Origin: Allodiplogaster sudhausi
Lineage: Eukaryota; Nematoda; Chromadorea; Rhabditida; Diplogasteridae
Direction: 5' to 3'
DNA length: 64,000 nt
Assembly: GCA_945643635.1 (NCBI GenBank)
Contig: CALZFC010000356.1
Location: forward strand, 2,499,001 to 2,563,000
Made by a program: the position numbers and the translations under genes
Part shown: piece by piece, positions 1 to 64,000 of the stretch
How the letters are laid out: each line of letters begins with the position of its first letter
How positions within the stretch are numbered: the stretch's first letter is position 1
The notes under the pieces: model-generated
Databases searched by the model: none
What the model saw: only the letters and a program-made list of their open reading frames with translations
Told to the model about the DNA's origin: nothing

Positions 1-692
1 GCATATGATCGACCGCCTCTCTCGCCGTAGTCGCAACTGATAGCGATGAATCGTGATGACGAATAGGCCTCTTGTACCTGAATAATGGAGTTCATATACA
101 TTCATATCAACACATTTCTCACCTCAACCGTGAGACCCTTCATCACATCTGCTGAGATCGATTGTGCTGACCTAGCAATGGTATGCCGAGATGGCAACTC
201 ATCTGATACTCCGGTAGCCATCCTGGAAGAATTAAAACAAAACTGACTGAAATTATTGAAAAATGATAAACGCACGGGAGCTGAACAATCGACTTGTAAA
301 GCTCAGCAAAATCTGACGATGCCAAAGAGTTGAATGAGGAGCCGCTATTGATAGCATAACGGCCTAGTGCGTGAGTCAGACTTCTTTTTCCTTCGGGTCC
401 CAAGCAAGGCACAAAATGCTTCTTGATAGAAGGCTGGCTGGAAGACGACCCTTCTCCCTCGTGTACTCGCTTGTTGTGGCGGCTAAATAGAGAGCATACT
501 GACAAGCTAAACAGGTCATGCAAAAACTCACGAGATGTGTCCTCCCGCCGTGGACTTGAAAAAAACGGGAGGAGTGCAACGAATGCACGCGCGAAACGTC
601 GTCTTCATATGCGGAGCATCGTCCGCGTCTCGGTAGTAAACATCCACTAACCCGCGAGTTTTCTCTTTGTACACTAACAAAGATGCCTCCAT
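1..692 (-). CDS. BED-finger / hAT transposase-like protein, 5' part (3' end outside window)
   Basis: Minus-strand exons 692-532, 482-276, 222-147 and 77-1 join with consistent phase, separated by introns of 49, 53 and 69 nt with GT...AG ends. ATG at 692 opens the frame. Residues about 36-58 hold a BED-type zinc finger (CIRC, then HISRH). After a Ser-rich linker comes QPSIKKHF and a segment ending SDFAELYKSIVQLP, then LPSRHTIARS and SCDYGERGGRSY; this order matches the start of hAT-superfamily transposases (BED finger, dimerisation helices, first RNase-H-like strand). Known family role: DNA binding and transposition, or a domesticated ZBED-like regulator. The open, correctly phased frame over four exons means it is not obviously decayed, but the catalytic core lies beyond base 1. 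Whether it is an active transposase or a host gene cannot be decided here. Confidence 0.7.
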
Positions 693-1258
693 TGTTGCGT
701 ACTCTGGAAAATGATCACCTTTGCATATTACATCTTGCTCTTTAGTTTGACAGCCGATACTTTTACAATTGAATAGAGCATGTCAGTATCCTTCGATCAA
801 GGCCTGCCCTAGGAATGTTTTTTTTCCGAAATTTTTTCGAATTTGTTCAACAAAATTGGTTACAGGATATGGCTCGTCATGGTGAATGAAATTGACAATA
901 CATCAAACCTGAAAAAATCTCCGCGTGAGACCAGGTAAAGTAAGAATATAATTTACATTTGTCGCTTCTTACTTAGTATTAGACAACCAGCTTGGTGTCA
1001 TTGGATAGCTAATTTAACGTGCTTTAATGTTCATGTGGGATGATTTTATTTTGGTCCAAGTCTTCTTTTGTAAGCTCGCTGGCCGGTTTCTGCGGTGGTT
1101 GCCAAGTCGATGGCCTGTCGCTGAGCTCGACTAATTCTACGTCGGGCTCATCCACGACTAAATATAATGCTTTAAAACAAAACAATAGGAAAAACAACAA
1201 CGAAAAGGGTGTGTGGCGTATTTTTTGGGGCTCTAATTGCTTCTTGCATCATCATGTT
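693..1258. other. Unique AT-rich DNA, no gene seen
   Basis: No exon-like open frame with splice signals and no clear repeat was seen. It would hold the promoter of the minus-strand BED/hAT gene starting at 692, but no core promoter motif is convincing. Confidence 0.4.
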
Positions 1259-1469
1259 CAGGGCCCGGGCTGAGCCCGGGCCGGGCCCGGGCCTAAGTTT
1301 TTAAACGCGGGCCGGGCCGGGCCGGCCTATGGGGTAAGCGGGCCGGGCCGGGCCGGGCCTGTAGGGTAAACGGGCCGGGCCGGGCCGGGCCCGTATTTCC
1401 AGATATGGGCCCGGGCCCGCCAAATTAGCAACGGGCCGGGCCGGGCTCGGCCCGCTTTGATCATCCCTG
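1259..1469. repeat. GC-rich interrupted (GGGCC)n block
   Basis: About 210 bp of repeated GGGCCGGGCC with short AT-containing interruptions, in an otherwise AT-rich setting. It starts at CAGGG (1259) and ends with CCCTG (1465-1469). Those termini suggest a degenerate hAT-type MITE, but the eight bases on either side do not match, so no target duplication supports this. The block is locally self-complementary and G-rich. Confidence 0.6.
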
Positions 1470-1855
1470 GTCTACCCTCAATCTCTCTCTATCTCTTTCT
1501 CTCTCTCGCGACCTCGCTTAGTTTACCTTTCCCTCATATCCATTTCTCTTCCAGTACCATCTTCCTCCTCCCCCTTTATCACTCCATCCCTTTTCCCTCT
1601 ATTCCCTCTCCTGCCCCTTCTCTCCTCTAACCGGGCTGCTCTCGCTCTGTCTACCCTCAATCTCTCTCTATCTCTTTCTCACTTTCTTTCTTACCTGCCA
1701 GGCTCGCCGTCTTCCAGAAGAAGGAGCACGACTGAGCAGGCAGGGGAGATCGCCAGGTCAGCACACTCAGCGTCCTGCAATCATTCCAGAATTGAATTAG
1801 GGAACGAGAGAACTGTAGAATGGAAAGAGAGAGAGCGAGAGAGAGAAAGAGAGAG

Positions 1856-1887
<32 letters not shown>

Positions 1888-2292
1888 GTGATAGGCATAA
1901 AAACGGTTTAACATAGTGATGATCAAATCACTAAAAACAAGGAAGGTGCACAGTGAAAGATGAAGAGCCCATTAAAATGAACCGCTGAATAAAAGCAGAA
2001 ACCAACTTCAGGAATGAATTGGGTGCAACTATTTCACCCAATTCATTTACACTGTAAAGAACCATTAAACGTACAACGAATACTTTATACAAGAACGGCT
2101 TCCAAGCCTGATCGGAACTTGAGTGTGGCTCTAAAGAGGGCCATTGGGTTCTGGGCAGAAGATTTAGAGAGAGAGCATAAGCTCGCTCTCCACGAACACG
2201 GATCGCCTGCTGGAGTTCCTTCGGCATCATAGAAGACGCGCTTGACGAAGACGGCGGAGAGGAAGGAGAGGGGAAAGAGAGGAAGAGTGGGT

Positions 2293-2332
<40 letters not shown>

Positions 2333-2373
2333 AAGAGAACGAGACTGAGACTGAGACTGAGACACAGACAGAG

Positions 2374-2416
<43 letters not shown>

Positions 2417-3151
2417 GAGGGCGAAGACGGCGCAGAGGTCTCGTCAGCGATACCCTGATGTCTGCCTGGAAAATGGGTCTTATAACCACCCCTCTCTCTC
2501 CCTCTCTCTCTCTGCCCCCCCCCCCCCTTCCAGGTGGACTACCCAAGCATCCCCCACAATTCCATATAAACAATTCTTCATCTCGCAGATCCTGGAGGTG
2601 AACCGGGAAGGATTAATGGTAATGAACAAACATTTCTTGCCCAAAAACCAAAATAACTCTTTAATGTTTATATTTTGCGAGAGTTCTAGAAAGCCGGCTG
2701 ACCAAGATGGCAGCCCCTCATACGACGAGTTGCAACAGAAAGAAAATTTCACATAGATTAAAGATAGTGAAAATTTTCTAAGCTTCCAAAAAGGTTAATA
2801 ATGTAGGTTAGCCCGAACGTGGTCAATAAAAAAGAGTAACTAAAGAAACATGCGTGCTGGGTGCATTTCAAAAAATAAAAGTGAAAATGAAGTGTCCGTG
2901 CGTGGTCAGAAATAAGGTACGACCACGAGCGGACACTCCTCTCTGGTACCATCACCAAGAACTTGTTTGAACTTCAACACACAAAAAATGTTGGAACAGC
3001 TGATGCCTTCGCTGGTACAAGGTATCTAGAAATACTAGAACAGCTGGAGAGAGCTGGAGATCAAGAGAGAACCAAAGAGAGAGTGGGCTAGACAGCGAGA
3101 GCGAGGTAGGGAGAGCGAGAGCGAGAGAGCGAGAGAGAGAGAGAGGACAGC

Positions 3152-3199
<48 letters not shown>

Positions 3200-3330
3200 G
3201 AGAGAGGGGAGTGGGAGAGAGCGAGAGAGAGAGGAAGAGAGAGAGAGGGAGAGGGAGAGAGAGGAAGAGAGAGAGACGAAGAGAGAGAGAGAGGGAGAGA
3301 GTGAGAGAGATAGAGATGGGATTGGGTTAG
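1470..3330. repeat. Dense CT/GA simple repeats
   Basis: CT tracts lie at 1480-1700 and GA tracts at 1820-1890, 2285-2415 and 3050-3325. A phrase beginning TCTACCCTCAATCTC occurs twice about 170 bp apart (1471 and 1650). Open frames here translate to SLSLS or ERERE and are not genes. Between tracts (2580-3040) the DNA is unique, with no supported exon. Confidence 0.7.
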
Positions 3331-3722
3331 TTACCTTGACGGTTGTCCGTGGCGGCTGCTTCCTGTCTTTCGGCCGGCGGAGAGGAGATCAGGCCAGCAC
3401 ACGCCATCGCTTTCTAAGCAAAAAAGACTAAGGTTCTTAACGTTCTTCAACATTAAAACTTATTAAACATAAGAAAAGCAATTCTATGCTTGTGGTCAAT
3501 GAGGAAGGGGTCCCTTTGCCCTTCCAACTCCCTCCAATCCTCCCACTACCTCCACCCACAAACCACGAGGGAGGGAATGGGAGGGAATGGCGAGGCGCGT
3601 GCCCAGAGCCCTTGTTTTTTTCTGCATCCCGCCACTGCACTTTGCAGCGCAGTGGTGCATGGGCGGATCATAGGGAAAAGGTTGGGCAGGGGCAAAAAAG
3701 GCCCATCGTGCTGGCTCGGGAC
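3331..3722. other. No supported gene; possible minus-strand exon beside MITE
   Basis: On the minus strand the flank of the MITE at 3723 stays open through about 3560 in a Pro/Ala-rich frame. No splice chain could be built, so no gene is called. Confidence 0.25.
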
Positions 3723-3904
3723 CAGTGCTGAAATAGCGACTGTCTCTGAACTTGGGCCGTGGGGTTACAATGTAAAAAAAAATAGATGAACTATAAAATG
3801 AAAAAGGCCATCCCGGCTGGTTACAAAGTGTTCCGAGCTTACGACCCGGAGGGGGGGGGGGGGGGTTACAAACCCTGTCATGGGTGAGACCTATTTCAGC
3901 TCTG
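3723..3904 (-). mobile_element. hAT-type MITE, copy A (182 bp)
   Basis: Terminal inverted repeats CAGTGCTGAAATAG (left) and CTATTTCAGCTCTG (right). A perfect 8-bp target duplication CTCGGGAC flanks it at 3715-3722 and 3905-3912, diagnostic of the hAT superfamily together with a CAGTG terminus. There is no coding capacity. Read on the minus strand, the left terminus ends AATAG|GTCTCACC (donor-like) and the right terminus is CTATTTCAG|CACTG (acceptor-like). A run of 15 or more G lies inside it. Confidence 0.85.
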
Positions 3905-3912
3905 CTCGGGAC

Positions 3913-6101
3913 CACAAGCAGGGAACACGGTTAAACAAGTAAACAACACATATAACAAAAGACGAACGTATTAGTCGGCGTGCCGACAGGGCCCAGGCAT
4001 CTCCTGTAGGAGGAGGGCGGGCACTCCAGCCAGACATACTCGGCAGAGAGTGCCAGACGACGAGAGCGCGGCAGAGACAGAGAGGGAGAGACTCGCTCTG
4101 AAATCAAAAGAGGTCACTATAGACAACCTACAAAAGACACCTCTAGCAAAGTAGCCATGCGCCATATAACAGTAAACAAATATAAACGAGCGCGCAATAT
4201 GTAACAGACGGCGGAATAGAGACGAGATGTTGGCCACGGGTAAAATTGCACGATCGATTCGATAGCCCAGTCTGATTTCAGAGCAATTACTAGCCTTTAC
4301 GGGCCCAATATCTACTATCCGACCTTGATCGTCTGGGCGCTAAACAATGGCTTTAATTCACTAACGTTGGCTGATAAAATGCATCTTCGCTTGTCAAAAG
4401 GGAAGTTCTAAGACGCCAGTGAAAAAGGATGAAAAGAAGGGGAGGGGGGGGGGGGGGGGGGTTTGAAAAGGCGGAAAGAAAGAACACAGAGAGAAATAAC
4501 AGGAAGGGACAAGGAAATCGGCAATCCTTGCTGATCAATGTTTTCCAGCCTAAAACCAACCCCCTTTTGCAATACCCCAGGCCGCAAATTTCACGATATA
4601 TCTGCAATGCGACCGACAAGCATTTATAAGGAAAATGGAGTGGAGAAAATGGAGAGTCAAATTAAGAAAGGAATGATTGTGAGTGGATCCGCCACGACTA
4701 ATGATGGAGGGGAGCAGAGAGAAAAAGCCAATGTGTGGGTCCCGGAAAAACAACTAGGGGTAGGGACTTTTTGGGCCCCAAAAACAAGGAGGGGTAAAAA
4801 ATTTTTTAACGCAGACTGATGTATCGAGAAGGCGGAAAATTTTTAGGTGATATATGACGCAATTGCCTCAAGTTGACCTAATGGACCAAATGAAATAAGC
4901 GTAATCAGCACTTCAGTGGAACGGAATAATAGAAAGTTGTGGGGAGAGAGAGAGTAAGAGAGTGAGAGAGCGAGAGAGCGAGAGAGAGCGAGAGAGAGAG
5001 AGAGAGAGAGGTGAATGAGAATGTGAGTGCTACAGAGAGCAAGTGAGAGAGAGAGAACACAAAAGTAACGGCATATATAAGCAAGAACAGCAAATTAATA
5101 AAGCTTCGGTGCTATTACAATTAGCGGGGCACTATTATTCTTCTTCTCCTTCCCAATTCGTCTTAAAACATGCTCCAAGTGGTTTTAGGGCATGCAGAGC
5201 ACGAACAACCATTATATAAGAGCAGTACGCGGGAGAGAAAGGCGATGAACACATTTATTCGTGCTCCACTTTCCCTAAAACAAAAAAACTGCCCCCTAAC
5301 CGTAATCGCCATGAATAAGACCATAAATAGTACCATAAAATAAATACTGCTATTCCAAGCATACAAGATTACAGCGACAAAGACTGGACAAACGGCAGCA
5401 AAGAATGTGTGTTGTGGTTGGGCGAGGAGAAGCAAAAGAAGAGGGCGGCCGACCTCCTTCCAAAAGGCTGTCTACATCTACACAATTACGTTTGCATCCA
5501 TTAATCCACGGCATTCAATTGCATCCTTCATGACCAGGAAAATCGAGAAATAACAGAAGAATGACTCCTGACATTTTCAACAAGGAGCGGTCACAACGAA
5601 TTAAATCAACCGCCGACAACAGTCACGAAGAAAGAAGAAAAATACGTTCGCCAAAATAACACATTAATAAGGCTGGTTATCACGAAGAAAGAAGGAAAAG
5701 TGTTTACCAAAGTAAAACATTAATTGTAAGAAGGCTGGTCAAGAAGGCTTGCGAAATAGTGTGAAATCCCTTGTTTAAAATATTCTCTTACAGTATACTC
5801 GTAATGCACCGCTAAGGGTTTTCCGCGCAAGACAAAGTTGCGCTTAAAGGCACTTGCTCTTGCAAGTCTTTTCAACAGCGGACGGAACAAAGAAACGTGG
5901 TTGGGAAAAAAAAGCTACGACTGCGAATTCTTTATGCGATAATACGACACGAATGTCTTGCCGTAACGAATGAAAAAGAATGAATGTCAGTTGGGACGAG
6001 GGGAAACAAATGATTATTAATTGCTCAGCACTCTACAATCAGCAAAAGAGAGAGAGGAAAAGAAAGAGAGAGATGATTTCTGCTTGAGAGTAAGATTCAT
6101 G

Positions 6102-6140
<39 letters not shown>

Positions 6141-6200
6141 GAATCGACTCTTCCTATCTCGATTCCCTTCCATGCCACCCATAAAAAAACATATCACTGA
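3913..6200. other. Intergenic DNA with simple repeats
   Basis: No gene with a credible splice chain. It contains a poly-G run at about 4444-4461, a GA tract at 4935-5060, GA at 6045-6075 and CT at 6104-6137. The stretch 5070-6040 is AT-rich unique sequence. Confidence 0.4.
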
Positions 6201-6218
6201 CAATGACCACTAGCCCTT

Positions 6219-6386
6219 CTACTCCTTGAACCGGTGAGCAGCGTAGAAGGCCAGACTGTCTCGATGTTCTGTCGGTGTATCTTTCAAGGAGTGTGGATTC
6301 CCTCCGTTCGTTGGAAACACAAAGAGAGCTGCGCATTCATTCTCGGCCAGATAGTAAGAGAAAGGCAGACGAGAGAGAGAGAGAGC

Positions 6387-6449
<63 letters not shown>

Positions 6450-6670
6450 CGGTTTGAGATGGCCATATAGCCGTGGTGAAGGACGAAGAGGCACTACTGC
6501 CCTTATTGCACTTCATTACTATTATTCGAAGCAGTGTTATATAAAGCGGAACAGCCGGTTTAAAATCGTGGAACCCTACGTAGTATAAACTGATAACTTC
6601 TCCAAGAAGTTCAGCTTCCTTCCTGTCCTTTTCGCATGAGAAATTATTTTCGCTTGCTATTTCGAGCAAA
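6219..6670 (-). CDS. Candidate exons of an unrecognised minus-strand gene
   Basis: A minus-strand frame ends at a stop at 6219-6221 and reads back through about 40 residues of ordinary composition (AALFVFPTNGG ... YAAHRFKE) to an AG within GA-rich DNA near 6350. A second ordinary stretch (SCEKDRKEAELLGEVISLYY) lies at about 6540-6665. The two are separated by a 90-bp GA tract that would be an intron. No start codon or domain was recognised. Codon texture, not homology, is the only evidence. Confidence 0.25.
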
Positions 6671-7072
6671 GAGAGCGGATGCAGCTCTCACTCAGATAGG
6701 AGAAGAACCTCTTCTACATAAGAGGGTTCATGGTAGAGCCATTTGATGTCAGTCTCTTCACTTCTGACTATGAGCATCATCGATCCCGTTTTGCTTGAAG
6801 CACAGTCTCACTTTCTCTCAACCTTCTCTCGCTCCTCTCTCTCTCTCTCCCTCTCTCCCTCTCTATTTCTCCCTCTTTCTCGCTCCTCTCTCTTTCTCTT
6901 TCTTTAAGAAACCTTAGGGTGATTGCCTTATTCCCGCTGACAACTACAAGCCAACGGAAGGGGGCACTCTCATCACGTCCATTTGCAGAGGGCGCGATGC
7001 CAATTCAGCCCATCCGTTTCCTGGTGAACGGTTGTCAAACTGCAGAGAAGCCGTTTATCGCAATCGTGTTTT

Positions 7073-7205
7073 CCACGTTCATTTCACAGCCATTGCGAGC
7101 TGCTCCGTCTATGGCAAGCTCATCGCACGCCCGGTTATAGGCAAATTCAGCACGGAATGTGTCCATCCAGCTCTTCCAGTTCAATAAGTTCAATCCTCCT
7201 CTGCC
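7073..7205 (-). CDS. Candidate terminal exon, unrecognised
   Basis: The minus-strand frame from about 7205 to a stop near 7073 gives about 45 residues with mixed composition (NWKSWMDTFRAEFAYN ... ENTIAINGFSAV) between CT/GA tracts. It is preceded on the minus strand by a polypyrimidine-poor region, so the acceptor is uncertain. It may belong with the 6.2-6.7 kb candidates. Confidence 0.2.
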
Positions 7206-7548
7206 ATGAACCCTCTCTTCTCTTTTTTCTCGCTTTCTCTCTTTTTCTCTGGCAAACAAGTCACTACTGCATCCTTAATTATGTTTTTAAGTAAAAATAT
7301 TTACCGCTGAAATTTGTATGATCTATTTTTATTGGAATGCTGCTACAAACTCCTATTGATTTAGAATACATCCAATAGTGTAGAATTTAAACCCAATCCT
7401 CCTCTGGTCCTATCGAAACAACATTAACATCATCCTTCGCATCCGTTTTATGGAGAGACAGAGAAAGGGAGATAGAGGGAGGAACAGAGACATGGAGAGA
7501 GAGAGGGAGGGAGAGAGAGAGAAGGAACGTCCAAGCTATATGTATACA

Positions 7549-7940
7549 TTATGAGACTAGGTTTGTGCCTTCAGCACTAATGTGCTGTACCTGCTCAGAA
7601 TTACATATATATTTTGTACTCGCCCACACCACGAGATTGAGCTGTGGAGGAGAGTTGTTGGCTGGGCCGAGAGCAGGTCGGGGAGAGGACGAGGGAGCAA
7701 CTGCATAACGAGTGACGCGAGAAAGGGCAGCCATGAGCCAACTCGGGCATCTCAAAAGAAGGAATAGAGAGAGAGAGGGAGTGAGAGAAAAAGAGAAAGC
7801 GAGAGAGATAGAGAGAAAGAGAATGAGAGAGAAGAAGAGAAAGAGAGAGAGAGAGTGAGAGAGGAGAAAGACCTTCGTATGTATGTGGACATCACATACA
7901 GATCTTTCTTTGTACATCCTCAGGACCCTCATCTTAGACC
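7549..7940 (-). pseudogene. Truncated copy of the 9.25-10.74 kb gene exon region
   Basis: On the minus strand 7770-7640 (from TTTTGAG through PSWLMAALSRVTRYAVAP) is clearly similar to the exon at 9753-9669 (PDWLATALSHVARHAVAP), and the intron upstream (7860-7935) resembles the intron 9754-9907, including the sequence around its donor. Neighbouring exons of the full gene are not found nearby. It therefore looks like a partial duplication of a gene middle. Independent function is not excluded. Confidence 0.45.
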
Positions 7941-8199
7941 GAGTTTCCCCATCTAGATTCGTATTATATTATTATTTTCGAAGGCTTGTGCCTCCACCAA
8001 CTCGCCTGTCGATTGAAACATGTTTGCAAATTGAAACGAGTGTCTTGTTCTTGGTCTAATAAACATGTCATGAATTTGTTGTTGTTTGTCTTACAAATGT
8101 TTTACTGACAAGAATGGAGCGTCATGAACCCGCACAGAGAGAAAGTACAAACAAGGATATGTACAAACAGATAGATTGGAGAAGAAGAAAACCGATTGG

Positions 8200-8560
8200 A
8201 TATGATCGAGAGAGAGGGAGGGTGAGAGTGAGAGAGAGAGAGTGAGAGTGAGAGAGAGGGAAGAAGACAGAAATGGAGAGAGAAAGAGTGATAGAGAAAA
8301 CAACTCTTCATTTACTCGCTCTCTCCATCTCTTCTAATCTCCCCCTCCGCCTGGAACAGGCCATCCACACGTCCTTTCCTCCCCAAAACATACTTTCCCG
8401 GTATACGGTGCATTCCCTAAGCTCCGCCTCCCAAGCAAAGCTCCCTGAGGGTCAGCAATCAATGTTGAATGGTCGTCAGAATGGCATGCTGTTGTTTCTG
8501 CCCAATCTCTACAATAAAGACTATTCTCCATCATTCCCTGGCAATGCAAGCACATCATAT
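8200..8560. repeat. GA tract and dispersed repeat (inverse copy at 20.9 kb)
   Basis: 8205-8290 is a GA tract. 8370-8500 (core TTTCCCGGTATACGGTGCAT and GGTCAGCAATCAATGTTGAA) occurs as the reverse complement at about 20880-20975, so this is an unclassified interspersed repeat. No termini were resolved. Confidence 0.5.
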
Positions 8561-8574
8561 CTCTCTTTCTCTTT

Positions 8575-9250
8575 CTCTTTCTCTCTCTCCCTCTCTCTTT
8601 CTATATCCCTTACCAGTGACAAGTTCAATGAAGAGCCCGACACCGGCAGACCACAACTTAGTAAAAAAAAAAGCTATAATTCAACATATGCAAAAATTCA
8701 CGCTTCCAAAGCAAACGAATTTATGTTCATATATTCCTTGTCGCAAGTACAAGAACATCACCGGTTAACCTAGCCATGAAAAATAGTAGGGTAACAACAG
8801 ATGGACTACAAACTTCAGAACGCAAATTTACAGATATAATATTTAGAGCAGTTCGTCTAATTGCAAGTATTCCTCACTATATGCAAGATATTGCTCAAAA
8901 ATATCTACAAAATACCAGAGTAATCTCAGAATAAACGATAGGGCGATGCAGTACAAAACTGATGAAATCTTAATGAGCTTAAAATGTTGAAGTGAGAAAA
9001 AAAAATTAGCCACAGAACAGTCAACTAAGAGAATCCGAAGTTGAGTAATGTAAGGAAAACAAATAGCACACGAGAGGCATCAGATAAAACGTATGCATTT
9101 GAGACTACCCTATAAAAAATATAAAGAAATCGAGTAATGGGCGTGCATATAACATAGGACCAACGATATTAACAGTTCAAATTTTAAATAAAATAATGAG
9201 GATGGCATGTAAAAGAGAAAAGAGCAGGAAGAGAATATGAGTAAAACCCC
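8575..9250. other. AT-rich intergenic DNA, nothing recognised
   Basis: It has a CT tract at 8565-8610 and otherwise unique AT-rich sequence. It is immediately 3' of the minus-strand gene ending at 9254. Confidence 0.4.
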
Positions 9251-9253
9251 CGT

Positions 9254-10742
9254 CTACACTCCAGCGCGTCGGCTAAGTCGATTCTCGTACCTCTGTCGAC
9301 GCTCTTCGGCCTGTTGCTGAACACGATGCTCAGCACGATTCAGCGGACCGAACTGAGGCGGCGGAGGGACGGGGGCCACAGCCGGTGCGGCTTGTGGCTG
9401 AGCGCGATGGAGCGGTGGCGGAGGAGCGAAATTGACAGGGGCGACCGCCGGTTGGGGAGGAGGCGGGGGAGCAACTGCACCGAGAGAATGATCCAGAAGA
9501 CGATGCATAACGACGTAGAAGACAGTCGGCCGGGCCACCTGCGCAGCATCCTGAAGTGGACGAGAGTTAGGGAGGATAGAGAGCGAGAGAGAGAGAGACA
9601 GAGAGAGAGAGAGAGAAAGAGAGAGAAGAACGAGAGGAAGAAAGAAAGTAAGAACACTGAAACTATACATTATTAGCCGGCTGGGGACGAGACGGGGGAG
9701 CGACTGCATGACGAGCGACGTGAGAAAGAGCAGTCGCCAGCCAATCCGGCATACTCAAAAAGAAGAAATAGAGAGACGGGAGAGAGAGAAATACAGAGAG
9801 AGAGAGAGTGTGTGAGCGAGAGAGAAGAAGAGAGAGAGAGGGAGAATGAGATATACATATGTCCACATATCACAGAAGTACTTTCCAAATATTCTGGTAC
9901 AACAAACCTGTGCCGCATGAGGTCCCCGAGCGTAGGGTGAGCGTTGTATTTGACAACCAGTGCTGAAATAGTGACTGCGTCTTGACTTGGACCGGGGCTT
10001 ACAAACTGCCAATCCGGGGGATGCAAAGTGAACAACCGCCAACCCGTGGGTTACAATGTGTTCCGGCCCTTCGGCCCGGTGGCTTCCATCGCTATCATGT
10101 GTCAGACCTGTTTCAGCACTGGTGACAACGGCTTCTTTGTGATGAAATGAGGAGAGAAGAGCCTTCGCTTTCTCCCGACCAACGCAGCCGTACAGCAAGA
10201 CGAGCTGGACTCCCAGCTTCTAAAGTACGAGAAAATCAATGCTATCTTCCGCAGATTCCGCCATGGTTTCTCACCTCGATTGCCTTCTTAATCTCCGGGA
10301 GGGGCTCGCACACGAAGCGGAAATGTGCGAACTCGACCGACTTCAGCCTCCACACGCGAAGATGAACAATGTCGCGGTCGACGTCCGAATAATTCACCTC
10401 AAATAAAGCTTGGACGAAGTAGTCAAATTTCGTTCCCCAATACAATTTAATTCTCAAATAAAAAAAGTAATAAATCAGTATACTACTCAACAAACATGAA
10501 TTGTTTTTGTCATCATCAAATGATGCAATCAATGAGCCGAAACCAACAGAGAAGGGGCGAGAGATGCGTGGGGAATAGAACCGAAGGATGTACTTATCGC
10601 TGCCTTTTTGTATTATAGTTATGTGGTCGGGAGAGAGGCCGGCCGTGTGCATGAAGGCGACGCCATCCAGGAAAGTCTGCCCCGACTTCTGCAGCAGAAT
10701 CTTCTCAATGCACATCGCAGTCAGACTCTTGACGTGCGTCAT
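9254..10742 (-). CDS. Unrecognised protein; one exon interrupted by a MITE-derived intron
   Basis: Minus-strand exons: 10742-10594, 10452-10275, 10219-10108, 9962-9908, 9753-9669, 9550-9254 (stop TAG). All phases agree, and all introns have GT...AG ends. The total is about 291 codons from ATG 10742, which could be internal. The N-terminal half is globular (VHLRVWRLKSVEFAHFRF; KLGVQLVLLYGCVGREK). The C-terminal 70 residues are rich in Pro/Ala and end in an Arg-rich helix. No family was recognised. Exons 3 and 4 are one ancestral exon: bases 9958-10121 between them are a hAT-type MITE with its target duplication, and removing it also gives a continuous frame. The protein would gain nine residues if the MITE is spliced. 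Several introns contain long GA tracts on the plus strand, i.e. CT on the sense strand. Exon 9753-9669 has a degenerate copy at 7.65 kb. Confidence 0.55.
9958..10121 (-). mobile_element. hAT-type MITE, copy B, inside a coding exon
   Basis: TIRs CAGTGCTGAAATAG (9958) and CTGTTTCAGCACTG (ends 10121). Flanking 8-mers TTGACAAC (9950-9957) and GTGACAAC (10122-10129) match at 7 of 8. On the minus strand the inner edge of one TIR gives AACAG|GTCTGACA and the other gives CACTATTTCAG|CACTG, defining a 145-nt intron (10107-9963). The sequence kept in mRNA is 14+5 nt of TIR plus the 8-nt duplication, 27 nt, preserving frame. Confidence 0.85.
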
Positions 10743-10964
10743 CGAAGAGCAACAAGAAGTTGGCCTTCAAACAACGTCTACTCGAAGGAATACAAAGTAT
10801 TGTGACTTGGCTAATCAGTGGAAGATAAGAATAAATGAATGGGCAAAAAAAGTCTGAGCAACCGCAACAATTAGCGAGAAATCACACTTCCTAGACTGGG
10901 TGATGTTTGGATCCAACCGATCAATTGCACTTGACTTGCCTATGCACATTCAATCTTCTCTGTC

Positions 10965-11106
10965 TCTCCATCTCCTCTCTCTACATCTCCACTGTCTCTC
11001 CATCTTCTCTGTCTCTCCTTCTCCTCTGTCTCTCCATCTCCACTATCTCTCCATCTCCTCTGTCTCTCCATCTCCTCTGTCTCTCCATCTCCTCTGTCTC
11101 TCCATC
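10965..11106 (+). repeat. Minisatellite, unit about 18 bp (CTCTGTCTCTCCATCTCC)
   Basis: About eight imperfect units in tandem. The open frames over it are artefacts. Confidence 0.8.
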
Positions 11107-11329
11107 TAGAAAATGTGAACCCAGCTCTCAAGAGAGAAAGAGCATCACTAATTCCTAGGCATTGATTGACAAACGCAGGTCCAAACTCGAAGAATCGAAT
11201 GAACACTTTGCCTTCTGGTTACGAATGAGAAAGAGTGAGAGCGAGAAAGAGAGAGAAAAAAAGAGAGAGGGAGAACGAGAGAAAGAGGGAACGAGATTGA
11301 GAGAGAGAGAGACGGAGAGAGAGAATGAG

Positions 11330-11490
11330 AGAGTTTCCCGTGGTCGTCTGCCACGGCCCTTCAGCTGGCTGCCGATTCGTTTCTCGTCCTTTTCTTCGAG
11401 GACTCCATACGCCGTCCACGCCAAGTGCGTCTCTTTGATGCCAAAGAACATCCAGCTGGCGTAGCGCGTTCATGGAGAGCATGTCCACCT
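11330..11490 (-). CDS. Candidate exon, unrecognised
   Basis: The minus strand has a possible acceptor AGATTTGCAG with an exon start near 11488, followed by about 50 open codons (MLSMNALRQLDVLWHQRDAL...), then GA/CT tracts. An ATG-initiated 9-codon exon with a GTACGC donor lies upstream at about 12062. It could be the 5' part of the gene at 9254-10742, but phases could not be tied together. Confidence 0.25.
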
Positions 11491-11494
11491 GCAA

Positions 11495-12255
11495 ATCTTA
11501 GCCCCAGAACCATTTGGATTGCCAGATTTTCATGTTGGCTGATTGATAATGTAACGGGAAGTCTGAAATAGGAATGCAGCATCTATATTTGGACATTCTT
11601 TTCATTCACATTCTTTTGGAGGATTTAAGTAAATATACATATGATAACAATAATACCATCCGGAGAGAGCGAAACGAGGAGGAGCTTTCTATCTCGCTTC
11701 TATCGTCAAGTCATCACTAATAAATACTGTGAATTCCTCTACATACATACTTCTCTAGTACTGTAATCTATCGCTCTCTCTCTTTCTCTCTCTCTCTCCT
11801 CTCTCTCTCTTTTCCTGATAATGCGCATGTTAATGGTAAGATTAACTCACTGCTGTTCCGCTTTTGACTGGTCGGCTAAATCATTTATCAAAACAAGCAT
11901 GCTCGCATACTATCCCGCGTTTCCTCAACAATCGTCCAGCAGAAGAAAGAAGTAAGCAAGCACCCGTCGCCCAACTCACAAGCAGAGAACTCCTCATGGA
12001 CTGCCCCTGATGCTGGCGATGCATCGGCGGCGTACCTCCGGCGGCCGCGTTGCAGCGGCCATTGCAATATATTTGTTTCCGAAAAATAATTTAATTTCTT
12101 CATAGTACCTAAAAGTATAAATGTATAACCCATAAACTATTGGTAATCGAAATTGAATAGTTTCCCATAGCGTAAGCTTGCCTGACCCTAACAGAAAGGC
12201 TATAAACTAAACTGCTCTTCAATTCCTGGGCCTGCAATTCCCAGGTTTCTTAGAA

Positions 12256-12294
<39 letters not shown>

Positions 12295-13564
12295 GAAGGG
12301 GAGAGGGAGAAGATAACAACCGATTAGAGAAGGCAATCGTAATATAGAGAAGCAGAGTGTTTATGGACAACCGATCAACGTCTTCCTCTTTCTTTATCCA
12401 TCCTTTTTCTTCCTCTATGCTCGGATATCTTTTGCAAGCATCCGGCCTGGCAGCGTAAAGAACCGAAGAAGAAGGGAGGGTTGCTGATTCGGCGTCCTCC
12501 TCCGCCCTTCAATCGAACTCCATTCCGCAAGGTCTGCCGAGCTGTCTGCATTGGCCTGTGCCGCCGGAACTTTATCTGCTTTCTCTCCCCTATTTCTTCT
12601 CTCTCTCTCTCGCCTTTTTTCTCCTTTTTCTCTCTCTTCTCTCTCTCTCTCTCTTCATTCTCTCCCTCAAACTCACGCTTACTGTGCTTCTCTCTTTGTC
12701 TGTCAATATATATTTCTTTCCCTCTTCTTCATGCTCACGCAGTTCTCCTAGCCTCCCTACTTCAGTTTCTTCTCGCTCTATCTTTCCTCTCTCTACTCTC
12801 TCTCTCGGGATTTTTCTCTCTGCTCTCTCTCTCTCTCTCTCTCTCTCTCCCTGGAGAGACAATCCAAGATGCACTCATTCGAGCTCCGTTTCATTAGCAA
12901 CTTTAAATGACATTCAAATCTCATATTCTTTGTCGTCTTGACTCGCCTTTCTTGAGGGATGAATTGAGATCCTTCTTCAACTTGTGTTTATTTTACTCGA
13001 CTCTGAACCTAAGTCTTCACAGCCTTCTCTCTCCAACACATGGCTGGCTAGAAATAAGCGGGTACCAACAAATTCTAGAGCGAGTCTCTTCACTCGAGGT
13101 ATGCATGAATGAGCATTGAAAATGAGCATGATACGTGGAAACTTGCCGGGGCGATGCTTATGGGAAAAAGTTAAGTGCAGCCGGGCATTTTTAAAGGCGT
13201 CAAAAGTTGTACGATCAAGAGATTAATCCACTCAGGGAAATATGTACAAGAACAAGATAAAGCATACAGGGCTAGTTAATTCAGCAGAATTACGGAGAAT
13301 TTCAACAAAAGAGAACTTCACTCTAGCTTTACTCACCATTTAGAGGAGGTTTTAAGAGCCATTTTCTTCTGATTTTGACCCTTCGCTGGTTGAGATGGAG
13401 GCAGACGGCGAGCAAGCCAGCGTATGCGATCCAGCTAGAGCTACGGTTAGACAGGAGACAAGGTCGAAGCTGAGATGGATGGTGTGAGCACCCGCGGGTG
13501 TCAAGTGCTCTGCAGTTCCAGGAAGATTTGGGTTATTAGAAGTTCTCTCTGTCGTCTCCACTCT

Positions 13565-13615
<51 letters not shown>

Positions 13616-14074
13616 GTCGTCTCTCTCTCTGTCGTCTCTCTCTCTCTGTCGTCTCCCTCCCTCTCTCTATCGTATCTCTCTCTATCTGTGTTGTATCTCT
13701 CTCTTTCTCGTTTCTCTCTGTTTCTAGAAAAAGAAAGAGATAGAGAGAGAGAGAGAGAAAGGGGGAGAGAGAAAAAAGGTATGTTTACATTGCCAGCGAA
13801 TTATCAAGAATAGTCTTGATTGAAGACAAAGAACAAGGCAGAACCAGCAGCTGATTTTTCCTATAATTCTGATCACCAATCAACTCTCCTCTCCCTCCCT
13901 CCACCTCTCTATCTCTCTGTCTCTTCGTCTCTCTCTTTCTCTCTCTATCTCTCTCTATCTCTCTGTCTCTTCGTTTCTCTCTCTTGCACTTTCTCCATCT
14001 CTCCCTCTTTCTCTCATTCCACCGTTTTCCTTCTTTGCCAACCTTTCTGTTCGTACATCTCCTGGTTCCTACTT

Positions 14075-14155
<81 letters not shown>

Positions 14156-14224
14156 ATCTCCCCCCATCTGTCCTCCTCTTCTCTTCACCTGCTCGTCCGG
14201 GTCTCTCCGGATGGCTCTTCTCAC
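11495..14224. other. CT-rich intergenic region
   Basis: CT/GA tracts at 11770-11815, 12255-12300, 12590-12850, 13565-13780 and 13885-14160. The intervening sequence gives only short frames. No supported gene. Confidence 0.5.
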
Positions 14225-14227
14225 CAG

Positions 14228-14287
14228 CCGCCGTAGTAAAGTGTCGCATTTTGAGGGGTAATCCTCAGGATGTTACCCATGAGGATA
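14228..14287 (+). repeat. Harbinger left terminal inverted repeat
   Basis: Pairs with 18305-18364. It includes an inner palindromic motif TACCCATGAGG, which recurs as CCTCATGGGTA at 14351-14361 just inside the end and could be a transposase or Myb binding site. Confidence 0.9.
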
Positions 14288-14683
14288 ATCTATCTGAATC
14301 TCTGGCATGAGCGTGCTCTCTCGTACTGTCTAGCATGCCACCATTCTTTACCCTCATGGGTAATAGCATGGAAAAGGCTGCGGTGTAATGTTTGGGTAAC
14401 GAGGACAGGCCGAGAGAGCATGCAATTCTTGGAGACGCGGTCAACCTCATGTGTAAAATGGTTTTGCCAATACGCATTGGCATAACCGTTTATACCTTTC
14501 ATCGTCCAGCTCCAAATTACGAATATAGTATTTGTGGTAAAAGTAACGGCGTACTGTCCGGAACCATGAAAGATTCACTCTAAATTAGCATTTGAATTGT
14601 GATCGTAATATAATTGCATTATGAGTATGTTAATTGCCGTTTATAGTTAAATCATATGCCTTATTGTTGCAGCAACGGTTTCG

Positions 14684-16550
14684 ATGGAGGAATCTAAGAA
14701 GAAGAAGAAGGAAAGCTTCTCAGCAGAGATGTCCGACTACCTGATTCTCGACATTTTCGAGAACAGGGCTCTCCTCTTTGATGGGAACGCAGATCGAGAT
14801 GCGAACGCCAACCGACGGCGCAATCTGTTCTGGGAACGACTCTGCAACCGCTTCATACTCAAGTTCCGGACGATCACAACGGCGAAGGCTATCAAGGACC
14901 ACTTCAAGTATCGCAAGTCTTCCTTAAAGAAGAACATAGCGAAGTGGAATAGGTTAACTTATTCATCAGCATTCTTTTTTCATTTGGTGTATGCAACAGT
15001 TCTCCATTATTTCTGGCTTTTGTTAGATACTTGACGCAAACCGGTGGCGGAGTTGACCGCGAAGCGGAGAAGCTTCGCGGTCCACTGACCGAACAGATGG
15101 GCCTCTCCGACTACTTGCTGTAAAGGATGTTTGCATCTTCCGAGGGCTTTAACGGTGTCGGGCCGTCATCTCTGGAGACGGGAACGGTTTGATTTATTGT
15201 GTTTTAAACTACATGGAATGCACTATGAACTTTCATGCTCCAGTAATTATGCATTAAGTGTTGTTTATCTCAGAATGCCACTCGGCGTGCGCGACTCAGT
15301 CAAGGAAGCAGCAGTTCGTCGAGTGGCCTTAACAACCAGGTACATTCAGTTTTCAAACCTACTCGAATATACTTTAGTTTCGAGTTGTTTTTATTTCTAG
15401 GTAAAAGTCGAAAATTATCTGCCCATTCGAACTGGAAGGAGCAGCGAGGAGTGCAGCGAAGTTTTTTCCTTCAACACAAGAAACGAGGTTGTTTTGATTA
15501 AATTTATAGGTTGAGATATTATTATTGGCGAATGTTTCTGTGCTTCCTGATATGTTTTCTTGTTAGCATAGATCTTCAACAAGATTCAAGTATGTAATTT
15601 CGCCTTCTTTAAGGACCAGCGAGATGTAAGTGATGGCGAAGAAGTCCAGGTTTTAAGCAGCAAGGTGCGCAAGCGGCCCATCCCTCCCGCTTATCGATTC
15701 AAGGTTTAGACTTCAACCGCATATGCTTTTATTTTATTCATTCAGTTTTGGCATCATAATTACATTCTTTCCTGCGCAGCCCGAACCAATCGATGACGAC
15801 AATGATTTCGTCATCCACAAGCAGAGACCGCCACCTCTTCGCGTCAAGGTTTAGACTTAATTGCATCGCATCCATTACTTATTGCAATACAATATGTTCC
15901 TTATTGTTAGGAACGAAGTCCGAGCTCGGGTGGCACGTCGTCCATCGAAGATGAATCGGACGACGCGAGTGACTGCAGCCCAAGGAGAAGGAAGAGGCGC
16001 GCCAAGCAGCCTACAGTCACCGAGAAGCGAGTCCTCGCTGAAATGCTGGACATGTACAAGGTACGGTAGTTTACCATTTCCTCGGATGTTTTTTTTACTT
16101 TCGCTTCTTTTTCTTTTTGTTTCTACTCGTCTTTCTTTACTTTCGGATACTATCGCTTCCAGGCGCGAAAAGAAGCCTTCAAGAAGCAAGCGGAGGCAGC
16201 TGAAAAGATGCAGATGATCGCCGATCGTGTGAAGGGCGGACTAGAGGCTCAAATAGAGCTCGCACGAGAGATGGCTCATCGTTTGCGCGGATCTTCTTCT
16301 CTTCCTCCGCCTTCCATCGCACACGTTAGCATATTGCTTAATTTGTTTGCAAAGATATCGATTACTCTCAGTAGGTTGAGAAATTTGTTTAAATATCGTA
16401 ATTGAGAATGATGTGGAAGTGCTCGAGCATGGAGAACGCTTTCCCGTTCGAGGATCCCCTTGACGACCCTTTCCTGTTCGAGAAGCCGATGCGTGCAGGC
16501 AACCATAATGGTGCTCCAAGTTTAGCGTCTACTCGTTCGTTTCAACTTTA
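14684..16550 (+). CDS. Harbinger-encoded Myb/SANT-like DNA-binding protein
   Basis: Exon 1 (14684-14952) encodes a Lys-rich start then a Myb/SANT-like helix-turn-helix domain (MSDYLILDIFENRALLF ... RNLFWERLCNRF ... KAIKDHFKYRKSSLKKNIAKW, residues about 13-89). Exon 2 is 15027-15119 (LTQTGGGVDREAEKLRGPL). The middle (15120-15630) is uncertain. Later exons read clearly: about 15630-15704 (PIPPAYRFK), 15781-15848, about 15909-16061 (acid/basic linker), 16164-16323 (long Ala/Lys/Gln coiled coil) and about 16403-16550 (ENAFPFEDPLDDPF to stop). An AG at 14671-14672 ahead of the ATG suggests a 5' leader exon. Known role in the family: it assists nuclear import and TIR binding of the transposase. If exon 2 does not splice at CT|GTAAAG, translation stops at 15121-15123. 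Confidence 0.75.
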
Positions 16551-16947
16551 GAAACAGTCGAATATTCCTTTTTTTTTTAGCTGTTATTTATCCCATTTTA
16601 GCTTTCTTTTCCATCTGCTCTTTAGCAGTTTATTTAGCTTAAATAAGGGTATTATATAGTATTCTAAATTATTTGTTCGCATAGACTATGAATGTTAAAA
16701 CTTTCTTTAGTTATTTCGCCCAGGTATTCGTCTTTCTTTACAAACTTTTTGCTTTCTTAAATTTACGAGTTGTTAAGTCGAAGATTGTTTGTTACTACTA
16801 ATTGTTACAATTTTAGATTGTAAGCTACCAATTATGGTGTATGTATGTTACTAACAATTGTTAAAATTTTAGATTTTATGCTACCAATTATGGTGTCTTT
16901 TTAACTCTTCAACAATAAATGTTTATTCGAAATTATCATTGCATTCA

Positions 16948-17820
16948 TTAAAGAGCAGCCGTTAGCAGATCGCGGGGGTTTCGAGAATGGCCGGGCAGTC
17001 GCAGTCCGCGTCGTGGGGGTCCCAAGTGGGAACGACAGTACCCTCTCTCGATACCGTAGTTGTGCAATACAGCGCACGCAAGAGCCACTTTCGCCGCCTT
17101 CTCCGGAGAGAGACGACACCTCGTGGAGAGAATAGTGAACCTCTTCTTTAGCCAGCCGAAGGTCTGCTCAACTAAAACACGTGTCTTCGCTTGCTTCTTG
17201 TTGAAGCGGGCCTGTTGCTGGGTTACGGCCCCTCTTGCATTCGGTGTCATCATCCGCTCTCCATTCTGGAACCCACTGTCCCCAACCAGTGCGTAGCCAG
17301 GGACTCCGTCAAGTGCATCAAGCGCAATCTTGGTCGTCGATTGCGAGAAGATGTAGGAGTCGTGAGACGAGCCTGGGTATCTGAGGTTAAGATAAAAAAA
17401 CCTGCCCCTGTGATCCACTATGGCTAGAATATTTAGGGCACAGAAGCCTTTTCGGCAGCGGTAGTTTCCCGGGTTCGAAGACGGGGTGGCAATGGGAACA
17501 AGGGTCCCATCAATTGCACCAATCACATTCGGTAGACCGGCGAAGCGGGAAAATCCACGAGCTGTGTGAGCTCGCCAGGCAGCGTCATGGACAGGGAAGG
17601 ATATGAATCGATCGACTACTGCCGGCTCTGTCAGGGCGTCGACCACTCTGGTGATGATATCCGAGATTGCTTTCTGGCTTGTCCCGAACCGGTCTGCGAT
17701 GACAGACTGGTGCGTGTTCGTTGACAAGTACGTCACGCATGCAGCCACCTCGAATATTCTCTCTTCTCTCTATCTCTCTACTCTCTCTATTCTCTCTCTC
17801 TCACTGTCTCTCCCTCCTCT

Positions 17821-17859
<39 letters not shown>

Positions 17860-18047
17860 GAAGAAAAGGGCACAGAGATTACTTGATTCCGCTTCGAGAC
17901 GGGCCATTCAGTCCCATCTTCCTGCACAAGGTGTGCATCACAGATTCGCACAAGATGGTCGATCTCTCGCTTGTGGAACCGAAACTTCATGCGGAAGATA
18001 GCTCTATTCGTTGTGTGAATGAAGGGGTGAAGGCGGCGATAGTCCAT
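16948..18047 (-). CDS. PIF/Harbinger transposase (HARBI1-like DDE nuclease)
   Basis: Two minus-strand exons: 18047-17883 (55 codons from ATG, REIDHLVRICDAHL) and 17748-16948 (stop TAA), joined across a 134-nt intron whose sense strand is CT-rich; phase 0 at both ends. Product about 321 residues, the usual size. The DDE triad is visible: D in GAIDGTLVPI, D in ALVGDSGFQN, and E in VEQTFGWLKKRF. An HTH-like segment (SVIADRFGTSQKAISDII) precedes it. No stop or frameshift. It cuts and pastes the element, working with the Myb-like partner encoded on the other strand. Confidence 0.92.
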
Positions 18048-18086
18048 GTTATCACATCTCCGATGGCGATGAAGAAGGAAGGGAGC

Positions 18087-18232
18087 AGGCATGGCTTTCA
18101 CAATAGCAGCAATTATGATACAAGACTTGGCGTCTTTGAAGGGAGCAGGCATGGCTTTCACAATAGCAGCAATTATGATAGGAAGGGAGCAGGCATGGCT
18201 TTCACAATAGCAGCAATTATGATACAAGACTT
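18087..18232 (+). repeat. Triplicated 40-60 bp repeat inside the Harbinger right end
   Basis: Three copies of a unit starting AGGGAGCAGGCATGGCTTTC. The first two carry the tail ACAAGACTTGGCGTCTTTG; the third joins after a shorter spacer. It lies between the transposase start and the right TIR. Confidence 0.85.
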
Positions 18233-18304
18233 GGCGAGACAGGGCGTCTTTTCGTAGAGATTACCCTAAGGATAATGTCTGGTGAAACTAAGCGGTAATG
18301 GTTT

Positions 18305-18364
18305 TACCCTCATGGGTAACAACCTGAGGATTACCCCTCAAAATGCGACACTTTACTACGGCGG
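18305..18364 (-). repeat. Harbinger right terminal inverted repeat
   Basis: Reverse complement of 14228-14287, ending CTTTACTACGGCGG before the CAG target duplication. Confidence 0.9.
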
Positions 18365-18367
18365 CAG

Positions 18368-19198
18368 AAATAGACAAGAGAAAGTATGTAAGCAGAAGGC
18401 GTTGATTTATGAGACAGACAAGAACACTTCGTGCATCTTTGAGAGCATTAGTCGGCTGTTCCTTGGTTAACGGCGCCCTCATGTCAATGACATCAGTCAG
18501 CAGCATGCGCGACGCCGATGGAAGCAGCAGTCCTCTCCTCCGCCAACTTGACCTTGTCGGTTATGCCGGAGCTGAGCTGTTTTGTTAAACCCTTCCTCTC
18601 TCGCAAATCTCTCAGCCACATCTCGCTTTCCGGAAATGAAAGATGAATTAACACAATAGAATTCGACACTTTCAAGCAAATCGCTTGCCGCATACACGTA
18701 ATACTCCCTAGTAGAGAAGGAGCAAGGAAATACAAAAAAAAGACTTTCCAAAATATGAGAAAACTGAAAAACTTGTTCAACGAACACAATAAATGCGCGA
18801 TTCTCCACTTTGAATATCATGAATAGCTGAAATTAGGGTGCCGTGTAAATGTTGATATATCACGCAAAAATATTTATGCACTATTTTTACAATTTGCCCC
18901 TACCAAAAGTACTACATCCTTCTGTCCTATATAAACCGACCCAATTTGTGTAATAAACATTGTCCCCCTTGTGCTCCCTCGTTCCATTGTTGCCTAGCAA
19001 GCAACCTTCCTGAGGAGTCGTCTTCATTCGTCCTACAAACTCTTTCGGCGGCCGGCTGCTTCTGTCGACTCTTGGTCATTCCAACTTATCTTTCTTCCTT
19101 AATTAGCTACCCAATCAAAATTTCTAATACAATATATACACTAAATTCTGGAAAAAAGTAGATTCCATTTCCTAATAAGTATTAATGATTAAGGAGCG
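18368..19198. other. Intergenic, no gene supported
   Basis: A minus-strand frame at 18490-18640 has mixed composition (SGITDKVKLAEERTAASI) but no supporting neighbours. The rest is AT-rich. It probably includes the promoter and leader of the gene starting at 19199. Confidence 0.35.
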
Positions 19199-19580
19199 AT
19201 GCCGGAAAAGAAGCGAATTCCACTGCTGGATCGGATGAGCAGCATGGAGTTCTCGCTTCGCTGCCGCATTCACTACGACGACGACCAAGCGAGCGAGGCG
19301 CTGCAAGTGACTGGAAGCGCCCGCAACAGAGGAGGCACTCTCCAGATCGAGAAGAAGTCCAAGGAGAACTCTGGCGGCGGCGGCGGAACTCCACAGCCAC
19401 TCGCCACTTCCGAGGTTATTTGTCCATTTTATTCTTATTTGTTTTTGTAACAGAAAAGCCTTACTCAACTCTTTAATTTCACCATTCAAGGAAGAGCATT
19501 TCAGGCAGAGGAGGCTGATGTGGTCACTGAGTTGGACGACTACGATGGCTTGGAGACGGTGAGACGAAGGAGAGAGAGAG

Positions 19581-19620
<40 letters not shown>

Positions 19621-19830
19621 AGGAAGATGGCTAAGCAAGTGGCGTGTTTCAGGTGGTTTGCGTGTTCCTGGTCGGGTACTGGAACAAGTGCGGCGTCGTC
19701 CGCAAGAAGAGATTCTCCCTCGAGTTCTCTGGCTCGGCGACGCTCGCCGAAGCCATCGAAGCTGCTTCCAAACACTCGAAACGCGTCCAGCAACCGGCCA
19801 ACTTCTATCTCAGGCATCCTCTACTTGGCA

Positions 19831-19873
<43 letters not shown>

Positions 19874-20106
19874 ATATCTCTCTCTTTATCTCTCTCTATC
19901 TCCCTCTCTCCCTCCCTCTCTCTCTATCTCTCGATGTCTCTTTATCTCTCTCGCTCTCTCTCGCTCTCTCTCTCTGCAGTGACCGTTCGTGGAAGAAGCT
20001 GCACGAGATGGAGCTGTTGTCCTTCGGCTCGACCCAGCTTACCAAGCTGGCCGACAAGCGTGCCTGTGTCTACATCGTCGTGGACCGCTTCGTCTTCCCC
20101 GAGTAG
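19199..20106 (+). CDS. Unrecognised 186-residue protein
   Basis: Exons 19199-19414, 19505-19558, 19653-19813 and 19980-20106 (TAG stop) join in frame. Basic N terminus (MPEKKRIPLLDRMSSMEF), a Gly run, an acidic patch (TELDDYDGLET), then a compact domain with two hydrophobic strands (VVCVFLVGYWNKCG near its start, ACVYIVVDRFVF at its end) around an Ala-rich helix. No family was identified. Intron 3 (19814-19979) would start GC, not GT: the only junction that keeps phase is ATCTCAG|GCATCC to CTGCAG|TGACC. Introns 2 and 3 are almost pure GA and CT repeats respectively. Confidence 0.7.
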
Positions 20107-20589
20107 AGAACTCTCTCTCTTCATATATCTTCTCACTCTTCGCTCCCATTTTCCCCTCTCCATCTCCTTTCCCTCTCCCCTGTTTCATATCTGATATAAA
20201 CTGCTGCGTTCGCATACGAGTTTTCTTGACAAATATGTAGTTTCTAGAATTTATGTTAATCAGCTCTTGGCCTACAAAATCGTGGTCTGATTGATTGATT
20301 TGGTTTTTCTGATTTGTCTGTACACAATCTTGCTCTGATTGCGAGATCGAGTGAAGAAAAAAGATCCGTTTGATTCTCTATAAATATTTGTGAACTAGAA
20401 GGATCCCAAGTATCTTAGAGAATACCAACAATTTATAAGATAAATAACTACGTTTGGGTATCTTTCGTTGTCTCTTCGTCTTCGATCGTCGCAGTTCTGG
20501 CTGGTCTCTTGGCGAATGGTCATTGCGATTAAATACATAAGAGTGAACATGTGTCAGTGCAAACAAGTTTACTATGTCAACATTAATAT

Positions 20590-20710
20590 AATATGAAAAA
20601 TGTAAGAGATAGAGAACGAGTGAAACTGAGAAAGGAGAATATGAAGCAGAGAGAAGAGAGAGAAGAGAGAGAGAGAGAGAGAAGAAAGAGAGAGAGAAGA
20701 GAGAGAGAGA

Positions 20711-20777
<67 letters not shown>

Positions 20778-21405
20778 GGTGTCTTTACACTGTCAGGTGA
20801 ATATGTGAATATCACGAATAGTCTTCTTCAGGGGAGAGGAAGCAGACGACAGAAGGAGCAGCGTATTTACGCATGCTGTTCTGACCACCAATCAACATTG
20901 GTTGCAAGCCCTCACAACAGGGAGCTGGGGAGGCGGAGCTTGCCAGTGCACCGTATACCGGGAAAGTGGGCAAGAAGAGTGGGGTGGAAAGGAGAACGGG
21001 GGATGGTCTGGTCCAGAGGGATAGTTAAGAGAGATGCAGAGAGCGAGTAGAGGAAGAATTCTTTTCATCTTTCTCTTTCTCCCCTACCTCTTTCTCTATC
21101 TCTTTCTTTCTCTCTCTCTCTCTCTCTTTCTCTCTCTCAATTTTTGTTTAGTTCCCTCGCTCTCTCTCTCTCTCAGGGGGAAAATAGAAAGAAAGAGAAG
21201 AGAGAGAGAGAGGAAGTAACTTCCGGCCGAAGCGTTAATCCGGTGGAGGTATCCCTGTGACGAACATCGAGGTTCTCCTTTAATGTTTTCGCAAACTTCT
21301 TGCTTCTCTCATTCTTCATTCTTCCGAAATTCTTCCTTGAGATAACATACCATAATACATGTTGGCTCTTCTTGCCAGTGGTTCGACTGGATTGGAAAGC
21401 AACTG

Positions 21406-21459
<54 letters not shown>

Positions 21460-22181
21460 AAGTATGGAAAGCAACGAGAAAGTACTCTTCACAAAACTCT
21501 TTTCGCTATGTGTTTGATCGTGCGTTACTGACTTACACTATTCGTTGCTGCTTGATTTAATTCTTTTTCAACGATATATTGTGTGATTTGTCACTGGTTT
21601 ATTGCTTCTGTTTAATTTTATTTCTTTTAATTTGTTGATGAAGGATTCTTCGTCAATCGCTGATGGCAATGATTTTGAATGGCTCTGAAGCGACCGCGTT
21701 ATATTTGAAGAAATTGAGCGGGAAGAGTAAATAGAAGACTTGCCAGCTTCTAGCCATCAATATAAAATATCGTTTACCTATCAAAATGAAACGCTGTTTA
21801 CTAAACAAAATGTTCGAAGATCTGACCGGCCGAACTTCCTCTGACTTAGGAAAATATTATAGTGTGACCGTATAAGCACTGTGAGATGGCAGAATGAGTA
21901 TTCCGCACAAAATATGTTTGGATTTCGTGTTGGCTCATGAAATTTGGATCGCGCCGGTGGTGGATCGTGTTTTCCTTGTTGTTTTGTTTATATTGCGCGC
22001 AGTGTTTTACTGTTGTAAGTTATGAAGTTGGCCGTTTGAACCAGGATTTACTCGTTTAACTCACAACAAGTCATGTCAATTTCGCCTTCCTGGTTGAATA
22101 CCTAATCTGTGAAGAACATCTGAACTTGTGATGTATTTTTTTTTGCCTTCTGACTAATTCGGTCCTTTTCTACATAGACGA
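20590..22181. repeat. GA/CT tracts and dispersed repeat between genes
   Basis: GA 20600-20780; interspersed repeat 20880-20975 (inverse copy at 8.4 kb); CT 21065-21170 directly followed by GA 21180-21215, able to form a hairpin; GA 21405-21465. 21470-22180 is AT-rich unique DNA that should contain the KIAA2013 promoter. Confidence 0.6.
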
Positions 22182-25100
22182 ATGGGCAACCTCCAGTGGT
22201 GGCTGCGCAGCCAGATCCGCCGCCTCAACGAGTCTGATCTGCGACAGCGTGTCCGCTTCTTCCTCTCGCGTCACTCGCCTCGCAAAGTCGCGCTCATCCT
22301 CTGCGGCCTTCTCTTCTTCTTCTATTGCCTCTTCTCACGATCCAACAAGTTGGCGGCTGTTGAATTTCATATCTAAAAATTTATATCTTAATCGGTTACG
22401 ATGCATTAGGTCCTGTTCGAGTCCGAAAGACTTGTTTTTCAAAAAATTGCATTTTTAGCACGAATGATGGTTTATTGCAGGAGTACCGTCTCAATTGCAC
22501 AACTGTGCATTGATGACAAGGTGCGCCTGTACTCCGCTCAAGTGTCCTCCGCGGCCATGGGCGTCGGCGAGGAGTCAGTGTACTTTGTCGGCAACGGCTT
22601 TCTCGGAGTTGGCAATGACAACGAACTCCGACTCGGCTCATCAGCCGGCAGGCTGTCGCTGCTCACCGGATTTAGGCCTCTTGTCCATGTCAAGGCTCGT
22701 GATGGAGAATGAGAATGTGTTCTGGTCATCGTGAGAAGTTTGGCCATGGGAATTGCTATGATTATTATTGATGTCTTACAGTTTAATTGATTCTGATTCT
22801 GAGAAGCACATTGCAGTAAAACTTGTCTTTTGTATCCGGACAAGAAGTGCTATTTTACAAAATGTATATTGTTGTCATCATTCTAGATTCCGGAAGCATC
22901 GGATAGCCGCGAAGTGACACTGACCGATTTTGAGAAAGGAATCGTGAAGCGCATCAAATGCTTCCAAGTGGTTAGAATTGTTTTCATTGATGCTCATTTC
23001 CACTCGGCTTCTGTTTGTGTGTGTGTTCCAACTGAATGAGTTTGTTGTTGGAAACGACGTTCTGATTCTTTTTGATGAACAATGACTGGCAAAGCCTTGT
23101 CCAAAGCGGAGATCCCATCCTGTTTTTGGGCTCTAATTAAGCACTATCCCAATCAGTTTTTTGGTGCATTTTATAGTAGAACATTCTTTTTTTATCATTA
23201 CCATTCCGAGCCCAATAACCTCCTTACTAGCCTGTTTTGTAAGATGATTGATATTCCCTGTTGTTACAGAGTAGTTTTTGTTGTTAAATACTACTCATCA
23301 ACCATTTCGTCATTGCAGGAAAACGAGTGTGCCTGCGTAATGACGACAACGTTTGCTCATCGCACCAAGCCCAATCTGCTCATCGAAGATGTTCAAATCG
23401 TCAATCCAACTGTAAGCATTTACTGTCTATACTATGATGCTTCCTTAACGACTTGGACGTGGGAAAATTTGTTGATTCAATCAGGTATATTCCATTTGCG
23501 ATTTGCAGAAGCTATATTGCTTTTTTATCATTACTTGTTCTTCTTGTTGGGCCTTGGGAACAGTACGATTTTAAATCCAGTTCAACGTGTCTGGAGACGT
23601 TTTTCAGTATTACAATGCGCTAATTACTGTGGTTACAACGAGGTATCGGAGATCAGTACAGTAATTTGATTGAGCTATCGTAGGAAAAGCCTATAAAAGC
23701 AGTCAAGTTAATTAATGTATGTAAACGTCTATGTTTGATGGTCAATTTCAGAAATGCCTTGATTTTGATGTAATTACAGTATTCTAAGAGTTTTTTTTTT
23801 AAATTACAGTAATCGAAAACGCAACACTTTTCTTTTCCAGCATTCCTCCCTGCAAGTCACCGTTTCGCGGCCCGCATCGCCCGAGTGGACGGCGGATAAG
23901 AGTGCCGGGGATAGCGCACTGCTCGTGCGAGAGCTGACTGATGAGCAGCACTCGGTAGCAGCCGTCGTATGCACCACGACCCCGTCTGACTTTGCAGTGA
24001 GACAGAAACGGTAAGAGTGATTAGGGAGGTGAGGAAAGCACACTGATTAAATGATGATGGAAACAGAACTCTGAAAGATGATGATGAGGAATCGCAAGAA
24101 TCTTAATGAAAAGCCTTTTTGCCTATTCCTCGGAGGAGGAAGAAGCTAGAGAAGTTTTGATACCCCGTATATATGCAAATGTATATTTAAAAAAATTCTG
24201 CTGGTTTAAATGTTAAATTTGTTATAGAGAAGATATTTATATATATATTTTTTTTTCTATTTATTTTTTTAATGCTAAATTTATTCCAGAGAAGATGTTT
24301 ACATGTAATTTTTTTGATTTCTTTTTTAAATGTTGAATTTGTTCCAGAGAAGAGAGCATGCGCCTGGCGTGCTCGGTGGCGAAGCAGCCAAGAGGAGCGG
24401 ATGCGGATGGCGCGCGACGCGTTGCGGTCGCGACCGCGGTCGCGGCATTCAACGGTGCCAAAGCGGCAGGCGCTTCGATCACCCAGGCACACGAGGAGGC
24501 GTGGAACAAGGTGGGTGTGTGCTGTCAGGGGAATGTTATGTCGATTTAATAAAAGCATACTAACAAAAGCGCTCACTTGCAGGAATAGTTTTGAGAGTTA
24601 AAGAATAATGTTATAATGTTGCTGATTGCAGTATGTTAATGAGTGTAATGTTTAAATAAAAGAAGCTGCCTTTTATCTGCGGAAGGTTGATGATTCCTTG
24701 AGTGATTCAGCTGCATTATGATGTTGACTTAACTACATACTAGCTAGACCTCTCATTTGAGTGTTAGAAGGATATTATTGATTGTAGTATATTGATGATC
24801 GTAATTGTTAAATAGAAAAACATAAAATTGTCTTTTGACCTATGGAATGCAAGTAACAAATGTGGGTGATTCTGGTCATCTCATTCCTTGTGTGATTCAG
24901 TTGAATTTGGTGTCCTTCCACCTGTCGCCCTCACTCGCGCCTCAAGTTCTGCATGGAGTCAAGATTAACGCCACTCGCTACGTGATCGTCAGCAACTCCC
25001 GAGCCCCGCTCCTAGAAGAAGGAGTTTCAGAAGCTGAGAAAAAGGTTCGGAAGCCTTGGAAGGACTTGGGGGATAAACTTGAGTGTGAAGTTGTATTCAA

Positions 25101-28100
25101 GAGATTTGCCCGTGTTTGATGATGGGGCTGGAATAGAGGATTATAAAAAGCGGAGATCTAAAAAGCTCCGTTCCCTCTTCGAAAGCCACTGATCCAATTT
25201 TACTATCGAACATTTGATATGAAAAAAAGAATATTGAAGTGAAAGAATGTAATAGGTGTTGTGTGTTTATATTTGAAATAATAATTTAAAAACAAATTAT
25301 GTTTAATAGGGAAAACATAGTTAAAGAGGTTGTCCATATGGCAGCTTAAATTCGACCGTAATTTACTACTTCGTGTATCGTATTCTTTTCTTGAGGATTA
25401 CGGTAGTTTTTTTTAAATAAAGAGTTATCGTATTCTTTTCTTGAGAATTAAGTTAGTTTTTTTTGTAAATAGTCCCTGATCATGGTCTTTAAAGAGAATT
25501 TGTTTTGCCTTTCAGCAACTGGCGGAATCCGCTGTCCGCCGCGACCTCTGCTACACGGGCCACTCGACAATGCTCTTCCCCTCGCGACTCTGGGAAGCGG
25601 CGCCCTCCGCAGATGACATCATACGATTGGCGGATATTTGGCTGCTCACTCTAGAGAAGCGAGGCTGTGCGACTGTGATGAAGACGGGGGCAACTGGCAT
25701 TATTCAGGTGCAATCAATGAGTAGTACTTGTGAACAAGAGCGGTGAGAACATTTAGTTACAAGGAAATGTTCACATCGCTGGGAAGAAGTTGTTGTCAGG
25801 CGTAAAAGTGCGCTAGGTAGCGCTTTCCGCAAGGATAAAGGAAGGCTACAGACAAGCTACCACTTACGAGGAAGGCAGATTTGATTTTGAAATGATCGAC
25901 GAGAGAAGTATGCTTGGCAGTACAAGAAGGATTAATTTGTATATGTTTTTTTCCAAAAGGCTTTATGTTTTGATGTGCGAATGGTTTTGTTCTTCCTGAA
26001 CGCTTTATGCATTAGGGTAAGAACGGTTTTGGTTTTATCAGAAGGCTTCTTGCATTGGGGCCAGAATGGTCTAGCTTTTATCATATCTCATTATGCATTA
26101 AAGTAAGAATGGTTTTATTTTTTTCAGAAGCCTTTATGCAGTGGTCTAAGAATGGTTTTTTTTAGGAGGCTTGATGGATGGGTTTTGAATGGTTTTGTTT
26201 TTCCTGAACGGGGGTAAGAATGGTTTTATTTTTATCATAAGGATCAATGCTTTGGGATAAGAATAGTTTTGTTGTTTTTATCAGATGTCTTTAGTAATTC
26301 GGTAAGAATGGATTTATTTTTATAAGAGGACTTGCGCATTGGGGTTCAAATTGGTTTTGTTTTTTCCTGAAGGCTTTATGCATAGAGGTATGAATGGTTT
26401 CATTTTTTTCAAAAGGCTTTCTGAATTGGGGTAAGAATGGGTTTTATTTTATTAGATGGTTTTAGTCATTGGGTAAGAATGGCTTTATTTTTATAAAAGG
26501 CCTTGTCTTGTGCATTGGGTTTAAAATTGGTTTTGTTTTTTTCTGAAGGCTTTAAGCATTGGGATAAGAATAGTTTTTTTGTTTCAGAAAACTGTATGCA
26601 TTGGGGTTAGAATTTTCCAGAAGACTATACAATATAGTTTGAATGTTTTTTTTTTTTAAATCAAAAGGCATTTTGTATTCTGGTTTGAATGTATTTGTTT
26701 TTCCAGAGGGCTTTATGCAGCGGGGTAAGAATGGAATTGCTTTTATCAGATGTATTTATATTTTTCCTGATGACTTTTTGCATTGGATAAGATGTTTTGG
26801 GTGCTATTTTTTTTAGCAGAAGACTACGGATAGTGGTAAGGATGGCTTTTTTGTAATCAGATGGCTTTATGCATTGGGTTTAGAATTGTTTTGTTTTACC
26901 AGAACCCTTTATGCATTGATATTCGAATAGTTTCGCTTATATCAGAAAACTTATGCAGTTTTGAAGCAAAGTTTAGTATGAATAGCTTATTAATTGGAAA
27001 TTATGAATTTGAGGTATTCCTGAAAAGTGGAAGAATGCCTTGTAATTGTCGTTTCCCTCTTTTCCAGGCCTACGTCCTCTCACTCGCCGCGGGCACCTTC
27101 CACGATGGACATCTCGAGATCGGCCTGGATCCATCCGAGTTGCATCGAGAGATGTCCGTGAAGGGACTGGAGATGGGAGACGACCAGAAGACCAAGGTCA
27201 ACGTGGACATTGAACTGGACTCGGAGAACAGGCCGTATTTTATGGTTAGGAAACATCTTATTTTTTCTTTAGGATTACGGTGGTTTGTAAGAAGGAACAG
27301 TGCTGAAACAGTGCTGGACTCTGGACTTGGGCAGAGGAATTACAACTCATGGGTTACAAAGAGAAAGATGGCCAGCCCAGAGGGTTACTTTGTTTCCGGG
27401 CTTTTAGCCCCGAGGGTTACAACGCTGTCATGGGGGAGATCAATTTCAGTACTGAGAATGAGGTATTTTATTGTGAGGAAAGTGGGGAAGATGTGGCTAT
27501 TTCATGGTGATTAAAAGCGGGGAAGAAGGGGTTTTTTCTGGTGAGGAAAGGGGCATCTTTGCTTGAGGATTACGGTACTGTGAATGAGCAGGTATTTCAC
27601 GGTGAGGAAAGTAGGTAAGAAGGTGAATCTCTGGCACCCTTTCTCTCGTTTCTCTCTCTCTCTCTGTTTTTCTCTCTCTCTCACTCTCTCTCTCATTCAT
27701 TGTGAATAAAATGGGGAAAGAGGCTAATGAAGGGGTTACTTCATGGTAATGAAAGTGGGGGAAAAGGGATTATTTCGTAGTGAAGAGAGGCGGGGGAAGA
27801 AGGGGTTATTTCGTGGTGAGGAAAGGGGCATATTCTTTTGAGGATTACGGTATTTTACAAGAAGGGGTATTGCATGGTGAATAAAATGAGAAAGAAGAGA
27901 ATATTTCATTGTGAGGAAAGGGGTGTTATTTTTTTTGAGGTTTTTGGGGAAAAGGGGGTTTACTTCTTTTAAGAGGAAGGAGCAATTTCCTTGAGAATTA
28001 CGAAAGTTTTTAAAAAGGGGTCTTTGATGGTTAGAAAATTGGAGGGACATTTTTTCTTGAGGATTATGGTAGTTTTAAGGCCCCGGAGCTTCTTTATTTA

Positions 28101-29592
28101 GGCTTTCACATGAGAATTATGGCAATTGGATGGTGGTTTTAGGTGTATTAATGCTGGGATTGATGTGAGCGATTGGGGAGGTCGGATGAGGAAGAAGAAT
28201 GAAAAGAGTGGAAATTGTATGGATGAAGGGAGGCGCTTGAGAAGGTAAGGAAAGCGCCCTGACTACGAGAGAGAGAGAGAGAGAGAGAGGGGGGGGAGAG
28301 AGAGAAGGAGAGAGATAGAGAGAGAGAGATAAGGAACTTTTGAGGTATCCGCCTCGTCTACGTCATTCTACGCATGCGATGCCGGCTGCATGGATGAAGC
28401 TGTCCAAGTGGGTGGCGGCGGACACGAGAGGGCCAGGCTGCCAGTCAAGATCACCAAGCCGCTCACGTCCATTCTCTACCTCGCAGCCAGCAGGAAACAT
28501 CTAACGCAGCTTAGGTTGGTTTTTTTGGTCAATTTAAAGAATAAAAAATAAATTTTATAAATAGACATTCATGACAGTTGTTTTACATTTCTTTAAATTT
28601 ATTTTTATTTAAAAGAATGGCTAGGAATATCGTCTCGTTTTCAGAAGCGCCATTCACGTCTCCGAAGTCGACGTCGCGCCCGCGAACGAGCATGAGGTGC
28701 TTGGATGAGCTTTTTTTTTGGGCCGATGACGTCATTTTAATTCTGGGAGTCGAAGACTTGTTGGAATTGAAGATGATAATCGCGCAAGAGCTGAGATATG
28801 GCGCGTGGCGTACGGTAGACGGCATTCGGAATACCGTATACTCGAAAAACTGGCCAAGTTTATGAGTGGCGCGCATTTTTGGAATCATTAATGTTCTTGA
28901 TGTGCCCTCTTGCTAGATATTGTGATTTGGAAGGGGGATAAAGGATATGATAGAAGATGACTAGCATGAAATTCCGAATGGTGCGAAAAAAAAATTAGTG
29001 TTGTGCGCTTAAAGCGGGGAAACGGTACACTGAGTACGATAATATCTGGTACGTTTAGTCGATTCTGAGATATTGCAAATTACAGGTTGCCAGTTAGGAT
29101 ATGCCTGTTTTATTACATCAAAGTTGTCGTAAGAAAAAATACACATCTTATCTATATCCTGTTTCTTTTATCTATTTATTTATTTTTGCATAATTAGTTG
29201 CGTTTAAGGAATAAGTTAAATCTTATATATTTTTTGTTTGACGTATTTATTTCTTTATATATATTTGATTTTACATAGATAGTTAATTACATATTGAAAA
29301 AAGGTATTAACATCTTATATATCTATGATTTGATTTATGTATTTATTTATGTCTTTGTAATTATTTTAAGTTACAGATGTAAAAGAAAGTGCTATTTGAG
29401 GTGATCGCCCTGCATCGCCACGGAGCTCGCTTGGGTGGCCTGCCAACGCCCTTCTGGATCTTCCTGGGCGCCATCCTGGTCGCCTTCCATGTCTTCCTCA
29501 TCAAGCTACTCTACTCGGAGTGGCGCAAGGGAGACACGACCCCGTACAATCCGTATCTCCGACAGAGATACTCTTACATACGGTCCCACTAG
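22182..29592 (+). CDS. KIAA2013: KIAA2013-family membrane glycoprotein
   Basis: Exons 22182-22348, 22481-22694, 22887-22970, 23319-23411, 23841-24010, 24348-24510, 24901-25044, 25516-25707, 27068-27244, 28345-28514 and about 29386-29592. The protein follows the vertebrate KIAA2013 order: N-terminal membrane anchor (KVALILCGLLFFFYCLF), a VGNGFLGVG motif, FAHRTKPNLLIEDVQIVNPT, GHSTMLFPSRLW, LADIWLLTLEKRGC, GATGIIQ, ENRPYFM, the Cys pair in YACDAGCMDEAV, and a C-terminal transmembrane helix (FWIFLGAILVAFHVFLIKLL) with a short basic tail. About 560 residues. Predicted to sit in the secretory pathway with a large lumenal domain; the biochemical role is unknown. Intron 2 appears to start GC (GTCAAG|GCTCGT). 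The junction 28514/29386 does not keep phase with a GT donor and is unresolved. Introns hold a minisatellite and a MITE. Confidence 0.88.
25955..26940 (+). repeat. Degenerate minisatellite in KIAA2013 intron 8
   Basis: About 15-18 diverged units of 45-65 bp built on GGCTTTATGCATTGGGGTAA then GAATGGTTTTGTTTTT. It nearly fills the intron between exons ending 25707 and starting 27068. Confidence 0.85.
27298..27454 (-). mobile_element. hAT-type MITE, copy C (degraded)
   Basis: TIRs CAGTGCTGAAACAG and CAATTTCAGTACTG; flanking 8-mers AGAAGGAA/AGAATGAG agree at 6 of 8. It lies 53 bp downstream of a KIAA2013 exon, inside the intron, in minus orientation. The donor-like GT of other copies is mutated here (ATTG|ATCTCC), while the acceptor-like CTGTTTCAG is kept. 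Confidence 0.75.
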
Positions 29593-30410
29593 GAGTGGCC
29601 GGCTCTTTTAAACCTCTCTCCCTCTCTTTCGCGATTTTTTTTTTAGAAATACAATGTATTCGTGGATGGGGTTTGGGTTCTTCAGCACATGCTTTTTGCT
29701 ATTTTCTTCATGACAAAGTTATGAAAAACAATATTCAAATTGTCAGTTGTATATAGTAATTTATGCATATAGTGATAGCAAAAGTCTACGTGTACTCATT
29801 TTTTTTCCTTTTTTACCTTATCCGGAGCGGAGAGCGACGAGTATTCTTTTACGAAGATGTATGTATTTACTTTGGGTTGTGGCTCCTTTGCTTGCTATGC
29901 CTTTTACTCCGAAAATGCCTTAGGCGCATAACATTGCCGCTTTTAATTATTTTCTTATTCCCGTCCGAGGTTTGAGCTTTATTTTTAGCTTTTACTTTTT
30001 GTTGTAATTAATGCCAAGTCAGTGCAACAAGCATTGTTAAATGTGATTAGCATACTGCAAATGTTTGTTTAATAACTGATCCTCATTAACACTGGGATAA
30101 AGAAAGGAAAAGCAATAACGTTGAAAAAAAGGGGCTGGCCTTACGAGTTTGAAAGCTCGATCCTTATCTGTAAAGGCAGGCAGTTTGATTGACACCTGTG
30201 AGAAGAATTAGCTATATGCTATTCTTTTGTGATGCTTTCTTCTTGTTCTCTTTTCTTAAACTTTTTTTTTATCTCGATCTTTATCTGGGATATCAGCAGG
30301 ATATCATGTTTGATTGAGACCTCTGATAACAATTAGCTATATGCGGTTTCTCTTTTTACTGACAAAAAACTAATATAGTATAAGTTGGTTAATAACAACT
30401 GAAAATCCAG
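29593..30410. other. Intergenic; left edge of the MARS1 duplication
   Basis: No gene. From about 30125 the sequence resembles 38675 onward (CTCGATCCTTATCTG ... GGCAGTTTGATTGA), marking the start of the duplicated segment. A second diverged copy of this phrase occurs at about 30270. Confidence 0.5.
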
Positions 30411-31365
30411 GCATTAAGAAGATGCCACGCGACACAGATGCTTTACGGAAGTCGTGGCAGAAGAAAGCGACGTTCGTGAAAGAGGCGACTACTGCGGACC
30501 ACCTCCCTGTCCCTGGTTTGTGGGACTTCCTTGCAGGGGAGGAGTATAAGAGATATTTATGATCGAGAGGTTTCGCTTTATTTTGAGTATATTTGGATAG
30601 TAAGCGATTAATCAACTCCTTCCGAACATGTTTGGGGCTTAATAGTTTTGGGAAAAAAAACTACTGAACTTGGTATTTTAGGAAACAAGTTGGATATCTT
30701 TTATTCTTACCAATGTATGATCGCGGAATTTCGCATTGTTTCGAGGTTAATTTTATAGGAAGTGAAAAACTAGCTCCTCCGAACATGTTTGGGCTTAGTT
30801 AAAGGAAAAAAAATACTCCGCTTTGAATGTTAAGAGACAATCATGATGTCTTTATTTCTTTTATTTTATTGATCGAGGATTTTCACTTTGTTTTAAGGTT
30901 AGTGGGATTGGAAGCGAAGAACAAGATCCATCCAAGCATGTTTGTGGCTTACAATTAGTTGTTTGGGGAAAGAACTTCTGCTGCGCTTCGAATTTTAGAA
31001 CACAGTTTGGATATCGTGTATTTTTCCTTAAAAGTTTTTTTTAAACTTCAGTAAATAAAAAAAAATGTCCTTCTCCAGGCGAGCGCAACGTGTTGATCAC
31101 GAGTGCCCTTCCCTACGTCAACAATGTCCCTCATCTCGGCAACATTATTGGCTGTGTGCTCAGTGCGGACGCGTTCGCGAGGTTCATCATTGATTTGTTT
31201 TTTTTTATACAATTAAGAAATGAAAATTAAAGAAGAGAACTTTTCGGTATCAGCTATTTTAGATGTTCTTTATGAATTAAATAATGAAAAGATGCACTGA
31301 AGTGTGTGTAATGTTAATACTAGAATAGTTGTTAAGTTGGCAAGTTTCTTGAGAAGTGTTTTGCC

Positions 31366-31530
31366 CAGTGCTGAAATAGGTCTGTCCCATGACAACGTTG
31401 TAACCCTCCGGGCCGATGGGCCGGAATCCTCACTTTTCCGTAATTCTTTCACTTTATGATCCCCTGGCTGGCCATTTGGACGTTTGTAACCCCCGGCAAA
31501 AGTCGAGAGGCAGGCACTATTTCAGCACTG
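31366..31530 (+). mobile_element. hAT-type MITE, copy D, in pseudogene intron
   Basis: TIRs CAGTGCTGAAATAG and CTATTTCAGCACTG are perfect, with a perfect 8-bp target duplication GTTTTGCC (31358-31365 and 31531-31538). The homologous intron of the intact MARS1 gene has a single, uninterrupted GTTTTGCC at about 39439-39446. Sense-strand splice-like edges: AATAG|GTCTGTCC and CACTATTTCAG|CACTG. Confidence 0.93.
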
Positions 31531-34500
31531 GTTTTGCCGTTCCCTTTGCGAGGTTCATCGTCGATTTTTTTAAATTAAGAAATAAAATTTAAACAAGAGG
31601 ACTTTTCAGTTTTCGAATGAATATTTTAGATGATGATTATGAAATGAATTATCATGTTGCACTAAAGGGTGTAGAGTATTCGTTAAGTGAACTCTTTTGC
31701 ATAGAAGTGCTTGAATGAATCATTCATCATCAGGTTTTCCCGTATGCGCGGAAACCGAACGCTGTACGTCTGCCGTACAGACGAGTACGGCACGGCCACG
31801 GAGACCAAGGCCAGGAGGGACTCACTCCGAAAGAGGTAGTTCCTTCCCTTTCTCTCTTTCTCTCGCCAACTCTATCTCTCACTATCTCTCTCTCCCTAGT
31901 AGAGCTCTTTCCCTTCCTCTCTTTCTCTCGCCAACTCTATCTCTCACTATCTCTCTCTAACTTCAGTCTATTAATCTCCGTATCTTCAGCTCGTATCTTT
32001 TCTCCTTCTCTATTTAGCGACTAATCATGTTTCGAAAGGAATAAGACATGGTTACTTTAGATTTGCGACAAGTACAACGCCATCCACAGTGACATCTACA
32101 AGTGGTTCAACATCTCGTTCGATCACTTTGGCCGCACGACTACAGAGCATCAGACGGAGTTTGTTGATTGTTGATTTAGTACTATTATTGTTTGTAATGT
32201 TTACTACAAAAAACTAAACTAAAAAAAACTAAAGCAATGGCATTCGCCTTTTGCGGCAACGATTCTATTTAATTGTAGCTAAAAAAAGGATGAATTTGAG
32301 GATATCAAGCGACATCTTCAAGAAGATCCACGACAACGGCTTCACCGAGACTGCGACTATTGATCAGCTGCACTGCGACAAATGCGACAAGTCAGTGAAC
32401 AAACAGATCGCCAGAGCTGGGAGTAAGCACCTCAGCGGAAAGGAATGAACAGGAAGAGCAAGGAGGACAATGTGATTGGCTATAAAGGCTCTTTTATTGC
32501 ACAACATAGAGTTGCTCTGGATGCTATGGCCTCTGTTCTTGTACTATGATAATCCTGAATATCACTAATTCCTCCACTGCGATTCTCCCCTCCTTTTTGA
32601 TTCCTGGCTATTTTCCCTCTCAGACTCCTTCCATCTCTTTCAGATTCCTGGATCTTTCCCCTATCAGATCCCTCTCATTCTCAGATTTCTGGCCGACCGC
32701 TTTGTGTCCGATGTGTGACTACGACGATGCGCGCGGCGGCCAGTGCGATGCGTGCGGGAAGTTGGTGAACGCGGTCGAGTTGAAGGAGCCAAAATGCCAT
32801 CACTGCCTGGAAACACCCAAGATCAGACAGAGCGCCCATGTCTTCCTCGATCTCAACAAGCTGCAGGTCAGGGAGTACAAGCCACTGTTCAAACAGGATT
32901 GAGTTGTGGATATTGGGCCCGGAAATCAGGGGTGGGGAAGATTGAAAAGCGTATTTCTCTCTAACCCTTTATTACAAAAATGTTGATATTTTGCAGATAG
33001 TTTGACCATCACATTGAATGGTTCAGAACGAAAAATTATGATAGGAATGCCTCTAGAAAACTTTTAACACCCAGTTAAATATACGTGAAAATCTCATTTA
33101 TCTGTGAGGTGCCATGTTTACAAACGTTCCAACTTTAAAATGGTGACCTATTGGCGCTGTGAGTAGCGCTTCCAGCTACAATTTTTCAATGCCCATAATG
33201 CCAAAAGCAAGCTAATTTTATAAAAGGTTCTTGATGTCGTGGAATTGTTTTCTGTTCTTTCTATTGTTATCTGACAGTTCCCTGGTGTTTGCCAAAAATT
33301 TTGTAGGTTATGGTACTGATGAGGGCCCAAATCGAGTTGGGTATGTCAAGGTGCACCATCGAACTGGGCTTTGACATCATAAGAAAGTGTTTAAAACAGA
33401 CCACAGAACATATACGAGGTCCTCTATTTTCTCCACTTTAGAACAAGGTAGCGTCGTTCGTGGAGGGCCGCCTGGCCGAGAAGGAGAATCGCTGGTCACA
33501 GAATGCGGCGGCCATTGCGAGTGCATGGCTGAAGGGTGGCTTGGAGAAGAGATGCATTACCAGGGATCTCAAGTTTGGCACTCCCGTGCGGTCTGGGATA
33601 AGGTATGTAGATACCATTAGTATATCACTAAGCGATAAACACTAAAAACTGCTTTTTTTCTATAAGGTAATATACTGATTAATATATTTATATATGTGTA
33701 TACATACGTATATAGTTCAAAATGAAAGACTCCTTGGCAGGTCGCGTCTAATTGGTTTGATGCTCCGATCGGCTATCTCTCCATCACGAAGGAGCTTCTC
33801 GGAGATGACTGGATAAAGTGGTGGAAGAACCCGAAGGACGTGCAGCTCTACCAATTCGTTGGCAAGGTTGGAGCTAGAGTTATAGTCTTCTTTTTTTGTG
33901 GATTAGGTTAAAGAAGTTAAAAAATTTATTTCAGACGTATGAATAAATGATGAACGATTTAGAGGGGACTATATTTCACTTCTACGTATAAATGTTATGA
34001 AGTATTGCTAATAATTAGCATACTTTTCCTTATATTGTTGGAGTGCGCTACTGCTAGGCATAGTTAAATAGAAATATGCTGACATATTAGACATTTCGAT
34101 TAAATGATTACCATTTTTAATGGTTAAAAAAATTTCACAGGACAACGTCGCCTTCCACAGCGTGATGTTCCCTTGCACGCAACTATCCGCCGACGACGGC
34201 TACACGATGGTCAACCATCTTTGTGCAACCGAATATCTCAACTATAAGGACACCAAGTTCAGGTGAGAATTGTTGTTTTTTCAGACATGTGTTTTCAAAT
34301 ATTATATTTGTAGGAAATTGTAGTAAATCGGAAACCTAATCGGGAATCCATTCTTCCTAAATAAAGGATTTACGATTAAAAAAGATAACTCATCTAAAAG
34401 AGAGACAGATTTCCTATATAGAAATACAGTTTTCATAAGTTAATATAGATCTAAATAATTTGACGCCCTCATATAGTAAATAAACACCTGTTTTTCTCGT

Positions 34501-34710
34501 CTCCGTCGAGCAGCAACGAAAATCAATGAAGCAGATGTCTGGCGATTTTATCTGCTCTACATGAGACCCGAGTCGAAGGACACTGCGTTCTGCTGGTATG
34601 ACTTTGCCCTTAAAGTTGGCCATATTTTAAATATAAATGTCATGATTCGATGTTGATTATACAATTAACCATTAATGAGGCCGTCCATGAAGGTTGTCTT
34701 CCATATTCAT

Positions 34711-34760
34711 CTTGAGGATTACGGTATTTTCAAGGACCTTGAAAAGTACCGTTATCCTTG
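34711..34760. repeat. Foldback element, AGGATTACGGTA arms
   Basis: CTTGAGGATTACGGTATTTT is followed directly by its imperfect reverse complement, a stem of about 25 bp with no loop. The same element is at 43869-43919 in the paralogous intron. Single arms recur elsewhere in 25-44 kb. Confidence 0.75.
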
Positions 34761-36241
34761 ATTCAAGAATTACGGTAGTTTTATGACTTTAAGAAATGAT
34801 GTATAATTGTGGTAAACTGGTACACAATGTCTAACCGGTCGATTCTTTTTTTCAGGTGAACTCGGAGCTCCTGGCGAATCTGGGCAACTTCATCAAGCGC
34901 GCGCTCTCCTTCTTGGCTTCGAACTTTGGCGGAATCGTCCCGGAGATGGATCTGAAGCCAGAGGACGAGGACTTCTTGCTGGACCTCGGTGAAGAGCTCA
35001 AAGAGTGGGAGAAGAAGATGACGGACGTACATCTCAAGGTGGAAACTCTTCATCATTATTATATTTTTAAATTATTATATATATGTATGTAATTGTTAAA
35101 AAAAATTCCAACTCATTATACACTTTTCTGGCTAAGCAAATTACCATTAAAATTAAATTTGTATTAAAAAAAATCATTTTCTTTTTTTTTCTTTTCAGGA
35201 TGCAGTCCGGTCTGTGCTCGCCTTCTCCAAGAGGTGCAACCAGTACATGCAAGCGCAGCAGCCATGGCTGCTGGTCAAAGGCGACGGTGACAGCAAGTGG
35301 GTTTTGCTCATTATTTGAATGTGTTTATTTCTTGAGATCTCCATTAAAGAGGCTGACCAGGGATCTTATCTTATAGCTACGTTAATACTCAAGAAAAGAA
35401 TAGGCAAGAACAGTAAAGTACGGTAGATTTGAAACTCCATGGAAAGTCCCTTTTATTTTTGAAGGCAGTATTGTTAATCAAGAAGTTTTAATATATGCTT
35501 GCCTTTTTTATTTTAGATTAGTTACACCTTTTGAGTACTAAATTATATTTATGACGAATGGTTTCTTTGTTCAATTTAAAGAAGTTGTTTTTTTTTAGGA
35601 AACGTGCCGGAACAGTGATCGGAATCGCAGCTAACGCAGCCTTCATTCTTGCCACGCTTCTTCATCCGATCATGCCCGAGGTTTCTGTTGACCATTTGAA
35701 GAAACATGCATTAAAGAATGTAATTAATTAATTTCTTCATGTTTATGCTATCATTCATATTATTGAAGTTTTTCTAGATAATTAATTTAATTATTAGTTA
35801 ATTATGCAAAATAATAATGAGACCTGATCAGGTGAGCAGACGGATTCGCGAGCAGTGCGGCAGCGAAAAGCTGCCACTCTTCTCTGCTGAAGTCATCGCC
35901 TACCTCAAGCCGGGCCACGCCATTGGCAAGGCGCGAAATTTGAATTTGTTTCATAATTCATTTTAATGCTCTGGTGATTACTTTGTTGGGAAGAGAGAAG
36001 CTACAAAAATATTGAGTAATTAATTGGTTAAAAACGTAATTAAGGCTATTGAGTTATTGATTTGTTATTTATAAATAAATAAAACATTCTTATTTCAGCC
36101 TCAACCACTCTTCATGAAGCTGGAGAAGGCGCAAGTCGAGGAGTATAGAAGGAGATTCGGCGGTGTTGCCGAACAGATCCGCATTGCTGCAAGTTTGAAA
36201 GCGTTAGTTGAAGAGAGTGAGATAGATGGAGAGGGGAGCGA

Positions 36242-36586
36242 GTAGAGCTCATAGTGAAAGAGATTGGAGAAGGTGAGAATGGAGAGAGCAGGGAGAGAGA
36301 GAGAGAGAGATTGCAGGGGAAAGGGCTCGAATAAGTGCAAAGTAGAGACGCGGTGAGGAAAAGTCAGTAGAGAGAATGGAGAAAGGAATGGGAGAAAGAG
36401 AAATTGGAGAGATAGCCAATCTCTCTTTCTCCCATCCCTTTTTCTCACTACTTTGTGTCAACAGATCATACATACTAGTCATGAATCCTTTTCATTTAGA
36501 CATTTAAAAGGAATTTACAAGAAAATTATTATTTAAAAAAAAGACACACCAAAGTTGGGGTAGGTAAGTGAGTAATTCCTCCTTGA
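36242..36586. other. GA-rich spacer after the pseudogene
   Basis: GA-rich sequence (36280-36310 and around) with no supported exon. The frame following the pseudogene's last homologous codon runs to a stop at 36243. Confidence 0.4.
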
Positions 36587-38286
36587 AGGGCGAGGGAGCG
36601 CGCGCGCGTCTTCCTTGACGTGGTGGGCACTTTCACGGGCATCCTGCCGCCCCCCAAAGGCAACAACAAGACACTACACAAATTGGCCATATCGGTCCGC
36701 CCGCCTCCTCCTCTTCCTCCCGGCTGCGTGACCGTGGGCAAGGTGTTCAAGAAGTCTCAGTCAAGCTGGAACAGAGCGAAAAAGAGCTTGGTGGGTGTTT
36801 AATTTCTCATGTGAGAAACGAGTAAGCAGCAAGCACAGAGCACAAGCTGACACTTTATATGATGTGATTGCAGGATGCCATCCACGGCAGAATGAGCATG
36901 CTCTTCAAGGAAGTCATTCAAGGAAAACACAACGACGTGGATGGCGCGCGCTCGAGGCAGCCTCGAGGCGTGACCAGCTGCAGGCTCTTTTCATGCAGAA
37001 GAATGCACTTGTTGATGTTGGTGGAATTTTCTTTCTGTCCTTCTTTCTTTCTTTTTATTGTCAGCCAGCATTCTTATCCTTCGATTCCTCGAGTTTAATA
37101 TTTGAAAGTATATGAAGAAAAAAATTCATGGTCAAATCGAGGAAAATGGCACCTATGCAGATCTTTCCGTGCAACTTGGTAGAAAATTGTTCTTGATGTG
37201 AGCGACTAATTTCGCTGTAACCCCTTGTCGAATCTTTCTCATTCTCTCTTCTCTTTCTCACTCTTTCTCACTCTCTTTCCTTCTTTTTTGCAGGAGATCA
37301 ACTCAGTTCTCACCTCTGCGCCCAATCGACACCACGCACAGCACAGCGTCGCCGGCCCGTTGGTAATGGACGCGCTGGAAGAGTTCGTGGAGCTTCATAA
37401 GGAGGCTAAGCGTTGCCTCCGAGGCGCCGATGATGTGCTTGACGTCCTTACAGCGTACGGTTTCCTCTCCTTATTAAGGATGCTTAAGTATTCTCTGGGC
37501 CTTCATCTGTCTGCGCTTCTCTCTAGCTCTCCCTCTCTCTCTTTCTCTCTGTCTCTCTGTCTCTCTGTCTCTCTCTCTCTCTCTCCTCTCTGTGGCTCTT
37601 CCTTCCTCTCCAGATAGTGGCGCTGATCCTATGTTGCCTTCTCTTTTTTTAAACGGTTAAACTGATGTATCTGCCTTTTTTCTTCGTATGCTCAACTCAA
37701 CTGCCTCCACGATTTCTAGTCCGATCTCCTCTTCTTTATACCTCGCTAAAACGTTGTCTTACGCTATCACTGCTATCACTTTGTAAATGGTTAAGAGAGA
37801 GAGAGAGAAAGTTCCATTAGCGCACTTGAATGGCTTGATTACCCAAGTTTCAGGCGAATGGTGAAGCTCGGATACAAAGTCGTGAAGCCGAAAGGTGGCC
37901 GAAAGCCAAAGTCTGGCGGAGGAGTGAAGAAGGCAGCTGCACTTAAGAACTCTTCCGCTGGAAAGCGTGGACGTGCGAAGAAGACCGCGTCACCCCCGAA
38001 GGCTGCGAAGTCTCCTTCATTAGGCAAGGGAAGGGAACGCCCGAGCAAGGAAGACAAGGAAGATGAGGCGACCCCGTCTGGCTCGGAGCAGGGAGAAGAA
38101 TCGGACGACCAGTCGAAGAAGGCTGCGCCGTCTCGCAAGCCAACGAAGGCTGCTTCGTCGGGCAAAGGAAATGGACGCTCGTCGAAGAAGGCAGCTTCTG
38201 CTAAGAAGAAGAAGATGTTGGTCTTCTCATCGTCGGATGAGGAGACTCTTTCTGGCTCGGAGAAAGCGGAGGAATCTGACGAGTAA
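36587..38286 (+). CDS. Unrecognised Lys/Ser-rich, probably nuclear protein
   Basis: Exons about 36587-36790 (5' end not found; no ATG in frame), 36874-37016, 37294-37454 and 37854-38286. N-terminal part Pro-rich (TGILPPPKGNNKTLHKL), then helical segments (SWNRAKKSLDAIHGRMSMLF; RRDQLQALFMQKNALVDEI; MDALEEFVELHKEAKRCL), then about 140 residues of alternating basic (KPKGGRKPKSGGGVKKAA) and acidic/Ser (FSSSDEETLSGSEKAEESDE) blocks, typical of chromatin or nucleolar proteins. The second exon needs a 2-nt change of frame inside GGCGCGCGCTCG to connect its two good halves. No family recognised; nuclear location is inferred from composition. Confidence 0.6.
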
Positions 38287-38867
38287 CAATCATTCTGTAA
38301 CGTTCCACAAACACTTCAATTGTTTTCTCACGTGAGCGACCTCTCAAGTGTTCATTGTTCATAATTGCAAGTGATCTCTTTTGTTTGCTAATTTATTACA
38401 TTGTGCTAGATTTCCTATCCTCCGGCTAGACTCCATTAGTCAGGAACTAATTGCCTCAGGGATTTGCTAAGCTTGACTGCCTCTACTCCCTCAATCATGG
38501 GTGCCTTCTCTTATATTCTATGCTCAGGAATGACCCTTTAAGTTATATTGATATATTGCTTTAATTTGACATCCAAAGGCATTATAACACGAACTTTCAC
38601 CAATATGTGTAATTATGATGCCATAAGCTTTGGAAGAGCATAAAGTTTTATCGGTTTATTTGAAGTCACTTAAAAACCTTGGTCTACGAGTTTATATCTC
38701 GATCCTTATCTGTGATGATCACTTCGTGATATCAGGCAGTTTGATTGACGCATGTGAGGACAATTAGTTATATGCTATTATTTTGCCTTGCATTCTTTTT
38801 TTTATTGCGACCGTGGCATTGATGTTTCAATGATGTAAAAGCATGCTAGTATTGGCTGAACGTCCAG
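38287..38867. other. Spacer with second copy of duplication left edge
   Basis: AT-rich. 38675-38790 matches about 30125-30230 upstream of the pseudogene. No gene seen; an unrecognised upstream MARS1 exon may lie here, because exon 1 begins at an AG in a 2-nt phase. Confidence 0.4.
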
Positions 38868-41800
38868 GGTTCAAGAAGATGCATCGCGGCGACACGGATG
38901 CTTTGAGAAAGTCGTGGCACAAGGAAGCGACGTTCGTGAAAGAGGCGAAGACTTCGGATCTCCTCCCTGTTCCCGGTTAGTTGGAGGTCATTGCTGGAGG
39001 AATAACAGAAGCATTTTTGATCGCGGCTTAATTTTGCTTTGTGTTTGGTTTATTTTGGAGCGGAAAACTGGAATTTGCTCTTAAAACAACTGCATCAATT
39101 TTTTTTAAATTGGATATCTTGGTATTCTTCTCTTACGAACTCCATTTCCAGGCGAGCGCAACATTTTGATCACGAGTGCCCTTCCCTACGTCAACAATGT
39201 CCCTCATCTCGGCAACATTATTGGCTGTGTGCTCAGTGCGGACGCCTTCGCCAGGTTTATCATCCATTTGTTTTTTTTATACAATTAAAAAATGAAAATT
39301 AAAGGCGAAAAGCTTTCGGTATTCAAAGGAATAGCTATTTTAGATGATGATTATGAATTAAATGATGAAACGATGCACTAAAGTGTATTTAATGGTAATT
39401 ATTGAATAATCGTTTGGTTAGCAAGTTTCTATTGAAACGTTTTGCCGATGCCTTTGCGAGGTCTATCGTCGACTTTAAAAGATCGAGAAATAAAATTAAA
39501 ACATGAAGACTTTTCAGTTATCAAAGGAATATTTTGATGATAATTATGAATTGAAATATCATGTTTCACTAAAGGGTGCATTCTTAATGCTAGAATAATC
39601 GTTAAGTGAACTGGTTTCCATAAACATGTTTAAATATATTCGTCATCATCAGATTTTCCCGCATGCGCGGAGACCGAACGCTGTACGTCTGCGGTACGGA
39701 CGAGTACGGCACGGCCACGGAGACCAAGGCCATCCAGGAAGGACTCACTCCGAAAGAGGTAGAGCTCCTTCCCTTTCTCTCTTTCTCTCGCAAACTCTGC
39801 CTGTCTCTCTTTCGTTCATTTTTCTACGTTTCTTTGGGTCGTTCTCTATTTTACCACTAATTATTATTTCGAAAAGAATAAGACTTGGTTACTGTAGATT
39901 TGCGACAAGTACAACGCCATCCACAGTGACATCTACAAGTGGTTCAACATCTCGTTCGATCACTTTGGCCGCACGACTACAGAGCATCAGACGGAGTTTG
40001 TTGATTGTTGATTTAGTACTATTATTGTTTGTGCTGTATACTTAAAAAAAAACTAAACTAAAAAAAAAACTAATGCAATGGCATTCGCCATTGCGGCAAT
40101 GATTCCATTTAATAGTAGCCAAGTTGATGAATTTGAGAATAACGAGCGACATCTTCAAGAAGATCCACGACCACGGCTTCACGGAGACGGCGAGTATTGA
40201 TCAGCTGCACTGCGACAAGTGCGACAAGTCAGTGAAAAGATAGCCAGAGCTAGGAGTAAACGCCCCTGTGCATGGGCTGAACAGGGAGAGCAAGGAGGGT
40301 GATGTAAAGGAGGAGATGTTCTGGTTCGTTAAGCATGCTATTTTCTTGCAAGGCGAATAGTTGCCCGATTCCACGGAATAAAAGCCAGGATCGAGAGCCC
40401 GGAAAACCAGGGTCGGTTACGTGGTACTAGAACCCGGGTGGGTGGGGAATTCCATCATTGATTGTTTAACCCAAATGCTCTGATAATCTTGAATATCATT
40501 GCTTCCCCCAATAAGATCCCCCCCCCCCCCGCTCAGAGTTCTGCCTACTTTCTCGATCAGATTCCTGGCTGATTTCCGCTCTGAATTGCCCTCTCCTGAC
40601 AGAATCCTGGTTCCTTTGCCTATCGGATTCCTCCCCTCTCAGATTCCTGGCCGACCGCTTCGTGTCCGGAGTGTGTCCGTTGTGTGGCTACGACGACGCG
40701 CGCGGCGACCAGTGCGACGCGTGCGGGAAGTTGGTGAACGCGGTCGACTTGAAGGAGCCAAAGTGCCATCTCTGCCGGGAAACACCCAAGATCAGACAGA
40801 GCACCCATGTCTTCCTCGATCTCAACAAGCTGCAGGTGCGTTGAGAAACCTCTGGGTGCAGTCGTGAATCCCTGTTGGATATGAGTAAACGAGAATTTGG
40901 ACGGGGAAAAACCAGAGTGGGATTTGAGGAGTCCCGAAATCTGGGTGGTTGAATGCACGGTACACTTCTTACCATAATGTCTAGCACGGGGTCTTTTGCA
41001 TCGTAAATTAGTGTTTAAGAGATAAAGAATATACCGAGGTCCTTGTATGCTATTAGTCCAATTATTCTTTTATTTTTCCCATTTTAGAGCTTTTATTTTC
41101 TCCAATTTGGATATGTTATTCGCTCTCTTTTTAAGCTTTATTTTTTTCTCTATTTTAGAGAAGTTATTTTCTCCATTTCTGATCATTTATTCACTACATT
41201 TTGGAGTATTTCATTTCTCCATTTAAGAGAATTTGTTTTGTCCATTTAAGAGAATTTATTTTCTCAATTTTAGAGAATTTATTTTCTCCACTTCGGAGAA
41301 TATATTTTCTCCACTTCAGAGAATATATTTTCTCCATTTCAGAGAATTTATTTTCTCCATTTCAGAGAATATATTTTCTCCTATTTATAGAATTTATTTT
41401 CTCCATTTCAGGGAATATATTTTCTCCATTTAAGAGAATTTATTTTCTCCATTTCAGGGAATATATTTTCTCCATTTTAGAGAATTTATTTTCTCTACTT
41501 CAGAGAATATATTTTCTCATTTTTAGAGAATTTATTTTCTCCACTTCAGAGAATGTATTTTCTCCTATTTATAGAATTTATTTTCTCCATTTCAGGGAAT
41601 ATATTTTCTCCATTTAAGAGAATTTATTTTCTCCATTTCAGGGAATATATTTTCTCCATTTTAGAGAATTTATTTTCTCTACTTCAGAGAATATATTTTC
41701 TCATTTTTAGAGAATTTATTTTCTCCACTTCAGAGAATGTATTTTATCCTTTTTAAAGAATTTATTTTCTCCATTTCAGAGAATATATTTTCTATTTTTT

Positions 41801-44800
41801 AGAGAATTTATTTTCTCCATTTCGTAGAATATATTTTCTCCATTTTAGAGAATTTATTTTCTCTACTTCAGAGAATATATTTTCTCATTTTTAGAGAATT
41901 TATTTTCTCCACTTCAGAGAATATATTTTCTCCTTTTTAAAGAATTTATTTTCTCCATTTCAGAGAATATATTTTCTCTTTTTTAGAGAATTTATTTTCT
42001 CCATTTCGTAGAATATATTTTCTCCATTTTAGAGAATTTATTTTCTCTACTTCAGAGAATATATTTTCTCATTTTTAGAGAATTTATTTTCTCCACTTCA
42101 GAGAATATATTTTCTCCTTTTTAAAGAATTTATTTTCTCCATTTCAGAGAATATATTTTCTCTTTTTTAGAGAATTTATTTTCTCCATTTCGTAGAATAT
42201 ATTTTCTCCACTTTAGACCAAGGTAGCGTCGTTCGTGGAGGGCCGCCTATCCGAGAAGGAGAATCGCTGGTCACAGAATGCGGCGGCCATTGCGAGGGGC
42301 TGGCTGAAATGTGGCTTGGAGAAGAGGTGCATTACCAGGGATCTCAAGTGGGGAACTCCCGTGCCGCTCGACGGCTTCTCGGACAAGGTACTGTAGAATT
42401 TATAGCATTTTGTCAATCTAAACGAAGACAAATTATTCCTCTAGTTTAAGCATGTTGCAAAATCGTAAAATTTACCGTATTTTAATGTCCGTTTATTGTA
42501 TTCTTTTCTTGAGGATTACGGTAGTTTTGAAGTCCACAGTATGTTTAAGCAAAAAAGAACCTTGGCAGGTCTTCTATGTGTGGTTCGATGCCCCGATCGG
42601 ATATCTCTCCATCACGAAGGAGCTTCTTGGAGATGACTGGACAAAGTGGTGGAAGAACCCGAAGGACGTGCAGCTCTACCAATTCGTGGGCAAGGTTGGA
42701 GCTAGAGTTATTGTCGTCTTATTTTTGCGGATTAGGTTAAAGAAGTTTTGAAATTTATTACAGGCTTATAAATAAATGATTAACTATTTAGAGGATCGTA
42801 TTGTGCTAATAATGGGGTCCATATTTCATTTCAACATATAAAGGTTATGAAATATTGCTAATAATTAAGCATACGTTTCCTTATATAGTTGGAGCGCGCT
42901 ACTGCTACATGCATAGTTAGTTAGTAATATATGCAGTTGGCATATTAGACATTTAGATTAAATGGTTCTCGTTTTTAAACCTTTTTATTTATTTTCACAG
43001 GACAACGTCGCCTTCCACAGCGTGATGTTCCCTTGCACGCAACTGGCCGCCGACGACGGGTACACCATGGTCAACCATCTGTGCGCTACCGAGTACCTCA
43101 ACTATGAGGACACCAAGTTCAGGTGAGAATTGTTGTTTTTTCAGACATGTGTTTTCAAATATTATATTTGTAGGAAATTGTAGTAAATCGGAAACCTAAT
43201 CGGGAATCCATTCTTCCTAAATAAAGGATTTACGATTAAAAAAGATAACTCATCTAAAAGAGAGACAGATTTCCTATATAGAAATACAGTTTTCATAAGT
43301 TAATATAGATCTAAATAATTTGACGCCCTCATATAGTAAATAAACACCTATTTTTCTCGTCTCCGTCGAGCAGCAACGAAAATCAATGAAGTATATACCA
43401 GCATAAAATAATGTACTCTTTCAGCAAGTTTGTTATTATTCTTATTATCATTATCTTTGAAGAAAATTGCAGTAAATAACAATAAGAAAAATAGTGTATC
43501 CTGTTCAGTAAGTCTCGAGGTACGGGCGTCTTTGGCGACTCTGCAAGAGAGACGGGAATCGAGGCAGATGTCTGGCGCTTCTATCTCCTCTACATGAGAC
43601 CCGAGTCTCAGGACACCGCCTTCTGCTGGGATGACTTTGCCCTTAAGGTTGTCCAATCCATATTTTAAATATAAATAAAATTGGTAGTGGTCACAAGTCA
43701 AACGGTTAAATATGGGCAGTTCACCATTAAGAAATGGTGCACTCAAGGTTGTTGCCCAGGCTATATTTTAGAAGTCCTTAAAAGCGATTCTAGTCATGAT
43801 TCGCTGTTGATTATACAGTTAGCCATTCAAGAGGCCGTCCATGAAGGTTAAGTCTTCCAAATTCTTATCCTTGAGGATTACGGTATTTTCAAGGACCTTG
43901 AAAACCACCGTAATCCAGGAATTAAGGATTACGGTCGATTCTTTTCAGGTGAACTCGGAGCTCCTGGCGAATCTGGGCAACTTCATCAATCGCGCGCTCT
44001 CCTTCTTGGCTTCGAACTTTGGCGGAATCGTCCCTGAGATGGATCTGAAGCCAGAGGACGAGGATTTCTTGCTGGACCTCGGCGAAGAACTCAGGGAGTG
44101 GGAGAAGAAGATGACGGAAGTACACCTCAAGGTGGGAACTCTTTATTTTTTTTTAAGTATTACATATGTATGTTTTAATTGTTAAAACAAATTCCAATTC
44201 GTTATACAATTTTCTGGCTAAATCTGCTTACCATTAAAATTAAATTGGTATAAAACAAATTCATTTTCTTTTTTTTTCTTTTCAGGATGCAGTCCGGTCG
44301 GTGCTCGCCTTCTCCAAGCGGTGCAACCAGTACATGCAAGCACAGCAGCCATGGTTGCTGGTCAAAGGCGACGATGCCAGCAAGTAGGTTTTGCTTATTA
44401 TATGAGGGTGTTCATTTCTTGAGATTTCCATTAAAGAAGCTGACCAGGGATCTTAAGAACTTCCTTAATACTCAAGAAAAGAATAGGCAGGAACAGTAAA
44501 GTACGCTAGATTTGAAAGTCCATGGAAAATCCTTTTAACTTTTGAAGGTAGTATTTTTAATCAAGAAGTTTTAATGGATGTCTGTCTTTTTTTTAAGATT
44601 TATTATGCTTTTTGAATAGTAAATTATATTTATAGCGAATGATGGTTTCTTAGTTCAGTTTAAAGAAGTTGCTTCTTTTTTCAGGAAACGTGCCGGAGCA
44701 GTGATCGGAATCGCAGCCAATGCAGCCTTCATCCTCGCCACGGTTCTTCATCCGATCATGCCCGAGGTTTCTGTTGACCATTTAAGGAAACATGCAGTAA

Positions 44801-47800
44801 AGAATGTAATTAATTAATTTCTTCATGTTGATTGTATCATTCATATTATTCAAGTTTTTATTGATAATTAATTTAATTAGTTAATGCAAAATAATAATGA
44901 GAAGTGGTCAGGTGAGCAGACGGATTCGCGAGCAGTGCGGCAGCGAAAAGCTGCCACTCTTCTCTGCAGAAGTCATCGCCTACCTCAAGCCGGGCCACGT
45001 CATTGGCAAGGCGCGAAATTTGAATTTGTATTTCGGCAAATAGTGATTTTCACCCATTCACCCAAATAGTAAAATACATAGCGTGGGTGAATGCTGGGTG
45101 AATGGGTTAATATCACTATTTGCCTTTTATTCCTCTTGTAATTAGTTTGTTGAAAGAAGCTACAAAAATGTTGACTACTTATTAATTTGAAGAAAAAAAA
45201 ACAAGAGATACGAAAGTCCTTACTTAGAAACTACAGAGATATCGATTAGTTATTTACAAATAAATAAAACACTGCTTTCAGCCTCATCCACTCTTCGTGA
45301 AGCTGGAGAAGGCGCAAGTCGAGGAGTACAGAAGACGGTTCGGCGGTGCTACCGATGCTCCGGCGCCTGATCCCAAGAAGAAGAAGGCTGGCGGCGCTGC
45401 GGGAAAGGCCAAGGAAACCCCGGTGAAAGGTGCTTGTTTGGCCCTTTTTGGCCCCATTTTACAGCAGCAAGCTCACTTTCCTTCCTTTTATTCTTGTTCT
45501 GTGCTTCTCTGGCTATGGATTAGTTTCTTTTCCTTACCCAATCCCGGCAATTAGCAGCGAGCATTCACTCAGAATTCATGGTGTATTTTACCATTTGTGT
45601 GAATGGTGTTGACTGGGTGAATGTTGCTATTTGCTCCAATTCCATCGAATAAGAGGCACAGAGCAAGCGATTTAGTTGTTGGTTAAAAAAAGGAGTTTTT
45701 TCCTGGCGCGCTATCTCTGGAGTATAAGTGTTGTATGGGCAACTTCATGGCTGCTGAACCCGCTGCTTGTAGGGTGCGCGAATGCTGAAGAAGGACGATG
45801 TGGTTATGATGAGAAGGATGGATGATGAAACGGAACACGAGAGCAACTCTCAATTTCTTCTTCTCATTCCATAAATCTAACTCTCCTTTGCTCTGGCATT
45901 CTCTTCTTGTACAAGTCTGGTTCACTCCGTCCTTTGAGAAACACGCATTGTCCTCCTTCAGCAACTGTGTTCGTGTCCTTTCGTGGTACAGCCCACGTTT
46001 AGAACTCACTTCGTCTGGAGATATCTCTAGTATTCAACCTAACCGGTTTTTGGAGATATCTCTAGTATTCAATCACCTTAACTGGTTTTTGGAGATATCT
46101 CCATTAATCAATCAAACACATCTCTAGTAAACACCTTTACCGGTATCATACCTCCTAACCTATTCACCGCTCTAGTTTTGCATAGTTTCAACCAGCGTTC
46201 CATCCGATTATATATATTTTTTTGCATTTCATTTTATTTCGCGGCGCTTTCGTGTTCGCATTCGGGTTCGCGAAGTTAACCCAGTAATTAGTCTGATTAG
46301 ACTAACGACATTATGCAATTCCAGACAAGCAGTCTCATTCGAAGTCGACTGGTGGTCCCGCAGAGAAGAAGCCGAAGAAGAAAGAGGAGAATACGGTAGA
46401 GATGGCCTCCAAGCACTTCCCCGCTCTCGCTAAGAACCAGCAGCAGATCGCGCAGCTCCTCGCCCAGGCGCAGAGCAAGTTCGAGCAGGTTGGAGAAGAT
46501 GGGGGAAAACAGACATCCTAAAAAGGCTTTATACCTTAATAATAATCGTCAATAAAAGAATGAGCATGTAATAAGAAAGAAGCAAAGTACTGTGGTTTTA
46601 ATGCTCCATTGACAGCCAGCCTACTTTAAATCGTTATCTTTATTTTACTCTTAAAATTTTTCACACATGGCAGCTAATTTAATTAGGTTTGCCTAAAAAA
46701 GTGATTTTGTCCAGGCTCGCCGTCAATTCGTCTCGAAGAAGCTGGAGCAGCTGAACAAGGAGAATTCTACACTCGAGAAGGAGATCGACGACCTGAAGAA
46801 GAAGCTCGTGTCCGCTGAGGTCGCTGCTGGAAGTGAGTTCATTTTCATTTTGGGGCCTATCATAGTTCCCAACTCACTTTACATTTTGGGGCCTGTCATG
46901 AGCCTACCACACTCTGCCTCTTTTGGAGCAAAGAAAAGCAAAGTAACTCGATTATTTCAGATGTTATTGTAAGTTTTTCACGCAAAAGAAGTAGTATTAA
47001 ATCAATATTAATTGTAATACTAAAACTATATTATTCAGTCCCGCAAGTCGCGGTCCCGAAGCGAGCAGCCGCGGCAGCGGCGCTTGAGCCTGTGCAGAAC
47101 GGAGAAGTGGCCTCCGAAAAGGCGCCAGAGGAGAAGGCCGCCGCGCCAGCAGCAGAGAAGACTGCAGCCAGGCAGCAGGCGAAGAAGGAGAAAGCGGATA
47201 AGAAGCCGCAGAGTGAGCGATTTAAGGGGGTTTTATATTGCTATTTTTCTCGATAAGTAACATGAGCTAGTTGTTGGTATTTTTATTTTAAACAAAATTA
47301 ACATTTTTATATCTGCTCTGGGATAGCCACATACCTAATTATTGTGAATAAGTGTATATTTATTGCAATAAAAAATAAAAATAAATAAATGTTTAGAGAA
47401 TGACGCTGCTGCTGCTGATGACGTCGTCGACATTGGCCGCCTCGACTTCCGCATCGGCAGAATCCTCAAGGTATTGTTAGAGTCCCGGGAAAAGACATTA
47501 GTAGAGTTGTAGCATCATTTGTGTTAAAGCAGTAGGAAGTCGGCAAATTAGTTGCATTCTACTTTGTATTACTATTTAGAGATAGATGATCCAGTTGACT
47601 ATGATGTTGATGCAGAGGAGAACATAGAGAGTGTGTGTGTGTGAGAGAGCGGGGGAGAGAGAAAATGAGAGGGAGAGAGCAATTCTACCATATCATTTGC
47701 CAGGTGGAGAAGCACCCGGACGCGGATGCGCTCTACGTGGAGCAGATCGACGTGGGAGAGGGCGAGCCGAGGACTGTGGTCTCTGGACTCGTCAAGCATG

Positions 47801-48684
47801 TTCCCATTGAACAGGTTGGTGGGGGGGGGGAGAAGGGAGAGAGATAGCTAGAGAGAGAGAGAGAGAAGAGACGAATTTGGGAACGAGAGAGTGAAGAGAA
47901 AAAGATTCAGACAGCGATGATAGACAAAGAGTGATGAGAATGCGATTAGCAGAGATGGTGTAGGAGTAATGCTGCAATGCAGAGGGTATATATGGAGAGC
48001 TAGAAATGTGGGAAGTATGGCAAAAATAAACTTTCTCCGACTTTGCAGATGCAGAACCGTCTGGTGGTCGTGATGTGCAACCTGAAGCCGGCCAAGATGC
48101 GTGGCGTGGAATCGCGTGGCATGGTCATGTGTGCAAGCACACCCGAGAAGGTCGAGGTCATGGAGGTCAGTGCTTTATTTTTTATTTATTTTAATTTTTT
48201 ATTATATATAATGTTCTTCTTAAATATTTAATTAGGAAATAAATTATATGGAGCAGCTATTTTTCACCTTGAAAGGCAAGTTTTTATATTCATAAATTTA
48301 AGAGAAAAAATAGCTTCTGGAAGGCCACTGTTAGTTTTGAGATCTTTGATCAGCTTAAAGTAAGTTGAGCAATTGTAAGCATTTGGAATGCTTATTCGTT
48401 CTCGCCGTAAATAATGACGAGGGAATACTGTATGTCCCCACAGTCACGGATTACTGTAGGTTGCTCGTTCATTGATTACTGTACAGGTGGATGCTGCATC
48501 GAAGCCGGGCACGCCAGTCCTCTGTCCACCATTCGAGCATCGTCCGGATGCGCAGCTGAATCCGAAGAAGAAGATCTGGGAGACGGTAGCCGAGGATCTC
48601 AAGGTTAGGAGTACTGTAGTAGGATGCTTTTTATTCCTACTATCTCGAAATATGGAGATAAATAAGCAAATGCTAATTGAGCGG

Positions 48685-48738
<54 letters not shown>

Positions 48739-49061
48739 GCTCAAGGAGCATTTGCATATTTATAACATAATATTTTGACAACTTATTGCGGTATGCAAAA
48801 ATGGGTTTATAGCACGAATACCGTGTATGAAAAGAGAAACTAATATCAGTGTGAGAAAAAACATAAGGTATATGAAATTTTTGAGTCGAATATCCTGAAA
48901 GAAAAACAGAAAACAGTACTTCTACTAATGATATATATATTGTATCCGAAACCTTACAGGTATCCCCCGAGGGATTCGCCACGTGGAAGGGCCATCCGCT
49001 GCTGGTGGGAGGAACAACCAAGATGACGGCGCCCACCCTGCGCGGAGTGTTCGTCAAGTGA
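38868..49061 (+). CDS. MARS1: Cytosolic methionyl-tRNA synthetase with C-terminal EMAP-II domain
   Basis: Attaches Met to initiator and elongator tRNA-Met. Exons: 38868-38975, 39152-39254, 39653-39758, 39898-39995, 40147-40227, 40643-40835, 42217-42387, 42569-42694, 43001-43122, 43509-43647, 43949-44131, 44286-44383, 44685-44766, 44912-45010, 45282-45429, 46325-46488, 46715-46832, 47039-47212, 47397-47470, 47704-47814, 48049-48165, 48487-48603, 48960-49061; phases agree throughout. Catalytic class I core: [14 protein letters not shown] (HIGH-type), [10 protein letters not shown], zinc knuckle [29 protein letters not shown], and KMSKS-type [11 protein letters not shown]. An anticodon-binding helical domain ([16 protein letters not shown]) follows, then a Lys/Ala-rich coiled-coil linker and an EMAP-II/Arc1-type OB fold ([27 protein letters not shown] ... 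[17 protein letters not shown]), as in nematode and plant enzymes. ATG at 38879, but the frame is open upstream. Intron 14 starts GC (GGCAAG|GCGCGA), also in the pseudogene. A 5'-truncated, diverged copy lies at 30.4 kb. Confidence 0.95.
41040..42216 (+). repeat. Tandem array of splice-acceptor-like units in MARS1 intron 6
   Basis: About 1.15 kb of 20-21 bp units, ATTTTCTCCATTTCAGAGAA with variants (CACTT, TTTTT, TCTAC), organised in higher-order blocks of about 40, 125 and 210 bp. The final unit is the true acceptor (TTTTCTCCACTTTAG before 42217). The paralogous intron in the pseudogene has one unit. Open frames over it (FREFIFS repeats) are artefacts. Confidence 0.95.
43869..43919. repeat. 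Foldback element, second copy
   Basis: Same position in the paralogous intron as 34711-34760, so it predates the MARS1 duplication. Confidence 0.75.
46018..46135 (+). repeat. Short tandem repeat in MARS1 intron 15
   Basis: Three units around CCGGTTTTTGGAGATATCTC spaced 40-45 bp apart. Confidence 0.7.
48666..48755. repeat. (AT)n palindrome in MARS1 intron 22
   Basis: About 24 AT units (48688-48736) flanked by arms GCAAATGCTAATTGAGCG and CGCTCAAGGAGCATTTGC, which pair at 16 of 18 positions; the whole 90 bp can form a cruciform. Confidence 0.85.
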
Positions 49062-49076
49062 AGCGCTTTCCCTCTC

Positions 49077-49114
<38 letters not shown>

Positions 49115-49762
49115 CTATCTTCCTCGCCTCTTTTATATCCCCAAACTCTCTTTCTCTCTCCGTTTTTCCCCTTTCTAGACAATTCTCTCTAATTATAGAG
49201 CACCGGAAACTGTTCCTTGTTTTGATTTTCTCTTAGCAATCTCGTGTCATTTTTTTTTGTTACACCACCCACCAAATGCAATTATTTGAATCGGATTTAT
49301 GCTATAGTCACTAAAATGTGTTGGTTCTTGTGAATGGATATCTATTTCTGTCTTCTCCTTCTGTGCTCCCCCCTCTCCTCCCCCTTTTTATCCTTGCTCC
49401 CATGGCTCAAACGGGATCATCCTCGTGTGTGAGTCTCTCTTCTCTCGGTTTCCGCGGTGTTATTTGTTGCTGTTCCTTTAATACTTTTGTTATTAAAATG
49501 TTAGTTACACATGCAGTTGATGTTCTCTGAACGGAATGATGGTTAAGCACACCTTGAAGAGCATATTTTGAGGAGTGTGGGTTTGCCAGTTGAGTTTGGG
49601 TGCATGGGTTCCCCAGGTTTTCCTCTGTGCCTCGGGGGTACAGAGCGATTGCACTGGTTTACAATATGGTCTCAGGGTTGACAAGGAAACCGCTTTTTGC
49701 TTGGCACATATAAGTTTTTGTGATGGGTTGTGAATGTTGTCCAATTTAAGTCCCAATGAGAG
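49062..49762. other. MARS1 3' flank
   Basis: CT tract at 49078-49165, then AT-rich DNA with AATAAA-poor sequence. 49595-49640 resembles the minisatellite unit at 56.7-56.9 kb (GGGTGCATGGGTTCCCCAGG). No gene seen. Confidence 0.4.
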
Positions 49763-49918
49763 CTCTTACATTTTCTGTACGAATAGGCGCGTGCTCGAGT
49801 TTTCCTGCTTCCAAAATCTGTTAATACTCTCATGTCCTGTATCTTCGTAGTATAATTGAGAGCTTCAACATATATTGATTCGTCGTATCAAATTCAAATA
49901 ACAGAGCGGGTTCCATAC
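49763..49918 (+). repeat. Dispersed repeat, copy 1 (others at 55.85 and 56.27 kb)
   Basis: Contains TTTTCTGTACGAATAG, CTCATGTCCTGTATCTTCGT and GCGGGTTCCA in the same order as 56266-56410, and more distantly 55870-56030. Similarity ends where the LTR-like sequence starts at 49919. Confidence 0.7.
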
Positions 49919-50269
49919 TGTTGCGAGCAAGAAGACAGGTATCCTTTATTGTCCCTCAAACTTGGGTAATTAAACCGTTCATCTCAAACATAAAATCGAA
50001 ATGAAGAGAGTAAAATGAATAATAAGTGCTTGACTTCTCCTTTTAAAGCACGATAGAAAGCATTCCAGACATTCTGTCTTCTATCACAATATCAAGGAAA
50101 GAGGAGGAGATGGTGATTCATATAGACCTTTTCATATGTCTGGCAGAAGAGAAGGGTGAAAAACAACTCATCTAGAATTCTTTTCCTTTACCAAAAATAG
50201 ATGAAGCGGAGGAATGATTCATTAGTAGGATGGGGGAAAAGAACTTCCTATACTCGGCACTTGCCGACA
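49919..50269 (-). mobile_element. Candidate LTR (351 bp)
   Basis: It begins TGTTGCGAGCAAG and ends ACTTGCCGACA (TG...CA on either strand) and lies just 3' of the minus-strand Env remnant, where a 3' LTR would be. Its left boundary coincides with the break in a repeat whose other copies are uninterrupted. No second LTR is in the window, so this is inferred from position and termini. Confidence 0.45.
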
Positions 50270-50301
50270 CTGGGGGAGAGGAAATTAGCGAAGACAAAAA
50301 G

Positions 50302-50985
50302 CTACATACAGATTTTGCAGACGAAGAAAATGACCATGATTGGTGATGCTATTAGAACAATAGAATAGGACATATGATCTGCAAGGAGGGCCAATATATT
50401 ATTTCGAGTGGCAATGATGAGGCCGAACTGAGTGTTGCTTTTTTGTTCGCTTACATCGAAGATTGTCTTGAGAGTTCCATTGATCTTGACTTTGATTTGT
50501 TCGCGACCACAGCTTAGTTGGCAGTTCTCTTGAACTTCAGAGGTGGAAGAAGTGAAGGTAGTCATCCTCGTAATGGCTTCGGGCGTGCACTTCACAGAGA
50601 GGGCTTTTCGTCAGCGTTGCCCCAGCACTACAGCTATGACAGCCGACCATGCTTGTTGAATCCATCATGCATTTCGCATGCGACTCGATCTGAGCGAGCT
50701 TCAAGTTCTGGATTCTAATCGAAAGATCGGCAACTGCGGTCGGCTGTGCCACAGATACCGAACTGCCTTCTGCTTCAAACCAGACTGAACCTTGCCGTTG
50801 TGGAAGTGTGCATCTTCGAATTGCATTTGCGGTTGCTTGTCCACTTGCGCAGGCACACTTGACTAAGTCGTCGTCAGCTAATTTGCACTGACAAGCTTCC
50901 TTTCTGAATTGGCACTGGCTGAGATCTGAGGAGTTGCATGGGAAGACTGATGCTTCTCTTTCTTCCTCAGGCGTCAGTAGAAGTT
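50302..50985 (-). pseudogene. Env-like remnant with Phlebovirus G2-type domain, from an LTR element
   Basis: Minus-strand frame from about 50985 to about 50560, shifting frame near 50560-50590 and continuing to a stop at about 50302. A Cys-rich region (FPCNSSDLSQCQFRKEACQC) is followed by the pattern typical of Phlebovirus-G2-like fusion glycoproteins of invertebrate BEL/Pao-type elements (ESHAKC, GCHSCSAGA), and the end has a hydrophobic membrane anchor (IVLIASPIMVIFFVCKI). It is 5' truncated by an in-frame stop at about 50985, carries a frameshift, and no gag or pol is present. It is a dead fragment. Confidence 0.6.
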
Positions 50986-51087
50986 AAAGGAGTTGAATTT
51001 TAGTTTTCTTTTCACTGAATTTAATCCGGGATAATATTTTTATTCTTTCTAAAGCAATATCTTCATTGTCATTTCCAGGTGTTCGTC

Positions 51088-53054
51088 ATGGAAGTCGACG
51101 AAACCAATTGGACGTACCCTCCCGAGTCCGTCCTTGACGAGGTCTCTTATTCTTTTCAATTCCGGCATATTTTTTCTTGAATTTTCTTATCATATGTTAT
51201 TGCTAGCTATTAGTAGTTCTGGTGCGAAAGTGAAAGAACATGAAACGTTGGCCACCTTATTTGCTAGTCGTTTCTTCCCATAGATTTTCGATCGTCTCGC
51301 GCTGGCTGACCTCCGAACGGCTTCTCGTGTCTGTCAGAGCTGGAGAGAACGCGCGCTCCTCGCAACCAAGAGATGGGATCGACGCAGCCTAACCGCCACG
51401 CGCTTTCAATGGTTTCTTTTGTTTTGTAAGACTACCGAAAATGCAAGCAGCTAATGAACGGATATTAATCGTTTGTGGATTTTGGAGGCAAATTATCACT
51501 CAGAATAATTGATTGCACAACGAACCCGTCCTCTTGATGTGCGGCGACGTGTTGCCGGTCATAACTCCGCGCCAACTCCATGCCAGCTGCTAACATCCAA
51601 AAAGTGGAAAGGTTGTGATTATCACACTCTTTAAACAGCTGTCTTTCTCCCTATCTACGACCATTCCTCCAAGTAATTTTTCAATCGTGTTTCGAGTTTT
51701 GTTTTTTATTTGAAAAAAAAAACATTTTTGTACACACTCACATTAGAGAAGTAGCTAAAATGTTGTCAGCAATTTGTTTATTGTTTGTGTGTGTCTTAAG
51801 GATTTGCGACGAATATTTTCCTTACGAATATATTTAAGATCTACGTTTTCGGAGGGAAAGCTCCGACTGATCGAAGCAGGGCCCACTTCAACGATCTTTG
51901 GTCATTCGACTTGGTTAGTTAGAAGCGCGCTTATCTTCTTTTATCTCTGCTCCTTTCTGGCTTCAAAATGGCACTAAAAGATCTAATTATTTCCTTAAAC
52001 AGAAAAGTGTCCAATAATTTTCTTCTCATGACGTATAAAAGTGATGTATTTTGAAATAATTCCCTTTCACCAGGAGTTCACCAGTACGTTTTCTTATGAT
52101 ATAGTCATGTATTTGGACTAGGCTCGCCGTCGCTGGGATCATGTAGAGGTGCAGGGAGCACAGTATCCAATGCCGAAGTCGAGGTGCTCCTTGATCGCTT
52201 ATGGACACTACTACCTACTGCTCGTTGGTGGATCGCATTACGGTAATCTCCCTTCCTTGGTGACTGTAATGAAACATGTCTCGTTAGATGGCAAGTTTTT
52301 TTTTGTTTAGTGCAAAATCCAAGAAACGCCCGAGACCCGCGTACGAGGTCTGATGCCAAATACACTCGCGAGATTCATCGGTTCGACATCAGAAAGAAAG
52401 AGTGGACAGAGGTTGGGCATGGCAAGATACAAATTACTTGCTAAAGTGAGTGAACCATTTCTTTATTTGTTTAACAACTGTACTTTTTCGTTTTATGCCC
52501 AGGATTCTCTAATTGAAAGTGGCAGGGAATAATAGAATTCTTTGTTAACATTTTCACAACGCGAAGATCTGTCAAAGCGACTAGTATGACAATTAATTAT
52601 TTAACAGTTTAGTACCTTGTTAGATTATATGCATTAATATTTAATAATTAGTATGCTGATAATGAGTAATTAGCAATTAAGTTAGTTAACAATAAAAAAT
52701 TAGATAATTTGTATTTAATAATTAGTAATAATTAATAATTGATGTCCGAGTTTAAAATTCACTACTATTCTCAGTTGTGGAGCGACTCGCAAGCTCTCGG
52801 CATCTACGACCACTCTTCCGTTGTCTTTCAGGACTTCCTGATCGTCGTCGGTACTACAGCTCCGGTATACTACTCCTTGCCTTTGAAGTTTTTTTTTTTT
52901 ACAACTCCAATTTTCTCTATCGAGGTATTCCATTCTCTCGATTCTTTATCTTTCTCTCTCTCTCTCTCTCTTTTCCAGGTAAACGTCTTGCCTTTACGGT
53001 TAAATTTAATTTTTAGCAACTCTCCAGTTCTCTCTCATTATAGGCCTGCCATTC

Positions 53055-53085
<31 letters not shown>

Positions 53086-55460
53086 CCTTTTCTCTCTCTC
53101 TCTCCTTCTCTCTCTCTCTTTTTCTCTCTCTTTCTCTCTCTCTCTTCCCTCTTCTCTCCCTCCCTCCCTCGCTCTCTCTCACTTTCTTCTGTCTTCATAC
53201 CTCGCAATTCTTCAGCACCGAAGTACCGGATACGTGCCCAAGTATCACACGGTTCATGTCATCGATCTTCTGCGTGACTCCTGACACGAGCCTCCAGTCA
53301 CAGACGAAGGACCGCACGACTCGCGACGGTAAGCATGGAGACTGGGTGCATGTACTCTTTGAATGGCCCTTGATTTGACCAAATGCGTTTTTTTCTATTG
53401 CTCGACTTGAAGGGCGTGTGTGTGCTTCTAATTTTGGAACTATTGCAACCATTCATCCCACCCATTACAATCTACTTTCAATTTTTGGCGATATTTCTTT
53501 TTTTCCGGCTCAAATTAAATCTTGACAACATTGAATTGCACATGGACGTTTCTGTTGATGAAAAAAAGAAAAGCATTTCTTTCATTTAGTTCCTGGCATG
53601 GCATAGTCGCATGCACTGCCGTCCTCCTCCGACCCGGCTGCATTCTCGCGCATCCTGCTACTAAATACACCGATTTCCGACTAATGTCAGAGGAAAACAG
53701 CAGGTACTGTCGATTTGAGCAACCCCACCCTTATTTCCGGTCACCTCAAAGCCCTACTCCACAACGGTTTTGAGGAACATCTTGACAGAAATGTTTCATG
53801 TTTCAGCCTAGCCTACCCTACCCTGTTTTCCATAGCCCAACGCTTCCTCCTTCTGTTTTTCTGGGTCCTTAGCAGGAGCTTTTATTTCCTTGTTCATGGC
53901 ATTTCATTTAAAGTTTCCACCATAAACAGTTTAATAAATAGCACGGAGCGAATAATAGTTGATTGTCGCGTTGCCCTCAAAATTAATCTTCCAACTAAGG
54001 TATCATCGGGTTCAGATTCAACAAGAAATCTGTGGCATTTCTGTTCCATTTCGACCCTAACGACCTCACGAAAGAATGGCGGCGAGAGATGATTCCGAGC
54101 GGGGTTTGATGCTTCCATTTTAACTCTTCCTATTGATTTAATGTTTTAGTTTTGCGGATTAAAAAAACAATTCTCTTCTTATTTAGATGGACCAACACGA
54201 CTTTCAACTTGATGCAAGGCTCGGCCAAATAGGAGTTATTCAAGTCATCAATAAGGCTCGATTACTGTCAGTTGTCGAACTTATTTCTATTTCAAATGTA
54301 AAAAAAAAGTTATAATAAAAATATCAAAGCTTTGAATATTTGTTTTACCATTAGGTTTAACTAAAAAGAATTTTTTTTCAGGCTTCTTGCATCAGCGGAA
54401 AGAAAAGGAGTTGGTGAGGCTTCGGAGATGGCTCGACGAATAGAAGCTTTCCATGCGACTGTTCGCACTGTCCTCCACGACCACATCAAGAGCAAGGAAG
54501 ACACTGCACGCTTTGTCAGAAGTTTTATACTTCTTGTTTGCTACTATTTTTCTATTTCGTCGGTTTTATGGAATCAAGCGTTTTTTTCCTTTTAAAAGAT
54601 AACCGTTTCACTTTCTCTCTTCCATCGATATGCTTTAAAAGAGATGAAAAGAAACGCGGCTGGATTATTTATTTTTCCCAACTGGACTATTTTCAATGAC
54701 GCATCCTCATTCTCTTCTTCTTCTTAATTTGCAGCTCAAGTCCCTCAGCTCTGAACCCTTCCGTATCAAAGACGAGAGAAACGCCTACATTCTGTCTCCT
54801 GGAAAGAGTGGACATCAGAGCGACGTCCAGGTATTATTTCGAGCATTTTATCAGTTTTTTTCCTATTTTAAAAGGCGCTTAAACATTAATTTCCGAAACA
54901 TTGAAGGTTACGGTTGAACTGCTGCACCCATACGATACTCAAGTGTCTCCAGCCGAACTGGATCTCAATACTTCCTTCATCCAATACAGCTTCTTGCCTG
55001 GTATGTTGTTATTCTTAAGGTTTTTTTTACTGTTTAAATATCGAAACAATGAAATCATGTATTTTTTTTTGTCACAATTAGTTTCAGGATGAAAATAACT
55101 TGTTTTAGCCGCACTTCGCTCAGACGGCTGGAGTCTCTGCGAACAGTCAATTCGTCGTCACTCTCGCACGGGCTGTAACGAGATGATTTTATTTGCTGCT
55201 AACCTCGACCGAGTCGAAGAGGAGAAGCAGCTGCGGTAATACTTTTATAGATTAATTTTTATGTATTTATCTAGGTATCTTCATTTCATTGGATATAGTT
55301 GATTTAAATGTCTTTCCATAAATAACCTTTGTTCCTGATTTAGCTGGACCCTTTGTGAGATGAGAGGCGAAGTTCCGCCAGTCACTGAATGCTATTCATT
55401 CGTGTCCGCCGGAGGTATGTTATATATTTATCTCATTTTCTCTGAGTTTCGCTCACGCTT

Positions 55461-55509
<49 letters not shown>

Positions 55510-55786
55510 CCTCTCTCTTTCCCACTCTTTCTCTTTTTCTCTCTCTCCCTCTCTCTTTCCCTCCATTCTCTGCCTCTTTTATATAAACAGATTGTAAGCA
55601 CTCAGCTAGCAGCCTTAAGTTGATAGTATTATCCTTGTTGACGCATAACGAAATCATAACTACGTTATCATTAAATTCCCTTTTCTAGGCCAAATGCTAC
55701 TGCACGGTGGTTGCTACGGTAATCGTAACGTTCCCGGTGTTCACCGCTCGGGCGGGACTTACATTCTCGACCCAGTTGGATACTAA
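51088..55786 (+). CDS. F-box / kelch-repeat protein (FBXO42-like)
   Basis: Exon 1 is 51088-51141 (ATG) and exon 2 about 51284-51411, together forming an F-box (YPPESVLDE + IFDRLALADLRTASRVCQSW). Kelch blades follow: near 51830-51914 (IYVFGGKAPTD ... FNDLWSFDL), about 52123-52240 (YLLLVGGSHYG), about 52313-52412 (EIHRFDIRKKEWTEV), 52776-52865 (DHSSVVFQDFLIVVG), and about 53216-53330 (KYHTVHVIDL). Later exons: about 54018-54110, 54382-54529 (helical), 54735-54830, 54908-54999, about 55110-55236, 55344-55413 and 55689-55786, the last holding a further kelch-like blade (MLLHGGCYGN) and the stop. Order and a late blade resemble FBXO42, an SCF ubiquitin-ligase adaptor. Several junctions (51412-51820, 53330-54010) are unresolved. 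CT-rich introns and a dispersed repeat (53740-53880) interrupt it. Confidence 0.7.
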
Positions 55787-55849
55787 TTCCCCCTCTCCTC
55801 TCCCACCTAGACTACCTCATTTAGTGCTAGGAATTATTCCTCTTTTAAT

Positions 55850-56480
55850 TCTTATGGCCTTTCTTTTATTCTGCACGAATAGTCCCATATTCTATGTATT
55901 TGCTTGCTTCGTTTTCCTGCCTCCAAACTCTGCGAAGTGTCCTGAAACTTGGCAGTAGAATTGAGATCTCAAGATTGATCATTTGATCTTTTTGTTTGAT
56001 TCTGCTCAAGTGCAACCGCGGGTTCCATTCGGAGTAGTAGCATTCATCTTTCTTCCTCAACACGCGTTCTATCTTGAGGGTTCACCACGGTATTTCCATT
56101 GCGTGCTGTTGTTTGACATTGTAATAATAGTGTGATTTTATAGTGGTTCCTGTGGATCTCAATTATAGTACTTCTTCTTTTTTCCTCTTTTAATTCCACT
56201 GATATCTTTCATCTGACAATGAGTACTTCTCCTTCCTCTTTTTCCTCTGTAAATGCCAGTGATCGCTCTCACATTTTCTGTACGAATAGACACTTGATCG
56301 AGTTTTCCTGTTTCCAAACTCTATGCATTCTCTCGTGTCCTGTATCTTCGTAGTATTATTGAAAGTCTCAAGATGTATTATTCAGATCAAATGCAAATGA
56401 CAGCGCGGGTTCCACACGGTGTTGAACGCATCTTTCTCTTCACCTACGCTCTTTCTTTCTTGTTGGTTCACCCTGGAATG
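55850..56480 (+). repeat. Two tandem diverged copies of the 49.76 kb repeat
   Basis: Copies at about 55850-56105 and 56266-56480 share GCGGGTTCCA and GGTTCACC followed by TTTCCATT or TGTCCATT. They lie just 3' of the F-box gene, as copy 1 lies 3' of MARS1. Confidence 0.65.
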
Positions 56481-57132
56481 TCCATTTTGAGTTCATGACG
56501 TATAAAGCAAGGTTTCTTGTCAAAAAAAGATGCATTTTGCTTTCTATCAACGTTATCATCGTGCGAAGTTATCATTATTCGGAGAGAATTTGCGTACACG
56601 GTGAATGTTTCATTGTGAGGCATAGGATCCTTTATAAGATATCAGGCTTTGAACATCTTTTATTCCCCACCATAAAATTTTACCAGCGGTATATGGTTTT
56701 CCTCTGGGTCTGGGGTATATGGTTTTCATCTGGGGGGGGGGGGTGTGCATGGATTCCCCTGGTTTTCCTTCTGGTCGGAGGGTGCATGGATGCCCTTAGT
56801 TTTCCTCTGGGTCTGGAGGGGTTCATCGATGACCCTGGTTTTCCTATCGAATTGGGATGCATGGATGCTCCTAGTTCACTTCTGATCGTGAAGTCACAGG
56901 GTGTTGCCACGGAAACGGATTTGTATGGCTGAAGTCTGTGTTGGTAAGATGGCGTAATAGTGGCATGTAAATGCCCACTGATAATGTTTTGGTACCTTCC
57001 ATGTAGACCGTTGCCCAAGACGATATGTGACAAGAGTGATTGTTATCCCCGTGTAATCAGATCTCCTCATAGAAGTGAGCGCAGAGTTCTACCCGAGAGT
57101 GACTCCATCGTCCGACTCTTTCTTCGGCAATC
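56481..57132 (+). repeat. Intergenic with minisatellite 56695-56890
   Basis: Five diverged units of about 40 bp (GGGTGCATGGATGCCC ... TGGTTTTCCTCTGG), including a 12-G run. 56900-57132 is unique and should contain the ESF1 promoter. Confidence 0.75.
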
Positions 57133-57448
57133 ATGGTGAAGAAGGAGAGTACACGTGGCCTGGCGGACCCCCGCTTCGCACACCTCACCTCCGACCCCAA
57201 GTTCAACGCGCTCAAGAGGAAGGAGAGAAAGGTTGGAGAGGCAATTCATGTTTTCCAGAATTAGAGGAACTCAAAGTATAGCTTGTTTGGCTCACTGCAA
57301 ACCCACAGGAATTGGCTGAATATTGGCAAACAACAACAGTGTTCTATTGATATTTTCGCCAGGCATCTCTGTCTATCGTCTCACTCTCCCTCTCTCCTTT
57401 CCTCTCTCTCTCTCTCGCTCTCTCTCTCTATCTCTATCGGTCTCTCGG

Positions 57449-57497
<49 letters not shown>

Positions 57498-57682
57498 CTC
57501 CTGGAATGAATCGATGTTCCCATTCAGGTAGTACTGGAGAGCCGATTTGCGGCGGCTCTGACGGACTCTCGCTTCGGGAAGCAGGCAGCAGTGGACAGCA
57601 GAGGAAGAAGGCTACGGAAGACGACCAGCTCCCTCCACGCGCTCTATGATTTGGAGGACAAGGAAGGACAGAAAGAGGTGAG

Positions 57683-57723
<41 letters not shown>

Positions 57724-59084
57724 AAGAGAGAGAGAGAAGGGAGAAACAAAGAGAGAGAGAGTCACTACAGACAACAAGACAACCACAATGGTATTCTCGA
57801 CTATCAAGAGATGATGATGTAGTTAACCTAGATCAATTCTGATGCAACAACTGTCCCTTTTAGCCAAATTCTGGAAAGTAAGAGATATAGACGTTAGTGG
57901 CAACCAGGTGAGCGTACTAACATTCTGCGAAAAGAAGTTGATAGTCGCAGAAATCCAGATATGAGTGTGGTTGAGAGAGAAGATGGAGAGTACAGACACC
58001 TTGGAGGGTGCCCATGGGAAAACGGTGCTGTCGAATCGGCAGATCTAGCCTGTTTTGGGCCTACCCAAGGCCCTCCTACTCCACCATTTATCTGAGGAAC
58101 ATTTAGACATAATCTCCGTGTCCAGCCAACCAATCAACAACCCCTTTCCTGGTCTTATTGCTCAATACCTTGCCCGATCTGCTGGGTCCTAGACGTGGGT
58201 ATATTATATTCCTTGATGGTTCTACTATTAGGAGAAGACTTTCGGAATATAATGCTGCCTCGTAGTTTTTTTATTCATATATGTTGGAGACTATGCGAAC
58301 TTGTGCCCATGGCAGATTTATTAAGAGTTTTACAAGATGTTAGTCTAGGAAGAAAAATCTATTCTTTTTTTGTATTTCAGAAGAAATCTGACAAGAAAGT
58401 GAAGGCGACCACGAAGATATCGGTGGTGGAGAAGAAGAAGACAGATGACGAGGAGAAGAGTGATGAGGAAAACGAAGAGGAGGAGGAGAGTGGAGAGGAA
58501 AGTGAAGAGAGTGGAGGGGAACAAGAGAGCGAGAAAGAAGAAGAAGAAGAGAACTCAGCTGATGAGGACGAGCCAATCAAGGTCAGCTAACTAACTAATT
58601 ACGAAAACTAATTACAAAGAGCCAGTGTGAATTGAGGAATGGAGCCTTTGAGCATGATTAAAAAATTTAGAAAGGTAGCTACCATATCACAGGCAATGCT
58701 TGTTGCGTGTATGAGAAGGATGCAAACTTGTGGGCGTTTTTAAGATTGACAAATGTGGATGATCTAGTGCAAAGCTTTGGCCCAAGAAAGTGACTTTCCA
58801 GCCCTTTCTAGGCGGAAATCATTGCTGTTTGCATGAATTGTACTGAAAATTTTATCTAGCAACTTAAACTCACTGGGATTGACAGTTAGTGGACAACTAA
58901 ACATCAATTAATTTAATTAACTGTATCCTTCTCTCTCTCTCTCTCTCTCTCTCTCTTCCCTCTCTCTCCTCGTTCTCTCTTTCCCATTTCTCTTCTCTCT
59001 TTCTCTCTCCTCTTTCTCTCTTTCCACTCTCTCTCTCTCTCCTTCTCTCTCTCCTCTCTCTCTCTCGTTCTCTCTCTCCCAATC

Positions 59085-59118
<34 letters not shown>

Positions 59119-60242
59119 AGGTGGACTTGGCTCGTGGAGAAGGGAACCTGTCCTCTTCTAGCGAAGATGATGACTCTGGCTCGGAGTGGGAGTTGGAAGA
59201 GCAGGAAGAGGAGCATGGATGGGGCGAGCTAGACAGGTTTTGTTCTTAATTAATTATTTAATTTTGCAACTTTTCTAAAATAGTAAATTTAACGAAGAAG
59301 ATATATATACTGCATATGAAGAACTGCGGAAGCTACGCTAATTGTTTGTCTTTAAATGATAATGTGGTAACGTGCGATTTGGTGGCTTTTATATTGAAAG
59401 GATGTTGAGACGAGGGAACACTTATGGTTCCTTACATCCTAAACCACTTGGTTAAACGAGCAAAATGGAATCAAGGATAGGAATAGGAGGGCCTCTCTCA
59501 CAATCAGCTATCACTACACAACACTGTTCCTTTCTCTGCTGGCAAATAGCTCCGCTTCTCTTTCTGGGACGTGATATCCTGTACTATCACAATCATAAGT
59601 TAATGATATAAAATGAAGTGAAGCGCCCTTTTGTCAGGCAAAAAGGTCGCGAATTCAAACGTCAATTTGTTCCTCTCCTTTAAGAGAAGCGCGCCGCGTG
59701 GAGTGGGCGTCTCGCCGCCTCGCCATCTGCAACCTGGACTGGGATCATCTGTCATGCGACGACCTCTTCATGCTCGTGTCCTCCTTCAAACCACTGGGCG
59801 GAGAGTGCAGCCGACTGGCCATCTACCTCTCCGACGTGGGCAAGGAGAAGCTGGCCAAGGAAGAGTTGCATGGGCCCGAGCTGAAGATGGCCATGGAGAT
59901 AGGAGGAGAAGGAGGAGAGAAGGCAGACAGCGAAGAGGAGGAGGAGAACGACGAAGACGAAGAGAATGCTAATGAGAAGTCGGGATCTTTTTTAAATATT
60001 TTTCCCGCACTTTTTTCCTTTTTTTTAATTTTGGTGAATCAATTGAAGAGATATTTTCGCCATCTTTGCATTGGATTTGCTGGAATGTGGTCAAGAAAAA
60101 GGCAACAATTCAATGAATGTTCCACAGATCGCGCAGCGAAGCAATACGCCGCTATCAGCTGGAGCGACTCAAGTTCTACTACGGAGTACTGGAGTGCGAC
60201 TCGGCGCAGACGGCAAGCGCCATCTATGAGGTCTCTTTTTGG

Positions 60243-60284
<42 letters not shown>

Positions 60285-60348
60285 CTCTCTCTCTCTCTCT
60301 CTCTCTCTTTCACTCTTACTGTGCATTCTCTCTCTCTCTCTCTCTCTT

Positions 60349-60379
<31 letters not shown>

Positions 60380-60691
60380 TTCACTCTTACTGTGCTGCTC
60401 CCATTGTCTTTCTATATTCAAGCCCCTTTCCTTCTTTCCTCTCGCCCAACTTTCTATCTCACTCTGTCTCTCTACTTCTATTTCATTCTTTGTTCTCTCT
60501 CATCCCTTTGCTTCTCTTTCTATTCTTCCACTTCTCTCACTCTCTCCATCTCCCATTCCTTTGCTTCTCCTTTTTTCTTTCTTTTTTTTATCTTTCTTTC
60601 TGTCTTCCTCTCACCCAACTCTCTAGTCTCTCTACTTAAATTTCTTTTTTTCTCATCCATTTCCTTATCTTTCTATTTTTCTACTTTCTCC

Positions 60692-60742
<51 letters not shown>

Positions 60743-61218
60743 GCCTATTTCTTTGCTTCTCCCTTTGTCTTTATTTTTTAGCTTTCTTGCTCTCTTCCTA
60801 TCGTTCAACTCTCTGGTCTCTAATTCTATTTCGTTCTCCCGTTCTCTGTCTCTCTCTGTCTCTTTCTCTCCCTCTCTCTCCCTCTTTTCTCTCTCTCACT
60901 CTCTCTCACCCTCACTAAGCTTCTCCCCTTCTCTTTCCATATTCTAGGCGTTTATTTTTTTATTTTTCTCTCGTCCCATTTGCTCTCGCTCTCTCTTTCT
61001 CTCTACTTCTATTTCATTCCTTGTTCTTTCTCATCCATTTGCTTCTCGCTGTCTCTCTCCCTCTCTCTTTCTCTCCGTCTCTTTATTACTTTGCTTCTAC
61101 CTTTGTCTTTATTTTTTTTAAATCTTTCTTTCTGTCTTACTCTCGCCCAACTCTCTAGTCTCTCTACTTATATTTCTTTTTTTCTCATCCATTTGCTTAT
61201 TTTTCTATTTTTCTACTT

Positions 61219-61254
<36 letters not shown>

Positions 61255-61591
61255 ACCCTCACTGTAATTCTCCAATTGTCTTTCTATATTCTAAGCCTCT
61301 TTCCCTCTTCCTCTTGCCTAATTTTATATCTCTCTCTGTCTTATCACTTCTATTTCTTTCTTTGTTCTCTCATTCAATTCTCTCTCTCTCTCTCTCTCTG
61401 TCTGTGCTGTCTCCCCCTCTTTCTCCGTCTCCTTTTCCTTTCTCCCTCTGTCTTTCTTTTTTTATCTGTCTTTCTGTCTTCCCCTCTCCCAATTCTCTAG
61501 TATCTCTAATTCTATTTCTTTCATCCATTCTATGTCTCTTTGTCTGTCTTTACTCTCTCTATCTCTTTCTCTCCCTATCTCTCTCCTCTTT

Positions 61592-61628
<37 letters not shown>

Positions 61629-62234
61629 CTCTCCCTAACCAATTCTTTTGCTTTTCTCATTGTCTTTGCTTATCTTTCTTTCTGTCTTCCTCTCGCCCAA
61701 CTCTCTAGTCTCTCTACTTATATTTCTTTTTTTTCTCATCATTTTGCATATCTTTCTATTCTTCTACTTCCTCTCTCTCTCTCTCTCTCTCTCTCCCTCT
61801 CCCATTCCTTTCTTCTCCCTCTTTCTTTCTTTCTCTCCTCTTCTCTCCCAACTCTTTTCTAGTCCATCTACTTTTATTTAATTCTCCCATTCTCTGTATC
61901 TACTCGCTCTGTACTTTCTCTCCCTATCCCTCTCCTCTTTCTCTCCTCTCTCCTCTTTCTCTATATCTCTCTCTCTCTCTCTTTCTCTCCTATATCTCTC
62001 TTTCTCTCATCTGTCTCTCCCTCTCCCATTTCTTTGGTTTTCCCCTTGTCTTTCTGTATATCTTTCTTTCTCTCTTCCCCTCGCCCAACTCTCTAGTCTC
62101 TCTACTACTATTTCTTTTTCTCCTCTTATTTCCTTTTTCTCTCTCTCTGTCTGTCTGTCTCTCTGTCTCTCTCTTTCTCTCTCTCTCTCTTCCCTCCATT
62201 TTCTGCATTTCTCTCTCCCTTTTTCTCGCTCTTG

Positions 62235-62275
<41 letters not shown>

Positions 62276-64000
62276 TAAGACTCCGTTTCCCCTTAGGCCT
62301 GCGACGGCGTTGAATACGAGCAGAGCGGCCTGAAACTCGACATGCGATTCGTGCCCGACGATATGGAGTTTGATGTAGGGGTTTTTTTTTTATTTTAACT
62401 TTATAAAACAAGCATTTTTACTTTTAAAAGCTTTTTTTGTTTAATTTTCTTTTCATAAAAAATTAACCTATAAAAAGCACTTTAAAATGTTAAGGATATC
62501 AGCTTTGCAGGAATCTCGAATCAAGGAGCAAGCGACTTCGGAAGACGTTCAGAAAGAAAAGTATCGACCCAGCGAAGTGGCATCGTCCGCTCTCGGCAGC
62601 TCAAAGGTATACGGAACAGGGAATAAATGCCACGGTGGTCGAGGACCAGAAGATTACGGTAGGGAATGAGGTTATTGGGCCCGGAAACCAGGGTTTTTTA
62701 GCTGCTGCTTCTGCCCAAATGTTCCTCAAAAAACATGGTGGGGTAGGGCTTTGGGGAGGCCCAAAATCAGGGTGGTTATATCAAATCGACAGTATCTTTA
62801 TCCCCCATGGTACGGTGGTAGTTAAAAAGTGGCATGGAAGACTGTGGCTATTTGGGAGAGGGGTATAGGGAATGGTGATTAGATTAAATATGCAGAAATA
62901 CAACACAATAGTCCAAGAGAAGCGATTGATATGGTGATACTACAAAAATTATGCAAATTCTCTCCCCTGTTAAGGTCAAGCTGAGCTGGGATGAGACGGA
63001 TCCGAAGCGGTCGCGGAAGCTGAAGGAAGCCTTTGAGTTAGTTCGGATTTCATTCCTCTTTCTCTCTCTCTCTCTCTCATTCTCTCGCTCTCTCTCTCAC
63101 TCTCACTCTCTCTCTTTCTCTTCCCCCTATCACTTTCTGTCTCTGTCAATCTAATAGCGCTATTTCGTTTTTTTTTTTCTTATTCCACCATCAACTGTAC
63201 CTCGAGTTTAGCCATATTGATTCCTCAATTTATCCTAACAATAAGCCCTACTACCTCAGTTAAACCTCTCCTAACCTAATTAGATCCCAATTTGATTCCT
63301 TATTCCATCCCAATTCTATTTGCAGTGAGAATGCTGACTTGGATGCAATGGCTCAGGAACTCATTGGAGCGAGTTCGGGAGAGGAAGACGCTGAAGAAGA
63401 GGACGACGAAGAGAGGTTGGGAGGAGGAAGCTCTTATCATGTTGGGATTGAGGGTATTAGCTAGGTTTTTGCACGTTTTAAATATTTGCCCTATTTTCAA
63501 CAGATTCATAGTATTCTTGTTCTTTTTATTTGATAAGTTTTACTCACTAGCTCATTTACTACAATTGCTCTTTCTTCTTTCCCTGAATTTTGTTCATGAA
63601 TTTCGATCTTCGTGCAGGCAAAGGAAACTCCGCCTTCTCCTTGGCGGAACAGGCGACGACGACGGCAAGGAGTTGGAGATTGAGTGGGAGAGCGAAGAGA
63701 AGGAAGAGAAGCAGAGAAAGAGAGGAGAGGACAAGGAGGAGAAGAAGAGCACTTTCGAGCAGTTCTTGGAGAAGAGAAAGGCGAAGCGGAAGGTACTTTC
63801 CTTTTTCCAGGCCGTAATTTCTTTCTTTTTATAAATTTTTACTAAAAAATTATTTATATTTTGTAAAAATCGATTTGATGTGTCAATTATTTAGCACTAG
63901 AATCAGAATTGCATTACCAAAGCTCTATTTTCAGGAGCGCAAAGCAAAGATTGCCGAGTTGAAGAGAGCGGCGAGAGAAGAGAGAGACGGTGGAGGAGAG
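57133..64000 (+). CDS. ESF1: ESF1 nucleolar pre-rRNA processing protein, 3' end outside window
   Basis: Exons 57133-57231, 57528-57677, 58381-58581, 59121-59236, 59685-59978, 60128-60230, 62297-62374, 62511-62606, 62975-63036, 63326-63415, 63618-63792 and 63935 onward. The start (RGLADPRFAHLTSDPKFNAL) and VLESRFAAALTDSRFG give the paired DPRF motifs. Acidic/basic low-complexity stretches follow, then the conserved core: VDLARGEGNLSSSSED, RRLAICNLDWDHLSCDDLFM, SSFKPLGGE, RYQLERLKFYYGVLECDSAQ, ACDGVEYEQSG, LDMRFVPDDMEF, VKLSWDETDPKR, IEWESEEKEE and FEQFLEKRKAKRK, all in the order of human and yeast ESF1. It works in the nucleolus in 18S rRNA maturation. The exon-5 donor (GAGAA|GTCGGG) is weak but required by phase. 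Many introns consist of GA just after the donor or CT just before the acceptor. Confidence 0.95.
58050..58195 (+). repeat. Dispersed repeat, second copy of 53740-53880
   Basis: Shared order of CTACTCCAC, TGAGGAACAT, CCAGCC and GCTGGGTCCT-like motifs with 53755-53875. Unclassified. Confidence 0.5.
60231..62296 (+). repeat. 2.07-kb polypyrimidine intron 6 of ESF1
   Basis: Almost the whole intron is C/T on the sense strand, with (CT)n cores, two near-identical 90-bp blocks at 60245-60395, and four to five diverged longer blocks each containing TCTTTCTGTCTTCCTCTCGC and CCAACTCTCTAGTCTCTCTA. Open frames over it are serine/leucine artefacts. Confidence 0.95.

Follow-up and report, generated by a model that had tools for sequence, protein, structure and literature searches.

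An exonic hAT-type MITE that is most likely spliced as an intron in a duplicated gene of Allodiplogaster sudhausi

The third exon of a duplicated, nematode-conserved gene of Allodiplogaster sudhausi contains a hAT-type miniature inverted-repeat transposable element (MITE) in sense orientation, which is most likely removed from the transcript as an intron of 145 nt. The gene lies on the minus strand of the window, by which we mean the whole stretch of 64 kb that was analysed (contig C346, positions 2499001-2563000, of an assembly of 352 Mb in 382 contigs). A non-autonomous hAT-type MITE has inserted into exon 3 with duplication of 8 bp of target. In the mechanism that we propose, the end of its left terminal inverted repeat (TIR) would act as splice donor (AG|GTCTGAC) and its right TIR as acceptor (TTTCAG|CACTG), with the spliceosome treating the interior of the element as a GT-AG intron. 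The mRNA would keep 14 and 5 nt from the two TIRs together with the duplicated 8 nt, at a cost of nine extra residues. Since the retained ends and the duplication amount to 27 nt, the frame would be kept whatever the inner length of the element. GT-AG sites that restore the frame can be read directly from the sequence where the TIRs end, their use in the worm is likely, and the host gene is presumably expressed. Formation of an intron by a transposon with splice signals at its ends is a known, rarely caught route of intron birth. A single genome here displays where the intron came from, where it landed, which related sites lack it and how many nucleotides are retained, so that intron birth becomes directly testable, and the 14 + 5 + 8 nt geometry suggests how a transposon may enter an exon with little harm.

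The element in exon 3 and its predicted splicing

The inserted element, copy B of its family, measures 164 bp (9958-10121, minus strand) and is bordered by TIRs of 14 bp, which on the minus strand read CAGTGCTGAAACAG at 10121-10108 and CTATTTCAGCACTG at 9971-9958; the latter includes the acceptor motif TTTCAG. The target-site duplication (TSD) consists of GTTGTCAC upstream (10122-10129) and GTTGTCAA downstream (9950-9957), which agree at seven of eight positions. A second copy of the gene, on contig C340, carries an element identical to copy B at 162 of 164 positions and flanked on both sides by GTTGTCAC, a perfect 8/8 duplication. A chance TIR match was ruled out, as the TIR pattern with at most two mismatches occurs eight times in the 64-kb window against 0.80 expected, and none of 100 shuffles reached eight or more. 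The first-pass annotation had placed a hAT MITE inside an otherwise continuous minus-strand coding exon, and this was borne out to the base by the TIRs, the TSD and paralogues with an empty site; the span that it had marked, 9908-10219, is exactly exon 3 of our gene model.

This model has five exons and four introns that are shared among the gene copies, the element being an extra in the window and C340 copies. Exon 1 (10544-10742, with the ATG at 10742) is modelled consistently in four paralogues, and the least secure junction is the one that joins it to exon 2; the splice scores of intron 1 are weak (-4.7 and -6.9), which makes this part of the model less certain. Exon 2 (10275-10408) could be aligned with 12 public homologues. 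Exon 3 is divided by the predicted splicing into a 5' part (10108-10219), of which the last 14 nt are the left TIR, and a 3' part (9908-9962), which starts with 5 nt of TIR followed by the duplication. It is followed by exon 4 (9669-9753), which has a counterpart in the paralogues on contigs C55 and C246, and by exon 5 with the stop codon (9254-9550). The modelled proteins have lengths of 293 (window), 306 (C340) and 245 amino acids (both C55 and C246). A Pfam scan of four frames covering the exons of the host gene gave no family.

The paralogues C55 and C246, which were found by a genome search, have the other four introns at identical positions and an exon 3 that is continuous at the insertion site. 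Public databases yielded 17 homologues, and all 14 that carry a source name are from nematodes, Pristionchus first; the C55 protein matches a P. mayeri protein at 81% over 164 residues. In a comparison at the protein level, the motif R.K..VCEYG, which spans the insertion point, is contiguous in 15 of the 17 (P0015 and P0016 gave no motif match), and none of the 12 homologues that were aligned has an insert at the site. That an ancestral intron was present and was later taken over by the MITE is extremely improbable, given the unbroken exon in two paralogues, the continuous motif in the public homologues and the exonic nature of the duplicated sequence on both sides of the element. The first-pass annotation had proposed to look for the orthologous exon without insert in a related strain or species; an exon continuous at the site is present in C55 and C246 and, at the protein level, the sequence is continuous in most public homologues, and the ancestral intron that would have spoken against its reading was not found in these relatives. 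On this comparison copy B is a derived insertion into coding sequence.

Left in the mRNA, the insert would add 172 nt and shift the frame, as had been proposed before, and the gene model agrees with this, since the phase at the end of exon 3 would then misfit exons 4 and 5. Cutting from 10107 to 9963 removes 145 nt and leaves 27 nt, of which 14 + 5 come from the TIRs and eight from the duplication, with an open frame. The nine residues that this predicted splicing adds are TSAETALVV; at the level of sequence the earlier calculation of this cut was thus reproduced in full. With the TIR versions that are common in the MITE family, one codon phase out of three leaves the retained ends without stop codons, and copy B is in that phase.

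To rank the options, we listed GT-AG pairs in which the donor lies 60 nt or more into exon 3 and the intron is 30 nt or longer, which gave 13 in-frame, stop-free choices. The best one, with a score of 7.4 by a C. elegans matrix that was not trained on the host genome, is the 145-nt intron at 9963-10107 (CAG|GTCTGA...CTATTTCAG|CA, with ATTTCAG|CA at the acceptor). Its acceptor outscores the other four modelled acceptors of the host gene by the same matrix. The donor matches the consensus CAG|GTAAGT at six of nine positions, where the other donors of the gene match at 3, 6, 7 and 4, and it has a C at position +3 that is absent from these four modelled donors. When the whole element was shuffled with dinucleotides preserved, an equally high in-frame, stop-free pair arose in 4 of 400 cases; when shuffling was confined to the interior and the TIRs were left intact, this happened in 58 of 400.

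The second-best choice uses the same acceptor with a different donor (TTT|GTAAGC...ATTTCAG|CA, 9963-10002). Splicing from another donor, chiefly this one, would remove 40 nt and exonise about 119 nt of the MITE. This intron is also in frame and stop-free, the element is open throughout in that frame, and the score is 5.6 as against 7.4. However, none of the introns modelled for the four paralogues is as short as 40 nt (they start at 51 nt), and the donor of this alternative has five consensus matches out of nine as compared to six for the donor at the TIR edge, so that such splicing appears quite unlikely. For the 145-nt splice, the absence of the insert from paralogous and homologous sites, the flanking TSD and the frame-restoring GT-AG borders are what may be expected of an intron of transposon origin, and a transposon-derived intron is supported by these sequence features.

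The two carriers and their history

C340 follows the order of the window between about 7.6 and 64 kb (window coordinates), in alignments that are interrupted and range from about 67 to 97% identity. The part from 11.3 to 21.6 kb has no alignment, and the retrieved C340 sequence consists partly of N there; for the first 7.6 kb of the window a collinear match is absent. This broken collinearity and the range of identities mark C340 as homeologous to the window or as a strongly diverged allele of it. Outside the collinear order, C340 also has an inverted stretch of about 1.1 kb that is 98-99% identical to window positions 49919-50981 (locus L035, 4349-5463), probably a young transposon. A tandem array with a period of 23 bp and about 40 units or more runs from 41006 to at least 41972 of the window, and an open frame of 273 amino acids on the minus strand (16948-17769) encodes what we take to resemble a Harbinger-type DDE transposase. 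Long CT-rich tracts on one strand, with strong strand asymmetry, occur at 60001-62000 (GC skew -0.68, AT skew -0.64) and also in introns of the genes examined. A recent whole-genome duplication of A. sudhausi is described in PMC12325724.

If the insert is removed in frame, the modelled reading frame of both carriers of the element runs uninterrupted from the first exon to the last. A gene broken elsewhere was rejected as an explanation, within the limits of the model, as the frame is intact and without stops. Two small differences exist between the carriers: an indel of 1 nt immediately ahead of the stop codon alters the C-terminus, and a 2-nt indel at the border of exon 2 and intron 2 is placed in the intron by the model. 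Between the carriers dN and dS are 0.093 and 0.146 downstream of the insert and 0.044 and 0.074 upstream (values given without a significance test), which points to a constraint that is mild at best. With a ratio so little below one, a duplicate that is decaying or under relaxed selection stays a live rival. The gene copy could be a pseudogene or silent, with the MITE merely interrupting it and the in-frame splice being a matter of luck in orientation, phase and TIR geometry. The protein has diverged fast from C55 (window versus C55, dN 0.30 and dS 0.60), and the carriers' dN/dS of about 0.6 is far above that of C55 and C246 (0.013/0.088). Furthermore, one lucky landing would suffice, since the in-frame geometry of 27 nt is a property of the family. 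Against this, the full-length modelled frame is without a stop in both carriers, and the gaps within exons in the alignment of the two are 9, 6 and 3 nt long, with a further gap of 3 nt at the border of intron 1 and exon 2. On balance we regard a dead or silent copy as unlikely, and a live gene that splices out the element as the better reading. A weakly constrained gene is also where an insertion of nine residues would be most easily tolerated. The 3' part of exon 3 (9908-9949) and exon 4 (9669-9753) show 6 differences in 50 and 9 in 85 positions between the carriers, as compared to 11 in 330 in the 3' flank; judged by eye these exonic differences largely alter amino acids, hinting at fast evolution of the duplicate.

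The differences between the carriers are unevenly distributed over the gene. From intron 2 to the right end of the element there are 4 in 317 positions, as compared to 19 in 269 before and 40 in 391 after this tract (Fisher 4e-4 and 2e-7, respectively, for regions that were picked after seeing the differences). The best low-divergence tract, with 3 differences in 312 positions (window 10287-9976), was matched in 1 of 60 shuffles, and the rest of the gene is mostly 3-13% diverged. This pattern suggests gene conversion between the two carriers, ending near the right border of the element. If this is true, the element may have landed first in the C340 copy, and the mismatched base in the right duplication of the window copy would be the native base. 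Such conversion also makes the age of the intron uncertain.

The MITE family and its latent splice sites

A pattern of 28 bases from the 5' end of the element, with at most two mismatches, gave 393 matches in the genome, and the reversed control none. Copies were chosen by similarity to copy B or by this pattern (20 + 20 loci), with loci L001-L008 excluded as repeats of later loci and one of 20 loci (L093) dropped for want of a TIR pair. The main set of 58 copies includes copy B and its homeologue, as well as L010 and L012, which seem to be a single insertion present at both of a pair of duplicated loci, and a further set has 19 copies. TSDs with at most one mismatch border 52/58 and 18/19 copies of the two sets (70/77 together). 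More than one mismatch was found for six copies of the first set and one of the second; three of these, with 5-8 mismatches, probably reflect wrong pairing of ends.

Elements of the hAT superfamily prefer nTnnnnAn as target and have TIRs that begin with YARNG. In the TSDs with at most one mismatch, taken on both strands, T at position 2 and A at position 7 each reach 48%, and both occur together in 13 of 58 TSDs, where about 1 in 16 would be expected. The family TIRs start with CAGTG or CAGAG, in agreement with YARNG. The hAT origin claimed for the insert is thus upheld by the 8-bp TSD, the nTnnnnAn preference and the CAGNG ends.

Three other family copies in the window were followed individually. 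Copy A (3723-3904, minus strand) has an 8/8 TSD. Copy D (31366-31530, plus strand) has a TSD of GTTTTGCC that matches at 8/8 positions, and the homeologue has a single GTTTTGCC at the corresponding site (L039, 1377-1384), a clean empty site. As copy D is missing in the homeologue, the family must have moved after the two regions separated; the empty site is also a ready presence/absence marker for movement since then. Copy C (27298-27454, minus strand) adjoins an exon with a DUF2152 match, and the homeologue has a copy here too. It was considered as a second exonic case and set aside, since a likely donor precedes the element and copy C seems intronic.

The search for an autonomous partner covered 259 candidates, among which 150 hAT dimerisation domains were scored; two of these loci were read, and no transposase gene with TIRs like those of the MITE emerged. 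A hAT copy adjoining a family member on contig C80 was rejected as partner because its TIRs differ (CAGGGATGATCA, with TSD ATCACCAC). This copy of 1.4 kb (C80:1094740-1096149; L075, 1541-2950), with its TIRs and TSD placed around a dimerisation domain, belongs to a type for which about 16 loci have an identical domain score, which suggests a recently active family. On another contig, three partial MITE matches stand in tandem about 460 bp apart (C56:650342-651367, part of L027).

Since the 5'-end pattern contains the donor, donor counts are given for the 38 copies outside pattern selection only. A donor GT at the TIR edge was found in 33 of these, and the acceptor TTTCAG in 34 (50/58 overall). 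When family copies were placed at the site of copy B, scores of at least 5 were reached by 39/55 in sense and 8/55 in antisense orientation, or by 24/37 and 5/37 after removal of the pattern-selected copies. A latent donor and acceptor thus appear to be a trait of the MITE family that most sampled members share.

These latent sites and the sense bias are what could be expected if the family were a true introner, with splice-competent ends that make introns in many genes. However, among the 77 sampled copies (58 + 19) from a genome with 393 pattern matches, no second exonic copy was recognised besides the B locus and its homeologue, so that introns at several unrelated exonic sites were not encountered. 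Exonic status was judged by eye on junction frames, with a Pfam scan of 10 of 88 frames, none from the set of 19 copies, which makes this negative result on further exonic copies a weak one. Of the ten scanned frames six crossed the junction, and the other four had been cut back to a single side of it. Three matches were obtained (spermidine synthase, BTB and DUF2152), each to an exon that flanks the element on one side; among the six crossing frames only that of copy C matched, and the match ends before the junction. The three copies with Pfam-matched neighbours seem to sit in ordinary introns. The name hAT-derived introner, which the first-pass annotation had given to the insert, is thus apt as far as a transposon-derived intron is concerned, in view of the TSD, the empty sites and the frame, whereas its implication of a family with many introns is so far unsupported with a single exonic locus among 77 copies; we consider such a family improbable. 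A broader possibility, which we put forward tentatively and hold to be doubtful, is that the ends of this MITE provide a frame-neutral intron (+27 nt) whenever a copy lands in sense in an exon and is spliced, serving as a source of nematode introns, with additional transfer from homeologue to homeologue by gene conversion.

Comparison with known systems

In animals, few sources of new introns have been proven. The family described here resembles other hAT MITEs in being short, with no coding capacity found, a CAGNG start of the TIRs, an 8-bp TSD and hundreds of copies. Exon insertions of maize Ac/Ds, of which Ds is a hAT element, and of C. elegans Tc1 are partly spliced out via sites at the transposon ends. 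Copy B is similar in that an exonic transposon is predicted to be partly cut out of the transcript by means of splice sites at its termini. Those cases are mutant alleles, often with imprecise splicing, whereas copy B is present in both homeologues and in frame.

For nematodes, a survey of 2022 (PMC9169325) described 168 gained introns in Caenorhabditis for which no source sequence was found; it also recounts that 28 out of 122 introns gained in nematodes had earlier been claimed to be similar to other introns, a claim that a later study cut down. A word search of the main text of PMC9860276 (Gozashti et al. 2022), which deals with introners, gave no occurrence of 'nematod', 'Caenorhabditis' or 'Pristionchus'; species tables are in its supplement. 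A hAT introner or nematode introner was not reported in the titles and abstract openings among the matches listed, which lie largely outside subscription journals. Judged by these matches, the mechanism is known, while what seems to be new is the host group together with a source that can be seen.

Many introner families have DNA-transposon features such as TSDs and TIRs, with introns born by insertion; they range from 5 to more than 2,000 intron copies per genome, and several take one splice site from the TSD (main text of PMC9860276). Here, in contrast, both sites are in or beside the TIRs, and most of the sampled copies were not recognised as introns. According to the same text, the introners of Aureococcus carry both splice sites within the element and have an 8-bp TSD, and 4 + 8 = 12 nt are retained, giving four residues. 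The present case differs from these in its retained 19 + 8 nt, in its single recognised exonic locus as opposed to an introner family, and in its nematode host. It shares with them the presence of both splice sites on the element, the 8-bp TSD and a sum of retained ends and TSD that is a multiple of three, which makes the Aureococcus introner the closest parallel known.
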